Of a stretch of 64,000 nt of DNA, positions 1 to 64,000 are shown piece after piece. Below the pieces are notes generated by a model. The model did no database searches. It was not told the DNA's origin and worked only from the letters and a program-made list of their open reading frames with translations. Source of the stretch: Dyadobacter chenhuakuii (GTDB lineage: Bacteria; Bacteroidota; Bacteroidia; Cytophagales; Spirosomataceae); NCBI RefSeq assembly GCF_023821985.2, contig NZ_CP098805.1, forward strand, positions 3,844,001 to 3,908,000, in the 5' to 3' direction. Each line of letters starts with the position of its first letter. Position 1 is the stretch's first letter. The position numbers were made by a program, and so were the translations under genes.

Positions 1-3000
1 AACGCAATTTCAGAGAAGTTAGTATAAGTATCCCAGACTTTTACTCTAATTACATATTTACCGGTTGGTAAGTTTTCAAACGGATAATTGATGACGCCCT
101 TGCGGTAATCACCCGTATCCGCTGTGTAGTATTCGTTCAGGTTAACCGACATCGTGTCATTGACAACCATCGTGATATCATGCCCGATCCCCGCATTGGA
201 AATACTGATCCCATTTTCGTCGCTGGCAGAAATGTATAAGTTGCCCGACGGCTCAATAACGTCGCCATCCCTGAACGACGGATCGTTCACATAGGCCGTA
301 AGTTGCGGCGGTGTGTTGTCGATTTCGGGGATCGCGCTGCCGCCAATGGTAACACTCAGCTGTGCACTGGCGTCACCAAGACTGTCTGACTGAACAGCAT
401 AGACGTTGACCCTGCCTATTCCCGTACGGTAATCGATATCCTTTGGCATGACAAACTCACAAATAAATTCCCCTCCTATCACCTTTACACTGCCATCGAA
501 CAATTTGCTGCGAAACTCTGAATAAGTTTCCGGCTTGCCTTCATTACCCAGCGTTTTGAATGTGGTTTGCTTATCATATATTACAATGCGTGCAATGCCT
601 TCGAACTTGCTGTCCTTTAATGTTGTAACTGCGTCAAAGACCTGCCCTTTCAGCTTCACTTTTTGCAATGCACGCAATGTATCCGGCTTTTCTGCCCATC
701 GGATTGCTTTCTGAGCCCGGGCGAGCTTCATCGACGGATCCGCAAGCAATGTAAAATTGCGGTTCAGGCTTCCTACCAGCGCTTTGTTTTTGGTTTCTTT
801 GAAAAGATCGCCTAACCTCCGGCTCGGATCTTTATTAACCAAAGCTTCATAAAATGCTTTGCTAAGCGTGAAATTGGTGCTGGAATAAACCGGCCGCGTC
901 GTGCTGATGGCACCAATGGCTGCGCCTCTCGGACTTAAAACCATCAATTCTGCGCCTGAAACCAACCCGGGATCATCGTATCGACCAAAATCGCAAGTCG
1001 CTGTAAAAAGCAGTGGCAAATTATCTATCCCGCGCGCCGATTGCATATCTGCCAGCGTCAGGACCTGTTCCTCCGCCCAGCCGCTCACGCCCCCGTGACC
1101 CGTGTAGTTCAGGATTAATGTGCCCTCGTTAATCTTTTTGTTGATCACCTGATTTACCGCTGGAGCCTTTTGTCCTTCTGCACCTGTATTTTGTGGAAAT
1201 GCATCAATGAACACCCGTGAAGGCATAAAATCGTTTTGAAGCAATGTCGCCAGCTCGTCCGCGTGACGCTGGTGAATGTTACCATCGCCATCGTCAGCAA
1301 CAAACTGAATGGTGTTCCGCCAATTCCCAAAACCACGGCCGGACGAACCATAGCGGATCAATTTGTCCACACTGAGCTCCGCCTCAGCCAATGTTTTGAC
1401 CGGAAGTCTTCCTACCCCGATGTCAATCGTATGATCACTCGAAGCCGATTCCAGCCATGCGCCCTCGCCATCCTTCATGAAACCAAAATAGTCATCCGAA
1501 GAATACGTATAAACCGGATTTAGTGACTCTCGGCTTTCGTAAACCGGCACCCAAAGCCTCTGCTGTGACTCCGATTGATTTTGCAAAAGATTTTTGTAAT
1601 CAAATGTTGCATCACCGAACAAAAGCAGATATTTCAGCTTCTCAGGCTTTTTATCATAAAGGTGTTTTACAAAGTCCCTTATCGCGGTCAGATCGGGCTT
1701 TCCTCCTCCAAATTCATTGTAAATCTCGTCCGTAGTCACAACCAGCGTTTCCAGCTCATCATTACTTTCGCGGAATGCAGCCAGCCTTTCAGCAGCTTGC
1801 CTGAATGCCGGGGGTGTAACAATCAGGAAGTCTGGCGTAGCATTGCTGATAATGTTCTGCGGATCAATTTTTTGCAAAAAGACCGGCTCAATCGCCTGGC
1901 TTGCAAGAAAGCCTATATATTGTCTGCTACGCTTCCCGCCTCTTGTTGTAAATGAATATATGCTGTTCTGGATATTTCGATTCACGACTGATGGAACCTG
2001 CGGATTAGTCACATCCCAGAGCTGCCATTCTGGAATTGCATTTGCGAATTCATAGGTAACCGTGTCAGCAATTTCCGGTAAAAACCTGTAAACCTGCTGA
2101 TTATCGTAGCGGCGCAATTGTCGTTTCACATGTAAGGCCATGTAATTCAGATATCCTTGTGCGGAATTCTGCCCGTTTCGCTCGTAGTTTACAGCGATGC
2201 TGAACGCCTCAGTTGGCGCATTGTCTGCATTTACTGTAAATGTTGCATCGGACCGTAATGCTTTGATATCATAAGTACCGGCGCTGACGGTTCCAATGGC
2301 AGACTCTCCTACTTGCTTGCCATTCAGTTGCCAGAGAAATTTGGTGGCGATCTGTGCTGCACCGATCGCAGAAGTACGCAGCTTTATTTTCGACGCCGGA
2401 ACAATGTCGGGAATGTTCGCCGTGAAGGCAAGCGGCGAATTGTTCAAATATTCGCCCCACCATTCCCTGCCTGATTTAAGCAGGTTGTATTTTTCATTTT
2501 CATGAAACCAATAGTCATCAAACTGATTAATCACTTTGCCATTCAAAGAAGCAAGTGCCGCCAAAGGCTTCACCCTAAGCCCATTTTGCTGTCCATAGGT
2601 CAGGAAATAATAGTTGGAATCGGTGTATATGTTAATCTGATGCTTCAACTCTGCCTTTGCAGAATCGTATAAGATTTCGTGCGGGCTTTCGGCATAGAAA
2701 TAAGCCGCGTCGTTGCCATCAAACTTACCATCGGCCTCCCCTGCAACCCAAACCGCACTTTCCAGCAATGCATTGGATTTTAATGCATTATTAGCCTGCG
2801 GAAGCATTCCTGCTTGCTGGCTGTAAATCTGGATTTGCCTGGGATCAATTTCTGATGCATTAATGCCCAGCTTTTTGAAAAAAGCTGCGTCCAGACGGTG
2901 AATACCCGTTTCCGTAACTGCCAGCTTGAACCAGTTACCGCTTGAAAGAATAGATTTTTCCTGTGCTTTTGAAGAAAAAGAAATAAGTAATCCCAAACAG

Positions 3001-3056
3001 CATAACACTGAATGGATCAGGCGATCACGCACATTAACATGCTTCAACCAATGCAT
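1..3056 (-). CDS. porU: PorU, type IX secretion system sortase (C25 gingipain-like), 3' end beyond window
   Basis: PorU is the outer-membrane/surface cysteine peptidase that removes the C-terminal signal of type IX secretion cargo and attaches cargo to the cell surface. The reading frame starts at ATG 3056, shows a signal peptide (hydrophobic stretch followed by SSKAQ at about residues 14-29) and stays open to the left edge, giving at least 1018 codons. The C25 catalytic pair is visible: His654 in NYTGHGGVSGW and Cys688 in FTATCDFGRYDDP. The last visible part (GHDITMVVND, LNEYYTADTGDYRKG, KVWDTYTNFSE) is the usual beta-sandwich end of PorU, so only the extreme C-terminus is missing. The start overlaps the end of the SprT-like gene by 23 bases, so the two are probably co-transcribed. 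Family assignment is firm because both catalytic motifs and the C-terminal domain agree. Confidence 0.9.
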   Translation of the reverse strand, partial: MHWLKHVNVRDRLIHSVLCCLGLLISFSSKAQEKSILSSGNWFKLAVTETGIHRLDAAFFKKLGINASEIDPRQIQIYSQQAGMLPQANNALKSNALLESAVWVAGEADGKFDGNDAAYFYAESPHEILYDSAKAELKHQINIYTDSNYYFLTYGQQNGLRVKPLAALASLNGKVINQFDDYWFHENEKYNLLKSGREWWGEYLNNSPLAFTANIPDIVPASKIKLRTSAIGAAQIATKFLWQLNGKQVGESAIGTVSAGTYDIKALRSDATFTVNADNAPTEAFSIAVNYERNGQNSAQGYLNYMALHVKRQLRRYDNQQVYRFLPEIADTVTYEFANAIPEWQLWDVTNPQVPSVVNRNIQNSIYSFTTRGGKRSRQYIGFLASQAIEPVFLQKIDPQNIISNATPDFLIVTPPAFRQAAERLAAFRESNDELETLVVTTDEIYNEFGGGKPDLTAIRDFVKHLYDKKPEKLKYLLLFGDATFDYKNLLQNQSESQQRLWVPVYESRESLNPVYTYSSDDYFGFMKDGEGAWLESASSDHTIDIGVGRLPVKTLAEAELSVDKLIRYGSSGRGFGNWRNTIQFVADDGDGNIHQRHADELATLLQNDFMPSRVFIDAFPQNTGAEGQKAPAVNQVINKKINEGTLILNYTGHGGVSGWAEEQVLTLADMQSARGIDNLPLLFTATCDFGRYDDPGLVSGAELMVLSPRGAAIGAISTTRPVYSSTNFTLSKAFYEALVNKDPSRRLGDLFKETKNKALVGSLNRNFTLLADPSMKLARAQKAIRWAEKPDTLRALQKVKLKGQVFDAVTTLKDSKFEGIARIVIYDKQTTFKTLGNEGKPETYSEFRSKLFDGSVKVIGGEFICEFVMPKDIDYRTGIGRVNVYAVQSDSLGDASAQLSVTIGGSAIPEIDNTPPQLTAYVNDPSFRDGDVIEPSGNLYISASDENGISISNAGIGHDITMVVNDTMSVNLNEYYTADTGDYRKGVINYPFENLPTGKYVIRVKVWDTYTNFSEIA

Positions 3057-3648
3057 GGGCTGGAATGGTGTAAAGACGCTGGGAAGCTTTGTCCGTGCAA
3101 AGCACACGTGTCCTTCTGAGCGATCCACGGACGAATAACCTGTTCTGAAACACGAAATTACTTCCTTCATGAAGCTGAAACAATGCTATCCTTGATGCAT
3201 TCAGCTCCTGACTGTCGTATTTGCGGATTGCATTATACAGAATCAGGTCACCGCCAGTTGACGCCTTCGGGTTCTTAGCATAACGTATTAATGCATCAAG
3301 AATATCTGCCGGAAAATGATTTTCGTTCAGGACAGGCTGCAACAATTTACTAAACTCCTGCTTCCATTCCACTCCATGCGGCGCAACACGCTTTCTCAGC
3401 CGGACTTTATAATTCAAATGCACCACGCAATGTGCCACTTCATGTAGATACGTGATCAGAAAGTTGTAGGGATTGAGATTAACATTAACCGTTATTCTGG
3501 GAGTGCAGCGCGGACGAACTGTGAAATCGCCCAATCTGGTGCGGCGGGGCCGGGAGAGAAAGAAATCAAACTTATAAACCTGGTGTAACTCCTCGCAATA
3601 TGCGATTGCCTCCTGGGGAACATGGAGGCCGAAGGATATGTTTTTCAT
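3034..3648 (-). CDS. SprT-like zinc metalloprotein
   Basis: This is a 204-residue protein with the SprT-family zinc motif HEVAH at residues 69-73 in the context LHEVAHCVVH, and a further His at about residue 91 (APHGVEW) as a likely third ligand. SprT-like domains are zinc-dependent peptidase folds; in eukaryotes (Spartan) they cleave DNA-protein crosslinks, but the bacterial members have no settled function. The ATG at 3648 gives the expected N-terminus with no signal peptide, so a cytoplasmic location is likely. The 3' end overlaps the start of porU by 23 bases, so porU is probably translated from the same message. The substrate is unknown. Confidence 0.8.
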   Translation of the reverse strand: MKNISFGLHVPQEAIAYCEELHQVYKFDFFLSRPRRTRLGDFTVRPRCTPRITVNVNLNPYNFLITYLHEVAHCVVHLNYKVRLRKRVAPHGVEWKQEFSKLLQPVLNENHFPADILDALIRYAKNPKASTGGDLILYNAIRKYDSQELNASRIALFQLHEGSNFVFQNRLFVRGSLRRTRVLCTDKASQRLYTIPAHALVEAC

Positions 3649-3664
3649 TCCTTAAATAAAAAAA

Positions 3665-3692
3665 GAAAAGCGCTATTTTCATAGCGCTTTTC
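3665..3692 (-). terminator. Intrinsic terminator after the small lipoprotein gene
   Basis: A perfect 12-bp inverted repeat (GAAAAGCGCTAT at 3665-3676 and its complement at 3681-3692) has a 4-base loop and A/T runs on both sides. It lies between the lipoprotein gene and the SprT-like gene, so it probably ends or reduces lipoprotein transcription; it could act in both directions. Confidence 0.75.
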
Positions 3693-3716
3693 ACGAATTT
3701 CGACTTGTACGTCTAA

Positions 3717-3896
3717 TTACTTAACTGAATCAGCAGCAACTGAATCTGTTGCCATTGTATCAACCATTGCAGTATCAACAGCAGGAGTTTCAACAGTTAC
3801 AGCAGTAGTATCAGCAGATTCGTCAGCTGGTTTGCTAGTACAAGCAGCGAAAGTTACCATCCCGGCAACGAACGCAAGTGCAAATATTTTTTTCAT
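3717..3896 (-). CDS. Small Asp/Thr/Ala-rich lipoprotein
   Basis: This is a 59-residue protein. ATG 3896 is chosen because it gives a lipoprotein signal (MKKIFALAFVAGMVTFAAC, lipobox FAAC at about 16-19); the frame runs open further upstream but that extension crosses the predicted promoter at 3923-3930. After the Cys the mature part is low complexity, with repeated VDTxxxDS/ADS blocks and many Asp, Thr, Val and Ala, and no recognisable domain. Such short acidic lipoproteins are common in Cytophagales and have no assigned function. It is a single-gene transcript followed by a strong terminator. Confidence 0.65.
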   Translation of the reverse strand: MKKIFALAFVAGMVTFAACTSKPADESADTTAVTVETPAVDTAMVDTMATDSVAADSVK

Positions 3897-3922
3897 TTCT
3901 TGGGTGTAATTAAGGTTCGATA

Positions 3923-3930
3923 CAAATGTA
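3923..3930 (-). promoter_or_regulatory. Predicted -7 box for the small lipoprotein gene
   Basis: On the minus strand TACATTTG matches the Bacteroidota primary sigma -7 consensus TAnnTTTG, 26 bases upstream of the chosen ATG 3896. The -33 element is not clear. Confidence 0.5.
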
Positions 3931-4047
3931 GCAGGATTAAATCGAATGTTCCTAACGTTTGCTATTGTATTTTTCCAAGAACTTAAAATTTCCTTAGAAA
4001 ACACCCAAATCCCTTTATTTTGTACAATAAAATCTCCTATTGTTTCC

Positions 4048-4821
4048 TTAAACGCTTTCTGTTTTCCTATTGAAAGCCTTTACGCATGCTGCAACTTCGG
4101 GAAGCAGGTCCGGGTTTTGTTCTATTCCGTTACCGACTACGATTACGTCGGCTCCCGCGCCCAGTGCGGCATCCGCTTTTTCATACGAATCGATACCGCC
4201 GCCTACGATGATGGGTGTGTCCACGGTTTCGCGGACAGCTCTGATGGTTTCCGATGTAACCGGGAATTGTGCGCCGCTGCCTGCGTCCAGGAACATGAGT
4301 TTGAGGCCCAAAAATTCTCCCGCTAATGCTGTACAAGCTACAATGCCAGGCTTGTCCCTTGGTAAGGGTGTAGTATTACTGATATATGAAACGGTTGTGA
4401 GCTTTCCGCTTTCGATTAATAGATAACCGGTAGGCAAAACTTCAATTCCGCTTCTCTTCAACATCGGCGCCGCTATAACATGCTGACCAATAAGAAGTTC
4501 CGGATTGCGCCCTGAAATCAGGGAAAGGAAAAGGACCGCGTCGGCGGAAGGATCGATGTGAAGGCTGCTTCCGGGGAAAAGGATAGCAGGAATGTTCGTG
4601 TGCTCGTGTATAGCGGCAATAAGCTGGTCAATCGCGTAATTGGTAATGAGGCTGCCTCCTACGAAAAAAAAGTCAACGCCATGCTCAACCGCGAATTCCA
4701 GGAATTTCGGAAATGTTGAAAAATTAATTTTGTCAGGATCCAAGAGAACAGCAAACGATTTCCTTTTCTCTATTTTTCTTGCTGAAAGGAGGTCTGCGAT
4801 TTTATGATTCGCTGTTTTCAT
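4048..4821 (-). CDS. Geranylgeranylglyceryl phosphate synthase family protein (PcrB/GGGPS group)
   Basis: This 257-residue TIM-barrel enzyme belongs to the GGGP/heptaprenylglyceryl phosphate synthase family, which joins a polyprenyl diphosphate to sn-glycerol-1-phosphate. Visible family features are AVLLDPDK near residues 24-31, FFVGGS, TGYLLIESG, the LDAGSGA strand and the phosphate-binding loops IVGGGIDS and VVGNGIEQ towards the C-terminus. The length fits the family. In archaea this step starts ether lipids; in Bacteroidota the enzyme is known from sequence and structure but its cellular product is less clear. The start overlaps the stop of the upstream small membrane-protein gene by 4 bases (ATGA), so the two are translationally coupled at the end of a minus-strand run that begins with the his genes. 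Confidence 0.85.
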   Translation of the reverse strand: MKTANHKIADLLSARKIEKRKSFAVLLDPDKINFSTFPKFLEFAVEHGVDFFFVGGSLITNYAIDQLIAAIHEHTNIPAILFPGSSLHIDPSADAVLFLSLISGRNPELLIGQHVIAAPMLKRSGIEVLPTGYLLIESGKLTTVSYISNTTPLPRDKPGIVACTALAGEFLGLKLMFLDAGSGAQFPVTSETIRAVRETVDTPIIVGGGIDSYEKADAALGAGADVIVVGNGIEQNPDLLPEVAACVKAFNRKTESV

Positions 4822-5240
4822 TCGATTTTTCTATCATCTGCAATTAAATGTTTAAGCTTCTGGCGCGCCCACCCTACTGCCAACGTCCAGGCTAAACTTT
4901 GAACGGCTGCTCCAACCGCAAATTTGCTTTTCTGTTTAGCCTCTCCTGCCTTGAATGCCTGAGCTCGCTCATATGCCTCAGCCTCTTCCTCTGCCGCCCT
5001 TTCGTCTTTCTTATTTTTTGGTAAAATTGCATTCATTACAACATATGTGGTTGCCACCACACCGCCGATGATCAATGCTTTCTTTCCATATTCAGTAGCG
5101 TTCGTTTTCAAACCGCTCCATTGTAATTCAAGCTTGTCCTTATATAAATCCGCGTCGAGCAGTAGGTCTTGCTTATCCTTATCCGTATCAGATGAGAATG
5201 GTTTGGTGATCTTTACGGAAGAATCTATTGAAGCACTCAT
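4818..5240 (-). CDS. Hypothetical small membrane-associated protein
   Basis: This is a 140-residue protein that I cannot assign to a family. The N-terminal third is charged (Asp/Lys-rich). A hydrophobic segment, ALIIGGVVATTYVVMNAIL, at about residues 54-72 is a likely membrane span, followed by a charged, Ala/Glu-rich stretch with coiled-coil character (ERAAEEEAEAYERAQAF). A second weaker apolar stretch (AVGAAVQSLAWTLAVGW) lies near the C-terminus. It overlaps the downstream GGGPS-family gene by 4 bases and follows two other small membrane-protein genes, so a role at the membrane together with them is possible but unproved. Confidence 0.6.
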   Translation of the reverse strand: MSASIDSSVKITKPFSSDTDKDKQDLLLDADLYKDKLELQWSGLKTNATEYGKKALIIGGVVATTYVVMNAILPKNKKDERAAEEEAEAYERAQAFKAGEAKQKSKFAVGAAVQSLAWTLAVGWARQKLKHLIADDRKIE

Positions 5241-5339
5241 TTCATTTTTTAGTTTAATGATGAACCTGAGAAATTTTCAAAAGGAACCCAAAAATAGCAA
5301 TTTGAGTGAATTTTTCCCCAAAATACTATTTCAAAAGTG

Positions 5340-5678
5340 TTAATCCTCTTTTATTTTGACAAAACGAACGATAATTCCACGGATAAACTGAATCAGCTTT
5401 TCTCTGAAGACAATCCAGATTACCAGTTTCAAAATGAACACGCCCAACAGAATCAGATAGCCCAGATAATCGCTGTCGAGCCATTTGTTCAGGAACGTCC
5501 CGAGTAGAATTACCATCAATATAAGCACTGTAAGCGCGATACAAAGCAGAATGGCGCCATAAAGCCCCATTACAACCGCACGTTCAATCTTGTCCCTTGT
5601 TTCGATTTTAAAAAGATCGATACGGGTCTCGAAGTACTTAAAAAGCGTGTCCTTAATTTCCTCTAGTTGACTAAGCAT
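5340..5678 (-). CDS. Phage-holin-superfamily-III-like membrane protein (PF07332 type)
   Basis: This 112-residue protein has an N-terminal amphipathic helix (LSQLEEIKDTLFKYFETRID) and two strong membrane spans: about 36-60 (LYGAILLCIALTVLILMVILLG) and about 72-91 (LGYLILLGVFILKLVIWIVF). The layout matches the widespread small proteins annotated as phage holin family (PF07332). In cellular genomes these are not phage lysis genes; they are chromosomal membrane proteins of unclear role, often found near stress or envelope genes. No prophage genes are nearby. It sits 59 bases downstream of another holin-named membrane protein in the same direction. Confidence 0.65.
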   Translation of the reverse strand: MLSQLEEIKDTLFKYFETRIDLFKIETRDKIERAVVMGLYGAILLCIALTVLILMVILLGTFLNKWLDSDYLGYLILLGVFILKLVIWIVFREKLIQFIRGIIVRFVKIKED

Positions 5679-5737
5679 AAGCAGTAGTTTTCAATCATGT
5701 GTATCAATTTAAGGCTCTTACGGAGCTGGACTTGACA

Positions 5738-6073
5738 CTAATCCAAAAACATACCAAGAATACCTGAAATGATAGAAACGACGAAACCGAAAAGCAGTGC
5801 AGGAATGAACCCGTCTATGGAAAACCCGGAAACAAGATAGGTGGCAAGGTAAATGATGAAAACGTTCACAACAAAATAGAATAGTCCCAATGTCATGATC
5901 GTGATCGGCAGTGCGAGAATCTGCAATACGGGTTTCAAAAATGTGTTTAAAATCCCCAGCACAATAGCCACAATAATGGCGGTGGTTGTGCTAGCTACAA
6001 CAACTCCTGGAATTAACTTAGCAGCAAGTAAAATTGCTAATGTACTGATTAACAGACGTATTATTAATTTCAT
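5738..6073 (-). CDS. Four-TM holin-superfamily-IV-like membrane protein (PF04020 type)
   Basis: This 111-residue protein consists almost entirely of four hydrophobic segments: about 2-25, 31-50, 55-80 and 89-110. The central ILNTFLKPVLQILALPITIMTLGLF is typical of the family named mycobacterial four-TM phage holin (PF04020), which is widespread in free-living bacteria and has no known cellular function. It begins 13 bases downstream of hisIE, so it is probably transcribed with the histidine operon, though an internal promoter cannot be excluded. Confidence 0.7.
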   Translation of the reverse strand: MKLIIRLLISTLAILLAAKLIPGVVVASTTTAIIVAIVLGILNTFLKPVLQILALPITIMTLGLFYFVVNVFIIYLATYLVSGFSIDGFIPALLFGFVVSIISGILGMFLD

Positions 6074-6086
6074 AAGCAGGTTATTT

Positions 6087-6716
6087 TTATTGATGACGGC
6101 TACGAAGTACGCTAATTACCTCATCTAAGTCAATGTTTTTCTGCTCCAAAAGGACGAGCAGGTGAAAAAGCAAATCGGATACTTCATTTTTGAAAAGATC
6201 CGCATCGTCATCCTTGGATTCTATCACAACTTCCACGGCCTCTTCTCCCACCTTCTGCGCTATTTTATTGATCCCCTTACGAAACAGGCTGCTGGTGTAT
6301 GACTCGTCCAGGGGGTTTAATTTTCTTTCCCGGATTACTTCCTTTTGCAGGTAATTGAGAAAAGATGCTTCCCCGATTCGGGTATCCTGACTATTTTTTT
6401 CCCCAAAGCATGTATCTGCTCCGGTGTGGCAGGTTGGGCCAGCGGGAGTCGCCTTGATAAGGATGGTATCCCCATCGCAATCAGCGGCTATCTCGTTCAC
6501 AAAAAGGAAGTTGCCGGAAGTTTCGCCTTTCGTCCAGAGCCTCTGCTTGCTGCGGCTGAAAAACGTCACGGTCCCCAGTTCCTTCGTTCTTTCAAGTGCT
6601 TCCTGGCTCATGTAACCGAGCATCAGCACTTTGTTGGTGTTGATATCCTGAATGATAGCCGGTATAAGCCCGTCCGGGGATTTATTAAAGTCAATAGTTG
6701 AAAAAGTCTCGCTCAT
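6087..6716 (-). CDS. hisIE: HisIE, bifunctional phosphoribosyl-AMP cyclohydrolase / phosphoribosyl-ATP pyrophosphatase
   Basis: This 209-residue fusion performs steps 2 and 3 of histidine synthesis. The N-terminal HisI domain (about 1-110) shows FFSRSKQRLWTKGETSGN, the metal-binding DCDGDTIL and the Cys pair CHTGADTCF. The C-terminal HisE domain (about 115-209) shows FRKGINKIAQKVGEEAVEVVIE with the Glu cluster used for Mg binding. Length and order are as expected for bifunctional HisIE. It follows hisF after an 84-base gap containing an imperfect hairpin, so a separate processing or promoter site there is possible. The remaining his genes (G, D, C, B) are not in this window. Confidence 0.95.
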   Translation of the reverse strand: MSETFSTIDFNKSPDGLIPAIIQDINTNKVLMLGYMSQEALERTKELGTVTFFSRSKQRLWTKGETSGNFLFVNEIAADCDGDTILIKATPAGPTCHTGADTCFGEKNSQDTRIGEASFLNYLQKEVIRERKLNPLDESYTSSLFRKGINKIAQKVGEEAVEVVIESKDDDADLFKNEVSDLLFHLLVLLEQKNIDLDEVISVLRSRHQ

Positions 6717-6800
6717 TGTAGTTTAGTCATTTGGACAAAGTTGCATTCTTTCCGGCTATTTTAAAGAATGTTGCCGGTAATAGTTGACAAACCTCCCGCC

Positions 6801-7574
6801 TCAGCGCGTCATACGCATAGGCAGGTTTTTATCGTGAAGGTATTTTTTCAGATCCGGAATATCAATCTCCCGAAAGTGGAAAATACTTGCTGCCAGGCCC
6901 GCATCGGCTTTTCCGGCAGTAAAAACATCGTAAAAGTGCTCCATATTTCCCGCCCCACCGGAAGCGATCACCGGAATGTTCGCATTTCCGCTGATGGTTG
7001 CCGTAAGCTCCAAAGCGAAACCAGCCTTGGTTCCGTCGGTGTCCATCGAAGTAAGTAAAATTTCGCCGGCACCACGGTCTTCCACTTCTTTTGCCCAGGG
7101 AATGGTCCGGAGTTCGGTAGGTTTACGCCCGCCATGCGTGTGGACAATGTGCTCCTGCCCGTTTTCCGTTTCAATGTAACGCGTGTCAATCGCAACCACA
7201 ATGCACTGGCTTCCAAATTCCAGCGAAAGCTCATTGATGAGATCCGGATTTTTTACCGCCGCCGAATTGATCGAAACCTTATCCGCACCCGCATGCAGCA
7301 ATGCAGAAACGTCCGCAATAGAGGAAATCCCGCCGCCTACCGTAAATGGAATGTTAATGGTGTGCGCCACTTTCCGCACAAGGTCAATGAATGTGGAACG
7401 GCCGTCAACCGTGGCCGTAATGTCCAGGTAAACCAGCTCGTCCGCACCGTGGGCCGCGTATAATGCTCCCAATTCCACCGCGTCGCCCGCGTCGCGAAGA
7501 TTGACGAAATTAACGCCCTTCACTGTTCGCCCGTCCTTTACATCCAGACATGGGATTATTCGTTTTGTTAGCAT
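6801..7574 (-). CDS. hisF: HisF, imidazole glycerol phosphate synthase cyclase subunit
   Basis: This 257-residue TIM barrel joins ammonia from HisH to PRFAR, giving imidazole glycerol phosphate and AICAR. The N-terminus [20 protein letters not shown] carries the catalytic Asp of the CLDV motif; the second catalytic Asp is in VAIDTRYIE. Phosphate-binding loops VGGGISS and [11 protein letters not shown] are intact, and the length is normal. It lies 4 bases after hisA, in the order H-A-F-IE that is common for his clusters, which supports one transcript controlled by the leader upstream of hisH. Confidence 0.96.
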
Positions 7575-7578
7575 AATT

Positions 7579-8301
7579 TTAATTCAAAAAACGCTGTAAC
7601 TCGCTCAGCTTGATCCGGTTTTCGTAAATTGCTTTCCCGATGATCACACCGTAAATGTTCATTTCGGCCAGCTTTTCCACATCTGCCAACCCACTTATTC
7701 CGCCGCTAGCAATAATTTTCAGGTCGGGACATTTGTCCTGCAAATTTTTATATAGGTCAAACGATGGGCCTTGCAGCAAACCATCCTTCGCCACATCCGT
7801 GCTGATCGTATATTTGACACCTTTATCAACATAATTCTCAACAAAATCGTAAACCCAGATCTCCGTCCCCTCTTCCCAGCCGCTTACTGCTACTTTCTCT
7901 TTCTTTGCATCGGCTCCGAGAATGATCTTTTCGCCTCCGTAAACAGAAAGCCAGTTCAAAAAAAGCTCAGGATTCTTAACTGCAATGCTACCGCCGGTAG
8001 CTTGTTTTGCGCCACTTTCGAACACTGCTTTCAAATCCTCGTCCGACTGAACGCCTCCGCCAAAATCAACGTGCAACGAAGTTTTTGAAGCGATTTTTTC
8101 CAAAACCTTCCAGTTCACAACTTTTTTCGCTTTCGCTCCGTCCAGATCCACCAGGTGTAAACGTTTCAGTCCGGCATCCTGAAATTGCATCGCTACTTCG
8201 AGCGGGTTTTCATTGTAAATGGTTTTTTGTCCGTAATCGCCCTGGGTAAGGCGCACGCATTTTCCTTCGATCAGGTCAATGGCTGGTATTATTTCAATCA
8301 T
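7579..8301 (-). CDS. hisA: HisA, phosphoribosylformimino-5-aminoimidazole carboxamide ribotide isomerase
   Basis: This TIM-barrel isomerase (step 4 of histidine synthesis) opens the ribose ring of ProFAR. ATG 8301 is chosen (240 residues, beginning [18 protein letters not shown]) because HisA proteins start at this point; an in-frame ATG at 8319 would overlap the end of hisH. The catalytic Asp of PAIDLI and the second Asp of TDVAKDGLL are present, as are the phosphate-binding loops DFGGGVQS and ASGGISGL. The gene is 10 bases downstream of hisH. Confidence 0.95.
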
Positions 8302-8311
8302 TTCAAAGGGT

Positions 8312-8902
8312 TTAAACAATGTTTAAAAAGTTTTTCAGGATCTGCTGCCCCGCGTCGCCGCTTATCTCGCAGTGAAATTGCGCTGCATAAAAGTTGTCCC
8401 TATGCAGCATAGCACTGAACGGAAGCACATATTCGCAGCTGGCAACGGTGTACTCGCAAACCGGCGCGGCATAACTATGCACGAAGTAAACATAAGCATT
8501 GTCGGGCAAACCCGTGGTAAGCGGAGTTTTATAGCCTGTAATGTTGTTCCAGCCCATATGCGGCACCTTTAAGTCTGGTGTTGCAGGGAACCGTTTTACG
8601 TCCACATCGAAAATCCCCATGCATTCCGTGTTATTTTCCTCCGAAAACCGGCACATGAGCTGCATGCCGATACAAGTTCCGAAAAAAGGCTGCTTCAATG
8701 TCGGAATGACTTTATCCAAGCCCACTTTGCGCAAGTAGTTCATCGTTGTGCTGGCCTCGCCCACACCCGGAAAAATGACCTTATCCGCCGACCGGATTTC
8801 TTCAACATCGTCGGTGTACAGGTAACTTGCGCCAATGCGGTCGAGGGCGTACATGACCGACTGCACATTGCCTGCATTGTATTTAATAATGACTGTTTTC
8901 AT
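8312..8902 (-). CDS. hisH: HisH, imidazole glycerol phosphate synthase glutaminase subunit
   Basis: HisH hydrolyses glutamine and feeds ammonia to HisF. The triad Cys77 (FFGTCIGMQ), His177 and Glu179 (AAQFHCEIS) is complete. ATG 8902 (196 residues, MKTVIIKYNAGN) is chosen; the open frame extends to 8926 but that would place the start inside the terminator hairpin. It is the first structural gene of the cluster, and the terminator immediately upstream together with the His-rich leader peptide at 9005-9070 suggests its expression responds to histidine supply. Confidence 0.95.
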   Translation of the reverse strand: MKTVIIKYNAGNVQSVMYALDRIGASYLYTDDVEEIRSADKVIFPGVGEASTTMNYLRKVGLDKVIPTLKQPFFGTCIGMQLMCRFSEENNTECMGIFDVDVKRFPATPDLKVPHMGWNNITGYKTPLTTGLPDNAYVYFVHSYAAPVCEYTVASCEYVLPFSAMLHRDNFYAAQFHCEISGDAGQQILKNFLNIV

Positions 8903-8919
8903 CCAATGTGATTTGAGGC

Positions 8920-8954
8920 AAAACAAAAAAAGCCCGATTTTGAAAATCGGGCTT
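8920..8954 (-). terminator. Intrinsic terminator in front of hisH (attenuator candidate)
   Basis: On the minus strand AAGCCCGATT (8954-8945) pairs with AATCGGGCTT (8939-8930), followed by TTTTTTGTTTT. The U-run is only on the minus strand, so it ends transcription heading into hisH, only about 20 bases before its ATG. Its 5' flank and arm, CCCAGAAGCCCG (8959-8948), can instead pair imperfectly with CGGACGTCTTGGG (9020-9008) inside the leader-peptide gene, giving a competing antiterminator. Confidence 0.75.
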
Positions 8955-9004
8955 CTGGGATACTATGTATTCAACCTTATTACAACACTACTTGCAAAAA
9001 CACA

Positions 9005-9070
9005 TCACCCAAGACGTCCGAAAGCCATATGGCCTTGATGAAAATGATGATTTGTTTCAGCTTTAAACAT
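9005..9070 (-). CDS. Histidine-rich leader peptide of the his operon
   Basis: This 21-codon frame starts at ATG 9070 and ends with TGA at 9007-9005. It reads MFKAETNHHFHQGHMAFGRLG, with four His among seven consecutive residues (HHFHQGH). It lies directly upstream of the terminator that precedes hisH and just below a TACATTTG promoter box. The codons after the His run form the proposed antiterminator strand, so a ribosome stalled at the His codons would leave that strand free and allow readthrough, while a ribosome reaching the stop would cover it. That is the logic of translation-coupled attenuation. The start is very close to the predicted transcription start, so the message may be nearly leaderless. 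Peptide identity rests on composition and position, not on homology. Confidence 0.7.
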   Translation of the reverse strand: MFKAETNHHFHQGHMAFGRLG

Positions 9071-9073
9071 GCA

Positions 9074-9081
9074 CAAATGTA
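9074..9081 (-). promoter_or_regulatory. Predicted -7 box of the his operon
   Basis: Minus-strand TACATTTG fits TAnnTTTG. The predicted transcription start falls at about 9066-9070, at or very near the leader-peptide ATG. No clear -33 element was identified. Confidence 0.55.
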
Positions 9082-9183
9082 AGTAATATTTGCTAAAAGC
9101 AGAAAGCATACGAACAAATATTACATTAAAATTTGCTTAGAAAATTCTTGTACATTGCGATTACAAAACGGCTTTGTACGATC

Positions 9184-10674
9184 ATGCGCATTATCATTTC
9201 ACAACTATTTTTCTTTCTAATTACCTTGACCACCGTTACATCCCAGGCACAGTCTGACGAGCTGCCGAACCGGCTTTTTAAAGTGCACGACACTTACCGC
9301 GAGACTACACTAACACAGCGCCGCTTCAAGCAAAAAGACATTCTTCCGCTCATCGCCAAGCGCCAGGGCAACCCGCTTTACAAGATCGAAACCGTCGGCC
9401 AGTCGTTTGAAGGCAGGACGTTACAAATGATCAAAGTCGGCACGGGCAAGAAAAAAGTGCTCCTATGGACACAAATGCATGGCGATGAGCCTACTGCAAC
9501 CATGGCGAGCTTTGACATATTTAATTTCCTGGAAGGCAAAAACGACGGTTTCGACGATTTCCGCAAAGAACTGCTCGAAAAAACAACATTGTATTTTGTT
9601 CCCATGCTCAACCCCGACGGCGCCGAACGTTACCAGCGCCGCACCATGCAGGGCATCGACATGAACCGTGATGCCGCTTCCCGGCAAACGCCCGAAGCAG
9701 TGGTACTGAAAGGTTTGGTGGATCAACTGAAACCCGATTACGGCTTCAACCTGCACGACCAGAGCCCGCGCTATTCGGCTGGCAGAAGCGCCAAGGTTGC
9801 GACCATTTCCTTCCTGGCTACGTCCTACGATTACGAGCTGAATATCAACCCCGTCCGCGAGCGTTCCATGCAGCTGATCGTGGGCATGAATAAGGTTTTG
9901 CAAAAATACATTCCCGGTCAGGTTGCACGCTATTCCGACGATCATGAACCTCGTGGCTTTGGTGATAATGTTCAGAAATGGGGAACCACATTGGTTCTGA
10001 TAGAATCCGGTGGCTATGTAGGCGATCCAGAAAAACAATATATAAGGAAGCTCAATTTCATGGCGATCCTTTCGGCATTGGACAAAATCGCTGACAATTC
10101 CCTTACCAAAGAAAAACGCGACGATTATTACAAAATCCCTGAAAACGGAAGATGGGTTTATGATCTCGTGGTGCGCAATGCAACAGTTAAGCAATCCGGG
10201 AAGTCGTTTCTGGCGGATCTGGGCATTAACAGGAATGAAGTAAGCTATTCCAATGCAACCAAATTCTTTTATTACAGCAAAATCGAGGACTTCGGCGACC
10301 TGCATCCGCAATTCGGCAGTGAAGAAATTGATGCAAAAGGATTAACCATTGAAAAAGGCAAGGTATATCCCACGACATATAAGAATGTAAGCGAGGTCAG
10401 TAAACTCAATGCATTAAGTCTGCTCAAACAAGGTTACACCTACGTCCGTCTTGCATCCGACAGCAACACCCGCGCCCTCGGTCTTTACTTTACAACAACG
10501 CCATTGCATGTCCTCAGAAGCGGGCAAGCTGCTCCTTCCGGAACGCCTGGATTAGGCAATACAGCAACATTTATCCTCAAAAAAGGCGCCGTAGTGAAGT
10601 ATGCGGTCATCAATGGCTTCGTTTACGACCTGGAAGACTTTGAAGCCGGAAAAGGAAACGGGATTATTGAGTAA
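9184..10674 (+). CDS. Secreted M14-family zinc carboxypeptidase-like protein
   Basis: This 496-residue protein starts at ATG 9184, giving a signal peptide (MRIIISQLFFFLITLTTVTSQAQ). The M14 fold is shown by the zinc ligands in QMHGDEPTA (HxxE) and a later His in FNLHDQSPRY, the NPDGAERYQRRT and GIDMNRDA segments that hold substrate-binding Asn-Arg, and the C-terminal catalytic Glu in LIESGGYVGD. The last 150 residues have no clear family. M14 enzymes remove C-terminal residues or act on peptidoglycan peptides; specificity here is unknown. It is transcribed divergently from the his operon with no obvious partner gene. Confidence 0.85.
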   Translation: MRIIISQLFFFLITLTTVTSQAQSDELPNRLFKVHDTYRETTLTQRRFKQKDILPLIAKRQGNPLYKIETVGQSFEGRTLQMIKVGTGKKKVLLWTQMHGDEPTATMASFDIFNFLEGKNDGFDDFRKELLEKTTLYFVPMLNPDGAERYQRRTMQGIDMNRDAASRQTPEAVVLKGLVDQLKPDYGFNLHDQSPRYSAGRSAKVATISFLATSYDYELNINPVRERSMQLIVGMNKVLQKYIPGQVARYSDDHEPRGFGDNVQKWGTTLVLIESGGYVGDPEKQYIRKLNFMAILSALDKIADNSLTKEKRDDYYKIPENGRWVYDLVVRNATVKQSGKSFLADLGINRNEVSYSNATKFFYYSKIEDFGDLHPQFGSEEIDAKGLTIEKGKVYPTTYKNVSEVSKLNALSLLKQGYTYVRLASDSNTRALGLYFTTTPLHVLRSGQAAPSGTPGLGNTATFILKKGAVVKYAVINGFVYDLEDFEAGKGNGIIE

Positions 10675-10736
10675 GTGCTTGATTTTAAACGAAAAACCAC
10701 ATTCCGAAATAACTGAGCCATAACATGGGGGTAACA

Positions 10737-10764
10737 TTGAGGTAATATTGGCAGTCTACTTTTG
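10737..10764 (+). promoter_or_regulatory. Promoter of the TonB receptor gene
   Basis: TACTTTTG at 10757-10764 matches TAnnTTTG, and a TTG at 10737-10739 lies 17 bases upstream. The gene's ATG is at 10792. An in-frame ATG at 10762 would fall inside the -7 box, which argues against it as the start. Confidence 0.55.
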
Positions 10765-10791
10765 TATCAGAAAATAATTCTGACACAAGAC

Positions 10792-13608
10792 ATGAACTTA
10801 AAAATTACCTCTCTCTTATTTTTCCTCTTCACTACCACGTTGGTATACGCTCAAACGGGTTCGATTAAGGGGAACATTGTTGATTACAAGACCAAAGAAG
10901 CTGTCATCGGAGCCAGCGTTGTTTTAAAAGGTTCCACTCCACCCATCGGAACAGCAACAGATGTTGAAGGAAATTTCGACATTCAGAATATCCCCACAGG
11001 AAAGCAAACGGTTATCGTAAGCTACGTTTCTTACAAGCCGAAAGAAATTGCAATTGAAGTTTATCCAAATCAGGCGGTCCTCATCAACACAACCATTGAG
11101 GAAGATGTGGCGAACCTGGAAGAGGTTAAGATCGTAGGACAACGTCAATCCTTCACCGACGTTTCCGTTATCACCGAAATCAAGCAGGCCGAGCAAATCG
11201 CCGTTGGTATTTCTGCCCAGCAGATCCAGAAATCCCAGGATCGTGACGCTTCACAAGTGGTTCGCCGCGTGCCGGGTGTTTCTATTCAGGACGACCGCTT
11301 CGTAATTATCCGCGGTTTGAACGAGCGTTACAACACCGTAATGTTGAATGATGCGATCACGCCTTCAACCGAGGTTGACGTTAAATCTTTCTCATTTGAC
11401 CTGATTCCAAGCACAGCCATTGACCGGATGATGATCTACAAATCCGGTGCACCTGAATTGCCAGGTGAATTTGCAGGTGGAATTATCAAAATTTATACAA
11501 AAACAATCCCCGACGACAACGGATTTACATTCAGCTTAACGGGCGGTTACCGCGGAAACACAACATTCCAAAATGTGCTTGATTACAAAGGCTCATCATT
11601 GGACTGGACTGGTTTCGGTGCACCGGACAGAGCACTTCCAAACGGTTTCCCTTCGACAAAAAGATTGCAAAACGAAAACGGGCCTTCGGACGCAACATTG
11701 AACGCATTCCGCAACCTGCCGGAGTTTTATGATCTGAAATCAAAATCAGTAACGCCTGACCTTCGCGCTTCACTGGGTTACAACCACAAGTTCGAGCTTG
11801 GGAACATGAAGTTGACCACATTCAATAATGTCAACTATTCATCTACACACCAGTTTTTACCAACAACACAATTCCGTTATCTGAGCTTTAATACTGAAAA
11901 ACAGAAATCAGACATTCAAAGCTCGTATCAGGATGAATTGTATCAAAACAATGTCCGCCTGGGCGTGATGTCTAACTGGGCATTGATCATTAATCCGAAT
12001 CACAAGATCGAATTCAGAAACCTGTTCAACCAGCTTTCTAATAAAGAGACCAACTTCCGTCAGGGTTACAATACAGACAATGATGTTGAAGTGCAGAACT
12101 ACGCATTCCGTTACGAGTCCAAAAGCATTTACTCTGGCCAGTTAGGCGGAACGCACGAGCTGGGCGCACATACAACATTGAAATGGCTGGGCGCATTGGG
12201 AACGACCATCCGCAGCGAACCGGATTATCGCCGCTTTATTTCAACCCGTCCGATAGGTTCAACCGGCCCTTTCCAGGTGGAACTTGTTCCGGGAAGCAAC
12301 GCCAGCTTAACAAGAGGAGCGAGATTTTATTCTGAACTAACCGAATACACGAGCTCTTTCCGCGCCGATCTTGAACACCGTTTCGAACGCAGCGCTTACG
12401 AAGATGACGAAAGTATGCAGATCAAACTTCGTGCAGGTGCTTACGGTGAAATGAAGGACAGAGCATTCAAAGCAAGATGGTTCAATTTGACCAACTCAGG
12501 CAATGCTTCACAAGAATTGCTAAGCCAGGCACCAGCTCAGCTTTTTGATTCACAAAACATTGGAAGAGATCAGCTTTACTACGCAGAAAGAACCAACACA
12601 GATGATAAGTATACCGCCCAAAACACATTAATGGCAGGTTATGTGGGTTCTTACATTCCTTTTACTAAAAAATTCAATGTGTCTGTTGGTCTGCGTATCG
12701 AGAACAACATTCAGAAACTGCAAAGCAGACAGCGTGGTAGCGGCGAACGTATCCGCGTGAACAACCCGATTTTCCGCTTCCTGCCTTCGGCTAACCTGGC
12801 TTACAACTTCACTGAAAAATCGCTGGTAAGATTGGCTTACTCGGTTTCTGTAAATCGCCCTGAGTTCCGCGAACTGGCGCCATTTACTTACTATGACTTT
12901 AACTTCGATGTGTCCCGCGTTGGTAACCCGAATTTGAAAACGCCTTCGATCCAGAACGTCGACCTGCGTTACGAGTTCTATCCAAAAGAAGGCGAAATGA
13001 TTTCGGTTGCGGCATTCTACAAGCACTTTGTTAACCCGATCGAAACACGTATCCGCTACGCAGGTTCAGGCGTCTCATTCTATGTGGATAATGCAAAATC
13101 GGCTTACACTTATGGTGCTGAAATTGAGCTGCGCAAATCCCTTAAAAACCTGACTGTTTCTCCATTCGTAGACAACCTGAGCGTTTTGCTAAATGCATCT
13201 GTGATCAATAGCAATGTGTTAACAGGCTTCGCAGGACAAGAAAATGACCGCCAGCTTCAAGGACAATCGCCTTACCTGATCAATGCAGGAGTTTATTACA
13301 ACGATGTGAACCGCGGCTGGCAGGTGAATGCACTTTACAATGTCGTAGGACGCCGGATCTTCCTTGTGGGTGACCGCGATTTACAGCCAACCGTTTATGA
13401 AATGGCAAGAAACGTGATCGATTTAAACATTGTGAAGGCTTTGGGAGAACATCTTGAAATCAAATTGGGAATCCAGGATCTGCTTAACCAGCGCTTCCGC
13501 CTGATCCAGGATAGCAACCAGGATCAAAAAATCACCAGCGTGGATGAGTCGTACCAGAGTTACCGCAGAGGCAGCTACTCAACCATCGGAATCAATTACA
13601 AATTTTAA
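10792..13608 (+). CDS. TonB-dependent outer-membrane receptor with N-terminal carboxypeptidase-regulatory-like domain
   Basis: This 938-residue outer-membrane protein starts at ATG 10792 with a signal peptide (LKITSLLFFLFTTTLVYAQ). A CarboxypepD_reg-like domain (about 22-105, SIKGNIVDYKTKEAVIGASV) is followed by a plug domain (QIQKSQDRDASQVVRRVPGVSI, IIRGLNERYNTVMLNDAI) and a long 22-strand-type barrel ending in a terminal aromatic (GINYKF). It takes up a ligand across the outer membrane using TonB energy. Unlike SusC proteins it has no SusD partner; instead a beta-helix lipoprotein gene follows after 72 bases, a pairing that suggests joint work at the surface. The ligand is unknown. Confidence 0.88.
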   Translation: MNLKITSLLFFLFTTTLVYAQTGSIKGNIVDYKTKEAVIGASVVLKGSTPPIGTATDVEGNFDIQNIPTGKQTVIVSYVSYKPKEIAIEVYPNQAVLINTTIEEDVANLEEVKIVGQRQSFTDVSVITEIKQAEQIAVGISAQQIQKSQDRDASQVVRRVPGVSIQDDRFVIIRGLNERYNTVMLNDAITPSTEVDVKSFSFDLIPSTAIDRMMIYKSGAPELPGEFAGGIIKIYTKTIPDDNGFTFSLTGGYRGNTTFQNVLDYKGSSLDWTGFGAPDRALPNGFPSTKRLQNENGPSDATLNAFRNLPEFYDLKSKSVTPDLRASLGYNHKFELGNMKLTTFNNVNYSSTHQFLPTTQFRYLSFNTEKQKSDIQSSYQDELYQNNVRLGVMSNWALIINPNHKIEFRNLFNQLSNKETNFRQGYNTDNDVEVQNYAFRYESKSIYSGQLGGTHELGAHTTLKWLGALGTTIRSEPDYRRFISTRPIGSTGPFQVELVPGSNASLTRGARFYSELTEYTSSFRADLEHRFERSAYEDDESMQIKLRAGAYGEMKDRAFKARWFNLTNSGNASQELLSQAPAQLFDSQNIGRDQLYYAERTNTDDKYTAQNTLMAGYVGSYIPFTKKFNVSVGLRIENNIQKLQSRQRGSGERIRVNNPIFRFLPSANLAYNFTEKSLVRLAYSVSVNRPEFRELAPFTYYDFNFDVSRVGNPNLKTPSIQNVDLRYEFYPKEGEMISVAAFYKHFVNPIETRIRYAGSGVSFYVDNAKSAYTYGAEIELRKSLKNLTVSPFVDNLSVLLNASVINSNVLTGFAGQENDRQLQGQSPYLINAGVYYNDVNRGWQVNALYNVVGRRIFLVGDRDLQPTVYEMARNVIDLNIVKALGEHLEIKLGIQDLLNQRFRLIQDSNQDQKITSVDESYQSYRRGSYSTIGINYKF

Positions 13609-13680
13609 TAACCACAAGTCGTAAACCGGCTCTTTTTATCACCAGAGTACTTTAAAACAGAAAAACAAACAATTGAATTT

Positions 13681-15030
13681 ATGAAAAACACAGGTAAACT
13701 TTTGAGCTTGCTGATGTTAGGGCTTACAATGTTCGGGTCTTTCTCTTGCACGAACGATGACGAAGAAGATGACGATGATATCATTGTAACGCCGGTAGGA
13801 GAAATGAAAACCATCTCAGGCAGAATTACCGCCAACACCACGTGGTCTGCTTCCAACCAATATCTGCTTTCAGGATTTGTTTATGTTGAATCCGGCGTAA
13901 CATTGAATATCGAGCCAGGAACCATTATCAAAGGGGACGGAGTTCAAAAAGGCTCTCTGATCGTTTTGCCAGGCGCGAAAATCGTAGCAGTAGGAACACC
14001 TGACAAGCCTATCATCTTTACTTCAAACAAACCAGCCGGACAGCGTAAAGCAGGTGACTGGGGTGGATTGATCATCCTTGGAAAAGCGCCGGTTAACAAG
14101 CCAGACGCGGTAATTGAAGGAGAAAACCAGTCTAAATTTGGCGGAACAGACGCAGCTGACAATTCAGGACAGCTTAAATATGTACGTATCGAGTTCGCTG
14201 GTATCGCTTACGAAACAGATAAAGAGATCAATGGTCTTACATTCGGTGGCGTGGGTTCAGGAACAGAGGTTGATTATGTGCAGGTTTCTTACTCAGGCGA
14301 CGATTCTTACGAATGGTTTGGTGGAGCTGTTAATGCAAAACATTTGATCGCTTACCGCGGTCTGGACGATGATTTCGATACAGACAATGGATTTTCAGGA
14401 AACATTCAATACGGTTTTATCCTTCGTGACCCGGCGGTAGCGGATCAGGCTGGTGATTCAAATGGCTTTGAGTCTGACAATGACGCTGCGGGCTCGCCCG
14501 CAACGCCTCAGACTTCGGCTAAATTTGCCAATGTTACGATCGCTATGGCAAGCGGAACGCCTAACGCGAAATTTGCTTCTGCTATGCGTATCAGAAGAAA
14601 CTCTGCGATCTCGGTTTATAACACATTGGTGACTGGTGAATGGCCACGTTCCGCAGTAAGGATTCAGGATGAAACCACAATCGCCAACTTTACAACCGGA
14701 AAAATCAAAATGGACGGAAATACAGTGGCTATAACTGGAACTCCGAAAGAAGGTGTGATCGAAGGCACTACATTGGCGCTTTTCGCTCCTGCTGCTAGCA
14801 AAAACAAAGTGGCTGCTGTTGCTGATCTTAAACTGTCAACTGGTTACAACTCAATCACTGCTAAGCCAGGTCTTTTGCCAACGACAGGTTCTGCTTTATT
14901 GACCGGCGGCGCAACATTGCCAGCAGGATTCGAAGCAAACACAGTCGTTGGTGCATTCGGAACAACCGACTGGACTGACAAATGGGCTAACTGGGATCCA
15001 CAGAATGCCAACTACGAAATTCAGAAATAA
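13681..15030 (+). CDS. Surface lipoprotein with beta-helix-like repeats, partner of the TonB receptor
   Basis: This 449-residue lipoprotein has a signal peptide with lipobox FSC at about residue 22 and then a strongly acidic stretch (TNDDEEDDDD) directly after the Cys. In Bacteroidota, acidic residues just after the lipidated Cys act as a lipoprotein export signal, so surface exposure is likely. The body has repeated G-rich strands (GVTLNIEPGTIIKGDG, KPIIFTSNKPAGQRKAGDWGG, LKYVRIEFAG, VDYVQVSYSGDDSYEWFGG) typical of right-handed beta-helix proteins, and several Asp-rich turns that could bind calcium. It follows the TonB receptor gene at 72 bases and is closed by a terminator, so the two form an operon. 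Substrate or adhesive role is not evident. Confidence 0.75.
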   Translation: MKNTGKLLSLLMLGLTMFGSFSCTNDDEEDDDDIIVTPVGEMKTISGRITANTTWSASNQYLLSGFVYVESGVTLNIEPGTIIKGDGVQKGSLIVLPGAKIVAVGTPDKPIIFTSNKPAGQRKAGDWGGLIILGKAPVNKPDAVIEGENQSKFGGTDAADNSGQLKYVRIEFAGIAYETDKEINGLTFGGVGSGTEVDYVQVSYSGDDSYEWFGGAVNAKHLIAYRGLDDDFDTDNGFSGNIQYGFILRDPAVADQAGDSNGFESDNDAAGSPATPQTSAKFANVTIAMASGTPNAKFASAMRIRRNSAISVYNTLVTGEWPRSAVRIQDETTIANFTTGKIKMDGNTVAITGTPKEGVIEGTTLALFAPAASKNKVAAVADLKLSTGYNSITAKPGLLPTTGSALLTGGATLPAGFEANTVVGAFGTTDWTDKWANWDPQNANYEIQK

Positions 15031-15057
15031 TAGTCTTATATAATTGGTGTCAGAATT

Positions 15058-15096
15058 TCGAAAGGCCGGGGGCAGATGCTTCCGGTCTTTTTTTTG
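15058..15096 (+). terminator. Terminator after the surface lipoprotein gene
   Basis: An inverted repeat AAGGCCGG ... CCGGTCTT with inner pairing is followed by a run of T, 30 bases after the stop codon. It ends the TonB receptor/lipoprotein operon. Confidence 0.7.
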
Positions 15097-15239
15097 TGCC
15101 CGATGTTTTGGTAAAGGTCGCTAAGGCACTCGTAATTAGCTTTCATCTTGTAATAATGAGACGAATAGAATATATTCGAATTCGCTTTTTTGTCTTGACA
15201 AGTATTTTTTCAAATACGAATACATTTTAATACGATTTA

Positions 15240-15851
15240 ATGTCCGAATTCCAGGCTTACCTACAACTAGGTTTCACCCACATTACCGATTCCCTTGGCT
15301 ACGACCATATCCTTTTCATTATGGCGCTTTGTACAGTATACACGCTCATCGACTGGAAAAAAGTGATCGTTTTGGTTACTGCTTTTACTATCGGCCATTC
15401 CATTACGCTCGCGCTTTCCACATTGGGTTTTGTGAATGTGAACCCGGACTGGATTGAGCTGCTCATTCCGGTTACCATTGTTATTACGGCCGTCCTTAAT
15501 TTCTTTTATGTTGTTCCAAAAGCGTCTTTCAGCCAGCATGAGAAAGCTTCAAAGGTTCGTTATCCGCTCGCATTGTTTTTTGGATTGATCCACGGATTGG
15601 GCTTTTCCAATTATCTGAGGTCATTACTAGGAAAAGAAGCAGACATTGTGAGTCCGTTGCTGGGCTTTAATGTTGGACTGGAACTGGGTCAACTGATCAT
15701 CGTTTTTGTCATTTTGTCCATTGCATTTTTCATGATCGAGATCCTTCGTGTCCAGCGCCTGAGCTGGATCCATATTTTATCCGGCATTATCGTCGGCATG
15801 TCGCTTTCACTGATCATTAATAACGAATTCCTGCACAGCCTTTTAGCCTAA
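15240..15851 (+). CDS. HupE/UreJ-family membrane protein
   Basis: This 203-residue protein has about six membrane spans. Family features are the N-terminal GFTHITDSLGYDHILFIMALC with conserved His and Asp in the first span, TAFTIGHSITL, and FGLIHGLGFSNYLR. HupE/UreJ proteins are linked to nickel or cobalt uptake for hydrogenase and urease, but this Bacteroidota branch is often found away from nickel enzymes, as here, so metal transport is only a suggestion. It is followed after 32 bases by an M1 peptidase gene in the same direction, with which it probably shares a transcript. Confidence 0.75.
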   Translation: MSEFQAYLQLGFTHITDSLGYDHILFIMALCTVYTLIDWKKVIVLVTAFTIGHSITLALSTLGFVNVNPDWIELLIPVTIVITAVLNFFYVVPKASFSQHEKASKVRYPLALFFGLIHGLGFSNYLRSLLGKEADIVSPLLGFNVGLELGQLIIVFVILSIAFFMIEILRVQRLSWIHILSGIIVGMSLSLIINNEFLHSLLA

Positions 15852-15883
15852 ATAACCTGCATTATTCTCAATAACCAACTAAT

Positions 15884-18265
15884 ATGAAAAGAGCACTTCT
15901 CCCGTTACTGATTTTGCTTATTACGGTTTCTGCCATGGCGCAGCAACTTCCTCCAAATCCCAATTACAAAGCGAACGATCGTTTTGAACAATTGGGCACA
16001 ATGCTTCCAACACCGAATTCAACCCGGGCAGCATCTGGTGCGCCGGGACGTGAATACTGGCAGAACCGCGCTGATTATGACATTAAAGTGGAACTGGATG
16101 ATGATAAAAGAAAAATCATCGGCTCTGAAACCATTACATTCTTCAACAACTCCCCGGACGACCTGAAATACATCTGGCTGCAACTTGACCAAAATCTTTT
16201 CAAAAAAGACGGAATCGGTGCCACTTCCAGAACAGGCTCGGTAAGTGAAAAAGGAATGTCAACAGCGCAGCTGGCAGCATTAAACAACGGCCGCGGCTCA
16301 TCCCTTGACCCGAATGTTGAATATGGTTATAAAATAGGTTCAGTAAAGGACAAAGCGGGAAAAGTATTGCCTTACACGATCAACGGAACCATGATGCGCA
16401 TTGATTTGCCGATGACATTGAAGTCCGGCACAAGCTATGTTTTTGGTGTGGACTGGACTTATAATGTTACCGAATATTACGGACGCAGCGGTTACGAGTT
16501 TTTCCCGAAAGACGGCAATGCTAACTATTTCATCGCCCACTGGTTCCCACGCCTGGCGCCTTACGACGACATTAATGGCTGGAACCACAAGCAATTTTTA
16601 GGACAAGGTGAGTTTGCATTGATCTTTGGAAATTATAAAGTGGCCATCACCGCTCCCGCCGATCACGTGGTGGCAGCCAGCGGCGAATGCCAAAATTATG
16701 CACAAGTGCTTACGGCAACCCAAAAGCAACGTTTGAAACAAGCTGAAACTTCCAAAACGCCCGTTTTGATCGTTACCCAAGCCGAAGCAGAAAAAGCAGA
16801 AAAACGCGAAAATAAGAATCCAGGCAAGAAAACGTGGATTTACAAAGCAGATAATGTACGTGATTTTGCATTTGCCAGCAGCCGCAAATTCATCTGGGAT
16901 GCCATGCAAACCGATGTTTACAAAAGCGGCCGCAAGATCTGGTGCATGTCTATTTATCCAAAAGAAGGGAATCCGCTTTGGGAGCAATATTCGACCCGTG
17001 CCGTTGCGCACACATTGAAATCTTACGGCGCGCGCACATTTGAATATCCTTACCCAGTTGCAATCTCATGCCATGGCGTTGCAGGAGGCGGGATGGAATA
17101 TCCGATGATCAGCTTCAACGGCGGCCGTCCTGAGGAAGATGGGACTTACAGCGAGGCTGTAAAATATGGCATGATCGGGGTGATTATCCATGAAGTAGGG
17201 CACAACTTCTTTCCTATGATCGTGAATTCCGATGAACGTCAATGGGCTTGGATGGACGAAGGCTTGAATACATTCTGCCAATATCTGGCTGAGAAAGAGT
17301 GGGATTACAACTTCCCTACCCGCCGCGGTGAGCCTAACCAGATCACAGATTATATGTCGTCTGACAAGTCTGTGCTGACGCCTATTATGGCCTCCGCAGA
17401 AAACGTAATAGGCTTGGGACCAAATGCTTACGCGAAACCAGCAACTGCGCTGAACATTCTCCGCGAAACCGTTATGGGCCGTGAATTGTTCGACCATGCA
17501 TTCAAAGAATATGCAACAAGATGGAGATTTAAAAGTCCATCCCCAGCCGACTTTTTCCGCACCATGGAAGATGCCTCAGGCGTGGATCTGGACTGGTTCT
17601 GGAAAGGCTGGTTTTATGGAACCGAAGCTGTGGATCAGGACCTTGTAAGCGTGGATTGGTTTAGCATTGATACCCAGAATCCGGAAATTGAAAAGGAAAT
17701 CGCGCGTAAAGAAGCCGCGCGTAAGCAGCAGACAATGAGTAAAATGCAGGATGCCAAAACCAAAGGCGAAACCGTTGTTGCACAGGATTCCACCATGGCC
17801 GACTTCTACAACCGCTATGATCCATTCAAGGTTACGGAAGCGGACAAACAGAAATACAACCAATATCTGGCGACACTTTCGGACAATGAAAAGGCGCTGA
17901 TCCAGGAAAACAGCAATTTTTACACCCTTTCTATCAAAAACAAAGGCGGATTGCCCATGCCGGTGATCGTGAAAATGGGTTTTGAGGACGGCACTGATTC
18001 TGTGGCCGTATTCCCCGCAGAAATCTGGCGCTTCAACGACGCAAAGATTAATAAGGTGATTTCCACCAAAAAGAAAGTCGTGCAATGGACATTGGACCCA
18101 TACCAGCAAATCGCAGATATTGATACAGAAAACAACGCCTTCCCGCGCGTAGCTGCGCCCACAAGGTTCCAGATCTTCAAGCAGCAGCAACTCAAAAAGA
18201 CGCCTAACCCCATGCAAATGCAAGGAACTGGCGCCGGAAAAGTCACCACCGATCCGAAGAATTAA
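15884..18265 (+). CDS. Secreted M1-family metallopeptidase (aminopeptidase-like)
   Basis: This 793-residue protein has a signal peptide (ALLPLLILLITVSAMAQ). The zinc site is complete: His436-Glu437-x-x-His440 in IHEVGHNFFPM and Glu459 in WMDEGLNTF, with the 18-residue spacing of the M1 family. The substrate-anchoring exopeptidase motif appears as AGGGMEYPM, a variant of GAMEN. An N-terminal beta-domain (about 50-250) precedes the catalytic domain and a long C-terminal domain follows. It probably trims peptides in the periplasm or outside the cell. A strong terminator follows the stop. Confidence 0.88.
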   Translation: MKRALLPLLILLITVSAMAQQLPPNPNYKANDRFEQLGTMLPTPNSTRAASGAPGREYWQNRADYDIKVELDDDKRKIIGSETITFFNNSPDDLKYIWLQLDQNLFKKDGIGATSRTGSVSEKGMSTAQLAALNNGRGSSLDPNVEYGYKIGSVKDKAGKVLPYTINGTMMRIDLPMTLKSGTSYVFGVDWTYNVTEYYGRSGYEFFPKDGNANYFIAHWFPRLAPYDDINGWNHKQFLGQGEFALIFGNYKVAITAPADHVVAASGECQNYAQVLTATQKQRLKQAETSKTPVLIVTQAEAEKAEKRENKNPGKKTWIYKADNVRDFAFASSRKFIWDAMQTDVYKSGRKIWCMSIYPKEGNPLWEQYSTRAVAHTLKSYGARTFEYPYPVAISCHGVAGGGMEYPMISFNGGRPEEDGTYSEAVKYGMIGVIIHEVGHNFFPMIVNSDERQWAWMDEGLNTFCQYLAEKEWDYNFPTRRGEPNQITDYMSSDKSVLTPIMASAENVIGLGPNAYAKPATALNILRETVMGRELFDHAFKEYATRWRFKSPSPADFFRTMEDASGVDLDWFWKGWFYGTEAVDQDLVSVDWFSIDTQNPEIEKEIARKEAARKQQTMSKMQDAKTKGETVVAQDSTMADFYNRYDPFKVTEADKQKYNQYLATLSDNEKALIQENSNFYTLSIKNKGGLPMPVIVKMGFEDGTDSVAVFPAEIWRFNDAKINKVISTKKKVVQWTLDPYQQIADIDTENNAFPRVAAPTRFQIFKQQQLKKTPNPMQMQGTGAGKVTTDPKN

Positions 18266-18286
18266 AGCTTTTTTAATAAAAAAACG

Positions 18287-18322
18287 AAACCTCCCCGAGC
18301 CTTGTTTCGGGGAGGTTTTTTT
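18287..18322 (+). terminator. Terminator after the M1 peptidase gene
   Basis: ACCTCCCCGA (18289-18298) pairs with TCGGGGAGGT (18307-18316), extended by A/T pairs and followed by a T-run. It ends the HupE/M1 transcript. Confidence 0.8.
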
Positions 18323-18387
18323 ATGTTATTTCAAAATGGATTCTATGTAATTTCAAAATAGAAGTTATGTAATTTCAAAATTCAATT
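18322..18387 (+). repeat. Three tandem copies of a 22-bp unit
   Basis: The 16-base core TATGTAATTTCAAAAT (first copy TATGTTATTTCAAAAT) begins at 18322, 18344 and 18366, an exact 22-base period. The third copy ends about 30 bases before the ATG of the 2-hydroxyacid dehydrogenase gene. Equal spacing near two helical turns fits an array of protein-binding sites on one DNA face, but slipped-strand duplication is also possible. Confidence 0.7.
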
Positions 18388-18416
18388 CATAAACGTTTAT
18401 AATTCAATAGATTAGC

Positions 18417-19364
18417 ATGAACATCGTAATTCTTGACGGCTATACCCTTAATCCTGGTGACCTGGACTGGGCACCGATCCATAAGCTGGGGCATGTCGAT
18501 ATTTATGACCGCTCTGGTGAAGAGGAAATTATCGGACGGGCGAAGGAAGCGGAGGCGCTTTTGGTAAATAAAGTCGTGCTGACAGAAGCGATCCTGGATC
18601 AACTGCCGAAATTGAAATACATTGGTGTAATGGCGACGGGGTATAATAATATCGATATCAATGCGGCCAGAAAACACAACATTACAGTTACCAATGTGAA
18701 GGCATATGGCCCTGCTTCCGTGGCGCAGCAGACATTTGCATTGCTCCTGGCGGTTGTGAACCATGCCGAGCTGCATAGTCAGAGTGTGTTTGCAGGTGAT
18801 TGGGTGGCCTCACCGGATTTTTGTTATTGGAAAACACCGTTAACCGAACTGGCAGGAAAAACAATGGGATTGATCGGCTTGGGAGACATTGGATCACAGG
18901 TTGCGAAAATTGCGCTGGCATTCGGGATGAATGTGATTGCATATAGGAAGCATCCCACGCCAACGGAAGGAGTTGAAATGGTTTCGCTGGAAGAAGTTTT
19001 TAAAAAAAGTGATGTAGTAAGCCTGCATTGCCCTTTAACCGACGAAACCAAAGAGATCGTCAACAGAGAGCGGCTCGCCCGCATGAAGCGTAATGCTATC
19101 ATTCTCAACACCGGGCGCGGCCCGCTTATCCAGGAGCATGACCTTGCAGAAGCACTAAAAAACGGCATCATTGCCGGAGCCGGACTCGACGTATTGTCAA
19201 CAGAACCACCAAAAGCCGACAATCCCCTCCTATCCGCCCCCAACTGCATCATCACCCCTCACGTTGCCTGGGCCACATTCGAAGCCAGAAAGCGACTCCT
19301 CCAAATGGTCGCCAACAACCTCGAAAGCTACATGCACGAAGAACCGGAGAATGTGGTTTCGTAA
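18417..19364 (+). CDS. D-isomer-specific 2-hydroxyacid dehydrogenase (glycerate dehydrogenase/hydroxypyruvate reductase type)
   Basis: This 315-residue NAD(P)-linked dehydrogenase interconverts 2-oxo acids and D-2-hydroxy acids. The Rossmann domain (about 100-285) has GLIGLGDIGSQVA; the catalytic Arg is in NTGRGPL, the Glu in LSTEPP, and the His in ITPHVAW. These match the HprA-like branch acting on hydroxypyruvate or glyoxylate, though the substrate cannot be fixed by sequence alone. It stands alone, downstream of a three-copy 22-bp repeat that may carry its regulation. Confidence 0.85.
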   Translation: MNIVILDGYTLNPGDLDWAPIHKLGHVDIYDRSGEEEIIGRAKEAEALLVNKVVLTEAILDQLPKLKYIGVMATGYNNIDINAARKHNITVTNVKAYGPASVAQQTFALLLAVVNHAELHSQSVFAGDWVASPDFCYWKTPLTELAGKTMGLIGLGDIGSQVAKIALAFGMNVIAYRKHPTPTEGVEMVSLEEVFKKSDVVSLHCPLTDETKEIVNRERLARMKRNAIILNTGRGPLIQEHDLAEALKNGIIAGAGLDVLSTEPPKADNPLLSAPNCIITPHVAWATFEARKRLLQMVANNLESYMHEEPENVVS

Positions 19365-19399
19365 AACCATTTAGAGGAACATTTGTTACCCGAAATGTT

Positions 19400-19407
19400 T
19401 ATATTTG
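19400..19407 (+). promoter_or_regulatory. Predicted -7 box of the toxin-antitoxin pair
   Basis: TATATTTG matches TAnnTTTG, 19 bases upstream of the antitoxin ATG at 19427. No well-placed -33 element is seen. Confidence 0.5.
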
Positions 19408-19426
19408 ATTATAAAACTAAAAGATT

Positions 19427-19663
19427 ATGCTTACCGCAGTTGAAGGGATTTATGAAAACGGACAGATCATCCTGAAAGAGAAACCGGCCGTTAAACAGCG
19501 TGTCAAAGTTTTTGTAACTTTTACAGATGAGGTCGCGGAAGAAGAAAAAAAATCAATGGCGCGCCCTTCTACGCAATTGAGAGGTGCCTGGAAAGATGCC
19601 GACAAAAGAGAAATCCAAAGCTACTTCGACAATATCAGGAATGAATGGGAAAGAGATATCTGA
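19427..19663 (+). CDS. Probable antitoxin of a PIN-domain toxin-antitoxin pair
   Basis: This 78-residue protein begins LTAVEGIYENGQIILKEKP, the short beta-hairpin N-terminus seen in small antitoxin families of the DUF104/AF2212 kind that bind DNA or the toxin. A charged linker and a helical C-terminus (YFDNIRNEWERDI), which would wrap the toxin, follow. It overlaps the PIN gene by 19 bases and has its own promoter, the standard order for VapBC-like modules. The exact antitoxin family is not certain. Confidence 0.7.
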   Translation: MLTAVEGIYENGQIILKEKPAVKQRVKVFVTFTDEVAEEEKKSMARPSTQLRGAWKDADKREIQSYFDNIRNEWERDI

Positions 19664-20040
19664 TTGACACGAATGTTGTTACAAAATATTTAACCGAAGA
19701 ACTTTCCGAGAATGGTCTTGATCTGATCGATTCGATAATAGATGCAGGCGACGCCCAAATCTCCGTTATATCCCGGATTGAATTATTAGGCTTTGCCCCA
19801 AAAAGCGATCATCTCGCCCAGTTTATAAAGCAGTTCCTACAAATTTCCAATGAATTTGGCATTGCCGAGGATATCGTGCAAAAGACGATTGAAATACGAA
19901 AAGCTTATAGGATCAAAATTCCCGATGCAATCATTGCTGCGACCGCATTAACAAGCGACCTGATCCTGCTTTCGGATAATGATTCGGATTTCGGAAAAGT
20001 GTCTGGGTTAAAATACATTAACCCAAGAAAATACACTTAG
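19645..20040 (+). CDS. PIN-domain ribonuclease toxin (VapC-like)
   Basis: This 131-residue PIN-domain protein has the full acidic set: Asp8 in YLIDTNV, Glu46 in SRIELLGF, Asp94 in KIPDAIIAATA and Asp111/113/115 in LSDNDSDF. VapC toxins are Mg-dependent ribonucleases that cut specific tRNAs or rRNA when freed from the antitoxin. The gene overlaps the antitoxin gene by 19 bases, which couples their translation. Nothing indicates that it is broken. Confidence 0.85.
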   Translation: MGKRYLIDTNVVTKYLTEELSENGLDLIDSIIDAGDAQISVISRIELLGFAPKSDHLAQFIKQFLQISNEFGIAEDIVQKTIEIRKAYRIKIPDAIIAATALTSDLILLSDNDSDFGKVSGLKYINPRKYT

Positions 20041-20045
20041 TAACC

Positions 20046-20258
20046 CTACTTCCGAGTCTTCTTTCCCTTACCCCAGTTCTTTTTCATCTTGGTATAGGAC
20101 TTCTTGCTGACTGTTTTTTTGCTTTTGGGGCGGGAGGTTCCTTTTTTCTTTCGGGCGTTGATGTTGTTGACAAGGGAGTTTTTAACGCCTAGTTTGTTCT
20201 TTTTCTTGCCGCTGGTCTTCGCTTTTGTGCCGCCTTTTTTCTTTGCTTTCTTAGCCAT
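20046..20258 (-). CDS. Small lysine-rich basic protein
   Basis: This 70-residue protein contains 27 Lys and 3 Arg, with short KKK and GKK blocks, few hydrophobic residues and a single Trp. The composition resembles histone-H1-like tails or small nucleoid/ribosome-associated proteins and suggests nucleic-acid binding. No domain can be named. It converges on the PIN toxin gene with only a few bases between them. Low complexity alone can create spurious frames, but an ATG start and uninterrupted basic character favour a real gene. Confidence 0.6.
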   Translation of the reverse strand: MAKKAKKKGGTKAKTSGKKKNKLGVKNSLVNNINARKKKGTSRPKSKKTVSKKSYTKMKKNWGKGKKTRK

Positions 20259-20321
20259 AATCGATGCCGTGTTAAGTGTTTCGGCAAGACGTTAAATATC
20301 CGTGCCCGCTCGACGGGAAAC

Positions 20322-20355
20322 AAAAAAGCCCCGGATCTTTGCAGATCCGGGGCTT
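20322..20355 (-). terminator. Terminator of the LytTR gene
   Basis: AAGCCCCGGATCT (20326-20338) and AGATCCGGGGCTT (20343-20355) form a perfect 13-bp stem with a 4-base loop; the T-run is on the minus strand, just after the LytTR gene. Confidence 0.85.
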
Positions 20356-20370
20356 CCTTCTATATAATCC

Positions 20371-20760
20371 TTACGCTGCCAGGGATTCACCCGCAAGCAT
20401 TTCATGGATTTCACGCATTCTTCTTCTTGCAATGGGCACCTTCCGTCCGCAGCTTAGCAACAGCGTGTCAGGTTCGATTTGTGCCGTAATGTACATTGGA
20501 TTAACAATGTATGATTTGTGGATCCGGATAAAATCGACATTCAAAATCTCCACCACTACTTTCAGCGTTTTGGACACCAGGTATTTCTTGCCCTGACGCG
20601 TATGAATGTAAGTGTAGTTCCCTTCCCCTTCCAGAAACGTGATCTCTTGTGCAGAAACCCACAAGATCTTGCCGTGCATGTGCACTGCAATGAGGTGAGC
20701 ATTGTCAACGTCGGCGGGTTCGGCTGTCCAGGAGAATGGATTCATTAAAGTTGTTTTCAT
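20371..20760 (-). CDS. Stand-alone LytTR-domain DNA-binding regulator
   Basis: This 129-residue protein is a single LytTR domain (about 25-120): GKILWVSAQEITFLEGEGNYTYIHT, YLVSKTLKVVVEIL, FIRIHKSYIVNPMYI and a C-terminal strand with KVPIARRRMREI. LytTR domains bind direct repeats in promoters, usually as the output of LytR-type response regulators. Here there is no receiver domain, so activity must be controlled by expression level or a partner. It is divergent from an operon encoding two LytS-type kinases and a full LytTR response regulator, which suggests a functional link. Confidence 0.8.
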   Translation of the reverse strand: MKTTLMNPFSWTAEPADVDNAHLIAVHMHGKILWVSAQEITFLEGEGNYTYIHTRQGKKYLVSKTLKVVVEILNVDFIRIHKSYIVNPMYITAQIEPDTLLLSCGRKVPIARRRMREIHEMLAGESLAA

Positions 20761-21069
20761 GGCTTAATAGATAAAAGTTAAATTGATTTTAGGGTAATGC
20801 CCTGGCTATTAGAATGACACAAAATTCGCTCGCAATTGTTGCGGTGGGAAACAGATATTATCCGTACTGTAAGATTTGGTATCTGTATTACACTTTTTGG
20901 TGGATGATCTGTATGTATCGCCATTTTCACCAATAGTTTACCTGAAAGTCGCAGGTAAGCAGTTTGGAAGGAGATTAGTGACATTTCAGCACTTTTTTTA
21001 TACAATTGACAGCCGATCCGTTTCTGCCGGATTTCCCGCGTTCCTATTTTTGCTGTTCTTGTTTTTACT
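20761..21069. other. Intergenic region between LytTR gene and LytS operon
   Basis: This roughly 310-base region separates divergent genes. I see a small inverted repeat (GATCCG ... CGGATT near 21015-21035) but no convincing promoter box, no RNA gene and no coding frame. LytTR targets are direct repeats about 20 bases apart; none was clear by eye. Confidence 0.4.
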
Positions 21070-22158
21070 ATGATGCGAATCCGGTTCAGGTATTTCGATA
21101 AGTATTTTGATACGCTTCGAAAAAACCGTCTAAACTTCTTCATTCTTGTATTGGTGATCCCCTGGCTCGTTCCGGTGGTAGGTTACCTGATGTGGGGAAG
21201 CATTTACTTTTCGGACCTGCGGGTTTTCCTGGGCGGGAGCTTTATTAACCTTATACTCTGCCTGATAGCCAATCACATCAATCAGATCATCGCCATTATC
21301 ATTGCCAAAATATATCCCGACACACACCAGTCCGTTTTCCGCGTGGTGTTCTGGTTTGTGCTTTATTCAATTGTTAATGTTTGTATTCTGATGGCGGTGC
21401 TGCTGGCCTATGATCGGATTCATTTATTTGGCTTTTCGATCCAGCGTGAACGGGCCATGTGGTCTGTATTCCTGCTTCTTGCGGCTTCGCTGATCGGTGC
21501 GGGGCTTACGGAACTGGCCTATACATTCATGCAGTGGAAAACCAATCAGGACGAATTGCAGCAGATGGAACAGCGGCAATTGCTTTCCGAGCTGGAAGTG
21601 GTCAAACAGCAGGTTAACCCTCATTTTTTATTCAATTGCCTTAACTCCCTGTCTGTACTGATCTCAGAGTCGCCTGCTACGGCTGAGAAATTCGTGGACG
21701 AGATGTCCAAAGTTTACCGCTATCTGCTGAGTGTCAACGGCCCCGACCGTGAAACAAACATGGTTACGCTCGACGCCGAGCTTCGTTACATCCGCTCGTA
21801 CATTTACTTACTGGAGACGCGTTTTGAAAACGGCATAAGCATTTCCATTCAAGCCGCTGATCTGTATTTGAATGGTCAAATGGCGCCCTTAACATTGCAA
21901 ACATTGATCGATAATGCGATCCGGCACAACATTGTTTCCGCCGACCATCCATTGCGGATTGCTATCCGGACCACCGCCACCGGCCAGCTGGAAGTGGTCA
22001 ATAATTTGCAAAAAAGGACCGTGCGCACGCCATTCAGCAATGCCGGTCTGGCCACATTGATATCACGCTATAAAATGCTTTTCAACCAGGCTGGAACCAT
22101 TCAGATCAAGGAAGAAGGATCAGAATTCACAGTGCTTTTGCCCCTGATCTATACATGA
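21070..22158 (+). CDS. LytS-type sensor histidine kinase, first of two
   Basis: This 362-residue membrane kinase has four hydrophobic spans in the first 155 residues, then a short coiled coil (QDELQQMEQRQLLSELEVVKQ) and the His_kinase motif VNPHFLFNCLNSL with phosphoacceptor His185. The ATPase N-box is LIDNAIRHN; the G-box is short (NAGLATLISRYKML) as usual for this family. No periplasmic sensor domain is present, so signals probably act in the membrane. The stop overlaps the next kinase start by 4 bases (ATGA). An ATG at 21073 is an equally possible start. Confidence 0.85.
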   Translation: MMRIRFRYFDKYFDTLRKNRLNFFILVLVIPWLVPVVGYLMWGSIYFSDLRVFLGGSFINLILCLIANHINQIIAIIIAKIYPDTHQSVFRVVFWFVLYSIVNVCILMAVLLAYDRIHLFGFSIQRERAMWSVFLLLAASLIGAGLTELAYTFMQWKTNQDELQQMEQRQLLSELEVVKQQVNPHFLFNCLNSLSVLISESPATAEKFVDEMSKVYRYLLSVNGPDRETNMVTLDAELRYIRSYIYLLETRFENGISISIQAADLYLNGQMAPLTLQTLIDNAIRHNIVSADHPLRIAIRTTATGQLEVVNNLQKRTVRTPFSNAGLATLISRYKMLFNQAGTIQIKEEGSEFTVLLPLIYT

Positions 22159-23234
22159 TAAAACATTACAGATTTCAGCACATTGGCCAGCTGATATGGT
22201 TGAGCCTCTTTGGCAGGTGGATGTTTGTCCTGCTTGTGCCCTGGTTTGTGCCCACGATCAGTTATTTGCTCATCGGTGATCCTTATTTTGCGAGCATTCC
22301 AAATTTTATTTTGGGTACATTAATGGTCTTGGCTATGACCATTCTGGCATTTATTCCGCATGATTGGGCGGCGCAATATATTGCTCAGACATATCCATCC
22401 ATCCATTCGTCACTGAAAAGAGCAGTGTACACCGCGCTCTCATTTTGCGTCCTTACGGGCGTCTATGTGACGACATATGGCCTATTCATCATTCATTTCC
22501 GGCCATTGAATGCACAATTGGATTTCGGGAAAATGATAAATGTGTATTTGTTTGAAATGCTGGCGATCCTGCTTTTGACCTGTTTGTACGAAGTAAATTA
22601 TTCGCTGCGGAAATGGAAAGAGATCAAGATCAATAAAGAAGCCATCAAAAAGGCCGGATTACAGGGACAGCTCCAAAGTCTGAAAAGCCAGGTTAACCCG
22701 CATTTCTTGTTTAATAGTCTGAATACACTTTCGGCACTCATCCATGACGAGCCTGCCCGGGCCGAGCAGTTTGTGGATGAAATGGCGAAGGTTTACCGTT
22801 ATCTGCTGCAAACCAACCAGCACGAGCTCACGACGCTGGCCACCGAAATCCGTTTTATCAAATCATATTATCACCTCTTGCGGACCAGATACGATACGGG
22901 CCTGGAACTCGTCATCAATGTGAGCGACAGCGCTTTAAACAAATATATTCCGCCTTTAACATTGCAATTACTGGTTGAGAATGCCGTAAAACACAATACG
23001 ATTCTGGAAAAAAATCCGCTTCTGATAGCCATTACTTCGATCGACAATGACCAGCTGGAAGTGCGTAATAACCTTTTGGAAAAATCAACCCGCGTAAAAT
23101 CAACCCGGCTGGGGCTTGCCAATATTGAGGCTAAATACAGGCTGCTATCCGACAGGCAGCCCGTGATCGACCTGAGCACCGACCACTTTGTCGTACTGTT
23201 GCCCTTGCTTATGCAAAATCCTGATAACCAATGA
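22155..23234 (+). CDS. LytS-type sensor histidine kinase, second of two
   Basis: This 359-residue paralogue of the upstream kinase has the same plan: four membrane spans, a short helical linker and VNPHFLFNSLNTL with phosphoacceptor His183, N-box LVENAVKHN, and G-box LGLANIEAKYRLL. The core around the phosphoacceptor is similar to the first kinase, but the membrane parts differ, suggesting an old duplication with changed sensing. It overlaps both neighbours by 4 bases, so all three proteins of the operon are likely made in fixed proportion and the two kinases may work as a heterodimer. Confidence 0.85.
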   Translation: MIKHYRFQHIGQLIWLSLFGRWMFVLLVPWFVPTISYLLIGDPYFASIPNFILGTLMVLAMTILAFIPHDWAAQYIAQTYPSIHSSLKRAVYTALSFCVLTGVYVTTYGLFIIHFRPLNAQLDFGKMINVYLFEMLAILLLTCLYEVNYSLRKWKEIKINKEAIKKAGLQGQLQSLKSQVNPHFLFNSLNTLSALIHDEPARAEQFVDEMAKVYRYLLQTNQHELTTLATEIRFIKSYYHLLRTRYDTGLELVINVSDSALNKYIPPLTLQLLVENAVKHNTILEKNPLLIAITSIDNDQLEVRNNLLEKSTRVKSTRLGLANIEAKYRLLSDRQPVIDLSTDHFVVLLPLLMQNPDNQ

Positions 23235-24028
23235 ATATCTTAATTGTTGAAGACGAGAAGCTTGCCGTGCGCAAACTCACAAAACTGCTGGAAGAGACCG
23301 CTCCGGAATTTGTAATCAAAGGCATTACACCCAGCATTGAAGCCACGGTGGAATGGATTTCGGAAAACCGCGAAACCGGCAGCGCCGAGCCGGACATTAT
23401 TTTTCTGGACATTGAGCTGGCAGATGGGCAAAGCTTTGAAATATTTAACCGTATAGAAATCAGGAGCACCGTGATTTTCACAACATCCTATGACGAATAT
23501 GCATTACAGGCATTCAAGGTCAACAGCATTGATTATCTGCTGAAACCCGTGCAGCAGGAAGATCTGCAACGCAGCATCAGGAAGTTCTACGACCTCACCG
23601 GAAACCAGCGGAAACCAGAAATGCCAGCATTGCCTGCTAACCTGGAAAACATCCTCAAAAACCTGCAATTACAACAGCCAGCCGCGGATTACCGCAAACG
23701 TTTTCTGGTGAAGCAGGGTGCAAGGATGATGTCGGTCGAGATTTCGGAAATCGCTTACTTTTATATTGAAGACGGGGTTAGTTTCTTCAAAAACCAGCAG
23801 GGTCAGAAGTTCGTCGTGGATTATCGCATGGATGAATTGGAGCTGTTTCTCGATCCCGACCGCTTCTTCCGCATCAACCGCGGCCTCATCGTCACGCACC
23901 AATCCGTAACCCAGATCCAACCCTACTACAACAACCGCCTGGCCCTGACATTAAAACCAACCTTCGAAAAAGAATCCATCGTAAGCCGCGAAAAGACGAA
24001 CGATTTTAAGAAATGGATGGGGAAGTAA
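23231..24028 (+). CDS. LytR/AlgR-family response regulator
   Basis: This 265-residue regulator has a receiver domain (about 1-125) with acidic pocket Glu7-Asp8, phosphoacceptor Asp60 in IIFLDIELADG and Lys105 in DYLLKPV, joined to a C-terminal LytTR DNA-binding domain (about 155-262; FLVKQGARMMSVEISEIAYFY, RFFRINRGLIVTHQSV). It is the output of the two LytS kinases in the same operon, starting within the last codon of the second kinase gene. Target genes are not evident from this window. Confidence 0.9.
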   Translation: MNILIVEDEKLAVRKLTKLLEETAPEFVIKGITPSIEATVEWISENRETGSAEPDIIFLDIELADGQSFEIFNRIEIRSTVIFTTSYDEYALQAFKVNSIDYLLKPVQQEDLQRSIRKFYDLTGNQRKPEMPALPANLENILKNLQLQQPAADYRKRFLVKQGARMMSVEISEIAYFYIEDGVSFFKNQQGQKFVVDYRMDELELFLDPDRFFRINRGLIVTHQSVTQIQPYYNNRLALTLKPTFEKESIVSREKTNDFKKWMGK

Positions 24029-24126
24029 GGTGTTACCCACAAGCATAAGTAACCATCCGATGATAAATTTTGATACATTGTTTCTCGTTTTACTGACAAT
24101 TTCAGAACTTAGTGAGAAAAGTGGCT

Positions 24127-25254
24127 ATGCGATATCGTTTACTTAAGTTTGTTTCTTTTGCCATGCTGTTCTTTATGGATAGCTGCATTGAGCCGTTCTC
24201 TCCGCCTGAGGTCAATTCTGTTGAAAATCATTTGGTTGTGGATGGATTTCTGAATGTGGGGAAAGACACCAGCCGGATAGAACTTAGGAGAACGCAAAAT
24301 GTAAATCAAACGGCCGGCCCGACGATCGAATCCAATGCAACTGTTTCGGTCGAATCGGAATCGGGAGAAGTGAATGCGTTTACTGAGTCACGTGCGGGCT
24401 TGTATGAGCTTCCACCCCGGCCATACAATACCGCCGACAAATACCGGATCCGGATCAAGACGCAGGATGGAAATGAATATTTATCTGATTACGTGACGGT
24501 TAGCGTTACACCTGCCATCGACAGCCTGACCACCAAGTTTGACAACTTCCAGGATGCAATGATATTTTACGTAAACGCCCACGATGCGCAGGGAAAGACA
24601 CAGTTTTACCGCTGGAAATTTGAAGAAACCTGGGAATATCGCGCGGCCTACCAAACGGGCATCGAAGTGATTGACAAGAAATATGTTTCCCGGACGAAAG
24701 ACATTAATCAATGTTGGGGAAATATGCGCTCGGGAAGCATTCTGTTGGGGACAACAGTGAAACTTTCCAGTGACATTATCAAAGATCTGCCACTTTTCAA
24801 AGTCCCTGTTTCGACTAATAAACTTTACATTAAATACAGCGTACTGGTGCGGCAGTATGGCCTTTCCAGGCCTGCGTTCGAATACTGGACGGCACTTTCC
24901 AAAACCACGCAGGGAACAGGAAGCCTTTTTGATCCCCAACCTTCGCAGGTTACCGGCAATATCAAAAACACCAAGGACGGAAAAGAACTCGTGTTTGGGT
25001 ATTTCAGCGCATCAACCGAAGAAACAAAAAGGCTTACGATCACCCCGAAGCTTGGAAGATTCCCGACCTGCATGATGCCCGATACATTTGACGTAGTATG
25101 CAACCCCATGAGCAGCAGGCAATGCGGGCTCGAAACTACCTCATTATTACTGTCATACACAGGCCTGAGGGGAGAATTCCTCCTGGGCGCCCCGCCCAGC
25201 TGCACCGACTGCCGGGAGCAGGGCGGGACATTGGAAAAACCCAAATTCTGGTAA
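24127..25254 (+). CDS. DUF4249 lipoprotein
   Basis: This is a 375-residue lipoprotein. ATG 24127 is chosen over an in-frame GTG at 24112 since it gives a compact signal (RYRLLKFVSFAMLFFMDSC, lipidated Cys about residue 19). The segment IEPFSPPEVNSVENHLVVDGFLNVGKD is the usual opening of DUF4249 proteins, a Bacteroidota-specific family; a Cys-containing C-terminus (CNPMSSRQCGLETT, PSCTDCREQGGTLEKPKFW) is also typical. DUF4249 genes normally follow a TonB-dependent receptor gene; here none is adjacent, the nearest genes being the LytS/LytR operon and an ABC-F gene. Function is unknown. Confidence 0.8.
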   Translation: MRYRLLKFVSFAMLFFMDSCIEPFSPPEVNSVENHLVVDGFLNVGKDTSRIELRRTQNVNQTAGPTIESNATVSVESESGEVNAFTESRAGLYELPPRPYNTADKYRIRIKTQDGNEYLSDYVTVSVTPAIDSLTTKFDNFQDAMIFYVNAHDAQGKTQFYRWKFEETWEYRAAYQTGIEVIDKKYVSRTKDINQCWGNMRSGSILLGTTVKLSSDIIKDLPLFKVPVSTNKLYIKYSVLVRQYGLSRPAFEYWTALSKTTQGTGSLFDPQPSQVTGNIKNTKDGKELVFGYFSASTEETKRLTITPKLGRFPTCMMPDTFDVVCNPMSSRQCGLETTSLLLSYTGLRGEFLLGAPPSCTDCREQGGTLEKPKFW

Positions 25255-25294
25255 CCGCTGCACTGGAAAGGATGAGGTAAATGAAGAGATAGCA

Positions 25295-25325
25295 TTGACA
25301 AAAATGCCGAACTGCTTTATATTTG
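25295..25325 (+). promoter_or_regulatory. Promoter of the ABC-F gene
   Basis: TTG at 25295-25297 and TATATTTG at 25318-25325 are separated by 20 bases, a close match to the Bacteroidota -33/-7 promoter. It implies an untranslated leader of about 100 bases before ATG 25434. Confidence 0.65.
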
Positions 25326-25433
25326 CGCTTTAACCACAAACTGATATCCATGTAAGAGCAATTTCTTTCACAAAAAAATAACCGGGGCCACTTCAATCGG
25401 CTCTTGATTTATTCACTTTTAAAGAAAGAAATT

Positions 25434-27023
25434 ATGCTTTTTCTCCAAGGTGTCGCGTATGCGCACCCTAACAGGGATTTATTGCTTTCCAATATAAATC
25501 TCTCTATCAATCGACATGAAAAAATTGCCCTGATCGGCAATAATGGCTCGGGAAAATCCACGCTGCTGAAAATGCTTGCGGGCCAACTGCTCCCTTCCGA
25601 AGGACTTGTCAAAGCTGAATCCGAACCCTATTATGTTCCGCAGATCTTCGGTCAGTTCAATGATCATTCCGTTGCGAAAGCGCTGGGTGTTGAGGGAAAA
25701 ATCAATGCTTTAAGGGCCATTCTGGATGGAAATGTCACCGGAGAAAATCTCGCGTTGCTAAACGATGACTGGGCCATTGAGGAACGTTGTTGCGAAGCAT
25801 TTGCACATTGGCAGTTGGGTGCATTGGATCTCATGCAAAAAATGGAAACGCTCAGCGGCGGCCAAAAGACAAAGGTTTTTCTGGCCGGAATCATGGTTAA
25901 CCAGCCGGAAATAGTGCTTCTGGACGAGCCCAGCAATCATTTGGATGCTGCGGGCAGGGCTATTCTTTCTGATTATATCAAAACAACATCAAACACCCTT
26001 GTGGTGGTAAGCCATGACCGCACGCTGCTTAATCTGCTTCAAGCCGTGTATGAATTATCCAAACACGGCATAACGGTGTATGGCGGCAATTATGATTTTT
26101 ATGCAGAACAAAAAAGCATTGAGAAAGAAGCATTAAACCATGATTTGAAAAGTAAGGAAAAAGCATTGCGTAAAGCCAGAGAAACCGAAAGGGAATCTCT
26201 GGAACGGCAGCAAAAGCTGGATTCGCGGGGCAAAAAATTGCAGGAAAAAGCAGGGCTGCCCAGGATTTCCATGAACACATTGAAGAATAATGCTGAGAAA
26301 AGCACTTCGAAAATGAAGGACGTGCACGCCGGCAAAGTGGATGCCATCGCCCAGGAACTGAGCCAACTGCGCACTGAAGCGGTGGATGTGGATACAATGA
26401 AAATCGGTTTTGATGATTCCAGCCTCCATAAAGGGAAAATACTGGTGTCGGCGGAGCACATTCAGGCCGGATATGACAACAAGTTGCTGTGGAAAGAACC
26501 ACTCAGCATGCAGATCACCAGCGGCGAACGCATTGCCATCAAAGGCCATAACGGGTCAGGCAAGACAACATTGATTAACCTCATGCTGGGAAATCTGGAA
26601 CCACGCTCGGGGAACATTTACCGTGCTGTTGATCAGTGTATTTACATTGATCAGGACTATTCTTTAATTCATAACCATCTGAGCATTTACGAACAGGCGC
26701 AGCGCTATAATTCGGGGCATTTGCAGGAACATGAGGTAAAAATTCGGCTTAACCGGTTTTTATTCACGAAAAATGAATGGGAAAAGCGATGCGAAAACCT
26801 TAGCGGAGGAGAAAAAATGCGCCTCATTCTCTGCTGCCTGACGATCAGCAACCAATCGCCGGACATGATTATCCTTGACGAGCCAACAAATAATCTGGAC
26901 ATAAAGAACATTGAAATCCTGACCACAGCAGTGAATGAGTATCGCGGCACATTGCTCGTCATCTCGCACGACGCTTATTTTCTATCCCAAATCAACATTG
27001 AAAGGACAATTGAGCTGACATGA
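25434..27023 (+). CDS. ABC-F family ATPase
   Basis: This 529-residue soluble protein has two ABC ATPase domains and no membrane domain. ATG 25434 is chosen; a TTG at 25404 would add ten residues. Domain 1 has Walker A GNNGSGKSTLL, signature LSGGQKTKV and Walker B IVLLDEPSNHLD; domain 2 has GHNGSGKTTLI, LSGGEKMRL and MIILDEPTNNLD. The linker is Lys/Glu-rich and helical (KALRKARETERESLERQQK), as in translation-factor ABC-F proteins that act at the ribosomal E site. Some ABC-F proteins protect ribosomes from antibiotics, but the sequence alone does not show that here. A leader of about 100 bases could carry regulation. Confidence 0.85.
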   Translation: MLFLQGVAYAHPNRDLLLSNINLSINRHEKIALIGNNGSGKSTLLKMLAGQLLPSEGLVKAESEPYYVPQIFGQFNDHSVAKALGVEGKINALRAILDGNVTGENLALLNDDWAIEERCCEAFAHWQLGALDLMQKMETLSGGQKTKVFLAGIMVNQPEIVLLDEPSNHLDAAGRAILSDYIKTTSNTLVVVSHDRTLLNLLQAVYELSKHGITVYGGNYDFYAEQKSIEKEALNHDLKSKEKALRKARETERESLERQQKLDSRGKKLQEKAGLPRISMNTLKNNAEKSTSKMKDVHAGKVDAIAQELSQLRTEAVDVDTMKIGFDDSSLHKGKILVSAEHIQAGYDNKLLWKEPLSMQITSGERIAIKGHNGSGKTTLINLMLGNLEPRSGNIYRAVDQCIYIDQDYSLIHNHLSIYEQAQRYNSGHLQEHEVKIRLNRFLFTKNEWEKRCENLSGGEKMRLILCCLTISNQSPDMIILDEPTNNLDIKNIEILTTAVNEYRGTLLVISHDAYFLSQINIERTIELT

Positions 27024-27031
27024 AAACCTCG

Positions 27032-27064
27032 CGCAACGGCCCTGATCAGGCCGTTGCGTTTTTC
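27032..27064. terminator. Shared bidirectional terminator, overlapping the end of the UvrA-like gene
   Basis: CGCAACGGCC (27032-27041) pairs with GGCCGTTGCG (27049-27058) around a 7-base loop. A T-run follows on the plus strand. On the minus strand the stem includes the last codons (Asn-Ala-Thr-Ala-stop) of the UvrA-like gene, so its coding end and the terminator are the same DNA. Confidence 0.75.
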
Positions 27065-29298
27065 AGATATAAGCTGGTAATGGATCCTTCTGCACTCAAT
27101 AAATCGACAGGCGTGCCTTCGAAAACGACTTTTCCGCCTTTTGTGCCGCCATCCGGCCCCATATCGATGATCCAGTCTGCATTCTTGATCACATCCAGAT
27201 TATGCTCGATGACGATCATGGTGTTTCCGGCGTCTACAAGGCGGTTCATGATAGAAAGCAAATGCGTTATATCCGACATATGCAGCCCCGTCGTAGGCTC
27301 GTCAAGGACGTAAATGCTGCCTTTTTTATGAAGTTCGCTGGCGAGCTTGATGCGCTGACATTCCCCGCCGGACAATGTGCTGAGCGGCTGGCCGAGCGTG
27401 AGATAGTCAAGCCCTACATCGCTCATAGCTTGCAACTTATGCAGAATGTCTTTTTGTGTAAAATAATCCAATGCTTGTAAAACGGTCATTTCGAGGATAT
27501 CGGAAATGGACTTTCCATCCAGCTTATAAGCCAGCACTTCCTCCTTGAAACGCTTCCCTTGCCAAATTTCGCAAGGTGTTTTGATCCCGTCCATGAAGGC
27601 CAGATCGGTGTAAATCACGCCCAGCCCCTGGCAATTGGGGCAAGCGCCCTGCGAATTGAAGCTGAATAACGACGCGCTTACGCCATTCTCCTTTGCAAAT
27701 GCCTTGCGCACATCGTCCATGACGCCCGTATAGGTGGCAGGGTTCGAGCGCGTGGATGTCCCCACAGCCGACTGGTCAATGACGATCGCCTTGGGATGTT
27801 GTTTTAAAAACACATGATTAATGAGTGAGCTTTTGCCCGAACCGGCCACGCCCGTAACCACTGTCAGCACGCCGCCTGGAATGTCCACACTTACATTATG
27901 CAAGTTATTCACCTTTGCATTTTTCACAGAAAGCTTGCCCGAAGCTTTGCGGGATTTTTCTTTGAGCGGCAACGATTGCTTGATATGGCGACCGGTAAGC
28001 GTATCTGCCTTGACAAGCTCAGCATAGGTTCCCTCAAAAACAATGTTTCCGCCCTTGCTTCCCGCGTGCGGGCCTACATCTACGATATGATCAGCCACTT
28101 TAATCACATCCGGATCATGCTCAACCACAATCACTGTATTGCCTTTGTCGCGCAACTTTCCGAGCAGTTCGTTTAACCTATGGACATCACGCGGATGTAA
28201 ACCCACACTCGGCTCATCGAAGATATACATAACATCGATCAAGCTGCTGCTCAGATGCTTAACCATCTTTACCCGTTGTGATTCTCCTCCCGACAATGTG
28301 GTCGTTTCCCGGTCCAGGCTCAGATATTCCAGGCCAATGTCCACCAAATGCTGCAACCTTTCGGATAATGTAGCCACCATGGATGCGGCCAGCGGATCTT
28401 TGATTTTACTGATCAATGACACCAGTTCCGACACTTCCATCGCTGACATTTCGGCTATATTCCTGCCATCAATTTTACAGTTCAATGCAGCCTGGCTCAG
28501 CCGCGCGCCGTGGCAGGATGGACAGGGTTTGAGGGCAATGTAAGGCGCAACACTCTTTTGCGTCCGCTCCGATAATGTCTTAATGTCCCTTTTAATATAT
28601 GACTTTTCAAATTTCTCGATCACACCCAGGTAAGTCGCATTCATCGTTCCGCCTCCGACCTGCAACTTGTATTTCAGGTCCTTACCATAGAGCAGCAGCT
28701 TCATTTCCTCATCCGTGAAATCTGAAAGTTTTTTATCATTGTCAAAAAACCCCGAACTCGCGTAACTGCTTTTTTCCCAGGTCGCAAACACCGGAACCTG
28801 CACGGCGCCTTCGTTGAGGGACTTGGACATGTCCAGAAACGAGTCCGCCACAACGCCCATTTTTTTTCCTATCCCATTACATTCCGGGCACATTCCCTGC
28901 GGATCGTTGAATGAAAACGCATTGGAATTCCCGATATGCGGCTTCCCGATCCTGGAAAACAGCAAGCGTAACACCGGAGAAATGTCCGTAATCGTGCCCA
29001 ATGTTGAGTGTGAATTCCCGCCTAACCTCCTCTGGTCGACCACAATGGCCATGCTGAGATTTTCAATCGCATCGGCGTGTGGCTGGGCGTATTTGGGAAG
29101 AAAATTCCGGATAAACATGCTGAAATTCTCATTCAGCTGGCGTTGCGCCTCCGTGGCAATCGTATCGAACACGATGGAAGATTTTCCCGATCCCGACACG
29201 CCTGTGAAGATGGTGATCTTGCGTTTTGGAATGCGCAGTGAAACGTTTTTCAGATTGTTTTCACGCGCACCCCGGATTTCAATAAATTCCTGATACAT
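27046..29298 (-). CDS. UvrA-like ABC ATPase (short UvrA class)
   Basis: This 750-residue protein has two UvrA-type ATPase halves. ATG 29298 (MYQEFIEIRGARENNLKN) is chosen; in-frame upstream starts would add unrelated residues. Features are Walker A GVSGSGKSS and GVAGSGKSS, signature LSGGESQRV and LSGGECQRI, Walker B IFDEPSVGLHP and VLDEPTTGLHM, and zinc-binding CPECNGIGKK, CPSCHGARL and CPNCQGLGV. It is about 200 residues shorter than housekeeping UvrA and lacks most of the UvrB-binding insertion, as in the UvrA2/DrrC group linked to drug tolerance. It is divergent from an SDR gene with a 7-bp inverted repeat between them. Confidence 0.85.
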   Translation of the reverse strand: MYQEFIEIRGARENNLKNVSLRIPKRKITIFTGVSGSGKSSIVFDTIATEAQRQLNENFSMFIRNFLPKYAQPHADAIENLSMAIVVDQRRLGGNSHSTLGTITDISPVLRLLFSRIGKPHIGNSNAFSFNDPQGMCPECNGIGKKMGVVADSFLDMSKSLNEGAVQVPVFATWEKSSYASSGFFDNDKKLSDFTDEEMKLLLYGKDLKYKLQVGGGTMNATYLGVIEKFEKSYIKRDIKTLSERTQKSVAPYIALKPCPSCHGARLSQAALNCKIDGRNIAEMSAMEVSELVSLISKIKDPLAASMVATLSERLQHLVDIGLEYLSLDRETTTLSGGESQRVKMVKHLSSSLIDVMYIFDEPSVGLHPRDVHRLNELLGKLRDKGNTVIVVEHDPDVIKVADHIVDVGPHAGSKGGNIVFEGTYAELVKADTLTGRHIKQSLPLKEKSRKASGKLSVKNAKVNNLHNVSVDIPGGVLTVVTGVAGSGKSSLINHVFLKQHPKAIVIDQSAVGTSTRSNPATYTGVMDDVRKAFAKENGVSASLFSFNSQGACPNCQGLGVIYTDLAFMDGIKTPCEIWQGKRFKEEVLAYKLDGKSISDILEMTVLQALDYFTQKDILHKLQAMSDVGLDYLTLGQPLSTLSGGECQRIKLASELHKKGSIYVLDEPTTGLHMSDITHLLSIMNRLVDAGNTMIVIEHNLDVIKNADWIIDMGPDGGTKGGKVVFEGTPVDLLSAEGSITSLYLKNATA

Positions 29299-29326
29299 GG
29301 CTTTTTGTTTATAATTCATGGCTTGC

Positions 29327-29348
29327 CACAGAACAAGGTAATTCTGTG
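29327..29348. promoter_or_regulatory. Inverted repeat, possible operator
   Basis: CACAGAA (29327-29333) and TTCTGTG (29342-29348) form a perfect 7-bp dyad with an 8-base spacer in the region between the divergent UvrA-like and SDR genes. The size fits a dimeric repressor site. No regulator can be assigned; the nearest candidate is the AraC protein downstream of the SDR gene, whose sites are not usually dyads. Confidence 0.4.
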
Positions 29349-29442
29349 CTATTCTTCCGCTCAAATGAGCTATTTATCCGCCGGCATGTGCGCCAACTTT
29401 GTGTCATCAAAATAAACATTAAAAACACAAAAAAATAAGATC

Positions 29443-30267
29443 ATGTCAAAAACCATTTTTATTACCGGCGCATCCAGAGGATTTGGAAAATTATGGGCGG
29501 AAGCACTCCTGAAACGCGGAGATAAAGTTGCCGCCAGTGCTCGCAACATTGCAGCCCTGGACGATTTGGTTGCCACGTACGGCGACAAGATCCTGCCCGT
29601 TCAGCTCGATGTGAACGACAGAAATGCAGTAAACAAAGCCGTAGCACAGGTTAAAGAGCATTTCGGAAGCATTGATATCCTGATCAATAATGCGGGATAC
29701 GGGGTGTTTGGGACAGTGGAAGAAACTACGGAAGAGCAGGCACGGGCGCAAATGGAAACTAACTTCTTTGGTTTGCTGTGGGTTACACAAGCCGTGCTTC
29801 CGGTTATGAGAGCGCAAAAATCAGGTCATATTATCCAGGTTTCCAGCTTTTTGGGACTAACAACATTGCCTATGCTGGGCTTGTATAATGCATCCAAATT
29901 CGCAGTGGAAGGCCTAAGCGAAACCATTGCCAGCGAAGTCGCCCATCTCGGAATTAAATTCACACTCATTGAACCCAACGGATACGCAACAGAATGGGCT
30001 GGAAATTCCGCAGTTCAGACCACATCGGACATTGCGGATTATGCGCCCGTACGCGCTGCATTTGCCGAATCGGGCGAGAATCCCGACGGCTGGGGCAAGC
30101 CAGAAGCGACCGTGGACGCTATTCTGAAAGTGATAGACAGTGAAAATCCCCCGCTGAGATTATTGCTGGGAAAAGTGGCCTATCATGGTATGAACCAGGT
30201 TTATACAGAACGCCTAAAAGACATTCAGGCATGGAAGGACGTCAGCATTGCGGCGCACGGACATTGA
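29443..30267 (+). CDS. Short-chain dehydrogenase/reductase (classical SDR)
   Basis: This 274-residue NAD(P)-dependent oxidoreductase has the classical SDR features: cofactor loop TGASRGFG at 9-16, the NNAGYG motif, catalytic Ser in QVSSFLG, and the YNASK motif with catalytic Tyr and Lys. A basic residue after the glycine motif (Arg in SAR) suggests NADPH. The substrate is unknown. The AraC-type regulator gene starts 63 bases downstream in the same direction and may control it. Confidence 0.88.
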   Translation: MSKTIFITGASRGFGKLWAEALLKRGDKVAASARNIAALDDLVATYGDKILPVQLDVNDRNAVNKAVAQVKEHFGSIDILINNAGYGVFGTVEETTEEQARAQMETNFFGLLWVTQAVLPVMRAQKSGHIIQVSSFLGLTTLPMLGLYNASKFAVEGLSETIASEVAHLGIKFTLIEPNGYATEWAGNSAVQTTSDIADYAPVRAAFAESGENPDGWGKPEATVDAILKVIDSENPPLRLLLGKVAYHGMNQVYTERLKDIQAWKDVSIAAHGH

Positions 30268-30330
30268 GTAGGCCGAATTATAAAAACAGCTAAATTGTTA
30301 ACTCTGAACAATTCGTTTTTAGCAATACAA

Positions 30331-31221
30331 ATGAAACATTATAAAACGATAAGCGAGATCCATAAGGGCAATGGCTGGGCGCCACCGGAAAATCCGCTGT
30401 TCAGCATCAATGCTTGTAACAATGCCTGCACGCTCGGCAACCGCGAGTTCACCAGCGATGCTTACATGATCGGCTTCAAGAAGTTAAAGTCCGGCATAAT
30501 TCGCTATGGCAGAACAGAATATGACCACAGCGAAGGCTCGATGATGTTTGTCAAACCCCGGCAGATCATTGAAATAAAGGACATTGAATTTGAAGAAAAG
30601 GGATTTATGATCCTCATTCACGAAGATTTCCTGGCCGGCCACGAACTCCACCATGCCATTCAGAAATACGGTTATTTTGACTACGAAGTCAATGAAGCGC
30701 TGCACCTTTCCCCAAAAGAAGAAACGGTGATCTGGGAACTTCATGACAAAGTAAAAGCCGAGTATCAAAATAACCCCGATGAATACAGCCGGGAGATCAT
30801 CCTGAGCCACATTGCCTCGATTTTGATGTATGCGCAGCGGTTTTATAAAAGGCAGTTCCTTAACCGAACCGACATGTCAGGCAAAACCGTCACCAGGTTC
30901 AACGATGCGCTGGGGGCTTATTATGGCCAGGGATATTTGCAAACAAAGGGGTTACCCAGTGTAAATTCAATCGCGGAGCAGCTCAATGTTTCCTCGCGTT
31001 ACCTCAGTGACCTGCTCCGTCAGGAAACAGGCAAAACCGCCATGGACCTCATTCATATATCATTGATTTCGGAAGCAAAAAACATGTTAAGAGAAGGCAG
31101 TCAGGGCGTTGCAGAAATTGCGTACGGACTCGGGTTTGAAAACAGCTCCTACTTCACGCGGTTATTCAAAAAGCAAACCGGCATGAAACCGCTGGAATTC
31201 AAGAAGATGAGTTTGAATTAG
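30331..31221 (+). CDS. AraC-family transcriptional regulator
   Basis: This 296-residue regulator starts at ATG 30331 (MKHYKTISEIHKGNGW); an in-frame ATG at 30295 is less likely as it adds a non-conserved tail. The N-terminal domain (about 1-175) is a cupin-like sensor; the C-terminal pair of helix-turn-helix motifs (about 195-293) includes VNSIAEQLNVSSRYLSDLLRQETGK and GVAEIAYGLGFENSSYFTRLFKKQTG. It is similar in plan to the AraC protein at 46095-46991, and both are next to oxidoreductase genes. It probably regulates the SDR gene upstream. Confidence 0.85.
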   Translation: MKHYKTISEIHKGNGWAPPENPLFSINACNNACTLGNREFTSDAYMIGFKKLKSGIIRYGRTEYDHSEGSMMFVKPRQIIEIKDIEFEEKGFMILIHEDFLAGHELHHAIQKYGYFDYEVNEALHLSPKEETVIWELHDKVKAEYQNNPDEYSREIILSHIASILMYAQRFYKRQFLNRTDMSGKTVTRFNDALGAYYGQGYLQTKGLPSVNSIAEQLNVSSRYLSDLLRQETGKTAMDLIHISLISEAKNMLREGSQGVAEIAYGLGFENSSYFTRLFKKQTGMKPLEFKKMSLN

Positions 31222-31273
31222 ATAATTATAGATTGAGCTTGAATTAGCAAACCAAGCGAAAGCAAAAATAAAA

Positions 31274-31318
31274 AGGCCTGGCGAGTTGATATGTATCTCA
31301 ACTTCCAGGCCATATTTT
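31274..31318 (+). terminator. Terminator after the AraC gene
   Basis: GGCCTGG ... CCAGGCC with inner GAGTTGA ... TCAACT pairing forms a long stem followed by ATATTTTTA, about 50 bases after the stop. Confidence 0.7.
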
Positions 31319-31368
31319 TATAGTGTGTCTAGTGCTGCTTATGGTGTGCTTAATGCCGCTTTCCACTT

Positions 31369-31524
31369 TTAAGACAGGCGAACCGAATAAAGCGGCTTCA
31401 TAATCCTCGGTCTTTTACCCGATTTCTGCATCCCGGCCGAAGCACTCTCACGCTGGAAAGGATTGGTGTTTTCAAATATGCTTTGGTCTTCGAATAACTC
31501 CTGATTTTTTGCTGACGATTTCAT
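31369..31524 (-). CDS. Small hypothetical protein (51 aa)
   Basis: This short frame begins at ATG 31524. The product has an acidic N-terminal half (KNQELFEDQSIFENTNPF) and a basic C-terminal half (KSGKRPRIMKPLYSVRL), with no hydrophobic segment and no known family. It lies just downstream of the terminator of cassette A, in the same direction. The acidic-then-basic pattern recalls a leader-plus-core arrangement, but there is no modifying enzyme nearby and I do not claim a modified peptide. Confidence 0.4.
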   Translation of the reverse strand: MKSSAKNQELFEDQSIFENTNPFQRESASAGMQKSGKRPRIMKPLYSVRLS

Positions 31525-31587
31525 GTTTTTAGCTTGTTGATGAATTGTGATAAGGGTAGATAAAAATCTGTGCCAGAAGTGGGACAT

Positions 31588-31625
31588 ATAAAAGCCAGGC
31601 AATCCAAACAAGGATTACCTGGCTT
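31588..31625 (-). terminator. Terminator of cassette A
   Basis: Arms 31592-31605 and 31612-31625 pair over 14 positions with one mismatch (minus strand AAGCCAGGTAATCC ... GGATTGCCTGGCTT) and a T-run follows on the minus strand. The arm sequence is almost the same as in cassette B (55374-55406), so the terminator belongs to the duplicated unit. Confidence 0.8.
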
Positions 31626-31663
31626 AATCAAGAGATTTAAACATTAAGCGCAAAGGCGCCCGC

Positions 31664-31912
31664 TCATTCGCCCATCATTCTCCCCTTCTCAATCCGCTGA
31701 AAGAAAAACAGCAACTCTTTAAACGAAGTAAAAACGTCATTCGCACGTCGGCTGTGTCCGAGCTCCGTCTGCGCCGCCATATAGCCGCTGTAAATTTCCC
31801 AAAGGTCATTCATCCAGCTGGCAGCGCTGCTCTGAGATAGCAACTCCGCAACTTCCCGGCCATAAGCCAGATGCCTCGAATCCAGGGATTCGGCGTTTGG
31901 TTGTGTGTTCAT
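31664..31912 (-). CDS. Cassette A orphan protein (82 aa), paralogue of 55434-55676
   Basis: This 82-residue soluble protein is of no recognised family. The central block LAYGREVAELLSQSSAASWMNDLW is the same in the paralogue 24 kb away, followed by (E/D)IYSGYM and a C-terminal DVFTSFKEL(L/M)FFFQRI. It is predicted helical, with several conserved aromatic residues that could form a protein-binding face. No catalytic motif, signal peptide or membrane span is present. The ATG (31912-31910) is preceded at 3 bases by the repeat R1, which the upstream RNA can pair with, so translation may be regulated. The stop of an upstream short frame overlaps this ATG (ATGA). Confidence 0.7.
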   Translation of the reverse strand: MNTQPNAESLDSRHLAYGREVAELLSQSSAASWMNDLWEIYSGYMAAQTELGHSRRANDVFTSFKELLFFFQRIEKGRMMGE

Positions 31913-32037
31913 AATGTTACATTATTAGGATTGGAAAATAGGACGCCCTGTTTTAGGTGTCCTAGCAGATGTAACACCGCTCGGGGAGCTTTCGCCGACC
32001 CCCACCATAACAGGGCATTTCTTGCAAGTTTCTTCAT
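31909..32037 (-). CDS. Short leader frame of cassette A (42 codons)
   Basis: The frame runs from ATG 32037 to a TGA that overlaps the start of the 82-aa gene, so the two could be translationally coupled. It begins MKKLARNALLWWG, similar to the cassette B frame (MKNLASIALLWCG), but a one-base difference at about codon 14 puts the rest out of frame between copies. The DNA is conserved as RNA structure rather than as protein, so this is more likely a leader read by the ribosome for regulation than a working peptide, or it may not be translated at all. Confidence 0.35.
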   Translation of the reverse strand: MKKLARNALLWWGSAKAPRAVLHLLGHLKQGVLFSNPNNVTL

Positions 32038-32056
32038 AAGTTACATTTGATTAGGA
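31916..32056 (-). ncRNA. Structured RNA leader, cassette A
   Basis: Reading the minus strand: P1 GCCCTGT (32016-32010) with ACAGGGC (31951-31945); P2 GGTG (32006-32003) with CACC (31959-31956); P3 GGGG-GGC capped by GAAA and closed by GC-CCCC (32002-31983). A single-stranded segment R2, GTTACATCTGCTAGGA (31975-31960), is complementary to R3 (32056-32040, just before the short leader frame ATG) and to R1 (31930-31916, just before the 82-aa gene ATG): TCCTA and ATGTAAC match in both. R2 can therefore block one or the other start. The same layout, with changed but matching sequence, is present in cassette B. Not recognised as a known riboswitch class. Confidence 0.65.
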
Positions 32057-32065
32057 GCTTGAATG

Positions 32066-32091
32066 TTCGGAAGAAATTTGGAGAAATGCAA
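32066..32091 (-). repeat. 26-bp block shared by both cassettes (A copy)
   Basis: This block is identical, base for base, to 55832-55857. On the minus strand it reads from TTGCATTTCTCC to TTTCTTCCGAA and ends 10 bases before R3. Its place directly upstream of the RNA leader suggests a promoter or regulator site, though it does not match TAnnTTTG; an alternative sigma factor is possible. The DNA beyond it (higher coordinates) differs between the loci. Confidence 0.7.
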
Positions 32092-32238
32092 ATGTTATGG
32101 CGGGGTACCTTGTAAATACATAGGTGATCTTATAAGCAATCGATATATACTGCTAAATAATTAAATTTTATAATTAGCTCTCTTAATAAATATTTATGTT
32201 GCTTTAAGCAAAACGGAAAATTAATTATTCCTTTACAA

Positions 32239-32379
32239 ATGACTCAGAAAGAGATCAGGAATTTCAGGAGTCTAGTAACCGAAACTTCAATTATACAGCA
32301 CAAGTTACGTTACATGATTGACAGAACAACCTGGGAGCAGTTGTCAAGAGTTATTTTTCCGGAAAACATTTTCGCATAA
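32239..32379 (+). CDS. Small hypothetical protein (46 aa)
   Basis: This frame of 46 residues starts MTQKEIRNFRSLVTETSII and is followed by LRYMIDRTTWEQLSRVIFP, with mixed charge and a helical look. No family is recognised. It lies 63 bases upstream of the DUF4145-like fragment in the same direction, within the A+T-rich stretch that begins next to cassette A. It could be a remnant of an acquired gene or a small partner of the following gene. Confidence 0.35.
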   Translation: MTQKEIRNFRSLVTETSIIQHKLRYMIDRTTWEQLSRVIFPENIFA

Positions 32380-32442
32380 TCTTGGTATTATAATAATTTT
32401 TAGAAATACGAATTTTATTACTTAACCACGAGATAATATCTT

Positions 32443-32919
32443 ATGAGCAAAAAAATCAATAATGTATTGATTGAAAGAGTAAACCATCTAATAGAACTGG
32501 CAAACAAGTCACTTGCAACTAAGTTTACAACAGAAGATAGTTTTCATTGGTATAATTGGGTTTCTCATGAATCCTTTTATGAATTTCAGACTGCATCTCA
32601 ATCATTTATATTAAATGTTTATGGTGAGAACAGCCCTTATCTCAGCCAATTCAAGCAGTCGATTGTAAATAATAAATACGAGCAGGTTTTGGCTGGCAAA
32701 GGCATTATAAATTCCATAAAAACTGAAATTGAGAATGGCTGGCTAGGAACGTTGAAGGGATTAATGTCCTCAGAAATTTTTAGTGACTTTCTGGAAATGT
32801 CTCAACATTTATTGGACGAAAACTACAAAGATCCAGCTGCTGTAATGATTGGGAGCGTCCTTGAAGAGCATTTACGGCAATTATCGCTAAAACATGGTAT
32901 TCCTATTAACGAAATGTGA
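32443..32919 (+). pseudogene. Probable 3'-truncated DUF4145-like protein
   Basis: This 158-residue frame has a helical N-terminal domain and ends with AAVMIGSVLEEHLRQLSLKHGIPINEM then a stop. In DUF4145-like proteins, often found with defence genes, the segment GSVLEEHLR is normally followed by a further C-terminal region carrying a conserved Arg-Asn-x-x-(A/G)-H motif; that part is missing here and is not found in other frames before the convergent DUF4180 gene. I infer loss of the 3' part by recombination. Base composition is visibly A+T-richer than the surrounding genes, a sign of acquisition. A natural short form cannot be excluded. Confidence 0.5.
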
Positions 32920-32980
32920 CGTCCGAACAACGACGTAGGGTTGAATTCAGGCTATCTACAATCCAAGATTTTTCCACCCT

Positions 32981-33343
32981 CTATACTTTCGCAAACCTCT
33001 CCAACGCCTCAGAAACGCCACCTAAAAAATTAACCCTCCCACCGCGGTTACTTTCCCTAATAAAATCCTGAATGCTCTTTCCGGAATATTTGTCAAAGTC
33101 GCCGATGATAGCCAGGCGCATTCGGTAGTTGGAGAATTTTTGAAGGATTTCTCCGGCGATGCCGGTTTTTAGGTCGAAGAAGGAGGATGTGATGTTTGCT
33201 TCGTCAAGGATAATGCTGTCAAAGCCTTGGTAATAAAGGTTTCCAAGCAAGTCCAGTCCATCTTCGGCTGTTTCGATAATCAGCTTGTCAGAAGTGACTT
33301 CTGCGATCTGGACTTCGCCCGCAGTATGGGATATAATGTTCAT
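32981..33343 (-). CDS. DUF4180 protein
   Basis: This 120-residue protein is taken from ATG 33343 (MNIISHTAGEVQIAEVTSD); the frame is open further upstream but the extension is basic and unlike the family. The sequence LIIETAEDGLDLLGNLYYQGFDSIILDEANITSSFFDLKTGIAGEILQKFSNYRMRLAIIGDF is characteristic of DUF4180, a small family of unknown function found across bacteria, often as a single gene. The Ile/Leu-rich strands and the IIGDF and SIQDFIRESNRG segments are well kept. It converges on the truncated gene at 32443-32919. Confidence 0.75.
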   Translation of the reverse strand: MNIISHTAGEVQIAEVTSDKLIIETAEDGLDLLGNLYYQGFDSIILDEANITSSFFDLKTGIAGEILQKFSNYRMRLAIIGDFDKYSGKSIQDFIRESNRGGRVNFLGGVSEALERFAKV

Positions 33344-33523
33344 TGTAATGTAAGATAGAAGTAATTGGGTCAAGCAAATTTTCGTCTTTTTGACCCAATT
33401 AACAAAACGTTTACACATTTAGGGATGCCTGCTCAGAGGGACAATCGCTGGTAATCGGTTGCTCCGCCCCTCCCCCTGGCGTGATAATTTACACACTCCT
33501 TTCTCACACTCACAAAATAACAA

Positions 33524-35329
33524 ATGCCCAGAAAGAACCCTGAACATGCGCGGATTGAGGATTATGGATTGATTGGAAACTTGAAAACTGTTGCCCTTGT
33601 ATCCGTGGAAGGCTCTATCGATTTCATGTGTTACCCCGCCTTCGATTCCCCAACTGTTTTTGCCAAATTACTGGATAATAAAAGTGGCGGCAGCTTCGGT
33701 ATTTATCCGCAAATGGATGGTTACAATACCAAGCAGCTTTACCTCCCGGCAACGGCAGTGCTGCTTACCCGCTTTTTCTCAGAATACGGGATCGCGGAAG
33801 TGACTGACTATATGCCGGTTAACGACCAGATGGACAAGTCAAATGCAATCGTTCGGCAGGTAAAAACGGTGCGTGGCAACATCACTTTTCAGGCGAAATG
33901 TGAGCCTGCTTTTGATTACGCCGGCGCTTCGCACACTTGCGAAATGCGTGATGACGGTGTTTATTTCAAAGCAAATGATAAGGATGGGACAGTCATGCGC
34001 CTGATAGCGGATGTTCCGTTACAGATCAGGAAAAATGCAGGTTATGCGGAATTTACGCTTGAACAGGGAAACACGGCTTATCTTGTGCTGGAATGTGGCA
34101 AAACGCAGGTGGAGGATGAAAATCCAATTGATGTCTATAAAAAAGATACTTACCAGGATACGGTTGATTTCTGGCGGAACTGGTCCAAGAAATCGACTTA
34201 TAAAGGTCGCTGGACGGGTGCCGTGAACCGTTCGGCTATTACGCTCAAACTGCTCACTTCCCGCGAGCAGGGTTCCATGGTGGCTGCCCCGACGTTCAGC
34301 TTGCCGGAAGTGATCGGCGGCGGGCGAAATTGGGATTACCGCTTTATGTGGATCAGGGACGCGGCATTTACGATGTACGCATTCCTCCGGCTCGGTTATA
34401 CCGATGAGGCCACGGCTTTTCTGGAATGGATTCACGACCGTGCCCAGGAAGACAAGCTTTACCTCATGTATACGATCGATGGCGGCCATGATATGGAAGA
34501 AAAGGAGCTGGAACATTTGAGCGGCTACCAAAACTCAAAACCCGTAAGAATCGGCAACGGGGCGCAGGACCAGTATCAGCTGGATATTTACGGGGAACTG
34601 ATCGACACCATCTACATTTATAACAAACAGCATACTGCGATCACGTTTGAATTTTGGGAAACCATTGTGAAGCAGGTTAATGTGGTTACCAAGCAGTGGA
34701 AAACGGCCGATCACGGAATCTGGGAGATCAGGAACACCGAAAAACATTTTCTGCACAGCAGGCTTATGTGTTGGGTAGCGATGGACCGCGCAATAAAGAT
34801 CGGCCAGCACCGCTCATTCCCTTTCCCGGAACAGGATTGGAAAAAAGTGCGTGACGAAATTTATACTGACATTTATGAAAATTTCTGGAATGATGAAATC
34901 GGTGCGTGGGTCCAGCATAAGGGCGCGAAAACGGTGGACGCCAGCGTGTTGCTCATGTCGCTGATGCATTTTATCTCTCCTTACGAGCCGCGCTGGCTGT
35001 CTACATTAAAGGTCGTGGAAGAACAGCTGGGTGTTGACGTACTTCTATATCGATACAAAAACGGCGAAACATCATTCGACGGCCTTGAAGGTGAAGAAGG
35101 CACATTTAACATGTGCTCCTTCTGGTATATTGAATCCCTCGCCAAAAGCGGGGAAGTCGCAAAAGCGCTCGATAGTTTTGAAAAAATGATAGGTTATGCC
35201 AATCACCTGGGACTGTTTAGCGAACAAATCGGCCACAAAGCCGAGCACCTGGGCAATTTCCCACAAGCATTCACGCACCTGGCTTTAATCAGTGCGGCAT
35301 TGGAGATTGATAAGAAGTTGGATAGATAG
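33524..35329 (+). CDS. Glycoside hydrolase family 15 protein (glucoamylase/trehalase-like)
   Basis: This 601-residue cytoplasmic protein (no signal peptide) opens with the N-terminal beta-domain motif RIEDYGLIGNLKTVALVSVEGSIDF and continues into an (alpha/alpha)6 barrel with GGGRNWDYRFMWIRDAAFTMYAF, the typical substrate-binding WDYRxxWxRD block, and GNGAQDQYQLDIYGE, WEIR and a C-terminal EEGTFNMCSFW carrying the likely catalytic Glu. Members hydrolyse alpha-glucosidic bonds in maltooligosaccharides or trehalose. It appears as a single gene with no trehalose-synthesis neighbours. Confidence 0.85.
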   Translation: MPRKNPEHARIEDYGLIGNLKTVALVSVEGSIDFMCYPAFDSPTVFAKLLDNKSGGSFGIYPQMDGYNTKQLYLPATAVLLTRFFSEYGIAEVTDYMPVNDQMDKSNAIVRQVKTVRGNITFQAKCEPAFDYAGASHTCEMRDDGVYFKANDKDGTVMRLIADVPLQIRKNAGYAEFTLEQGNTAYLVLECGKTQVEDENPIDVYKKDTYQDTVDFWRNWSKKSTYKGRWTGAVNRSAITLKLLTSREQGSMVAAPTFSLPEVIGGGRNWDYRFMWIRDAAFTMYAFLRLGYTDEATAFLEWIHDRAQEDKLYLMYTIDGGHDMEEKELEHLSGYQNSKPVRIGNGAQDQYQLDIYGELIDTIYIYNKQHTAITFEFWETIVKQVNVVTKQWKTADHGIWEIRNTEKHFLHSRLMCWVAMDRAIKIGQHRSFPFPEQDWKKVRDEIYTDIYENFWNDEIGAWVQHKGAKTVDASVLLMSLMHFISPYEPRWLSTLKVVEEQLGVDVLLYRYKNGETSFDGLEGEEGTFNMCSFWYIESLAKSGEVAKALDSFEKMIGYANHLGLFSEQIGHKAEHLGNFPQAFTHLALISAALEIDKKLDR

Positions 35330-35511
35330 CTTTGTGTTGTTCGCCTCTATGGTTTCGGCATATTATCCGGTGGATTTTTTGTCCAGATATGAACGCGAAA
35401 TTGTGCGTTTTTGAACATCTTGAATTTATAAATATGGCTTTTTGGCGTTCTGATCACACTTTCGTTACTGGTAAGGTATTTGTCTGACATTTACATAACT
35501 AATACCAGACA

Positions 35512-35838
35512 ATGAAAGGAACTTACCTCGGAGAATTTGAAGAAGTGGTTTTACTGGCCGTTGCCATAAGGACGGGTGATGCTTATGGCGCCGCTGTGGT
35601 AAACGAAATTGAGCAGCAGCTCGGACGGACAGTTAACCTGGGCGCTGTGCACACTGCCCTGCACCGGCTTGAAGAAAAGGCGCTTGTGAAGTCCGAAATG
35701 GGTGGTGCCACAGGTGAGCGGGGCGGAAGGAGCAAGCGGCTTTATGTGGTAACGGCAACCGGCCGGCGCGCATTGGAAGAAATCAGGCAGCTTCGCAACC
35801 AAATGTGGGACACCATTCCAAAAATAGCCTGGTCATGA
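35512..35838 (+). CDS. PadR-family transcriptional regulator
   Basis: This 108-residue winged-helix protein (LGEFEEVVLLAVAIRTGDAYGAAVVNEIEQ, TVNLGAVHTALHRLEEKALVKS, RGGRSKRLYVVTATGRRAL) is of the short PadR type. It probably represses its own operon; the region just upstream of its ATG has a TGT-CTG-ACA dyad and a pair of GGTATT/AATACC arms that could be its operator. The stop overlaps the following permease start by 4 bases, the standard arrangement in Cytophagales where a PadR gene precedes a long FtsX-type permease. Confidence 0.88.
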   Translation: MKGTYLGEFEEVVLLAVAIRTGDAYGAAVVNEIEQQLGRTVNLGAVHTALHRLEEKALVKSEMGGATGERGGRSKRLYVVTATGRRALEEIRQLRNQMWDTIPKIAWS

Positions 35839-38477
35839 GCGCTTCCAAACCTGCCAGTAAAGTCCCGCCACGCTGGGCAACATGGCTGCTGCAATTGTTC
35901 TGCCCTGCGCACCTGGCCAATGAAATGGAAGGTGATTTATATGAGCTGTTCCAGCAACGGATTCAGGCAATAGGCTTGCGTGAGGCCAGGCGGCGCTACG
36001 TTATGGATGTATTTAGCCTGTTGCGGCCTTCACTCATGAGAGATAAATCAACCCAATATCCAAACCCAAGCCATACAGATATGCTGCAAAACTACATGAA
36101 GATCGGCTTTCGCAATCTTGCAAAAAATCGTACTTATTCCGGCATCAACATTGTTGGCCTGTCCATCGGGATGACAACGGCCATCCTGATCGGCCTTTGG
36201 ATGTGGGATGAGCTTTCCTACAACAAATATCATCAACATTATGACCGCATTGCCCGCGTGATGCAGCATCAGACTTATAACGGGATTACCAATACTTTTC
36301 CTGCCACTCCCCTGCCCATGCGAGCTGCTTTACAAAGTGAGCATGCTAGCGATTTCACGTATATCGCATCTTCGTCATGGACTGAGGACCATATTTTAAC
36401 ATCTGGCGAAAAGAAAATTTCCAGAAAGGGCAATTGCGTTGAGCCCGATTTTCCGTTTATGATGTCGCTGCGGATGATCAAAGGCACAGCCAGCGGTCTT
36501 GATAACCCGGCTTCGGCATTACTCTCCGAATCAGTTGCCGAAGCTTTGTTTGGCGAGGAAGACCCAATCAACAAAACAATAAAGGTTGACAACAAAGATT
36601 ACTTCAAAATTACCGGCATTTATGAAGACCTTCCTTACGGGACGGAATTCCATGATGTGACATTCCTACTGCCCTGGAAGCACTTTCTGGAGGAAACACC
36701 CTGGGTAAAACGCTCGGAAACCAATTGGGGAAATAATTCTTTCCTCTTGCTGGCACAAATCGCGCCGAACACAAGCTTCGACCAGATCAACGCAAAAATT
36801 GAAAATATCAAAGCCCGTCATGCAAAAGAAGAAGCCAGGTTTAGTCCCAAAGCATTTCTTCACCCAATGAGCCGCTGGCATTTGTATTCCGAGTGGGAAA
36901 ATGGCGTGCCGGTCCGCGGACGGATACAATTTGTATGGCTGTTTGGAATCATTGGCGCATTTGTGCTGATGCTGGCCTGTATCAACTTCATGAACCTGTC
37001 CACTGCCCGGTCGCAAAAGAGGGCCAAGGAAGTCGGCATTCGCAAGGCAGTGGGCTCCCTGCGTAGCCAGCTGGTGGCACAGTTCCTTGGAGAATCGGTG
37101 ATGGTCGCAATATTTGCATTCATTCTGGCTTTGCTATTGGTACAGTTGCTATTGCCTTGGTTCAACCAGATTTCCGATAAGCAAATTACATTTCCGTGGA
37201 CAGATCGGACAAGCTGGATTATTGGTCTGGGTTTTACGCTCATGATCGGTATTCTAGCTGGCAGTTACCCCGCAATCTATTTGTCTAGTTTTCGTCCGAT
37301 CAAAGTCCTTAAAGGTGCCGGTTCGTCCTTGCAGGTCCAGGCAGGTCGTTTTGCGGCCTTACCGCGTCAAACGCTGGTTATTGTCCAGTTTACAGTTTCT
37401 ATCACGCTGCTAATCGGCACTTTGGTTGTGCTTCGCCAGATTCAGTATGCCAAAGACAGACCGGTGGGTTTCGATCGTTCGGGATTACTGTCCGTTGAAA
37501 TAAAAACCCCGGATCTGCAAGCACATTCACAGCCGCTCCGAGATGAATTACTCCAAACCGGTGCTGCTATCGATATTTCTAAATCTTCGAGTCCGACTTC
37601 GGAGGTCTGGAGCAGCGATGCAAGTTTCAACTGGACCGGCAAAGATCCCGACCAGCTTGGTGATCTGGGAACTGTTGGTGTCACCCACGATTATGGTAAA
37701 ACTGTTAACTGGAAAATCAAGCAGGGACGTGACTTTTCGCGCGCTTTTTCTACCGACAGCGTTGGCATGGTGATTAATGAAAGTGCAGTCAAATTTATGG
37801 GACTCAAAGAAGCCGTCGGAACCCGCGTGCAATGGAATGGAGATCAGTATACCATTATCGGCGTGATTCATGATGTGGTTACCGGTTCGCCGTTTATGTC
37901 TATCCAGCCCACCGTTTTTATGCTGAAAGAAGACTGGACTTCCTTCATTCACATCAGGCTTAATCCGGCTATTCCGACTCGGGAGGCACTTTCAAAGCTT
38001 GAACCTGCTTTCAAAAAACATAATCCCGGAAGCCCTTTTGAATATAAATTTGCCAGTGATGAATATAACCGGAAGTTCCAGGCGGAAGAGCGAATCGGGC
38101 AGCTCTCGACAACTTTTGCGTCTTTGGCAATTTTTATTAGTTGCCTCGGTCTTTTTGGCTTAGCTACGTTCTTTGCCGAACAACGCCAGAAAGAGATAGG
38201 TATCCGAAAAGTCCTTGGCGCTTCCGTGGCTAACTTATGGCAACTGCTTTCCAAAGATTTCCTGACCCTGGTAATGATATCCTGCCTGCTGGCGACACCC
38301 ATCGCATATTATCTCATGCACGACTGGCTGCAACAATACACTTATCAAACAGCATTATCCTGGTGGATTTTTGCAGCAGCCATTGCAGGCGCTTTTGTCA
38401 TCACCCTCGCCACAGTCAGTTTTCAGGCGGTGAAGGCTGCCATTTTGAATCCGGTGAATAGTTTGAAGAATGAATAA
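35835..38477 (+). CDS. FtsX/MacB-like ABC transporter permease with N-terminal prefix domain
   Basis: This is an 880-residue protein from ATG 35835 (overlap ATGA with the PadR stop). An N-terminal soluble segment of about 75 residues (PPRWATWLLQLFCPAHLANEMEGDLYELF) is the permease prefix domain, followed by two repeats of membrane span, large periplasmic MacB-type domain and three-span FtsX bundle (SQKRAKEVGIRKAVGS and FAEQRQKEIGIRKVLGAS before the two bundles). No ATPase is encoded next to it. Such permeases probably act in envelope stress or export with a shared ATPase, controlled by the PadR protein. Confidence 0.85.
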   Translation: MSASKPASKVPPRWATWLLQLFCPAHLANEMEGDLYELFQQRIQAIGLREARRRYVMDVFSLLRPSLMRDKSTQYPNPSHTDMLQNYMKIGFRNLAKNRTYSGINIVGLSIGMTTAILIGLWMWDELSYNKYHQHYDRIARVMQHQTYNGITNTFPATPLPMRAALQSEHASDFTYIASSSWTEDHILTSGEKKISRKGNCVEPDFPFMMSLRMIKGTASGLDNPASALLSESVAEALFGEEDPINKTIKVDNKDYFKITGIYEDLPYGTEFHDVTFLLPWKHFLEETPWVKRSETNWGNNSFLLLAQIAPNTSFDQINAKIENIKARHAKEEARFSPKAFLHPMSRWHLYSEWENGVPVRGRIQFVWLFGIIGAFVLMLACINFMNLSTARSQKRAKEVGIRKAVGSLRSQLVAQFLGESVMVAIFAFILALLLVQLLLPWFNQISDKQITFPWTDRTSWIIGLGFTLMIGILAGSYPAIYLSSFRPIKVLKGAGSSLQVQAGRFAALPRQTLVIVQFTVSITLLIGTLVVLRQIQYAKDRPVGFDRSGLLSVEIKTPDLQAHSQPLRDELLQTGAAIDISKSSSPTSEVWSSDASFNWTGKDPDQLGDLGTVGVTHDYGKTVNWKIKQGRDFSRAFSTDSVGMVINESAVKFMGLKEAVGTRVQWNGDQYTIIGVIHDVVTGSPFMSIQPTVFMLKEDWTSFIHIRLNPAIPTREALSKLEPAFKKHNPGSPFEYKFASDEYNRKFQAEERIGQLSTTFASLAIFISCLGLFGLATFFAEQRQKEIGIRKVLGASVANLWQLLSKDFLTLVMISCLLATPIAYYLMHDWLQQYTYQTALSWWIFAAAIAGAFVITLATVSFQAVKAAILNPVNSLKNE

Positions 38478-38592
38478 CAGTTAAATGTGCGTTGCGAATA
38501 AATTATCATCATTAGAACAAAAACTTGTATTTCAATAAGAAATATCTTTACTTCATGCCGTATGTCACCGTTTGCCTATTCCTCTATCTTTT

Positions 38593-39948
38593 ATGAAAAA
38601 GTTGCTTTACGTGTTCATCATGTCGGTTTGCCTGCTTATAGGCTGTAAGAAGGATTCCCCGGTTCTTGAAATTGCACCACAACCTGGTCCGACTGCCGAA
38701 GGAAAAATGATAGCAGCGACTGAGCTGTTGAAAGGTCTCAGGGTTAAAGGGTCCGAAAAAATCACTTTCGATTCGCTGCATAATGCTTACCTGGTAAGTT
38801 TTCCGCAGACATATAATGCTTCACAGGCTGAGGTTACGTTTTCTATGAAACCAGGGGTTCGGTTGAAGTACGAGACGAACGACCTGACAACGGACAGCGT
38901 CATCACCTATAATTTTCAACGTACGTCCCCGCTGTATTTAACTTTGCAGGATCTGGCGGACAACGATTTTTCTAATCCATATATTTATTTTAATTTTTCC
39001 GGAACCCCTGATATTGAGTTACTTCAAAAAGAAATTGCCGTTAATGCGGATGCGATCAAGCTGCCTTTTAAATTCAATGTTAAGGAAGGAAGTTCGCCTG
39101 CTGCGCCCAATTTCAATGGCCCCTTTGTTAAAGTTACTGATAAAAAAACCGGCCTTTCCGAGGAAGCAGCCTTTTATGTGGAAGACCCGAGCATTTATCT
39201 GGCAAATACACTGGAACTAACGACCAACGCCCCGCTGACTTTTGAAATCAAATTCTTCAATCAAAACCCTGTTGTTTTCGAGGGGATCCGATTTAAACGC
39301 GCCTTGCCAACCGTCCGTGCTTTTACTTATTTTCCATTCCAATACACACGCCAGGATACCATTAAGGCAATGGGCGGCTTCTTTTTACCAACTGAAAAAT
39401 ACACAATGACCATCTCCGGCGTTTCCCTGCCAGCCCCGGTTACGCTGCCTGTCCGCATGCATGACGTACACACATTAATGCGCGACAAAATTCCCGCTAA
39501 TTTGCCCGACGGGTCCTATCTGCTCTCTTTTTATGAGAAAGACCAGTTGCTGGGAAAGGGGGCCGTTCATCTGGGCAAGGCGGATGAAAAATCTCTCGAA
39601 TCCATTTGGAAAGGCGATCTGAATCAAAGTCTTGACAGGAATGTCGAGCAGCTTTCTTTTAGCAAGGGCGACGTTTTCTATGCCAAGCCGTCACCGCTGA
39701 TGTTCACATATCCCCGGGTTAATTTTGATGTAAACCACCTTCCGCGTCTCCGCCTCAAATCTTCCGAAAAGACAATCGACCTAGTTCCCGAACTGGCGGT
39801 GTACAACTGGGGGGCTGCCGGTGTCAATTTTGCGGTTGGGAAATACACGATCCCTGCAAATCTGCCCTCCGGCACATATACTGTGACTGGCATTTATCCG
39901 GACAAAACAGTTTCAAAACCCTATTGGTCCAGCATTAAAGTCAAATAG
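38593..39948 (+). CDS. Lipoprotein of unknown function (451 aa)
   Basis: Starting at ATG 38593, the signal (KKLLYVFIMSVCLLIGC) ends in a lipobox with Cys at about residue 18, followed by KKDSP. The mature protein appears to be made of several immunoglobulin-like beta-sandwich units with strands such as YLVSFPQTYNASQAEVTFS and YTMTISGVSLPAPVTLPV. No enzyme motif or named family is recognised. It is a monocistronic gene between the permease and the end of the oxidoreductase operon on the other strand. Role as a surface or periplasmic binding lipoprotein is a guess from architecture only. Confidence 0.6.
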   Translation: MKKLLYVFIMSVCLLIGCKKDSPVLEIAPQPGPTAEGKMIAATELLKGLRVKGSEKITFDSLHNAYLVSFPQTYNASQAEVTFSMKPGVRLKYETNDLTTDSVITYNFQRTSPLYLTLQDLADNDFSNPYIYFNFSGTPDIELLQKEIAVNADAIKLPFKFNVKEGSSPAAPNFNGPFVKVTDKKTGLSEEAAFYVEDPSIYLANTLELTTNAPLTFEIKFFNQNPVVFEGIRFKRALPTVRAFTYFPFQYTRQDTIKAMGGFFLPTEKYTMTISGVSLPAPVTLPVRMHDVHTLMRDKIPANLPDGSYLLSFYEKDQLLGKGAVHLGKADEKSLESIWKGDLNQSLDRNVEQLSFSKGDVFYAKPSPLMFTYPRVNFDVNHLPRLRLKSSEKTIDLVPELAVYNWGAAGVNFAVGKYTIPANLPSGTYTVTGIYPDKTVSKPYWSSIKVK

Positions 39949-39962
39949 CTCAGAGAGCCGAC

Positions 39963-42209
39963 TCAAATCAGCTTGTCCGGCGTGATAGGCAGCTCCCGGA
40001 TTCGTTTTCCGGTTGCATTGAAGACTGCATTTGCAATTGCGGGCGCTACGCCTATGATCGCAATCTCGCCGAGTCCTTTGCTCCCTACCGGATCAGCCAG
40101 CAAGTCGGGTTTGTTTACAAAATACACATCAATGTCAGGCACGTCGGCATGAACCGGCATGTGGTAATCCGCCAGGTCTTTGGTGACGTATCGTCCATAA
40201 CGGTGGTCCATTACCGCATCTTCTGTCAATGCCATTCCGATGCCACCCGTAGCGCCGCCGATCATCTGGCTTGCCGCGGTTTTGGGGCTTACGATGGTGC
40301 CCGCATCCGCGCAGCAAACGATTTTTTTCACGCGCACCTGGCCTGTGAACGGATGCACGTGAACTTTGGCAAAGTGCATGGAAAATGCATACATTGAATA
40401 TTTAGTGCGGTTTTCGTCAGGTTTGGACTCGTTGGTGGTTTCTATTTTTTCAATGTTATTTTGTTTATATAAATCGGCGAGCGTCGTTTTTGCAGACTTG
40501 CCACCGAGCTGCAATTCATTTTTATCAAACATCAGATCATCAGCCTTTGCAGAAGTGAATGCTGCATTTCCCTTGGCCGCTGCCATGGTTATGAGCTGTT
40601 CTTTTAGTGCATTACAAGCAGCAAGCACTGCCGGCCCCACGCTATTCACAGTCGAAGAACCTCCCTGCAATCCTGCATTCGGAAATTCGGAACTTCCTAG
40701 GTGAAATGTTATTTTTTCGGTTGGAATGCCCGTAGCATTTGATGCGATCTGCACCATTGCCGTTCCGGTACCCGGGCCGATATCGGTAATTGCGCAATGC
40801 ATAGTAAGGTTGCCTTCCCTGTTCAGCTCTGCATGTACAGTGGCCGAACTGCGGTTTGCGCCAAATGTGCCCGTGCCCATTCCATAGCCTACAAGCCATT
40901 CTCCCTCACGCACTTCGCCTGGTTTCAGTTTCCGGTTTTCCCAGCCAATGCGCTTTTTACCTTCTTCATAACATTCCCGCATATATTTGGTAGACCACGG
41001 CATTTTCTTGTCCGGATCGGACTCCGTATAGTTCGCAAGCCTAAAATCGATCGGGTCCATTCCGATGGAGTGCGCCATTTCGTCCATGGCAGATTCCAAC
41101 CCAAAAGCACCCGTCGCTTCACCCGGCCCACGCATCCAGATGGGTGTAGCAAGGTTGAGTGGTAAGATCCGGTAGCGCGTGCTTATGCTGGGCGAAGCAT
41201 ACATCATTCGCGTCTGCAGCAAGGTGGATTCGGTGAATTCTTCGTAGCTCGACGTCTGCCCAATGGATTCGTGGTTGATAGCAACCAGTTTCCCGTCTTT
41301 GGTCGCGCCCATTTGTATTTTCTGCCAGGTGCGCGGGCGGTAACCTACCATTGTGAACATTTGCTCACGTGTCAAAACCAGCTTTACAGGCCTCTTCACC
41401 TGTTTGGCTGCAATAATAGCAGCCGTTTCGTGCGGCCAGTTATGCAATCCATTCCCGAATGCGCCGCCTACGAATGTGGTAATGCATTTCACATTTTCTT
41501 CGGGCAAATCCCACTCTTTGGCAAAATTTTTCTGCGTCATTTTTGTGCCCTGCACTTTGTCGTAAACCGTCAGCTTATTGTCGGCTTCCCAATGTGCAAT
41601 GATTGCCTGCAACTCCATCGGATTATGCATTTCCGTAGGCAACACATATTCCGCCTCTATTTTTACAGCGGCATTTTGGAATGCGTCTTTCTGTCCCCGG
41701 TCATAATCCGCAGTCGGTGATTTTGGGTTTTTCTTGGCAGATTCAGGCAGCTTTGCATTTTTAGCATTTGCTTCCAGGTCGGTCTGATGTTGCTCCTTAT
41801 TATACTGGACCTTGACTAGCGACGCCGCATGCTGCGCCTTTTCCAGGCTCACTGCAACCACCGCTACAATGGGCTGATCATTGGAATAAATCTTATTGTC
41901 AAAAAACACGCGCAGTGGCTGGCCATTGGTCGACGGCTCCGAAGGATGCTCGCCTTTGGGCTGGTAACCCGGCACTTTGATCGCATTCAAATGCGAAATC
42001 ACCGCCAGCACACCCGGGGCGCGCTCGGCGGCTTTGGAATCAATGCTTTTAATGGTGCCTTTGGCGATCCGGCTGCCAACCAGCACGGCGTACGCCATAT
42101 CAGGCAATGGATATTCGGCTGAGTATTTGGCTGCGCCGGTCACTTTCAGGCGCCCATCCACCCGGTCGAGTGGCTTATATTCTTTTTTATCGAAAAATGC
42201 TTCGTTCAT
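39963..42209 (-). CDS. Xanthine-dehydrogenase-family molybdopterin-binding subunit (PaoC/YagR-like)
   Basis: This 748-residue catalytic subunit is of an aldehyde/xanthine oxidoreductase. The N-terminal a/b hammerhead domain (DRVDGRLKVTGAAKYSAEYPL) precedes the molybdopterin-binding domains with TTFVGGAFGNG, MRGPGEATGAFGLESAMDE, GTGTAMVQIASN and GGSSTVNS. The base-catalyst Glu is in GSKGLGEIAI near the C-terminus. With the FAD and 2Fe-2S subunits encoded just upstream it makes a three-subunit periplasmic-type aldehyde oxidase like PaoABC. Whether it oxidises aldehydes or another heterocycle cannot be told from sequence. Confidence 0.88.
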   Translation of the reverse strand: MNEAFFDKKEYKPLDRVDGRLKVTGAAKYSAEYPLPDMAYAVLVGSRIAKGTIKSIDSKAAERAPGVLAVISHLNAIKVPGYQPKGEHPSEPSTNGQPLRVFFDNKIYSNDQPIVAVVAVSLEKAQHAASLVKVQYNKEQHQTDLEANAKNAKLPESAKKNPKSPTADYDRGQKDAFQNAAVKIEAEYVLPTEMHNPMELQAIIAHWEADNKLTVYDKVQGTKMTQKNFAKEWDLPEENVKCITTFVGGAFGNGLHNWPHETAAIIAAKQVKRPVKLVLTREQMFTMVGYRPRTWQKIQMGATKDGKLVAINHESIGQTSSYEEFTESTLLQTRMMYASPSISTRYRILPLNLATPIWMRGPGEATGAFGLESAMDEMAHSIGMDPIDFRLANYTESDPDKKMPWSTKYMRECYEEGKKRIGWENRKLKPGEVREGEWLVGYGMGTGTFGANRSSATVHAELNREGNLTMHCAITDIGPGTGTAMVQIASNATGIPTEKITFHLGSSEFPNAGLQGGSSTVNSVGPAVLAACNALKEQLITMAAAKGNAAFTSAKADDLMFDKNELQLGGKSAKTTLADLYKQNNIEKIETTNESKPDENRTKYSMYAFSMHFAKVHVHPFTGQVRVKKIVCCADAGTIVSPKTAASQMIGGATGGIGMALTEDAVMDHRYGRYVTKDLADYHMPVHADVPDIDVYFVNKPDLLADPVGSKGLGEIAIIGVAPAIANAVFNATGKRIRELPITPDKLI

Positions 42210-42232
42210 GATCTTGGAATTCAGGGTTAGGA

Positions 42233-43216
42233 TTACACCAGGTTAGCGGCATTTTTCAATGCTTCTACAATCACATTCGGGCCGAGTTTCAGCTTGAATG
42301 CATTGTATTTAAAAGCCTTAGCACCTTGCATGGCAATTTCGGCCGCCTGCCTGAAAGTCTCTTCGGTGGCTGGTTTGCCGATCAACGCTTTTTCCGCTTC
42401 TTTCAAACGCCACGGCTTATGCGCCACACCGCCCATTGCTAACCTTGCTTCCTTAATCACCTTTCCATCCAAATTCAGAGCTGCCGCCACCGACACCAAT
42501 GCAAAAGCATAAGAAGCACGGTCGCGGACCTTCATATAATGGCTGTTTTTACCAAAAGCATTATCCGGAATTTCAACTGACACAATCATTTCATTGTTCT
42601 GAAGTGTGTTATCTTTTTCGGGCTGGTTGCCCGGAAGCCGGTGGAATTCTTCAAACGGGATCCGCCTTTCTCCTTTCGGGCCTGCTACCAGCACGGTCGC
42701 ATCCAATGCTACCAGCGCTACGCACATGTCGCTCGGATGCACGGCAATGCATTGTTCACTCGTCCCGAAAACGGCGTGCATACGGTTTAATCCTTCTAAT
42801 GCGCCGCAGCCTGAACCCGGTTCGCGTTTATTGCAGGGCAGTGCTGTGTCATAAAAATAGTGGCAGCGCGTTCGCTGCATCATATTTCCGCCAACCGTGG
42901 CCATATTCCTGATCTGCGGCGATGCGCCCGCATTCAATGCCTGTGAAAGCAGCGGATGTTTTTCAATGATCAGTTTGTGTTCGGCCACGCGGCTGTTTAG
43001 TGCCAGGGCGCCGATGCTGATCTTGCCATTCTGCTGTTGTATATCTTTGAGGGGGATCTGGTTAATGTCCACCAGCTTGGTTGGTGCGGTAATGTTCCGC
43101 TTCATCAGATCCACCAGGTTCGTACCTCCGGCAATGAACTTCGCATTGCTGCTGTTGGCCAATGCATTCACAGCTGCTTTCGTGGTTGCCGCGCGTTCGT
43201 ATTGAAATTGTATCAT
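42233..43216 (-). CDS. FAD-binding subunit of molybdenum oxidoreductase (PaoB/YagS-like)
   Basis: This 327-residue flavin subunit has the CO-dehydrogenase-type FAD motif KFIAGGTNLVDLMKRN and ATVGGNMMQRTRCHYFYD; the Cys-rich insertion CNKREPGSGCGALEGLNRMHAV, typical of the PaoB branch, may bind an extra 4Fe-4S cluster. The C-terminal domain (about 215-320, VRDRASYAFALVSVAAAL) is complete. The start overlaps the end of the 2Fe-2S subunit gene by 4 bases. It passes electrons from the Mo centre through iron-sulfur clusters to FAD. Confidence 0.88.
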   Translation of the reverse strand: MIQFQYERAATTKAAVNALANSSNAKFIAGGTNLVDLMKRNITAPTKLVDINQIPLKDIQQQNGKISIGALALNSRVAEHKLIIEKHPLLSQALNAGASPQIRNMATVGGNMMQRTRCHYFYDTALPCNKREPGSGCGALEGLNRMHAVFGTSEQCIAVHPSDMCVALVALDATVLVAGPKGERRIPFEEFHRLPGNQPEKDNTLQNNEMIVSVEIPDNAFGKNSHYMKVRDRASYAFALVSVAAALNLDGKVIKEARLAMGGVAHKPWRLKEAEKALIGKPATEETFRQAAEIAMQGAKAFKYNAFKLKLGPNVIVEALKNAANLV

Positions 43217-43851
43217 GATTTCTGCCCCCCGTTTTTAACTTCCTGAATCGCCTTCACAATGTTGGGATATGCTCCGCAACGGCAGATATTCCCGCTCATG
43301 AATTCCCTGATGTCTTCTTCGTTATTCGCGTGCCCTTCGTTAATACAGGCCACTGCCGACATGATCTGTCCCGGCGTGCAGTAACCGCACTGGAAACCGT
43401 CGTGCTTGATAAAAGCTTGCTGCATCGGATGCAGCTGTTCGCCCTTTGCCAATCCTTCAATGGTTGTCACTTCCTGGCCTTCATGCATAATGGCCAGGCT
43501 CAGACACGATAGCACGCGCTCCCCGTTCACATGGACCGTACAAGCGCCACATTGGCCATAGTCACAACCTTTTTTGGTTCCGGTCAAATTCAGCTGCTCA
43601 CGGAGCACGTCCAGCAGTGTGGAGCGTGGTTCCAGGTTAAGCTGTTGTTTTACACCATTCACCTTGAAACTCACAGGCGTAGTTTCCAACGCCAGGCTGA
43701 TCTTTTCTCCTAAATCATGCTTTGCTGCTTTCGCAACTGTTGCGGGTGCAACAGCAATGGCGGTGAGGATGGAAGTTGTTTTAAGAAAGTCGCGCCGGGA
43801 ATCGCTGCTATGCAGCTTTTCCGGCTTTTCTGATGCGTTGTCTTGGTTCAT
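43213..43851 (-). CDS. 2Fe-2S subunit of molybdenum oxidoreductase with Tat signal (PaoA/YagT-like)
   Basis: This is a 212-residue protein from ATG 43851. A twin-arginine signal (SRRDFLKTTSILTAIAVAPA) shows that the assembled enzyme is exported folded through Tat. Two 2Fe-2S motifs are visible: plant-type CDYGQCGACTVHVNGERVLSC and CGYCTPGQIM ... CRCGAYPNI. The electron-transfer subunit is encoded first, then FAD and Mo subunits. The tight spacing (4-base overlap, then 23 bases) supports one message with the alcohol dehydrogenase gene upstream. Confidence 0.9.
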   Translation of the reverse strand: MNQDNASEKPEKLHSSDSRRDFLKTTSILTAIAVAPATVAKAAKHDLGEKISLALETTPVSFKVNGVKQQLNLEPRSTLLDVLREQLNLTGTKKGCDYGQCGACTVHVNGERVLSCLSLAIMHEGQEVTTIEGLAKGEQLHPMQQAFIKHDGFQCGYCTPGQIMSAVACINEGHANNEEDIREFMSGNICRCGAYPNIVKAIQEVKNGGQKS

Positions 43852-43875
43852 GGTGAATGTTGATTGGTGCAATAC

Positions 43876-44934
43876 TTACTTCTTGATGGAAGCCAGGTCA
43901 ATAACGAAACGATATTTCACGTCGCCTTTGATCATGCGTTCATAAGCTTCATTAATTTCCTGAATGTCGATCATTTCAATGTCTGCCACAATGTTATGCT
44001 CGCCGCAGAAATCCAGCATTTCCTGTGTTTCTGCAATACCACCGATCATGGATCCGGCAAAGCTTTTACGTCCCTGGATCAGGCTGAAAGCTGCAACCGG
44101 CAGCGGATTTTCAGGCGCTCCTACCAATGCAAGCGAACCATCCACGCGAAGCAAACTAATGAATGCGTTAATATCGTGCTCCGCCGAAACAGCATCGAGA
44201 ATGAAGTTCAGCTTGCCTGTGTAAGCGGCCATTTGCTCTTTGTCTTTTGATAAAACCACTTCATCGGCTCCCAGTCGCTTCGCCTCCGCGAATTTCGATT
44301 CGGAAGTCGTGAATGCAACCACATGCGCGCCCATTGCTTTGGCAATCTTGATCCCCATATGGCCTAAACCGCCGATCCCTACGATCCCAACCTTCTGACC
44401 AGGCCCCACATTCCAATGTCTTAATGGAGAATATGTTGTAATCCCGGCACATAATAATGGCGCTGTTGCCGCCAGATCAAGGTTTTCGGGAATGCGTAAA
44501 ACGTAATTTTCATCCACCACAACACTTTCAGAATAGCCGCCAAAGGTGGGTGTCTCCAGAAATTTATCCGGCGAATTGTAGGTGCCCGTCATGCCTGGTT
44601 CGCAATATTGTTCCAGACCTTCCTGACAATACTGGCACTCGCGACAAGAATCCACAATGCAGCCTACACCCACCGTATCGCCTACTTTGAATTTGCTCAC
44701 ATGATCACCTACACTAATGATTTTACCAACAATCTCATGGCCCGGAACGCAAGGATAAATTGTGCCGCGCCATTCGTTTCTGGCCGTATGAATGTCGGAA
44801 TGGCAAACTCCGCAATATTGAATTTCGATTTGAACGTCGTGCGGAGTTGGAACTCTGCGGCTGATGTCCATTGCATTTAAAGGTGCCTGTGCTGCTGTGG
44901 TGCCGTATGCTTTGATATTTGTTGTGTCTGTCAT
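43876..44934 (-). CDS. Zinc-dependent NAD(P) alcohol dehydrogenase (YahK/CAD-like)
   Basis: This 352-residue medium-chain dehydrogenase has catalytic zinc ligands in CGVCHSDIH and GHEIVG, a structural zinc site CRECQYCQEGLEQYC, and the cofactor loop GIGGLGHMGIKIAKAMG. It resembles the cinnamyl-alcohol/YahK aldehyde reductase group, which reduces varied aldehydes with NADPH. It lies in a run monooxygenase - acetyltransferase - ADH - molybdenum oxidase, so the operon may detoxify aldehydes by both reduction and oxidation. Confidence 0.88.
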   Translation of the reverse strand: MTDTTNIKAYGTTAAQAPLNAMDISRRVPTPHDVQIEIQYCGVCHSDIHTARNEWRGTIYPCVPGHEIVGKIISVGDHVSKFKVGDTVGVGCIVDSCRECQYCQEGLEQYCEPGMTGTYNSPDKFLETPTFGGYSESVVVDENYVLRIPENLDLAATAPLLCAGITTYSPLRHWNVGPGQKVGIVGIGGLGHMGIKIAKAMGAHVVAFTTSESKFAEAKRLGADEVVLSKDKEQMAAYTGKLNFILDAVSAEHDINAFISLLRVDGSLALVGAPENPLPVAAFSLIQGRKSFAGSMIGGIAETQEMLDFCGEHNIVADIEMIDIQEINEAYERMIKGDVKYRFVIDLASIKK

Positions 44935-44952
44935 GATATTTGATACTTGTAG

Positions 44953-45519
44953 TTAAATCTGTTTTACAACTTTTGCAGGAATGCCTGCGACAACCGTGTT
45001 CGCAGGAACGTCGCGGCTTACCACCGCGCCTGCTGCCACTACTGCATTTTCCCCTACCGTTACACCCGGCAGAATCGTTGCTCCTGCCCCTATCCAAGCA
45101 TTTCGTTTGATAATGACTGGTTTGGGGATCAATGTCGTGCGGTCATCGGGATCAAGCGGATGATTTTCGGAAGTAAGGTTCACCCGCGGGCCGATCTGCA
45201 CATTATCTTCAATGGTTATCCCACCAATGTCCAGGAACGAGCAGGCGTGATTGATAAAAACGTTTTTACCCAGCTTAACAGACTTTCCGAAATTGGTGTA
45301 GAAAGGAGGAAAAATCGTCGTTGATTCGTCGATTTCCGTGCCTATAATTTCACTCAATTGCGTTCGGACCTGATCCAATTCTGTTGCGGTCGCATTCATT
45401 TGCACACATAACCGGATTGTCCGGGCAACTACTTCCGCGAATTTCCCATATTCAGGATCATCTTTCTGAAGCAGTTCACCGGCCTGTAACCGCGTGAAAA
45501 TGTCTTTTTCTGTACTCAT
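44953..45519 (-). CDS. Left-handed beta-helix O-acetyltransferase (maltose/galactoside acetyltransferase type)
   Basis: This 188-residue hexapeptide-repeat transferase has the N-terminal helix region typical of sugar O-acetyltransferases ([22 protein letters not shown]) and coils such as [19 protein letters not shown] and [26 protein letters not shown], ending [17 protein letters not shown]. The His in SENHPLD is the likely catalytic base. Substrate in this operon is unclear. It sits 7 bases after the monooxygenase gene and 18 before the ADH gene. Confidence 0.85.
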
Positions 45520-45525
45520 TGACTG

Positions 45526-45930
45526 TTATTTCAATTTTTTAAAGATTTCCGGCATCGTCTGCGAATCAATTGCATTCATATCTATCAATTTCAATGCCTT
45601 CACCATTTTCAATGTTGTTGTTTTGTAATGCTGGAAATGTGGGGTTTTCAAATGCGATTGGTACGCTGCGCTGTCGGCATAGATCTCCACGATCCGGATC
45701 TGGTTGGGCTGCTCTTTGATATACATTGGAAAAATAGCCACCACACCCGGCTCCTTTTTGACAGACGCTGCGGCTTCTTCCTTCAAAATCGCATTATACT
45801 CCGCCAGAAATTCCGGCACGATCTCGATTTCAGAAATTCGCACCATCGGCTGGTTTTGAGCAACCTGTGCACTTACTACGGTTGCGCTCAGCATGAGAAC
45901 GAGAAGCGGGATAAATTTATAAAGGCCCAT
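45526..45930 (-). CDS. Secreted antibiotic-biosynthesis-monooxygenase (ABM) domain protein
   Basis: This 134-residue protein has a signal peptide (LYKFIPLLVLMLSATVVSAQ) and one ABM ferredoxin-like domain (VRISEIEIVPEFLAEYNAILKEEAAASVKKEPGVVAIFPM, FQHYKTTTLKMVKAL). ABM proteins are small dimeric oxygenases or quinone/heme-degrading enzymes; export to the periplasm is less common and fits a partner role with the exported molybdenum enzyme. It is the first gene of the operon, divergent from an AraC regulator gene. Confidence 0.8.
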   Translation of the reverse strand: MGLYKFIPLLVLMLSATVVSAQVAQNQPMVRISEIEIVPEFLAEYNAILKEEAAASVKKEPGVVAIFPMYIKEQPNQIRIVEIYADSAAYQSHLKTPHFQHYKTTTLKMVKALKLIDMNAIDSQTMPEIFKKLK

Positions 45931-46066
45931 GATAATGATTTTGGTGTTTGAAGTTGTTATTACAAAGCTCGCGAATACTGCCTGCGCTATTTTATACAGG
46001 TTACTGGAATATTTACCACTTTTACTGATTACGTCTGTAAGATAGAATCGGTTTTGCGGCAGGTGC

Positions 46067-46074
46067 TATATTTG
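46067..46074 (+). promoter_or_regulatory. Predicted -7 box of the AraC gene
   Basis: TATATTTG matches TAnnTTTG, 20 bases before the ATG at 46095. The promoter of the divergent operon is not clear; the sequence between 45931 and 46060 holds only weak matches. Confidence 0.5.
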
Positions 46075-46094
46075 ATCTGGAAAATTCTCAGATT

Positions 46095-46991
46095 ATGGAG
46101 CAGGTAGAAAGAATAGATACGGTAAAGCAATATAACAACTGGATCGGTGTGGAGACGCTGCATCCGCTGGTGAGTGTGATCAATTTCAGTGAGATACCGA
46201 CCGTGCAGCACTTCCGGCGCTATATGGGCATTTACGCCGTGTTTTTCAAGAATATCAAATGTGGCGACATGATCTATGGTTGCCAGCCTTATGATTATGA
46301 GGACGGAACGTTGGTTTTCATATCGCCCGGACAAGTTTACGGGATCGATAGCAAAGGAGTTGCAACCAAACCGTCCGGTTATGCACTGGTTTTCCACCCC
46401 GACCTTATCGCCGGAACGCATTTGGGAAGGGTTATTAAGGATTATTCCTTCTTTTCCTATGAGGTGAATGAAGCATTGCATTTATCAAAAAAAGAGAAGG
46501 AAACGATTGTGGATTGTTTGGAAAAGATCAATGTTGAAATAGACCAGAATATTGACAAGCATAGCAAAACCCTCATTGTTTCTAACATTGAGCTGTTCCT
46601 CAATTACTGCATGCGCTTTTATGATCGTCAGTTTATCACAAGAAGCAATGTTAATAAGGATATCCTGGTGCGGTTTGAGCAATTATTGAATGATTATTTC
46701 AAATCAGGAAAATCGCAGACGTCCGGCTTGCCAAGCGTGGCTTACTGCGCCGAGGAGCTGAATTTGTCTCCTAACTATTTTGGTGATTTAATTAAAAAAG
46801 AGACCGGCCATACTGCGTTGGAATTTATTCAGTCCAGGTTAATTGATGAGGCCAAAGTTAAGATGTTTGAAGGCAGTCAATCACTGAGTGAAATTGCTTA
46901 CCAGCTCGGGTTTAAATATCAGCAGCATTTTACAAGGCTTTTCAAGCAAAAGACCGGTGTTACGCCAAATGAATACCGGAATCTGAACTAA
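46095..46991 (+). CDS. AraC-family regulator, divergent from the oxidoreductase operon
   Basis: This 298-residue protein has an N-terminal sensor domain and a C-terminal double helix-turn-helix (VAYCAEELNLSPNYFGDLIKKETG, SLSEIAYQLGFKYQQHFTRLFKQKTG). It shares with the AraC protein at 30331 the segments (Y)EVNEALHLS and MRFYxRQF, so both belong to one Bacteroidota subfamily that typically senses small aldehyde-like or aromatic compounds next to oxidoreductase genes. Divergent placement makes it the likely activator of the ABM-acetyltransferase-ADH-Mo oxidase operon. Confidence 0.85.
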   Translation: MEQVERIDTVKQYNNWIGVETLHPLVSVINFSEIPTVQHFRRYMGIYAVFFKNIKCGDMIYGCQPYDYEDGTLVFISPGQVYGIDSKGVATKPSGYALVFHPDLIAGTHLGRVIKDYSFFSYEVNEALHLSKKEKETIVDCLEKINVEIDQNIDKHSKTLIVSNIELFLNYCMRFYDRQFITRSNVNKDILVRFEQLLNDYFKSGKSQTSGLPSVAYCAEELNLSPNYFGDLIKKETGHTALEFIQSRLIDEAKVKMFEGSQSLSEIAYQLGFKYQQHFTRLFKQKTGVTPNEYRNLN

Positions 46992-47509
46992 AATTATCGC
47001 CATTCACTCGGCCATTCTTCTGGCTGGCCCGCAGCACTGCGGAAACCTACATTGAATATATTCAGAGTGTTGTATTGAAATGATACTTCGTTTTGAGCTT
47101 TATGTACAACCTTCGAAAATCTGGGATTTGATAGGACAAATCACCATCCCATCACGAATTGATGATACGGCTAAAATTTGCACCTTTCTGGCTGTTATGT
47201 CCGAATAAGGTCAAAATATAGTCAGTAGTCGTCAAAAACCGTATTTTGTTTAGCATTATTTAAGCTTAAAATTGTATTGTAATTTGATGCACTGCATAAT
47301 GCGGCGCATGTCTTTACGTATATTACGTATCGTTAGAACGCCAGAAAGAAAACCTTCATTGGTTTGGGCTATGCTATGTCCATTACGGTCATTAAAACAG
47401 AGAAAGGATTGGTGCGCCTCGAAAAAAATAGGATTTAAATTATTTAAAATATCATAAAACAACAACAAATACATCTATATCAGTAACAATTAACTAAACC
47501 GGTAACATT
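46992..47509. other. Intergenic region before the SusC gene
   Basis: This stretch of about 520 bases has no convincing coding frame. It holds a short GC-rich hairpin near 47030-47045 (CCGCAG ... CTGCGG) that may end the AraC transcript, a TACGTA-TAT-TACGTA repeat near 47316-47331, and imperfect promoter-like TAAAATTTG and TGTAATTTG near 47170-47180 and 47278-47288. A long leader with control elements for susC is likely, since SusC genes often have 5' regulatory regions, but no specific element was identified. Confidence 0.4.
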
Positions 47510-50500
47510 ATGATTACAAATAGACTTACTCCTCTCGCGGGGTTTGGCAGACCGCTTTGTGCCATGCTGATCGCGGGATCCATCTTTACCGGCCAGGTGA
47601 GGGCGGCTATACACCCGCCAACCACGGCTGGTATGGAGCTTCCGGTAAAGGCAGAAAAAGTACTGAAGGGAAAAGTGCTGGACAACAACAATGCAGCATT
47701 GCCCGGCGTAAGTGTCGTGGTTAAAGGAACTTCTACCGGAACTATTACGGATCCCGACGGAAATTTTGAATTGAGAGCAGAAGATCAGGCTGCCACGCTT
47801 GTCTTTTCGTTTATTGGTTATGTTACCCAGGAAGTCGCCATTGGCAGTCGGTCGAATTTCGATGTTGTGCTGGCTGTTGACAGCAAGGAACTTACGGAAG
47901 TGGTTGTGGTTGGATACGGAAGTCAGCGTAAAGCAGACATTACCAGCTCAGTAGTGCGTGTTACGCAAGAGAATTTTGTAAAAACCCCTGCCGTGGATGC
48001 GGGACAGCTTTTGCAGGGAAAAGTAGCCGGTCTTACCATTTCAGCCCCAAGCGGTGACCCCACCCAGGGCTCTCAGATCCTGCTTCGGGGAAATACAACA
48101 TTGCTGGGTGCTAACTCAAATCCCCTTGTGCTTATTGATGGTGTTCCCGGCGACCTTAAAACCGTAGCGCCTGAGGATATTGAGTCAATAGACGTTCTTA
48201 AGGACGGTTCTGCGGCTGCGATCTATGGAACGCGGGGCACCAATGGCGTAATCATTGTCACTACAAAAAGAGCCAGCGGCAATTATAACAGCACGGTTGA
48301 GTACAACACCTCTTTCAGCACACAAACAGTTGCCCGGAAGCTTGACCTCCTCACAGCAGCGGATTATCGCGCGCACATTGAGCAGGGCATCCGCGAGCCT
48401 TCGTGGGACCTGGGCGCGGATACAGATTGGATGAAAGAAATTTCTAAAAAAGCATTGAGCCAGGTCCATAATCTTACGTTCAGAGGCGGAAGCCACCGTA
48501 CCAACTATCTTGTGAACCTTAACTACCGATATCTGGACGGTATTTTTATCAAATCTGAAAACAAAACCTTTAATGGACGCGCCGATGTAAACCATACCAT
48601 GTTGAATGATAAACTCAACATTAATCTTGGTTTCATCAACTCATACAACAGCTATCCGACCACCGGCGATGGGGTAAGTTTCAACGGATATACCTATCGC
48701 CAGGCAATCATCCAGAATCCTACCGCACCATTACGAAACCCGGATGGAACCTGGTTTCAGCAAACGGGGATCTTTAATTATGATAACCCTGTGGCACGGT
48801 TGCAGGAAAGTGATGGGAAAAACAACTCCCAGAATACCAGGATAACATCCAATATCAGCTACAGTCCCATTGAAGACCTTAAACTGTCGGCCCTGTTTTC
48901 CTACAATCAATACAATCAGAACCGTGGGTATTCAGAAACGAAGAGCCATGTATCTGCACTGCGCGACGGGCGTAATGGTTATGCCTCGATTGGGTCGGTG
49001 CGGTCGGTGGATAAGCTTATGGAGCTTACCGCCCAATATTCCAAAAACCTGAACCGTCACAAGTTCTCCCTGCTGGGCGGTTACAGCTATCAGGACAACT
49101 CGTTCTCGGATTCTTTCATGCAGAACTGGGATTTCCCGACTGATAAGTTTTCCTATAATAATATCGGCATCGGAGACGCATTGAAAACCGGACTTGCGCC
49201 GATTGGCAGCTCCAAAAGGGAAACGAACCTTATCGGCTTTTTTGCAAGGGCCACTTACAACTTCGACGACCGCTACCTGTTGCTGGCAAGTATCAGACAC
49301 GAAGGTGCGAGCCAGCTATATGGCGCGAAAAACCCTTGGGGAACATTCCCGGCCGTTTCACTGGGATGGCGTATCAGCAACGAAGCATTCATGAAAGGCC
49401 AGACGATCTTCGACGACCTGAAACTCAGGGCCGGTTATGGTGTTACGGGAACGCAGCCTAATAACCTGTTCCTCGGCGTGGCGATCCTGAATTATCAGAA
49501 GTTCTTTTACAGCAATGGCAAGTGGGTGCAGACATTGGTTCCTGCCCAAAACCCGAATCCCGACCTGAGATGGGAGGAAAAGCATGAATCGAATATAGGT
49601 CTTGACTTTGCGATCCTCAAAAACAGGATCAATGGTAGCATTGATTTTTATAACAGGAAGATCAAAGGGCTTTTGTATGATTTCCAGGTGCCCAGCCCGC
49701 CCAACTTGTACACATCTACCCGCGCTAATGTGGGCGTGATGGAGAACCGGGGACTGGAACTGCTGGTGAACTTCGTGCCGGTGCAGACCAACAATTTTAC
49801 CTGGAATTCAAGTGTAAACTATTCGACCAATACCAACAAGCTGGTGAGTCTTTCAAACGACATTTATAAGACGACCAACGACTTTTTTACCACGGGTGCA
49901 ACCGGCGACCCTGTTCAGACTTTTACGCACATTGTGCGGATTGGCGACCAGGTGGGTGATTTTTATGGCTTCAAGGTGGTGGACATATCCGAAGACGGTA
50001 AGTGGATTTACGAAGGCCGCGACGGTCAGCCGCAAAATTACGATGAGTTCCAGCATGCCTTTGAGGACAAACGCGTGCTTGGAAATGGTTTGCCTAAGTT
50101 TTATCTCAACTTCAACAATAACCTGCGTTACAAAAATCTGGACCTGGGCGTAACCATGCGTGGGGCATTCAAATACCAGATCCTGAATTACCAGCGGATG
50201 TTCTTTGAAAGCACTGGCCTTCAACAGTATAACAACCTGAAATCATCCTATGACAAGGTTTTTGACAAAGCTGTACTCAGCCCAACCATGCCACAGGAAT
50301 TCAACAGTTACTACATTGAAGATGGTGATTTCTGGAAAATCGACAACATCACGATTGGCTACAACATCCCGAAGCTGAAAACAAAACACATTAAGGCCAT
50401 CCGGGTTTACGGCTCTACGCTTAACACATTCACTTTTACCAAATACAAAGGCGTAGACCCCGAGGTGGACAGGCTGGGACTATCTCCTGGAAATGACAGC

Positions 50501-50557
50501 CGTGATAAATATCCAATGACCAGGACATTCACACTGGGGCTAAACTTGTCATTGTAA
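47510..50557 (+). CDS. SusC/RagA-family TonB-linked outer-membrane protein
   Basis: This 1015-residue outer-membrane importer has a signal peptide, a CarboxypepD_reg-like domain (about 48-125, LKGKVLDNNNAALPGVSVVVKGTS), the TonB-box-like EVVVVGYGSQRKADITSS, a plug domain with GKVAGLTI and the SusC signature VLKDGSAAAIYGTRGTNGVIIVTTK, and a C-terminal 22-strand barrel. With SusD it forms a lid-and-barrel importer for glycans, peptides or other nutrients. No enzyme gene follows, so the nutrient is unknown. The SusD gene starts 11 bases downstream. Confidence 0.93.
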   Translation: MITNRLTPLAGFGRPLCAMLIAGSIFTGQVRAAIHPPTTAGMELPVKAEKVLKGKVLDNNNAALPGVSVVVKGTSTGTITDPDGNFELRAEDQAATLVFSFIGYVTQEVAIGSRSNFDVVLAVDSKELTEVVVVGYGSQRKADITSSVVRVTQENFVKTPAVDAGQLLQGKVAGLTISAPSGDPTQGSQILLRGNTTLLGANSNPLVLIDGVPGDLKTVAPEDIESIDVLKDGSAAAIYGTRGTNGVIIVTTKRASGNYNSTVEYNTSFSTQTVARKLDLLTAADYRAHIEQGIREPSWDLGADTDWMKEISKKALSQVHNLTFRGGSHRTNYLVNLNYRYLDGIFIKSENKTFNGRADVNHTMLNDKLNINLGFINSYNSYPTTGDGVSFNGYTYRQAIIQNPTAPLRNPDGTWFQQTGIFNYDNPVARLQESDGKNNSQNTRITSNISYSPIEDLKLSALFSYNQYNQNRGYSETKSHVSALRDGRNGYASIGSVRSVDKLMELTAQYSKNLNRHKFSLLGGYSYQDNSFSDSFMQNWDFPTDKFSYNNIGIGDALKTGLAPIGSSKRETNLIGFFARATYNFDDRYLLLASIRHEGASQLYGAKNPWGTFPAVSLGWRISNEAFMKGQTIFDDLKLRAGYGVTGTQPNNLFLGVAILNYQKFFYSNGKWVQTLVPAQNPNPDLRWEEKHESNIGLDFAILKNRINGSIDFYNRKIKGLLYDFQVPSPPNLYTSTRANVGVMENRGLELLVNFVPVQTNNFTWNSSVNYSTNTNKLVSLSNDIYKTTNDFFTTGATGDPVQTFTHIVRIGDQVGDFYGFKVVDISEDGKWIYEGRDGQPQNYDEFQHAFEDKRVLGNGLPKFYLNFNNNLRYKNLDLGVTMRGAFKYQILNYQRMFFESTGLQQYNNLKSSYDKVFDKAVLSPTMPQEFNSYYIEDGDFWKIDNITIGYNIPKLKTKHIKAIRVYGSTLNTFTFTKYKGVDPEVDRLGLSPGNDSRDKYPMTRTFTLGLNLSL

Positions 50558-50568
50558 AAACTCTAAAC

Positions 50569-52203
50569 TTGATTATGAAAAATATACACTTTGGTTTAAA
50601 AAGTAAAATTGCTGTTGTAGCGCTGTTGCTGGGCAGCTCGTGTACTGATCTGAAAGACGAAAGCTTCGACCGTATTATAGCCAACCAGTTCACACCAGCT
50701 TCCGGTGACGTGGCCTCACTGGTAGGCGCTGCCTATACCAATTGGCGCGATGTGATGCAGCAATGGAACGGGCTTTTCCGCACCCAGGAGATATCGGGGG
50801 ACCAGCTTGTTATCCCTTCCCGCCCGAATGGCTGGGTGGATGGCGGCGTTTACCGCAGGATCCACGATCACAAATGGACCGCCGACGACGAGATCGCGAT
50901 CAATAACTGGAACAGGTCTTATGCTGGGATTGCCAATTGTAACCGGCTTATTTTCCAGATCGAATCGGGAAGTATTCCGTTTACAGAAGGGAAAGAGGCG
51001 GTAATTGCCGAGCTCAAAGTCCTTCGTGCATCCTATTACTATGTGCTTTGCGACCTGTTCGGGAATGTGCCGATTATCACGCAATTTGATGTGCCCGCAG
51101 GTTTTATTCCAAAGCAAAGCACACGGAAAGAGGTTTTCGATTTTATTGTCAAGGATATTCAGGACAATCTGCCGCTGCTATCAGAAAAGAACGATCCGAC
51201 AACCTACGGACGTTTTAATAAATGGGGCGCACATACGCTTCTTGCCAAAATGTATCTCAATGCAGAAGTTTACACAGGCACACCAGCCTGGGAAAAGTGT
51301 ATCGAGCAATGCAACCTGGTGATCAACTCCAAGGCCGGATATGCATTGGAAGCGACCCAGAAAGAGGTGTTTAAAACAAATAATGAATCTTCTAAGGAAA
51401 TCATTTTTGCCATACCTTTTGATATAAAATACGTAACCGACTGGAACGGATTTTCTATTCACATGGAAACATTGCAGCCAGCCAATCAGGCCACTTACAA
51501 CCTGCTGAACACGCCCTGGGGTGGAATTTGCGCCATTCCGCAGTTTATTGATTCGTTCGACAAGGACGACGAGCGCCTGGTAAGCAACTGGATTCAAGGT
51601 CCGCAATATTCGGCAGGCGGAACACCGCTAACGAGTACGCTGGGGGCATACGCGGGCAAACCGTTGAGCTACATTAATCAGCTGCCCGGCGTGGATCAGT
51701 CGGAAGAGGTCCATGGTTTCAGGCTTGGGAAATTTGAAATTGAAAAAGGAACCACGGTAAACCTGAGCAACGACTGGCCCTTGCTGCGCTATGCAGATGT
51801 ATTACTGATGAAAGCAGAATCGTTGCTGAGAAGCGGAAAAGCCGCAGAAGCAGCAACCATAGTGACGACTGTAAGAGCACGTAATTTCAAAGCAAACCCT
51901 GCGAAAGCCGTTGTTACTGCTGCGGATCTTCAAAAAGGAAGCACTTATGCTTACGGGTTGAAAAACCACAATACAACTACAAACGAGGGCGGAGCGGATA
52001 TCAAATTTGGCCGTTTCCTCGATGAATTGGGATGGGAATTTGCACAGGAAGGGCGACGTCGGCAAGATCTGATCCGTTTTGGTGTGTTTACAACCAAATC
52101 CTGGTTATCCCACGTGCCTAACGGCGCCTACCGATCGCTGCTTCCAATCCCGAGGCCGGAGCTTAACAAAAATGCAAACTTGAAGCAGAACAACGGATAC
52201 TGA
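50569..52203 (+). CDS. SusD/RagB-family nutrient-binding lipoprotein
   Basis: This is a 544-residue lipoprotein (542 if ATG 50575 is used). The signal ends LLGSSCTDL, with lipidated Cys at about residue 26, and the TPR-rich SusD fold is shown by WRDVMQQWNGLFRTQEISGD, ASYYYVLCDLFGNVPI, ADVLLMKAESLLRSGKAAEA and a C-terminal FLDELGWEFAQEGRRRQDLIRFG ... LLPIPRPELNKN. It forms the surface lid over the SusC barrel encoded upstream. The operon ends with a strong terminator after this gene, so this is a bare SusCD pair. Confidence 0.92.
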   Translation: MIMKNIHFGLKSKIAVVALLLGSSCTDLKDESFDRIIANQFTPASGDVASLVGAAYTNWRDVMQQWNGLFRTQEISGDQLVIPSRPNGWVDGGVYRRIHDHKWTADDEIAINNWNRSYAGIANCNRLIFQIESGSIPFTEGKEAVIAELKVLRASYYYVLCDLFGNVPIITQFDVPAGFIPKQSTRKEVFDFIVKDIQDNLPLLSEKNDPTTYGRFNKWGAHTLLAKMYLNAEVYTGTPAWEKCIEQCNLVINSKAGYALEATQKEVFKTNNESSKEIIFAIPFDIKYVTDWNGFSIHMETLQPANQATYNLLNTPWGGICAIPQFIDSFDKDDERLVSNWIQGPQYSAGGTPLTSTLGAYAGKPLSYINQLPGVDQSEEVHGFRLGKFEIEKGTTVNLSNDWPLLRYADVLLMKAESLLRSGKAAEAATIVTTVRARNFKANPAKAVVTAADLQKGSTYAYGLKNHNTTTNEGGADIKFGRFLDELGWEFAQEGRRRQDLIRFGVFTTKSWLSHVPNGAYRSLLPIPRPELNKNANLKQNNGY

Positions 52204-52232
52204 TCCTACCTGCTCATTGTCAGCACATTCCC

Positions 52233-52268
52233 CGACCGGTCGCCTTTTCTGGCGACCGGTCGTTTGCT
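52233..52268 (+). terminator. Terminator of the SusC/SusD operon
   Basis: CGACCGGTCGCC (52233-52244) and GGCGACCGGTCG (52251-52262) form a perfect 12-bp stem with a 6-base loop, followed by TTTGCTTTT. Confidence 0.85.
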
Positions 52269-52376
52269 TTTAGCAAAGCGCCTTTGCAAGGAAAATCACA
52301 GCAAAAAATGTTTCAATCTTCTTTATATGTAACCTTTATTTAATTATATTAAGGATCAAATCATATCATTGTAACA

Positions 52377-53015
52377 ATGGGCACGCTGCTGGTATTTCTG
52401 ATCGTCTTCATTCCGATGGGTTGGGTATTCTGGCGACTGCTGCGATTCACGCGCAATACAATCGGCACGAACTCTCCGCTTAAAGTGCAACGGATTTACC
52501 AGACTACATTCCGCTCGTTCTTTGTCAGATTGGAATCCGTGTTTGTATTGATTTGCCTTTTTATGGGCTTCGTAATTCTAAAAGCTTCGCTCTTCGCAAC
52601 CTTTTCAGGGCCGGACCCCATGATTGGACGGACGATTCTCATCATCTTTGGCTTTGCCCTTCTTTGTATGGGGATGTTCACTTTTGTGATTGACTTAAAT
52701 CACTGGCCTTATGCCCGCGGCGTCGTGATTACGACATTACCGGATGAACATGAACTTGATATACAACTCCCCGACACGACCTTACGCATCAAGGAGGGTG
52801 ACATTCGCAAAATCACGATGTATCATAACGAAGGCAAATTGCAACACGGATTTGCACAATTCCAGCTTAACAACGGCAACAGCTTTCTGCTCCCCTTTAA
52901 AACAGAAGGCATATGGGTCATCAATGAATATTTCAAAGGCATACCAATGGAAAACCACATACAGCATGTCCCGCTGATCCGCACAACTTTCAAAAGCGAG
53001 GCAACCTATGAATGA
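52377..53015 (+). CDS. Hypothetical membrane protein with C-terminal PH-like domain
   Basis: This 212-residue protein has an N-terminal span (about 2-22, LLVFLIVFIPMGWVFWRLL), two further spans around 52-75 and 85-108, and a C-terminal soluble part (about 115-205) with strands ARGVVITTLPDEHELDIQL and TLRIKEGDIRKITMYHNEG that look like the bacterial PH-like fold seen in small membrane proteins. Function unknown. It overlaps the next gene by 8 bases, so the two form a unit. Confidence 0.65.
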   Translation: MGTLLVFLIVFIPMGWVFWRLLRFTRNTIGTNSPLKVQRIYQTTFRSFFVRLESVFVLICLFMGFVILKASLFATFSGPDPMIGRTILIIFGFALLCMGMFTFVIDLNHWPYARGVVITTLPDEHELDIQLPDTTLRIKEGDIRKITMYHNEGKLQHGFAQFQLNNGNSFLLPFKTEGIWVINEYFKGIPMENHIQHVPLIRTTFKSEATYE

Positions 53016-53463
53016 GGTTCTGATCGTTGAAAACCGGCGATACGGATGGATAGTCCCTTTCGTCACGTTTCTTCTGGGTATTTGCCTCCTCGTGATAACC
53101 TACATGATGTACACCAGTGCAAAATGGGAAGATGAAATGTCGGCCCATTTACCAGTTGTCTGCATGAAAATCACTTACGGGTCAGAGGGCCTAGGAACCG
53201 TTAAATATCCCGATCGCATTTACGCTGAATATCTGGGCAAAACCTACAATTTCTCGATGGGAAGAAAGTACTACCGAAGCTTATCAGGCGTAGATACCAT
53301 CGCAGTCCACTTCGACCCGGCAAGCGGCAAAGCATTCCTGCCAACAACATCCGAACGAGTCAAACATTACACCGGCCTCTACATCCTTTTCGCGGCTGGC
53401 GGTTTGTTGTTAATAGGTGCAGGTGTGTGGGAGTTTGTTAAGATTTTCAAGAAGCGGGTTTGA
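53008..53463 (+). CDS. Hypothetical two-TM protein (DUF3592-like layout)
   Basis: This 151-residue protein has two hydrophobic segments (about 14-34 and 124-144) flanking an extracytoplasmic beta-rich domain with YPDRIYAEYLGKTYNFSMGRKYYRSLSGVDTIAVHFDPASGKAFLP. A conserved V-x-x-DP-x-x-P-x-x-A-type segment and the membrane layout recall DUF3592 proteins, a family without known function. It overlaps the upstream membrane protein gene by 8 bases, so they are co-translated. Confidence 0.6.
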   Translation: MNEVLIVENRRYGWIVPFVTFLLGICLLVITYMMYTSAKWEDEMSAHLPVVCMKITYGSEGLGTVKYPDRIYAEYLGKTYNFSMGRKYYRSLSGVDTIAVHFDPASGKAFLPTTSERVKHYTGLYILFAAGGLLLIGAGVWEFVKIFKKRV

Positions 53464-53511
53464 TGGGGGGGGTTGAGAAAGATGTTCCGGTACTTGAAAC
53501 GGCAGAGAATA

Positions 53512-53784
53512 CTAGTTTAGAAATTCTTTCGGGACAGGATTTCTCTTCAGAAACGCCTTCATTTCCTCCGCTTTACGATCGAAAGTTGACTTTCCAGAAT
53601 TGTTAAAATCATCATAATGGGATGGCGACGTAGGTTGCACAGATGGTATAGCCGAAGAATTTTTCATAAGAAGTAACCCAATGGACGTTTTGGGATATAC
53701 TGAGCCTTTTGTACCAGTTATTGCCAAATGCCTCAAACCTTTCAGGCTCTTCTCTTTGGCTGTTTTTGAATGTTGGTTAGCCAT
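53512..53784 (-). CDS. Small hypothetical protein, partner of the DUF6934-like gene
   Basis: This 90-residue protein is basic at the N-terminus (ANQHSKTAKEKSLKGLRHLAITGTKGS), Ser/Asn/Pro-rich in the middle and ends in a helix (FDRKAEEMKAFLKRNPVPKEFLN). No known domain. It starts 20 bases after the 170-residue DUF6934-like gene and is on the same strand, so the two are probably co-transcribed. A large gene followed by a small charged one is reminiscent of a toxin-antitoxin pair, but there is no direct evidence of toxicity. Confidence 0.5.
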   Translation of the reverse strand: MANQHSKTAKEKSLKGLRHLAITGTKGSVYPKTSIGLLLMKNSSAIPSVQPTSPSHYDDFNNSGKSTFDRKAEEMKAFLKRNPVPKEFLN

Positions 53785-53804
53785 ATTTGTTTTTTTATAT
53801 TCGA

Positions 53805-54317
53805 CTAGTGTTCGGACCTTTTCAAATTTAACAAAAAAGCATCGTAGTTGGTGCCTAGCTCAAAAGGAACCCACGATCCGTCCCAATCTAGCCAACTACC
53901 CATTATTTTTCCATCCACTTTATCCGCTTTAAACCCATAAATATTACAATACGCGATTAACTCATGATAATATGCATTGATACCCATCTGATATTTGCGG
54001 GTCCTCAAAGCCAACTCTCCGGGCAAAACCGATCCTGTAGCTGCAATATTAGCGCGCGGATTGCTCCTCAAAAATTCCAGGGCCTTTTGCCCAACCGTTG
54101 CCAGTATACGATCTGTGTCACCATTTCTGATTGTAACTTTATCATCAATGTCACCTTTCAGGGTGTTCCAAACTCCAAAACCGACATTATAGAATCTTGT
54201 TTCAGCGTCCATCAGTGTAATCCGAATCCGCAATTCAACTGCGCCTAACTCTCCAACACTAAAAAAGTAAAACTCCTGACCTCCAATTTGATGTGTTGGA
54301 TATGGGATAATGTCCAT
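53805..54317 (-). CDS. DUF6934-like protein
   Basis: ATG 54317 gives 170 residues; a TTG at 54335 is possible but less likely. The central part GFGVWNTLKGDIDDKVTIRNGDTDRILATVGQKALEFLRSNPRANIAATGS fits the pattern of DUF6934, a Bacteroidota family of unknown function: a Gly-rich segment, a short Asp-Asp motif, a conserved NGDxxxILATV helix start and an Asn/Pro-rich turn. The N-terminal half is beta-rich. The following small gene lies 20 bases downstream. I assigned the family from memory of the pattern, so it should be treated as provisional. Confidence 0.55.
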   Translation of the reverse strand: MDIIPYPTHQIGGQEFYFFSVGELGAVELRIRITLMDAETRFYNVGFGVWNTLKGDIDDKVTIRNGDTDRILATVGQKALEFLRSNPRANIAATGSVLPGELALRTRKYQMGINAYYHELIAYCNIYGFKADKVDGKIMGSWLDWDGSWVPFELGTNYDAFLLNLKRSEH

Positions 54318-54463
54318 ATAAATGTGTGTTACCAATAAGGCACAAATCTATGTAAAAATCTGTGCAGTTGGCTTTCGCTTGCTTGGGTCAGCGTGTCTAT
54401 AATTTTATCGGACGTAGGATTTGGCGATACTTGATTTTTCTATACATAGGAACGCTTCACAAG

Positions 54464-55291
54464 TTATTTCTGTATGCGTTTCGGCTCGAAGATGATCCGG
54501 GCCATAAAGCTCATGCCGTCGTTCCGGAAGTTGGTGGGAATGCCCGTTACGAGCCCTAATGCCAGATTCGATGCCAGAACCAATTTCATCTGTGGCCGAA
54601 TTACTGTGTGGCGGCTCGTGGCCGAAGCCTCATCATTTATCTCAACCCCAACAAAGTTTCCGCTCGGAAGCACGTAATGCATACTGGCATTTACCTGATA
54701 AAACAGCTCGCTTTTTGACTCCTCCGGCGTAAATTCCCATTCGGGACCTGTGTAAATCATGGTGTTGATCCGGCTTCCCCACTTTTTGGCAACAATAAAA
54801 AACGGGCTGACAGAATTGCCTTTCAGCATGCCCCGGCCATGATTCATGGAATAAAAAGAATGGGTGCGAAATTCATGCATATAACCCGCAGCCATTGACA
54901 TCTGCTGCTTTTCGGAAACCAGGAAAGTATATTGAGCGGCCAGTTTCAACCCTTCAACGCGGTTTCTAGGAAGCGCCGCCCCTTCCTGTGCCTGGGCCGA
55001 CCTGTAAAACGAAAACGGCAGCTCTACTTCCAGACCAAGCCTGTTCACGGGTGAAAATTCGTATTCAACAAAAGAATGGTTGACGGTATAATCCTTGTGT
55101 CCTTCAACGCCATATCCGACGTTCCATTCTTTCTCTCCTTTTCTGGCGCCCAGATCACGGATAAGATCCATGTAAAGCGGCTCGGCGTGGCGGATTTTTA
55201 ACGGTTTTGGTTTTTGAACTGTATCAACCTGCGCCGTGGCAGACAGCATTGTAACAGCAAACAGGATCGTTGTGATGATGAAGTTTTTCAT
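54464..55291 (-). CDS. Outer-membrane beta-barrel-like protein
   Basis: This 275-residue protein has a signal peptide (KNFIITTILFAVTMLSATAQ). The mature start HAEPLYMDLIRDLGARKGEKEWNVG is a well-kept block in a Bacteroidota outer-membrane protein family, followed by alternating amphipathic strands (VEYEFSPVNRLGLEVELPFSFY, QQMSMAAGYMHEFRTHS, LVLASNLALGLVTGIPTNFRNDGMSFMARIIFE) suggesting a barrel of about 10-12 strands. Function unknown; members lie near diverse genes. It is separate from the cassette B terminator downstream in coordinates. Confidence 0.65.
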   Translation of the reverse strand: MKNFIITTILFAVTMLSATAQVDTVQKPKPLKIRHAEPLYMDLIRDLGARKGEKEWNVGYGVEGHKDYTVNHSFVEYEFSPVNRLGLEVELPFSFYRSAQAQEGAALPRNRVEGLKLAAQYTFLVSEKQQMSMAAGYMHEFRTHSFYSMNHGRGMLKGNSVSPFFIVAKKWGSRINTMIYTGPEWEFTPEESKSELFYQVNASMHYVLPSGNFVGVEINDEASATSRHTVIRPQMKLVLASNLALGLVTGIPTNFRNDGMSFMARIIFEPKRIQK

Positions 55292-55369
55292 GTTTTCATT
55301 GTTTTTGATACAATGATACGGGCCAATGTTGGAGGAAATTGGGAATCAGGAGGTTTTTGCTATATCCGT

Positions 55370-55408
55370 AAAAAAGCCAGGCAATCCTTTGCAGATTGCC
55401 TGGCTTTT
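55370..55408 (-). terminator. Terminator of cassette B
   Basis: AAGCCAGGCAATC (55374-55386) and GATTGCCTGGCTT (55394-55406) form a perfect 13-bp stem; T-runs follow on both strands. The arms nearly equal those of the cassette A terminator at 31592-31625. Confidence 0.82.
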
Positions 55409-55433
55409 CGTTTCGAGAACAGCGAATCAGATT

Positions 55434-55676
55434 CTACTTTTTCAATTCCCCGATCCGCTGGAAAAAGAACATTAGTTCTTTAAATGAAGTAAAAACGTCC
55501 GTCGCGCGAAGGCTGTGCCCAAGCTCCGGCTGCGCATGCATGTAGCCAGAATAAATGTCCCAAAGGTCATTCATCCAGCTGGCAGCGCTGCTTTGACTGA
55601 GCAACTCCGCCACTTCCCGGCCGTACGCCAGGTGCATCGAATCCAGGGACTCGTTGGTGTTTTGTTGTGTTTGCAT
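55434..55676 (-). CDS. Cassette B orphan protein (80 aa), paralogue of 31664-31912
   Basis: This 80-residue helical protein shares the long invariant core HLAYGREVAELLSQSSAASW with the 82-residue protein at 31664-31912; the N-terminal residues and the last ten differ. No known family, signal peptide or catalytic motif. The start ATG (55676-55674) follows repeat R1 by 3 bases, within the RNA leader. Loss of sequence outside the core but strict retention within suggests selection on the core for binding or oligomerisation. Confidence 0.7.
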   Translation of the reverse strand: MQTQQNTNESLDSMHLAYGREVAELLSQSSAASWMNDLWDIYSGYMHAQPELGHSLRATDVFTSFKELMFFFQRIGELKK

Positions 55677-55679
55677 AAT

Positions 55680-55822
55680 GTATATGTTTTAGGTTTTAAT
55701 AAAAAAATGCCCTGTCTAAGGTGTCCTAACGTCATATACAACGTTCGGGGGGCTTTCGCCACACCCACACCATAACAGGGCAATGCTCGCAAGATTCTTC
55801 ATAAGAGTATATGTTTATAGGA
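55680..55822 (-). ncRNA. Structured RNA leader, cassette B
   Basis: On the minus strand: P1 GCCCTGT (55781-55775) with ACAGGGC (55715-55709); P2 GGTG with CACC; P3 GGG ... GGC-GAAA-GCC ... CCC with GAAA tetraloop, and here AACGT/ACGTT forms an extra helix. R2, GTATATGACGTTAGGA (55739-55724), is complementary to R3 before the short-frame start (55822-55807) and to R1 before the main-gene start (55693-55680) through CATATAC and CCTA(A). In cassette A the same three sites carry ATGTAAC/GTTACAT instead: the pairing is kept while the bases change, which is evidence of selected RNA (or DNA) complementarity. Confidence 0.65.
55716..55802 (-). CDS. Short leader frame of cassette B (28 codons)
   Basis: The frame runs from ATG 55802 to TAG at 55718-55716: MKNLASIALLWCGCGESPPNVVYDVRTP. 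It agrees with the cassette A frame for the first 13 residues only. Unlike cassette A it ends well before the main gene, so coupling by overlap is not shared. A regulatory leader read by the ribosome, or no translation, are both possible. Confidence 0.3.
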   Translation of the reverse strand: MKNLASIALLWCGCGESPPNVVYDVRTP

Positions 55823-55831
55823 GGTTGAAGA

Positions 55832-55857
55832 TTCGGAAGAAATTTGGAGAAATGCAA
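55832..55857 (-). repeat. 26-bp block shared by both cassettes (B copy)
   Basis: Identical to 32066-32091 and in the same position relative to R3 and the RNA leader. Beyond it the sequence becomes A+T-rich and leads into the TcmP gene. Promoter or regulator site is the simplest role. Confidence 0.7.
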
Positions 55858-56042
55858 GAACCCATCCAATTACATATGGAAGTCGCACCTAACGAGCCTT
55901 AAAATTTACCGATCGATAAATGATAGCTAAAAACATTGCCGAAGAATAAATAGATATGGTTTTTTAACCAAAAGATGAAACTTAGGGCCTCGAAGAATTT
56001 CGCATTAATTATTAAGCATTAATACTTTTATCGCCCTCCCTT

Positions 56043-57170
56043 ATGCACAAAAAAGACATAAAACTTAATCTACTGAGCCATTCCGAAGCGAAGGTTCGAT
56101 TACTCAGTGAATACTTAAAGCGTTACATTAACATTATTAGTAATGATGGGTTTACTGAAAAAATCAACATATATGATCTATTCTGCGGACAAGGCCTTTA
56201 TGAAGATAACAAAGAAGGGAGTCCGATTGTAATACTTCGCCAAGTTCAAGATACTTACAAGTTACTCGTTGAACGTAAAACGGATAAAATCCCAAGTATA
56301 GATTGCCAGTTTAACGACAAAGACAAGGACAAGATTGATATCCTAAGAAATGCCATAATCGCACTATCACTGCATAATCCAAGCTCTGGAAATCTTATTT
56401 TAACATCACAAGATTATAAAGAGGAAGTTACAAGACTTGCTAGAACATTTAAAAGGACCCGAAATGAAAAGCACTTTGTTTTTATTGATCCTTATGGATA
56501 CAAGGATATAAGATCAGAACATTTGAAATCTTTAATGGACTGTGGCAAGAAATGCGAGATTCTTTTATGGCTCCCAGTTCAACACATGTACAGATTTTCA
56601 GAAAATGGAACTCCCGAAGCACTCTTGGATTTCATTGAAGAGCTTACGCAATACAAGGAATGGGTGCCGAACGACAATGTATGGAAGTTTGTCAATCAGC
56701 TAAGGGAAGGATTTCAAAAATCCCTGGGCGAAAAGTATTTCGTTGATCATTTTTCAATCAAAAAGGATGAGAAGACCGTTTTCTGCCTTTATTTTTTTAC
56801 AAGCCATATCAGAGGATTTGAAGAAATGCTGGAAGCAAAGTGGGAGATTGATACTGAGAATGGACGAGGCTGGGAATTTTCAGGAAACGTTCCATCCTTG
56901 TTTTATGAGTATAGAACGAACGCATTAGAGCAAAAATTAAAGGCTTATCTTGCAACAAAGAGGTGCTTTAATAATGATATCTATGAATTCACTTTAAGGC
57001 AGGGATATCTACCAAAGCATACAAACGAAATTTTCGAAAGCTGGCAGACGAATGGTCTACTTGACGTTTATTTATCTGAGGGAGTGAAGGCAAGGAAGGG
57101 AGCTTTTTATGTCAAGTACTATAAGGCTGGTGACGCTAACAACAATAAAGTATACTTCAAACTGAAATAA
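56043..57170 (+). CDS. TcmP-like protein (three-Cys-motif partner), predicted methyltransferase fold
   Basis: This 375-residue protein resembles TcmP, the partner protein of Gp37/Gp68 family proteins. The fold is a Rossmann methyltransferase: SAM-binding motif [11 protein letters not shown] with Asp45 and [12 protein letters not shown] (Asp149-Pro-Tyr) as in nucleic-acid amino-methylases; the rest is a helical domain ([23 protein letters not shown]). The gene is followed by the Gp37/Gp68 gene after 1 base, as is usual. The region is A+T-rich compared with neighbours, suggesting transfer. The pair has been predicted, not shown, to modify nucleic acids in conflict with phage or mobile elements. 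Confidence 0.75.
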
Positions 57171-57171
57171 G

Positions 57172-57897
57172 ATGGCGCAATCAAGCATTGAGTGGACGGA
57201 GATGACCTGGAATCCTACAACTGGGTGCACGAAGATCTCTACTGGTTGTAAATTTTGCTATGCAGAAATCATGTCCAAGAGATTGCAGGCAATGGGGATT
57301 GAAAAGTATAAGGATAATTTTGAAGTCCGAACACATCAAGATTCTTTGTTGATTCCATACACCTGGAAACATTCGAAAGTTGTATTTGTAAATTCAATGA
57401 GTGACCTCTTTCACAAAGACATTCCATTTGACTTCATCAAGAAAGTATTTGAAGTAATGAATGATAATCCGCAGCACGTTTTCCAGGTTTTGACCAAAAG
57501 AGCCGAGCGATTATTTGAAGTTCATAAGGAGCTTAGATGGAGTCACAACATTTGGATGGGCGTCTCTGTTGAAAATGAAAGTGTTATGAGTAGAATTGAT
57601 TTCTTGCGTGAGACAAAAGCAAAAGTTAAATTTCTCTCCTGTGAACCGTTGTTAGGTTCACTACCCAACTTAAATCTTGCCGGAATTGACTGGGTTATTG
57701 TGGGGGGCGAAAGTGGGCATAGGCCCAGGCCCATGAATACAGACTGGGTTTTGGAAATTCAAGAACAGTGCAAGGATAGTGAAGTTGCATTTTTCTTCAA
57801 GCAGTGGGGCGGCAAAAACAAAAAGGAAAATGGAAGGCTTTTAAACGGCAAAACGTACGATGAAATGCCCGAAGTATTGCTGCAAGAAAGCGCTTAA
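57172..57897 (+). CDS. Gp37/Gp68 (DUF5131)-family protein with radical-SAM-like Cys motif
   Basis: This 241-residue protein of the phage Gp37/Gp68 family has an N-terminal block with three Cys: Cys19, Cys26 and Cys29 in [16 protein letters not shown], a Cx6CxxC pattern close to radical-SAM clusters, followed by [40 protein letters not shown] and [11 protein letters not shown]. In the literature this family is treated as an Fe-S/radical-SAM-related enzyme partner of TcmP, often close to defence genes, with an unknown reaction. Start ATG is 1 base after the TcmP stop, so they form an operon. Confidence 0.8.
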
Positions 57898-57965
57898 AGA
57901 ATACCCCGGATGGTGATAGAAAGATTTCCAAAAAATTGACCCGCCAGTATGCATTCACAAAAAGA

Positions 57966-58547
57966 TCATTTCTTCATAGCCAAATTCTTCTTAATCCTGC
58001 TCAGCGTTTCCGGGGCGATGCCCAGGTAGGAGGCGATCAGGTTTTGGGGGACGCGTTCGATCATTTTGGGGTTTGATTCTGCCAGTTTAACGTATTTTTC
58101 TTCGGCCGAATGCGTGATGGAGCTCATCAACCGCCGCTCCTTGGTGACGATGCTGTTTTGGTATAGGATGCGGAAATAGCGGTCCATAACCGGGACGGCT
58201 AGCGTTAACGCTTCATAATTTTCCCGGGAGATCAGCAGCAACTCCGAATCTTCAATGGCATCAATGTTGAATACGGCCTGCTCGCCCGACAAAAAGCTGT
58301 TGAAATCGGATAACCACCACCCTTCCCAGCCAAAAACGCTCATGTGTTCGTCGCCCTTGTCATCCACATTGTAAGTCCTTAGCAGTCCTTTGGCTATAAA
58401 AGTCAGATGCTTGCAAACATCACCTTCCTGCAATAAATACTGACGTTTTCTCAGTTTTTTGGGAATGAAAAAGGTCTCGATTGCCTCCTTATCAAGGTCC
58501 GAAAGCGAAACCTTTTCCTGAATGTGCTGAAAAAGTACTTTAATCAT
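57966..58547 (-). CDS. Crp/Fnr-family transcriptional regulator
   Basis: This 193-residue protein has an N-terminal cyclic-nucleotide-binding-like beta barrel (about 25-115, RKRQYLLQEGDVCKHLTFIAKGLLRTYN) and a C-terminal winged helix (about 145-193, RVPQNLIASYLGIAPETLSRIKKN). No Cys cluster for Fe-S or heme ligand set is evident, and cAMP-pocket residues are not kept, so the ligand is unknown. The recognition helix shows Glu180-x-x-Ser183-Arg184, the same residues FNR uses to read TTGAT. Two TTGA(T/C)-N4-(A/G)TCAA sites lie just upstream of this gene, facing the divergent PRISE gene; autoregulation and control of that gene are likely. Confidence 0.85.
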   Translation of the reverse strand: MIKVLFQHIQEKVSLSDLDKEAIETFFIPKKLRKRQYLLQEGDVCKHLTFIAKGLLRTYNVDDKGDEHMSVFGWEGWWLSDFNSFLSGEQAVFNIDAIEDSELLLISRENYEALTLAVPVMDRYFRILYQNSIVTKERRLMSSITHSAEEKYVKLAESNPKMIERVPQNLIASYLGIAPETLSRIKKNLAMKK

Positions 58548-58583
58548 AGCTAATCACATTTACACCGGCAAAGATAGGAATGC

Positions 58584-58620
58584 TTGATTTAGATCAACTG
58601 CATTACTTGACGCAGGTCAA
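58584..58620. promoter_or_regulatory. Two FNR-like palindromic boxes between the Crp/Fnr gene and the PRISE gene
   Basis: TTGATTTAGATCAA (58584-58597) and TTGACGCAGGTCAA (58607-58620) are perfect dyads, centres 23 bases apart. The first equals the FNR consensus TTGAT-N4-ATCAA. The second lies about 42 bases upstream of the start predicted from the TAATTTTG box, a class II activation position. Confidence 0.7.
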
Positions 58621-58642
58621 TGGGCATCGCCTTGGCGTACGG

Positions 58643-58650
58643 TAATTTTG
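58643..58650 (+). promoter_or_regulatory. Predicted -7 box of the PRISE gene
   Basis: TAATTTTG fits TAnnTTTG, 36 bases upstream of ATG 58686. There is no TTG at the proper -33 distance, which fits an activator-dependent promoter using the nearby FNR-like boxes. Confidence 0.5.
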
Positions 58651-58685
58651 TAACATTAAATCAAGTGTTGAAAATCCCCGAGCAT

Positions 58686-59753
58686 ATGACAAATATTGCA
58701 CTAGTAGTGGGCGCAACCGGCATCACCGGAAGCAACCTCGCAGAAAAACTGATTGAAAAAGGCTGGATCACTTATGGCCTTTCCCGTCATCCGAACACAG
58801 AAATTGCAGGCTTAAAACCTATCGCCGCTAACTTGCTTAATCCGGCTGATCTGGCAGCGAAACTGGCGGATGTGGCGCCTACCCACGTTTTCTTTACAAG
58901 CTGGATGCGCAATGATACGGAGGCCGAAAATATCCGCGTCAACAGTGCAATGGTCCGGAATTTACTGAACAGCCTTTCCGCAAAAAAATCTATTCAGCAT
59001 GTTGCGCTGGTTACTGGGCTTAAACATTATCTGGGGCCGTTTGAGGCTTATGCACAGGCAGGCACATTGCCCGAAACGCCCGTTCGCGAAGAACACCCCA
59101 GGCTCGATCTGGAAAACTTTTACTATGCCCAGGAAGATGAAGTTTATGCTGGCGCTGAGCGTGATGGTTTTACCTGGAGCATTCACAGACCGCATTCTGT
59201 GGTGGGCAAAGCAGTTGGTAATCTCATGAATATGGGCACCACGCTGGCCATTTACGCAAGCATTTGTAAAGAGACCGGCAGGCCATTTCAATTTCCCGGC
59301 TCAGCCGAGCAATGGAACGGGTTATCCGATGTCACAGATGCAAAACTGCTGGCTGAACACATGATCTGGGCCGCCACCACCGAAGCGGCTCACAATGAAG
59401 CATTTAATGTTGCGAATGGCGACCTCTTCCGCTGGAAATGGCTTTGGAAACAAATAGCAGACTGGTTTGCCATTGAGTCAGCCGGATTTGGCGGGCAAAT
59501 TCGCCCTTTGGAGCAAGAAATGGCAAACGACGCCCCGGCCTGGCAGCAGATTGCTTCCAAATACAATTTGAAAGAACCCGATATTAATCGTCTGGCCTCC
59601 GCCTGGCATACGGATCTCGATTTGGGCCGCCCTTTGGAGGTTATGACGGACATGTCCAAAAGCCGAAAACTGGGCTTTACGGGCTATCAGGATACGCGTG
59701 ACTCGTTTTTTGATTTGTTCAAAAGGCTGAGAGCGGAGAACTTGATTCCTTGA
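58686..59753 (+). CDS. PRISE-family NAD(P)-dependent reductase (progesterone 5-beta-reductase/iridoid-synthase-like)
   Basis: Starting at ATG 58686 (355 residues) the protein has cofactor motif VVGATGITGSNLAEKL, the family block TGLKHYLGPFEAYAQ with catalytic Lys and FYYAQEDEVYA with catalytic Tyr, and HRPHSVVGKAVGNLMNMG. PRISE enzymes reduce activated C=C bonds of enones; bacterial members exist but have unknown natural substrates. An in-frame ATG at 58620 would start inside the second FNR-like box, so it is rejected. The gene faces a Crp/Fnr regulator gene across two FNR-like boxes. Confidence 0.85.
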   Translation: MTNIALVVGATGITGSNLAEKLIEKGWITYGLSRHPNTEIAGLKPIAANLLNPADLAAKLADVAPTHVFFTSWMRNDTEAENIRVNSAMVRNLLNSLSAKKSIQHVALVTGLKHYLGPFEAYAQAGTLPETPVREEHPRLDLENFYYAQEDEVYAGAERDGFTWSIHRPHSVVGKAVGNLMNMGTTLAIYASICKETGRPFQFPGSAEQWNGLSDVTDAKLLAEHMIWAATTEAAHNEAFNVANGDLFRWKWLWKQIADWFAIESAGFGGQIRPLEQEMANDAPAWQQIASKYNLKEPDINRLASAWHTDLDLGRPLEVMTDMSKSRKLGFTGYQDTRDSFFDLFKRLRAENLIP

Positions 59754-59780
59754 TAGCTGGAACTAACATTAGTATTGCAA

Positions 59781-59820
59781 AATGGCCGGACGGAAAAATT
59801 CCCACCCGGCCATTCTAATG
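59781..59820. terminator. Shared hairpin between the convergent PRISE and hydrolase genes
   Basis: AATGGCCGG (59781-59789) pairs with CCGGCCATT (59806-59814), with a few inner pairs. It sits between the two convergent stop codons. T-runs are weak on both sides, so termination strength is uncertain. Confidence 0.5.
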
Positions 59821-59850
59821 CTCCTGACAACAATCAAGCGCCAGTTAATA

Positions 59851-60672
59851 TTATCCCTGAATGAACGTCAGGATATCCTTATTAATGGTTTCGGCTTCCG
59901 TTGTCGGCATCCCATGTGGAAAACCTGGATATGTGATCAGTTTACCGTTTTTTAACAATTTAGCGGCTTTTAATGCAGTGATCTCATAAGGCACGATCTG
60001 GTCGTCTTCACCATGCAGCACCAATACGGGCACATCAACGCTTTGCAGATCTTCGGTAAAATCAGTCGCAGAAAATGCCTTAATGCACTCATAATGAGCT
60101 AGAATGCTTCCCATCATACCCTGGCGCCACCAGTTGTCTCGAATGCCCTGCTTTTCAACAGCACCTGCACGATTATATCCGTAAAATGCTTCCGAGAAAT
60201 CCTTGAAATACTGCGGTCTCTGTGTAGCAGTCATCTCGCGGATTTCATCAAAAACTTCCATCGGCACACCATCCGGATTTGTTTCTGATTGCACCATAAG
60301 CGGGGTTACGGCACTTACCAGCACGGCTTTGGCAACCCTGCCAGCACCATGTTTGTTTACATAGCGTATCACTTCACCCCCACCCGTTGAGTGACCGACA
60401 TGTATAGCGTCTCTAAGGTCCAGATGTGCAACAAGTTCGGCTACATCCGCAGCGTAAGTATTCATTTCATGGCCTTCAAAAGTTTGGGAAGAACGTCCGT
60501 GTCCGCGGCGATCGTGCGCAATGACGCGGAAGCCTTTTTGAAGAAAAAACATCATTTGATTATCCCAGTCATCGCTGGAAAGTGGCCATCCGTGGTGAAA
60601 TACGATAGGTTGTCCGGTGCCCCAGTCCTTGTAAAATAGCGTGGCCCCGTCCCTTAGCTGCAATGTGCTCAT
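59851..60672 (-). CDS. Alpha/beta hydrolase (non-heme chloroperoxidase/esterase type)
   Basis: This is a 273-residue protein from ATG 60672 (STLQLRDGATLFYKDWGTG); an in-frame start at 60708 would add an unrelated stretch. The nucleophile elbow is GHSTGGG (Ser), the acid is likely Asp in LHGEDDQIVP, and the base His in FPHGMPTTEA. The chloroperoxidase-like group has the oxyanion segment FHHGWPLSSDDWDNQ and HDRRGHGRSS, all present. It probably acts as a cytoplasmic esterase or perhydrolase; the substrate is unknown. Confidence 0.85.
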   Translation of the reverse strand: MSTLQLRDGATLFYKDWGTGQPIVFHHGWPLSSDDWDNQMMFFLQKGFRVIAHDRRGHGRSSQTFEGHEMNTYAADVAELVAHLDLRDAIHVGHSTGGGEVIRYVNKHGAGRVAKAVLVSAVTPLMVQSETNPDGVPMEVFDEIREMTATQRPQYFKDFSEAFYGYNRAGAVEKQGIRDNWWRQGMMGSILAHYECIKAFSATDFTEDLQSVDVPVLVLHGEDDQIVPYEITALKAAKLLKNGKLITYPGFPHGMPTTEAETINKDILTFIQG

Positions 60673-60769
60673 GATTATATTTATTGAGAGTGAAAATTGA
60701 TGCGACAATTACGTAACAATCGGATCACTTTTCAAGCAACGCGCGTGAATGTTGTGTTAATTTGGTTCA

Positions 60770-62446
60770 TTAAACTACTTTCAGCTTCCTTCTCGTATTC
60801 ATCTTCGTTTTGATCCACTCAGGATAATGCGTTGCATCCTCGGCTGCATATACGTGAAGTTGTTGGGACGGATCTGGTTTCAGCAGCGCCGCCTGGGATG
60901 TGCCGAGGATCCTGGCGGCCGTTTGCACACCCGAATAACTTGCCCCGGCAACCCCGTTGGCCAGAATGCTCGCGCCGCACAAATACAGATTTTCAATTTC
61001 ACTTTGCGCTTTAAATGCAAATGCTCCTATCTGCCAGAAACTTTTTTCGGTGCCATACACACAGCCGTCCGTGGAACCAATGTAATGCTTGTTGGTAAGC
61101 GGCGTGCCCATTTCCTTCTGGACGATGCTTTGGCTGATCCCCGGCAGCACCTTTTCGAGGCTTTTAATCATTTTCATGCTCAGCCGTTCTTTAAAATCCA
61201 GGTATGCCTGGGAATGTATGCCGGTTTCACCATCAAACTGACTGAAAGCGTGAGTATTAATAAGCGTAATCACTTCCAGCGTATGGTGAATGCCGTCAAA
61301 ACTCGTCGGATCTTTCAATGTGCTCGAACTGATAAAAAGGGCTGGAAAGGCGTTTTCCGAAGCAATATCCGCATCTGCATGCTGACCATACGATTCTTCC
61401 GCCGCTTCATCAGGCACCAGCCAGACATTTCCAGAGTCCAAACCCGCTTTGCGGAGATCCATATCAACCGTCAAGAACAGGATCAGCGAGGTGCAGGAAT
61501 ATTTAGTATTTTTTAATTGATTCAAAAGCTGCTTGCTGAGGTTTTGCTCACCTATCAGACTTTTATAAGTCGTTCCCGGATCCGCATTGGAAATAACCCT
61601 TTTTGCATAAATAAGCGCACCGTTTTCAAGTTCGACACCCACCGCACGCTTCACTTTTTCGCCCCGGATCAAAATGCGCTTCACCTTCTGCCCCGTCCTG
61701 CACTGGCCGCCGTGTTTTTTAATCACATTGGCCATCGCCTTCACGATCGCCGCACCGCCGCCCATCGGATAAAAGCCACCTTTTGCATAGTGTGCCATCA
61801 CAGCAGCATGGTAGGGAAAGCTGGCTTGGGCAGGCGGAAGGCCGTGGTTACCCCACTGGATATTCAATATTTTTTTCAAAAGCGGGTCCTTGATATGCCA
61901 GTCAATAACCCGTTTTACGCTGAATAAGCCGTATTTCCCCAGATGTCGCGTACGCCAGGGAATGGTCAGGTGATCACGAAAACCGTTCATTTCTGAGATC
62001 AGGTCCAGCTGGCTGCTGACATTTTTAACCGCAGTCAGATACTTTTTAATCCCCTTTTTTTCCGCAGCAAATTGTGCAGAAAGTGTTTTGCAAAGTGCGT
62101 CGAAATGGGCTGGAATATCAACGCGCTTTTCGCCAATCCAGCAATGTTCATAGGCAGCCGGGTTCATTTCAAAAAAGGTGAGTTCATTGGCAATTCCCAA
62201 ACCTTCGTACAACATTCGGGTGGACTGCCCCTCGCCCAGCTGACCTATATAATGTACCCCGGGAGAAAAACGCTGGCTACCGATCCGGAAGCTGTGGCAC
62301 CAGCCGCCGAGCACATTATGCTGTTCCAAAATGAGCACCGTTTGCCCCTCACGCAGCAGGCAAATCGCCGCCGAAAGCGCACCCATACCCGAGCCGATAA
62401 TGACATTATCGAATTCATACATTAAATCCTGCGGTTCAGACGACAC
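60770..62446 (-). CDS. FAD-dependent phytoene-desaturase/carotenoid-isomerase-like oxidoreductase
   Basis: This 558-residue flavoprotein starts at ATG 62446 (or 62422). The FAD-binding motif is VIIGSGMGALSAAICLLREGQTVLILEQHNVLGG; the C-terminal part has VYGTEKSFWQIGAFAFKAQSEIENLYLCGASILANGVAGASYSG, typical of the CrtISO/retinol-saturase branch of amine-oxidase-like enzymes. Members isomerise or saturate carotenoids or retinol. No other carotenoid gene is within the window, so the substrate is unknown; a general polyene reductase role is possible. Confidence 0.78.
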   Translation of the reverse strand: MSSEPQDLMYEFDNVIIGSGMGALSAAICLLREGQTVLILEQHNVLGGWCHSFRIGSQRFSPGVHYIGQLGEGQSTRMLYEGLGIANELTFFEMNPAAYEHCWIGEKRVDIPAHFDALCKTLSAQFAAEKKGIKKYLTAVKNVSSQLDLISEMNGFRDHLTIPWRTRHLGKYGLFSVKRVIDWHIKDPLLKKILNIQWGNHGLPPAQASFPYHAAVMAHYAKGGFYPMGGGAAIVKAMANVIKKHGGQCRTGQKVKRILIRGEKVKRAVGVELENGALIYAKRVISNADPGTTYKSLIGEQNLSKQLLNQLKNTKYSCTSLILFLTVDMDLRKAGLDSGNVWLVPDEAAEESYGQHADADIASENAFPALFISSSTLKDPTSFDGIHHTLEVITLINTHAFSQFDGETGIHSQAYLDFKERLSMKMIKSLEKVLPGISQSIVQKEMGTPLTNKHYIGSTDGCVYGTEKSFWQIGAFAFKAQSEIENLYLCGASILANGVAGASYSGVQTAARILGTSQAALLKPDPSQQLHVYAAEDATHYPEWIKTKMNTRRKLKVV

Positions 62447-62586
62447 AATATGGGCTGGCTATTTAGGAAACTGGGAGTGATTGGAATGAATATAAAAATA
62501 TTGTTCCTTGGCAAATGCAGAAAAATGAATGTTATTAAATTCTCAATTAATCTATCCTCCCCGCCTGCTTTGCGTCTAACCAGCCG

Positions 62587-63372
62587 CTATTGCATCACTT
62601 CTGACGGAGTCCTGCCGAATTCTTTTTTAAATACAAATGAAAAATGAGACAAGTCTTCAAAGCCAACTTCCAGATAGACTTCACTGGGTCTGTGTTTTTG
62701 CTGGCTAATTTGAAAATAGGCTTCGTCGAGCCGTTTCTTTTTAAGCCAATTTCCGGGGTTTGTGCCGAAAACCTTTTGAAAATCCCTTTTAAATGAGGAC
62801 AAGCTTCTGCCAGTAAGGAAGGCGAAACGTTCCAGGCTGATATTAAAGCGGAAGTTGCGGTTCATATATGCTTCGAGGTCAATCTTGGCAGGAATTGCGA
62901 AGTTGAAAAACACATTAGCCATCGCAGGATCAGACTTTAAAATGATCATCAGCAGCTCTTCGCGTTTTATATCCGCAAAAGTTTCGTCAATCTCCAAATC
63001 TCCGGAGTAGTAAGGTTCCAGCGACTGGATATAGTTTTTAATCAGTTTGTTATCTTGTATAAAAAGAAAAGAATCATTGTTGCTGTCAGCCTGGGCTTGA
63101 ACCGGATGCCGCTCCAAAAACTTCCTTAGGAATGGCTCATCCAATGTGATGATGATCTTTTCAAATTCATCCTTATCCTTATATTTTGTATAGCGCACCA
63201 AATGATTTTTCCTGGCGATGCAGTAATCCCCGGGAACCATCTGATAATGCTTGTGACCGTCAAAAGCCTTTATTGAACCTTTCAGTAAATACAGAAAGAA
63301 ATGTTCTGATATAAATTGCTCCGGCGAAATTTCCGGTCCCAAATGACAGGATTGCAGGTTATTAACTTTCAC
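62587..63372 (-). CDS. AraC-family transcriptional regulator (third in window)
   Basis: This 261-residue regulator has an N-terminal cupin-type sensor (HYQMVPGDYCIARKNHLVRYT) and a C-terminal AraC domain (about 160-258): ISLERFAFLTGRSLSSFKRDFQKVFGTNPGNWLKKKRLDEAYFQI and RPSEVYLEVGFEDLSHFSFVFKKEFGRTPSEVM. It is of a different subfamily from the two other AraC proteins in the window. It is 33 bases downstream of the partial SDR gene on the same strand and so may control it. Confidence 0.85.
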   Translation of the reverse strand: MKVNNLQSCHLGPEISPEQFISEHFFLYLLKGSIKAFDGHKHYQMVPGDYCIARKNHLVRYTKYKDKDEFEKIIITLDEPFLRKFLERHPVQAQADSNNDSFLFIQDNKLIKNYIQSLEPYYSGDLEIDETFADIKREELLMIILKSDPAMANVFFNFAIPAKIDLEAYMNRNFRFNISLERFAFLTGRSLSSFKRDFQKVFGTNPGNWLKKKRLDEAYFQISQQKHRPSEVYLEVGFEDLSHFSFVFKKEFGRTPSEVMQ

Positions 63373-63405
63373 TTGTCACATTTGATTTTATGAATCCAAA
63401 TTTAC

Positions 63406-64000
63406 TCATTTATACAAACTGTCGACACTTTCCAGAATAGCGGATTGTCTGCTTTTCGGATCCCAACCTAATATTTCCACTGCTTTCCTGTTCGACATTT
63501 GAATATAAAATGCTTCATCCGTCTGCTGCATATCCGCAATATCCGCGGCCAGTTCCGGCCGTTCGGTTTTGATTAGTTGCGCCACATCGTAGACGCTCAT
63601 TACGCCCTCAGATGTAGCCAGAAAGCGCTGTCCGTTTGCTTTGGGATGCAGCATTGCTTTTATATGGATGTCGGCAACATCACGCACATCAACAACGCCG
63701 AATGTAAATGCCGGGCTTTCGGTTGTAGTGCCGCTGATGATCCCCTTCACGATCGTGTCCAGCGAAGCCGACGAAATATCTCCCAAAACCGGCCCGAAAA
63801 TCCCAACCGGATTGATAACAGTAAGCTCCATGCTACTACCTTCTGTTTTTATAAAATCCCACGCCGCTTTTTCTGCAATGGTTTTAGATTTAATGTATGC
63901 CATGATCGGCGCATGCTCATCCGTCCAGTCTGTTTCGGTGAATACGTGATCCTTTGCATTATTACTGTAACCAATGGCAGCAAACGACGAGGTAAGCACA
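63406..64000 (-). CDS. SDR-superfamily NAD-dependent epimerase/reductase, 5' end beyond window
   Basis: This is a 3' fragment of an extended SDR (dihydroflavonol-4-reductase-like); at least 198 codons are visible and the N-terminal cofactor-binding region lies outside. The visible part begins near LTSSFAAIGYSNN, with the YIKSK motif (catalytic Tyr and Lys), FGPVLGDISSASLD and FVVDVRDVADIHIKAM. The GTG at 63999 is not the true start because the frame would lack the Rossmann fold. It is followed by an AraC gene, with which it likely forms a pair. Confidence 0.82.
   Translation of the reverse strand, partial: VLTSSFAAIGYSNNAKDHVFTETDWTDEHAPIMAYIKSKTIAEKAAWDFIKTEGSSMELTVINPVGIFGPVLGDISSASLDTIVKGIISGTTTESPAFTFGVVDVRDVADIHIKAMLHPKANGQRFLATSEGVMSVYDVAQLIKTERPELAADIADMQQTDEAFYIQMSNRKAVEILGWDPKSRQSAILESVDSLYK

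Follow-up and report, generated by a model that had tools for sequence, protein, structure and literature searches.

What controls the small gene that closes each of two similar cassettes in the chromosome of Dyadobacter chenhuakuii? The cassettes lie on the minus strand of a 64,000-nt stretch of contig NZ_CP098805.1 (positions 3,844,001 to 3,908,000), here called the window and numbered from its first letter, at 32.1–31.6 kb (cassette A) and 55.9–55.4 kb (cassette B). A first-pass annotation had read them as a duplicated unit with a bistable RNA leader, in which a central site, R2, could pair either with a site before a short frame (R3) or with one before the main gene (R1). Both minus-strand loci were confirmed, with the coordinates and the heptamers that it had given. 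A family search of the whole genome (~6.08 Mb, two contigs) finds the RNA of these cassettes at these two places only.

Layout and RNA family of the two cassettes

Cassette A opens with a predicted promoter-like element (32060..32092), made up of TTTG (32092-32089), 21 nt and AACATTCA (32067-32060). Next comes R3 (32040..32056), in which TCCTA (32056-32052) and ATGTAAC (32046-32040) are complementary to R2, and then a short open reading frame of 42 aa (31909..32037) that begins MKKLARNALLWWG and whose stop overlaps the main ATG. The structured RNA spans 31940..32019 and contains R2 (31960..31975), that is, the loop heptamer GTTACAT plus TAGGA; R1 (31916..31930; TCCTA..ATGTAAC) ends 3 nt ahead of the ATG of the main gene (31664..31912), which encodes an 82-aa protein, and a terminator scan places an intrinsic terminator at 31588..31625 (stem 31625-31592). 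Cassette B repeats this order, with a predicted promoter-like element (55826..55857; TTG at 55857-55855, 21 nt, then AATCTTCA at 55833-55826), R3 (55807..55822; TCCTA and CATATAC, complementary to R2), a short frame of 28 aa that terminates within the RNA (55716..55802), the RNA itself (55704..55784) with R2 inside it (55724..55739; loop heptamer GTATATG plus TAGGA), R1 (55680..55693; CCTA..CATATAC, complementary to R2 and again 3 nt ahead of the main ATG) and the main gene (55434..55676), whose 80-aa product shares 80% identity with the 82-aa protein of cassette A. The joint change of all three heptamers between A and B is borne out by the sequence readout. Other shared elements held in part: the constant TCCTA is present in R3 of both cassettes and in R1 of A, with ACCTA instead in R1 of B; the "26-bp block" common to the two cassettes covers the promoter-like element, ending 3 nt upstream of TCCTA; and of the supposedly matching terminators, that of A is a scan match, while at B the scan reported none and a terminator-like hairpin, GCCAGGCAATC..GATTGCCTGGCTTTTTT (55371..55408), is visible by eye.

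Is the RNA new? The first-pass annotation had found no named family that fits, and the cmscan search that it proposed overturned this view: both RNAs match Rfam c4-2 (RF02944) above its gathering score, with 55.7 bits for A and 59.8 bits for B against a cut-off of 41. A new RNA family is thereby ruled out. The family is assigned by cmscan to clan CL00128, which we take to hold the C4 family (RF01695) beside c4-2. Apart from c4-2, the Rfam search of both cassettes gave only three sub-threshold matches (MS2, msiK and sraL; E up to 1) and thus no known riboswitch family. A 2017 paper is said to be the source of the c4-2 family. Our literature search on c4-2 found no functional description, and the only mention of RF02944 that it gave is a table in the Rfam 15 paper (PMC11701678). 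That this is a real structured RNA, as the first reading had supposed, is upheld by compensatory changes that keep the consensus fold: in an alignment that took in 65 of 123 unique RNAs, 16 of the 17 consensus pairs show double-sided changes in at least one sequence. The window RNAs agree with c4-2 in both sequence and structure; what is added here are target sites, pairing codes and small genes.

Phages P1 and P7 provide the best-studied C4 antisense RNA, which forms an RNA arm of phage immunity there. The P1 record gives the order a1, b1 (putative), C4 RNA, a2, b2, icd (73 aa) and ant1, and the immI operon thus shares with our cassettes the sequence site–RNA–site–small gene, on the same strand and with two separate pairing segments. 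By position, b' of P1 corresponds to the heptamer, a' to TAGGA, a1/b1 to R3 and a2/b2 to R1; the same complementarity finder, run on P1 as a positive control, recovered the P1 sites. Two RNA segments that are matched upstream and again before the next gene, as in C4 of P1, are present in both window copies. The differences lie elsewhere. The place of Icd is taken by a protein of similar size without similarity to it; P1 immI has an antirepressor, whereas a scan of nine window neighbors for AntA gave no match; and, compared with C4 of P1 and P7 (RF01695), R1 of both window copies ends 3 nt before the ATG, and related genomes hold several chromosomal copies. Judged by sequence, then, the known part of this system is an Rfam RNA family with the P1 layout, and the less ordinary part is its occurrence as multicopy chromosomal cassettes with many nonrepeating codes and with small proteins unlike Icd.

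We consider it likely that an antisense RNA of the C4 type is excised from the transcript and acts in trans, with the start region of the 80–82-aa gene as its target. Each cassette would then amount to a compact C4-type antisense operon that is complete in itself. A single transcript starting just before R3, as suggested by the promoter-like element and by the terminator of A, would carry R3, the c4-2 RNA, R1 and the gene. The RNA would fold alone, presenting the variable heptamer in a hairpin loop beside the nearly constant TAGGA strand, in keeping with the covariation-supported fold, and would be excised as in P1, where RNase P cuts the C4 RNA to about 77 nt (PMC5320573) and where the c4 RNA is called trans-acting (PMC8546580). 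Once freed, C4 would pair in trans with R1 on cassette mRNAs, cover the start of the gene and keep it off. R3 would be a second copy of the target that might, as its most likely role, restrain C4 in the uncut transcript; where the short frame starts at R3, C4 could perhaps also control translation through its own gene. The first-pass proposal of an RNA regulator for the following small gene is thus probably right, and its restriction to a bistable leader acting only in cis is weakened by the fold and by the distinct codes described below.

Pairing between the RNA loop and its two sites

Do loop and sites change together beyond the two copies in the window? In a swap test we took 136 of 137 loci (L054 left out), which yield 83 distinct 12-nt loop strings with one copy each, and compared the summed longest loop-to-site match for own sites with that for permuted sites (10,000 permutations). 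Own sites summed to 523 upstream and 499 downstream of the RNA, against permutation maxima of 392 and 393, so that none of the 10,000 permutations reached the observed value on either side. Loops matching their own site over at least 7 bases numbered 42 of 83 upstream and 34 of 83 downstream, compared with 2.5% and 2.3% of swapped pairs; at a threshold of at least 6 bases the counts were 59 and 52, compared with 11% and 10%. Loop–site pairing is therefore far above chance, and the covariation in further homologues that the first-pass annotation had named as its check is strong. The sites are not kept in every copy, as the longest own match falls below 6 bases in 24 of the 83 loops upstream and in 31 downstream. 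The constant part of the pairing varies with its target: TAGGA faces TCCTA, GGGA faces TCCC and TGGA faces TCCA.

Pairing is also found where the downstream gene is a different one. Among the matches listed, 40 loci have a gene that is in neither main protein family nor a broken member of one, and merging equal loops leaves 35. Their own-site sums (267 upstream, 239 downstream) again exceed the permutation maxima (203 and 189; 0/10,000), with matches of at least 7 bases upstream in 28, downstream in 25 and on both sides in 21, against 7% and 5% of swapped pairs. Six loci have a 7-base match upstream only (L150, L186, L207, L231, L251 and L255), and L143, L165 and L222 have one on neither side. 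L143 and L165 are c4-2-like pattern matches in metagenome-assembled genomes (MAGs) of Deltaproteobacteria, without convincing target sites of their own. A longer upstream pairing, TGCAAAACA..TCAAAGGA, was noticed at L071 and L133.

For the window copies, predicted energies point the same way to differing degrees. For the RNA of A, its own sites come out well ahead (-13.4 and -15.4 kcal/mol, against -7.0 and -5.7 for the other sites), and the RNA of B discriminates more weakly, with -13.1 and -12.8 for its own sites and -11.2 and -9.3 for those of A. Cofolding of the whole C4 molecule with each site gave a delta of 0, that is, no binding energy, as that model allows no pairing of the closed loop. 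A search of the organism's own genome for further target sites gave no excess over a reversed control pattern (6 vs. 17 and 8 vs. 15, with the three cassette matches included in each).

What lies upstream of R3? Of 90 unique Dyadobacter stretches, 85 have a TTG-type motif ahead of it and 70 one of the AATATTC/ACTTAC type, as counted with loose patterns after leaving out 9 copies that could not be anchored; in Flavobacterium, TAnnTTTG occurs in 20 of 30 stretches (5 copies not anchored). Such promoter-like motifs stand a few bases upstream of R3 in both genera, which predicts a position of R3 close to the transcript's 5' end.

Spread, small proteins and neighboring genes

How widespread are these cassettes? 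We found c4-2 in 30 of 48 Dyadobacter genomes, with up to 9 matches in a genome, 1 of those 9 being below the cut-off. A sample of the order contained it in 18 of 390 genomes, 16 of these Dyadobacter, and a sample of the phylum in 11 of 395, 9 of which belong to one other genus, Flavobacterium, with 2–6 copies each. A pattern scan of named genomes gave at least 120 stretches, and the spread it describes is a lower bound; among the matches listed are Pedobacter, Pinibacter, Taibaiella, Tenacibaculum, Capnocytophaga, several Bacteroidales and others, partly as MAGs. The pattern is also present in four viral contigs, all four above the family cut-off, and one contig with the RNA carries an integrase and tail genes. 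In a Capnocytophaga MAG, an AntA/AntB antirepressor gene (L164:3834-4385, minus strand; PF08346, E 3.9e-12) lies upstream of a c4-2 cassette. The association of C4 with phages extends to these cassettes. In Pinibacter, a protein with an Xre/MbcA/ParS antitoxin domain is encoded directly behind a c4-2 cassette (L142:2171-2686, minus strand).

The proteins encoded behind the RNA are diverse. An intact gene follows in 108 copies, and 26 of 134 have none by a length rule and a hand-made list. Among the matches listed, the 192 unique downstream proteins of 60–170 aa fall into 19 clusters; two of these clusters come from the doubtful Deltaproteobacteria loci, and profile comparison links a few of the clusters. 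For the 82- and 80-aa proteins of the window, neither Pfam nor NCBIfam gave a match and PHROG gave only insignificant ones; ten small proteins from other loci had no Pfam match above cut-off, and their PHROG matches had E values of 0.033 or more. The predicted model of the 82-aa protein consists of three helices with moderate confidence (pLDDT 76.5 without and 71.9 with a 19-sequence alignment). Comparison with solved structures gave nothing significant by sequence (best E 0.29 and 0.21) and no match at E ≤ 0.001 by fold. We found no similarity between the Dyadobacter and Flavobacterium families, or between either of these two main families and P1 Icd, and tblastn of one Dyadobacter and one Flavobacterium protein against phage and plasmid collections found nothing. 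Four Flavobacterium copies (L071, L133, L136 and L137) have another family of 90–93 aa, and the 94-aa protein downstream at L118 bears N-terminal YASAD/CASAD repeats. By analogy with P1 Icd, our guess is that the small protein is probably something that the cell keeps silent.

Could the silenced protein be a toxin? In type I toxin–antitoxin systems, a small protein is under the control of an antisense RNA that is encoded opposite or divergent to the toxin gene. A related arrangement, in which the small protein is toxic, C4 is its antitoxin and loss of C4 caused by a phage releases the toxin in an abortive infection, would add a function to the C4 antisense explanation and leave its mechanism as it is; we put it forward tentatively. 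The RNA lies here on the same strand as the gene and upstream of it, as in C4, which departs from the type I arrangement. The reading draws on the antisense control of small proteins, on the several scattered and differently coded copies per genome, and on P1 Icd, which occupies the same place and is annotated in the P1 record as an inhibitor of cell division; the small proteins have, however, no similarity to Icd.

The neighboring genes are similarly divided on this point. Cassette B adjoins a candidate two-gene defense system, PDC-M30A/B, on the plus strand (56043-57170 and 57172-57897), for which PADLOC gives E 1.8e-149 with PDC-M30A and E 1.8e-130/1.7e-131 with PDC-M30B/M41B; the second gene of the pair is a DUF5131 gene. 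Near other c4-2 cassettes, PADLOC models matched PD-Lambda-1 (L276:6391-7716), a Drt2 reverse transcriptase (L277:6060-7550) and an RmrA-like protein (L268:8391-9491), so that three of the five hand-picked neighbors from elsewhere had a match. In total, 5 of ten hand-picked neighbors match PADLOC models and 5 match none. The latter include both scanned neighbors of cassette A, a DUF4180 protein (32981-33418, minus strand) and a 158-aa protein without a family (32443-32919, plus strand); with 54464-55291, this makes three window neighbors without a PADLOC match. Nor does the comparison with control regions establish an enrichment of defense genes. We counted 78 matched models for 140 ORFs around 20 cassettes against 14 for 126 ORFs in 18 of 20 control regions (L298 and L300 left out); this tally is of models and not of proteins, and the difference does not establish enrichment because a single reverse transcriptase is enough to match 72 models at E ≤ 0.001.

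Pairing codes within and between genomes

Are the pairing codes of cassettes that share a genome independent of one another? Among 134 of the 137 copies (without L032, L033 and L054), from 39 genomes, a loop 7-mer is shared by none of 225 same-genome pairs and by 259 of 5,221 between-genome pairs. Shuffling of the genome labels gives 11.9 shared same-genome pairs on average and never gave 0 in 5,000 permutations. When pairs with similar flanks are set aside, the counts are 0 of 217 against 183 of 4,838 (Fisher P = 0.00056; a fraction of 0.0002 of shuffles give 0), where shared sites were called from flanks of up to ~1.3 kb and vertical descent at rearranged sites could contribute to the exclusion. 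At sites with shared flanks, 307 of 383 between-genome pairs have different loops, and codes therefore turn over in place. What appears unusual, from these comparisons of sequence, is that related bacteria hold many cassettes and that those within one genome use different pairing codes. The P1 layout recurs in chromosomal cassettes with many pairing codes: the 136 copies, of which 134 come from two genera, contain 83 distinct loop strings.

Distinct codes among the cassettes of one genome would fit an RNA that acts in trans. They are the strongest indication of such action, and they favor it over a purely cis-acting switch, because such a switch would not require a code of its own for each cassette in a genome. 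A further reading goes beyond silencing: the c4-2 cassettes of Bacteroidota might form a chromosomal self/non-self system. The RNA of each cassette and its two targets would have a 7-nt code in common that is private to that cassette, equal codes would exclude each other within one cell, and fixed chromosomal sites would be the places at which codes are exchanged. We regard this as possible and rather doubtful. If it is true, C4 would silence both its own small, probably harmful protein and incoming cassettes of the same code.

How does the original idea of a leader acting in cis fare against these data? In this view, the partner that R2 finds on its own transcript, R3 or R1, decides between the short frame and the main gene; the covariation of all three sites speaks for it. 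Predicted folds are mostly against it. Leaders of 163 and 169 nt reach their minimum structure in the C4 fold, the heptamer sits in the hairpin loop, and its pairing to R1 or R3 in cis has a predicted probability of ~0 under a ViennaRNA model that does not include loop–site pseudoknots. With the 200-nt version of leader A, the minimum structure from ViennaRNA does contain the R2–R1 pairing, so a switch in cis keeps a small probability.

The short frame gives a similarly mixed picture. An ATG lies 10–26 nt upstream of the RNA in 87 of 99 Dyadobacter copies, and the frame reads at least 40 nt into the RNA in 84 of the 99. Across 65 unique 18-nt starts from this genus, the third position is the most variable one in codons 2, 3, 4 and 6, and is not in codon 5, a pattern suggesting that the short frame may be translated in Dyadobacter. 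The frame is thus common in that genus. In the Flavobacterium-type set, where L054 is counted too, an ATG stands in this interval in 23 of 36 copies and is absent from the other 13. We rejected the short frame as a generally essential part, given its absence from 12 of 99 and 13 of 36 copies and the two different frames seen. Since the leader model also gives no reason for differing codes within one genome, we consider it unlikely.

Least probable of all is that the cassettes are decayed remnants of phage immunity, functionless, kept by chance and spread by recombination, for although 26 of the 134 copies lack an intact gene by the rules above and one array of three RNAs in genome G025 has none behind its first two, pairing is kept far above chance, 108 genes are intact and loops differ in 307 of the 383 between-genome pairs at shared sites.

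The explanation that we prefer, a C4-type antisense RNA acting in trans, has its closest precedent in the multicopy C4-like sRNAs of Acinetobacter baumannii, of which group 1 is described as having many members per genome with a variable pairing segment and as apparently processed (PMC5320573). The likeness lies in the many copies per genome and the variable pairing segment; the difference is that the sections of that paper considered here describe no linked gene with matching sites for the A. baumannii sRNAs, whereas most of our copies carry a small gene along with two matching sites. The cassettes offer many natural antisense pairs for study, and they make two questions directly testable: the role of the upstream a1/b1 site, and the incompatibility of equal codes in one cell.

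The three-RNA c4-2 array of G025 (C30:255986-256657) consists of L036, L082 and L015, with the genes missing or broken behind the first two RNAs. Inspected by eye, the upstream site of L036, ACGAAAC, fits the loop of L082 and not its own, as it might after recombination.
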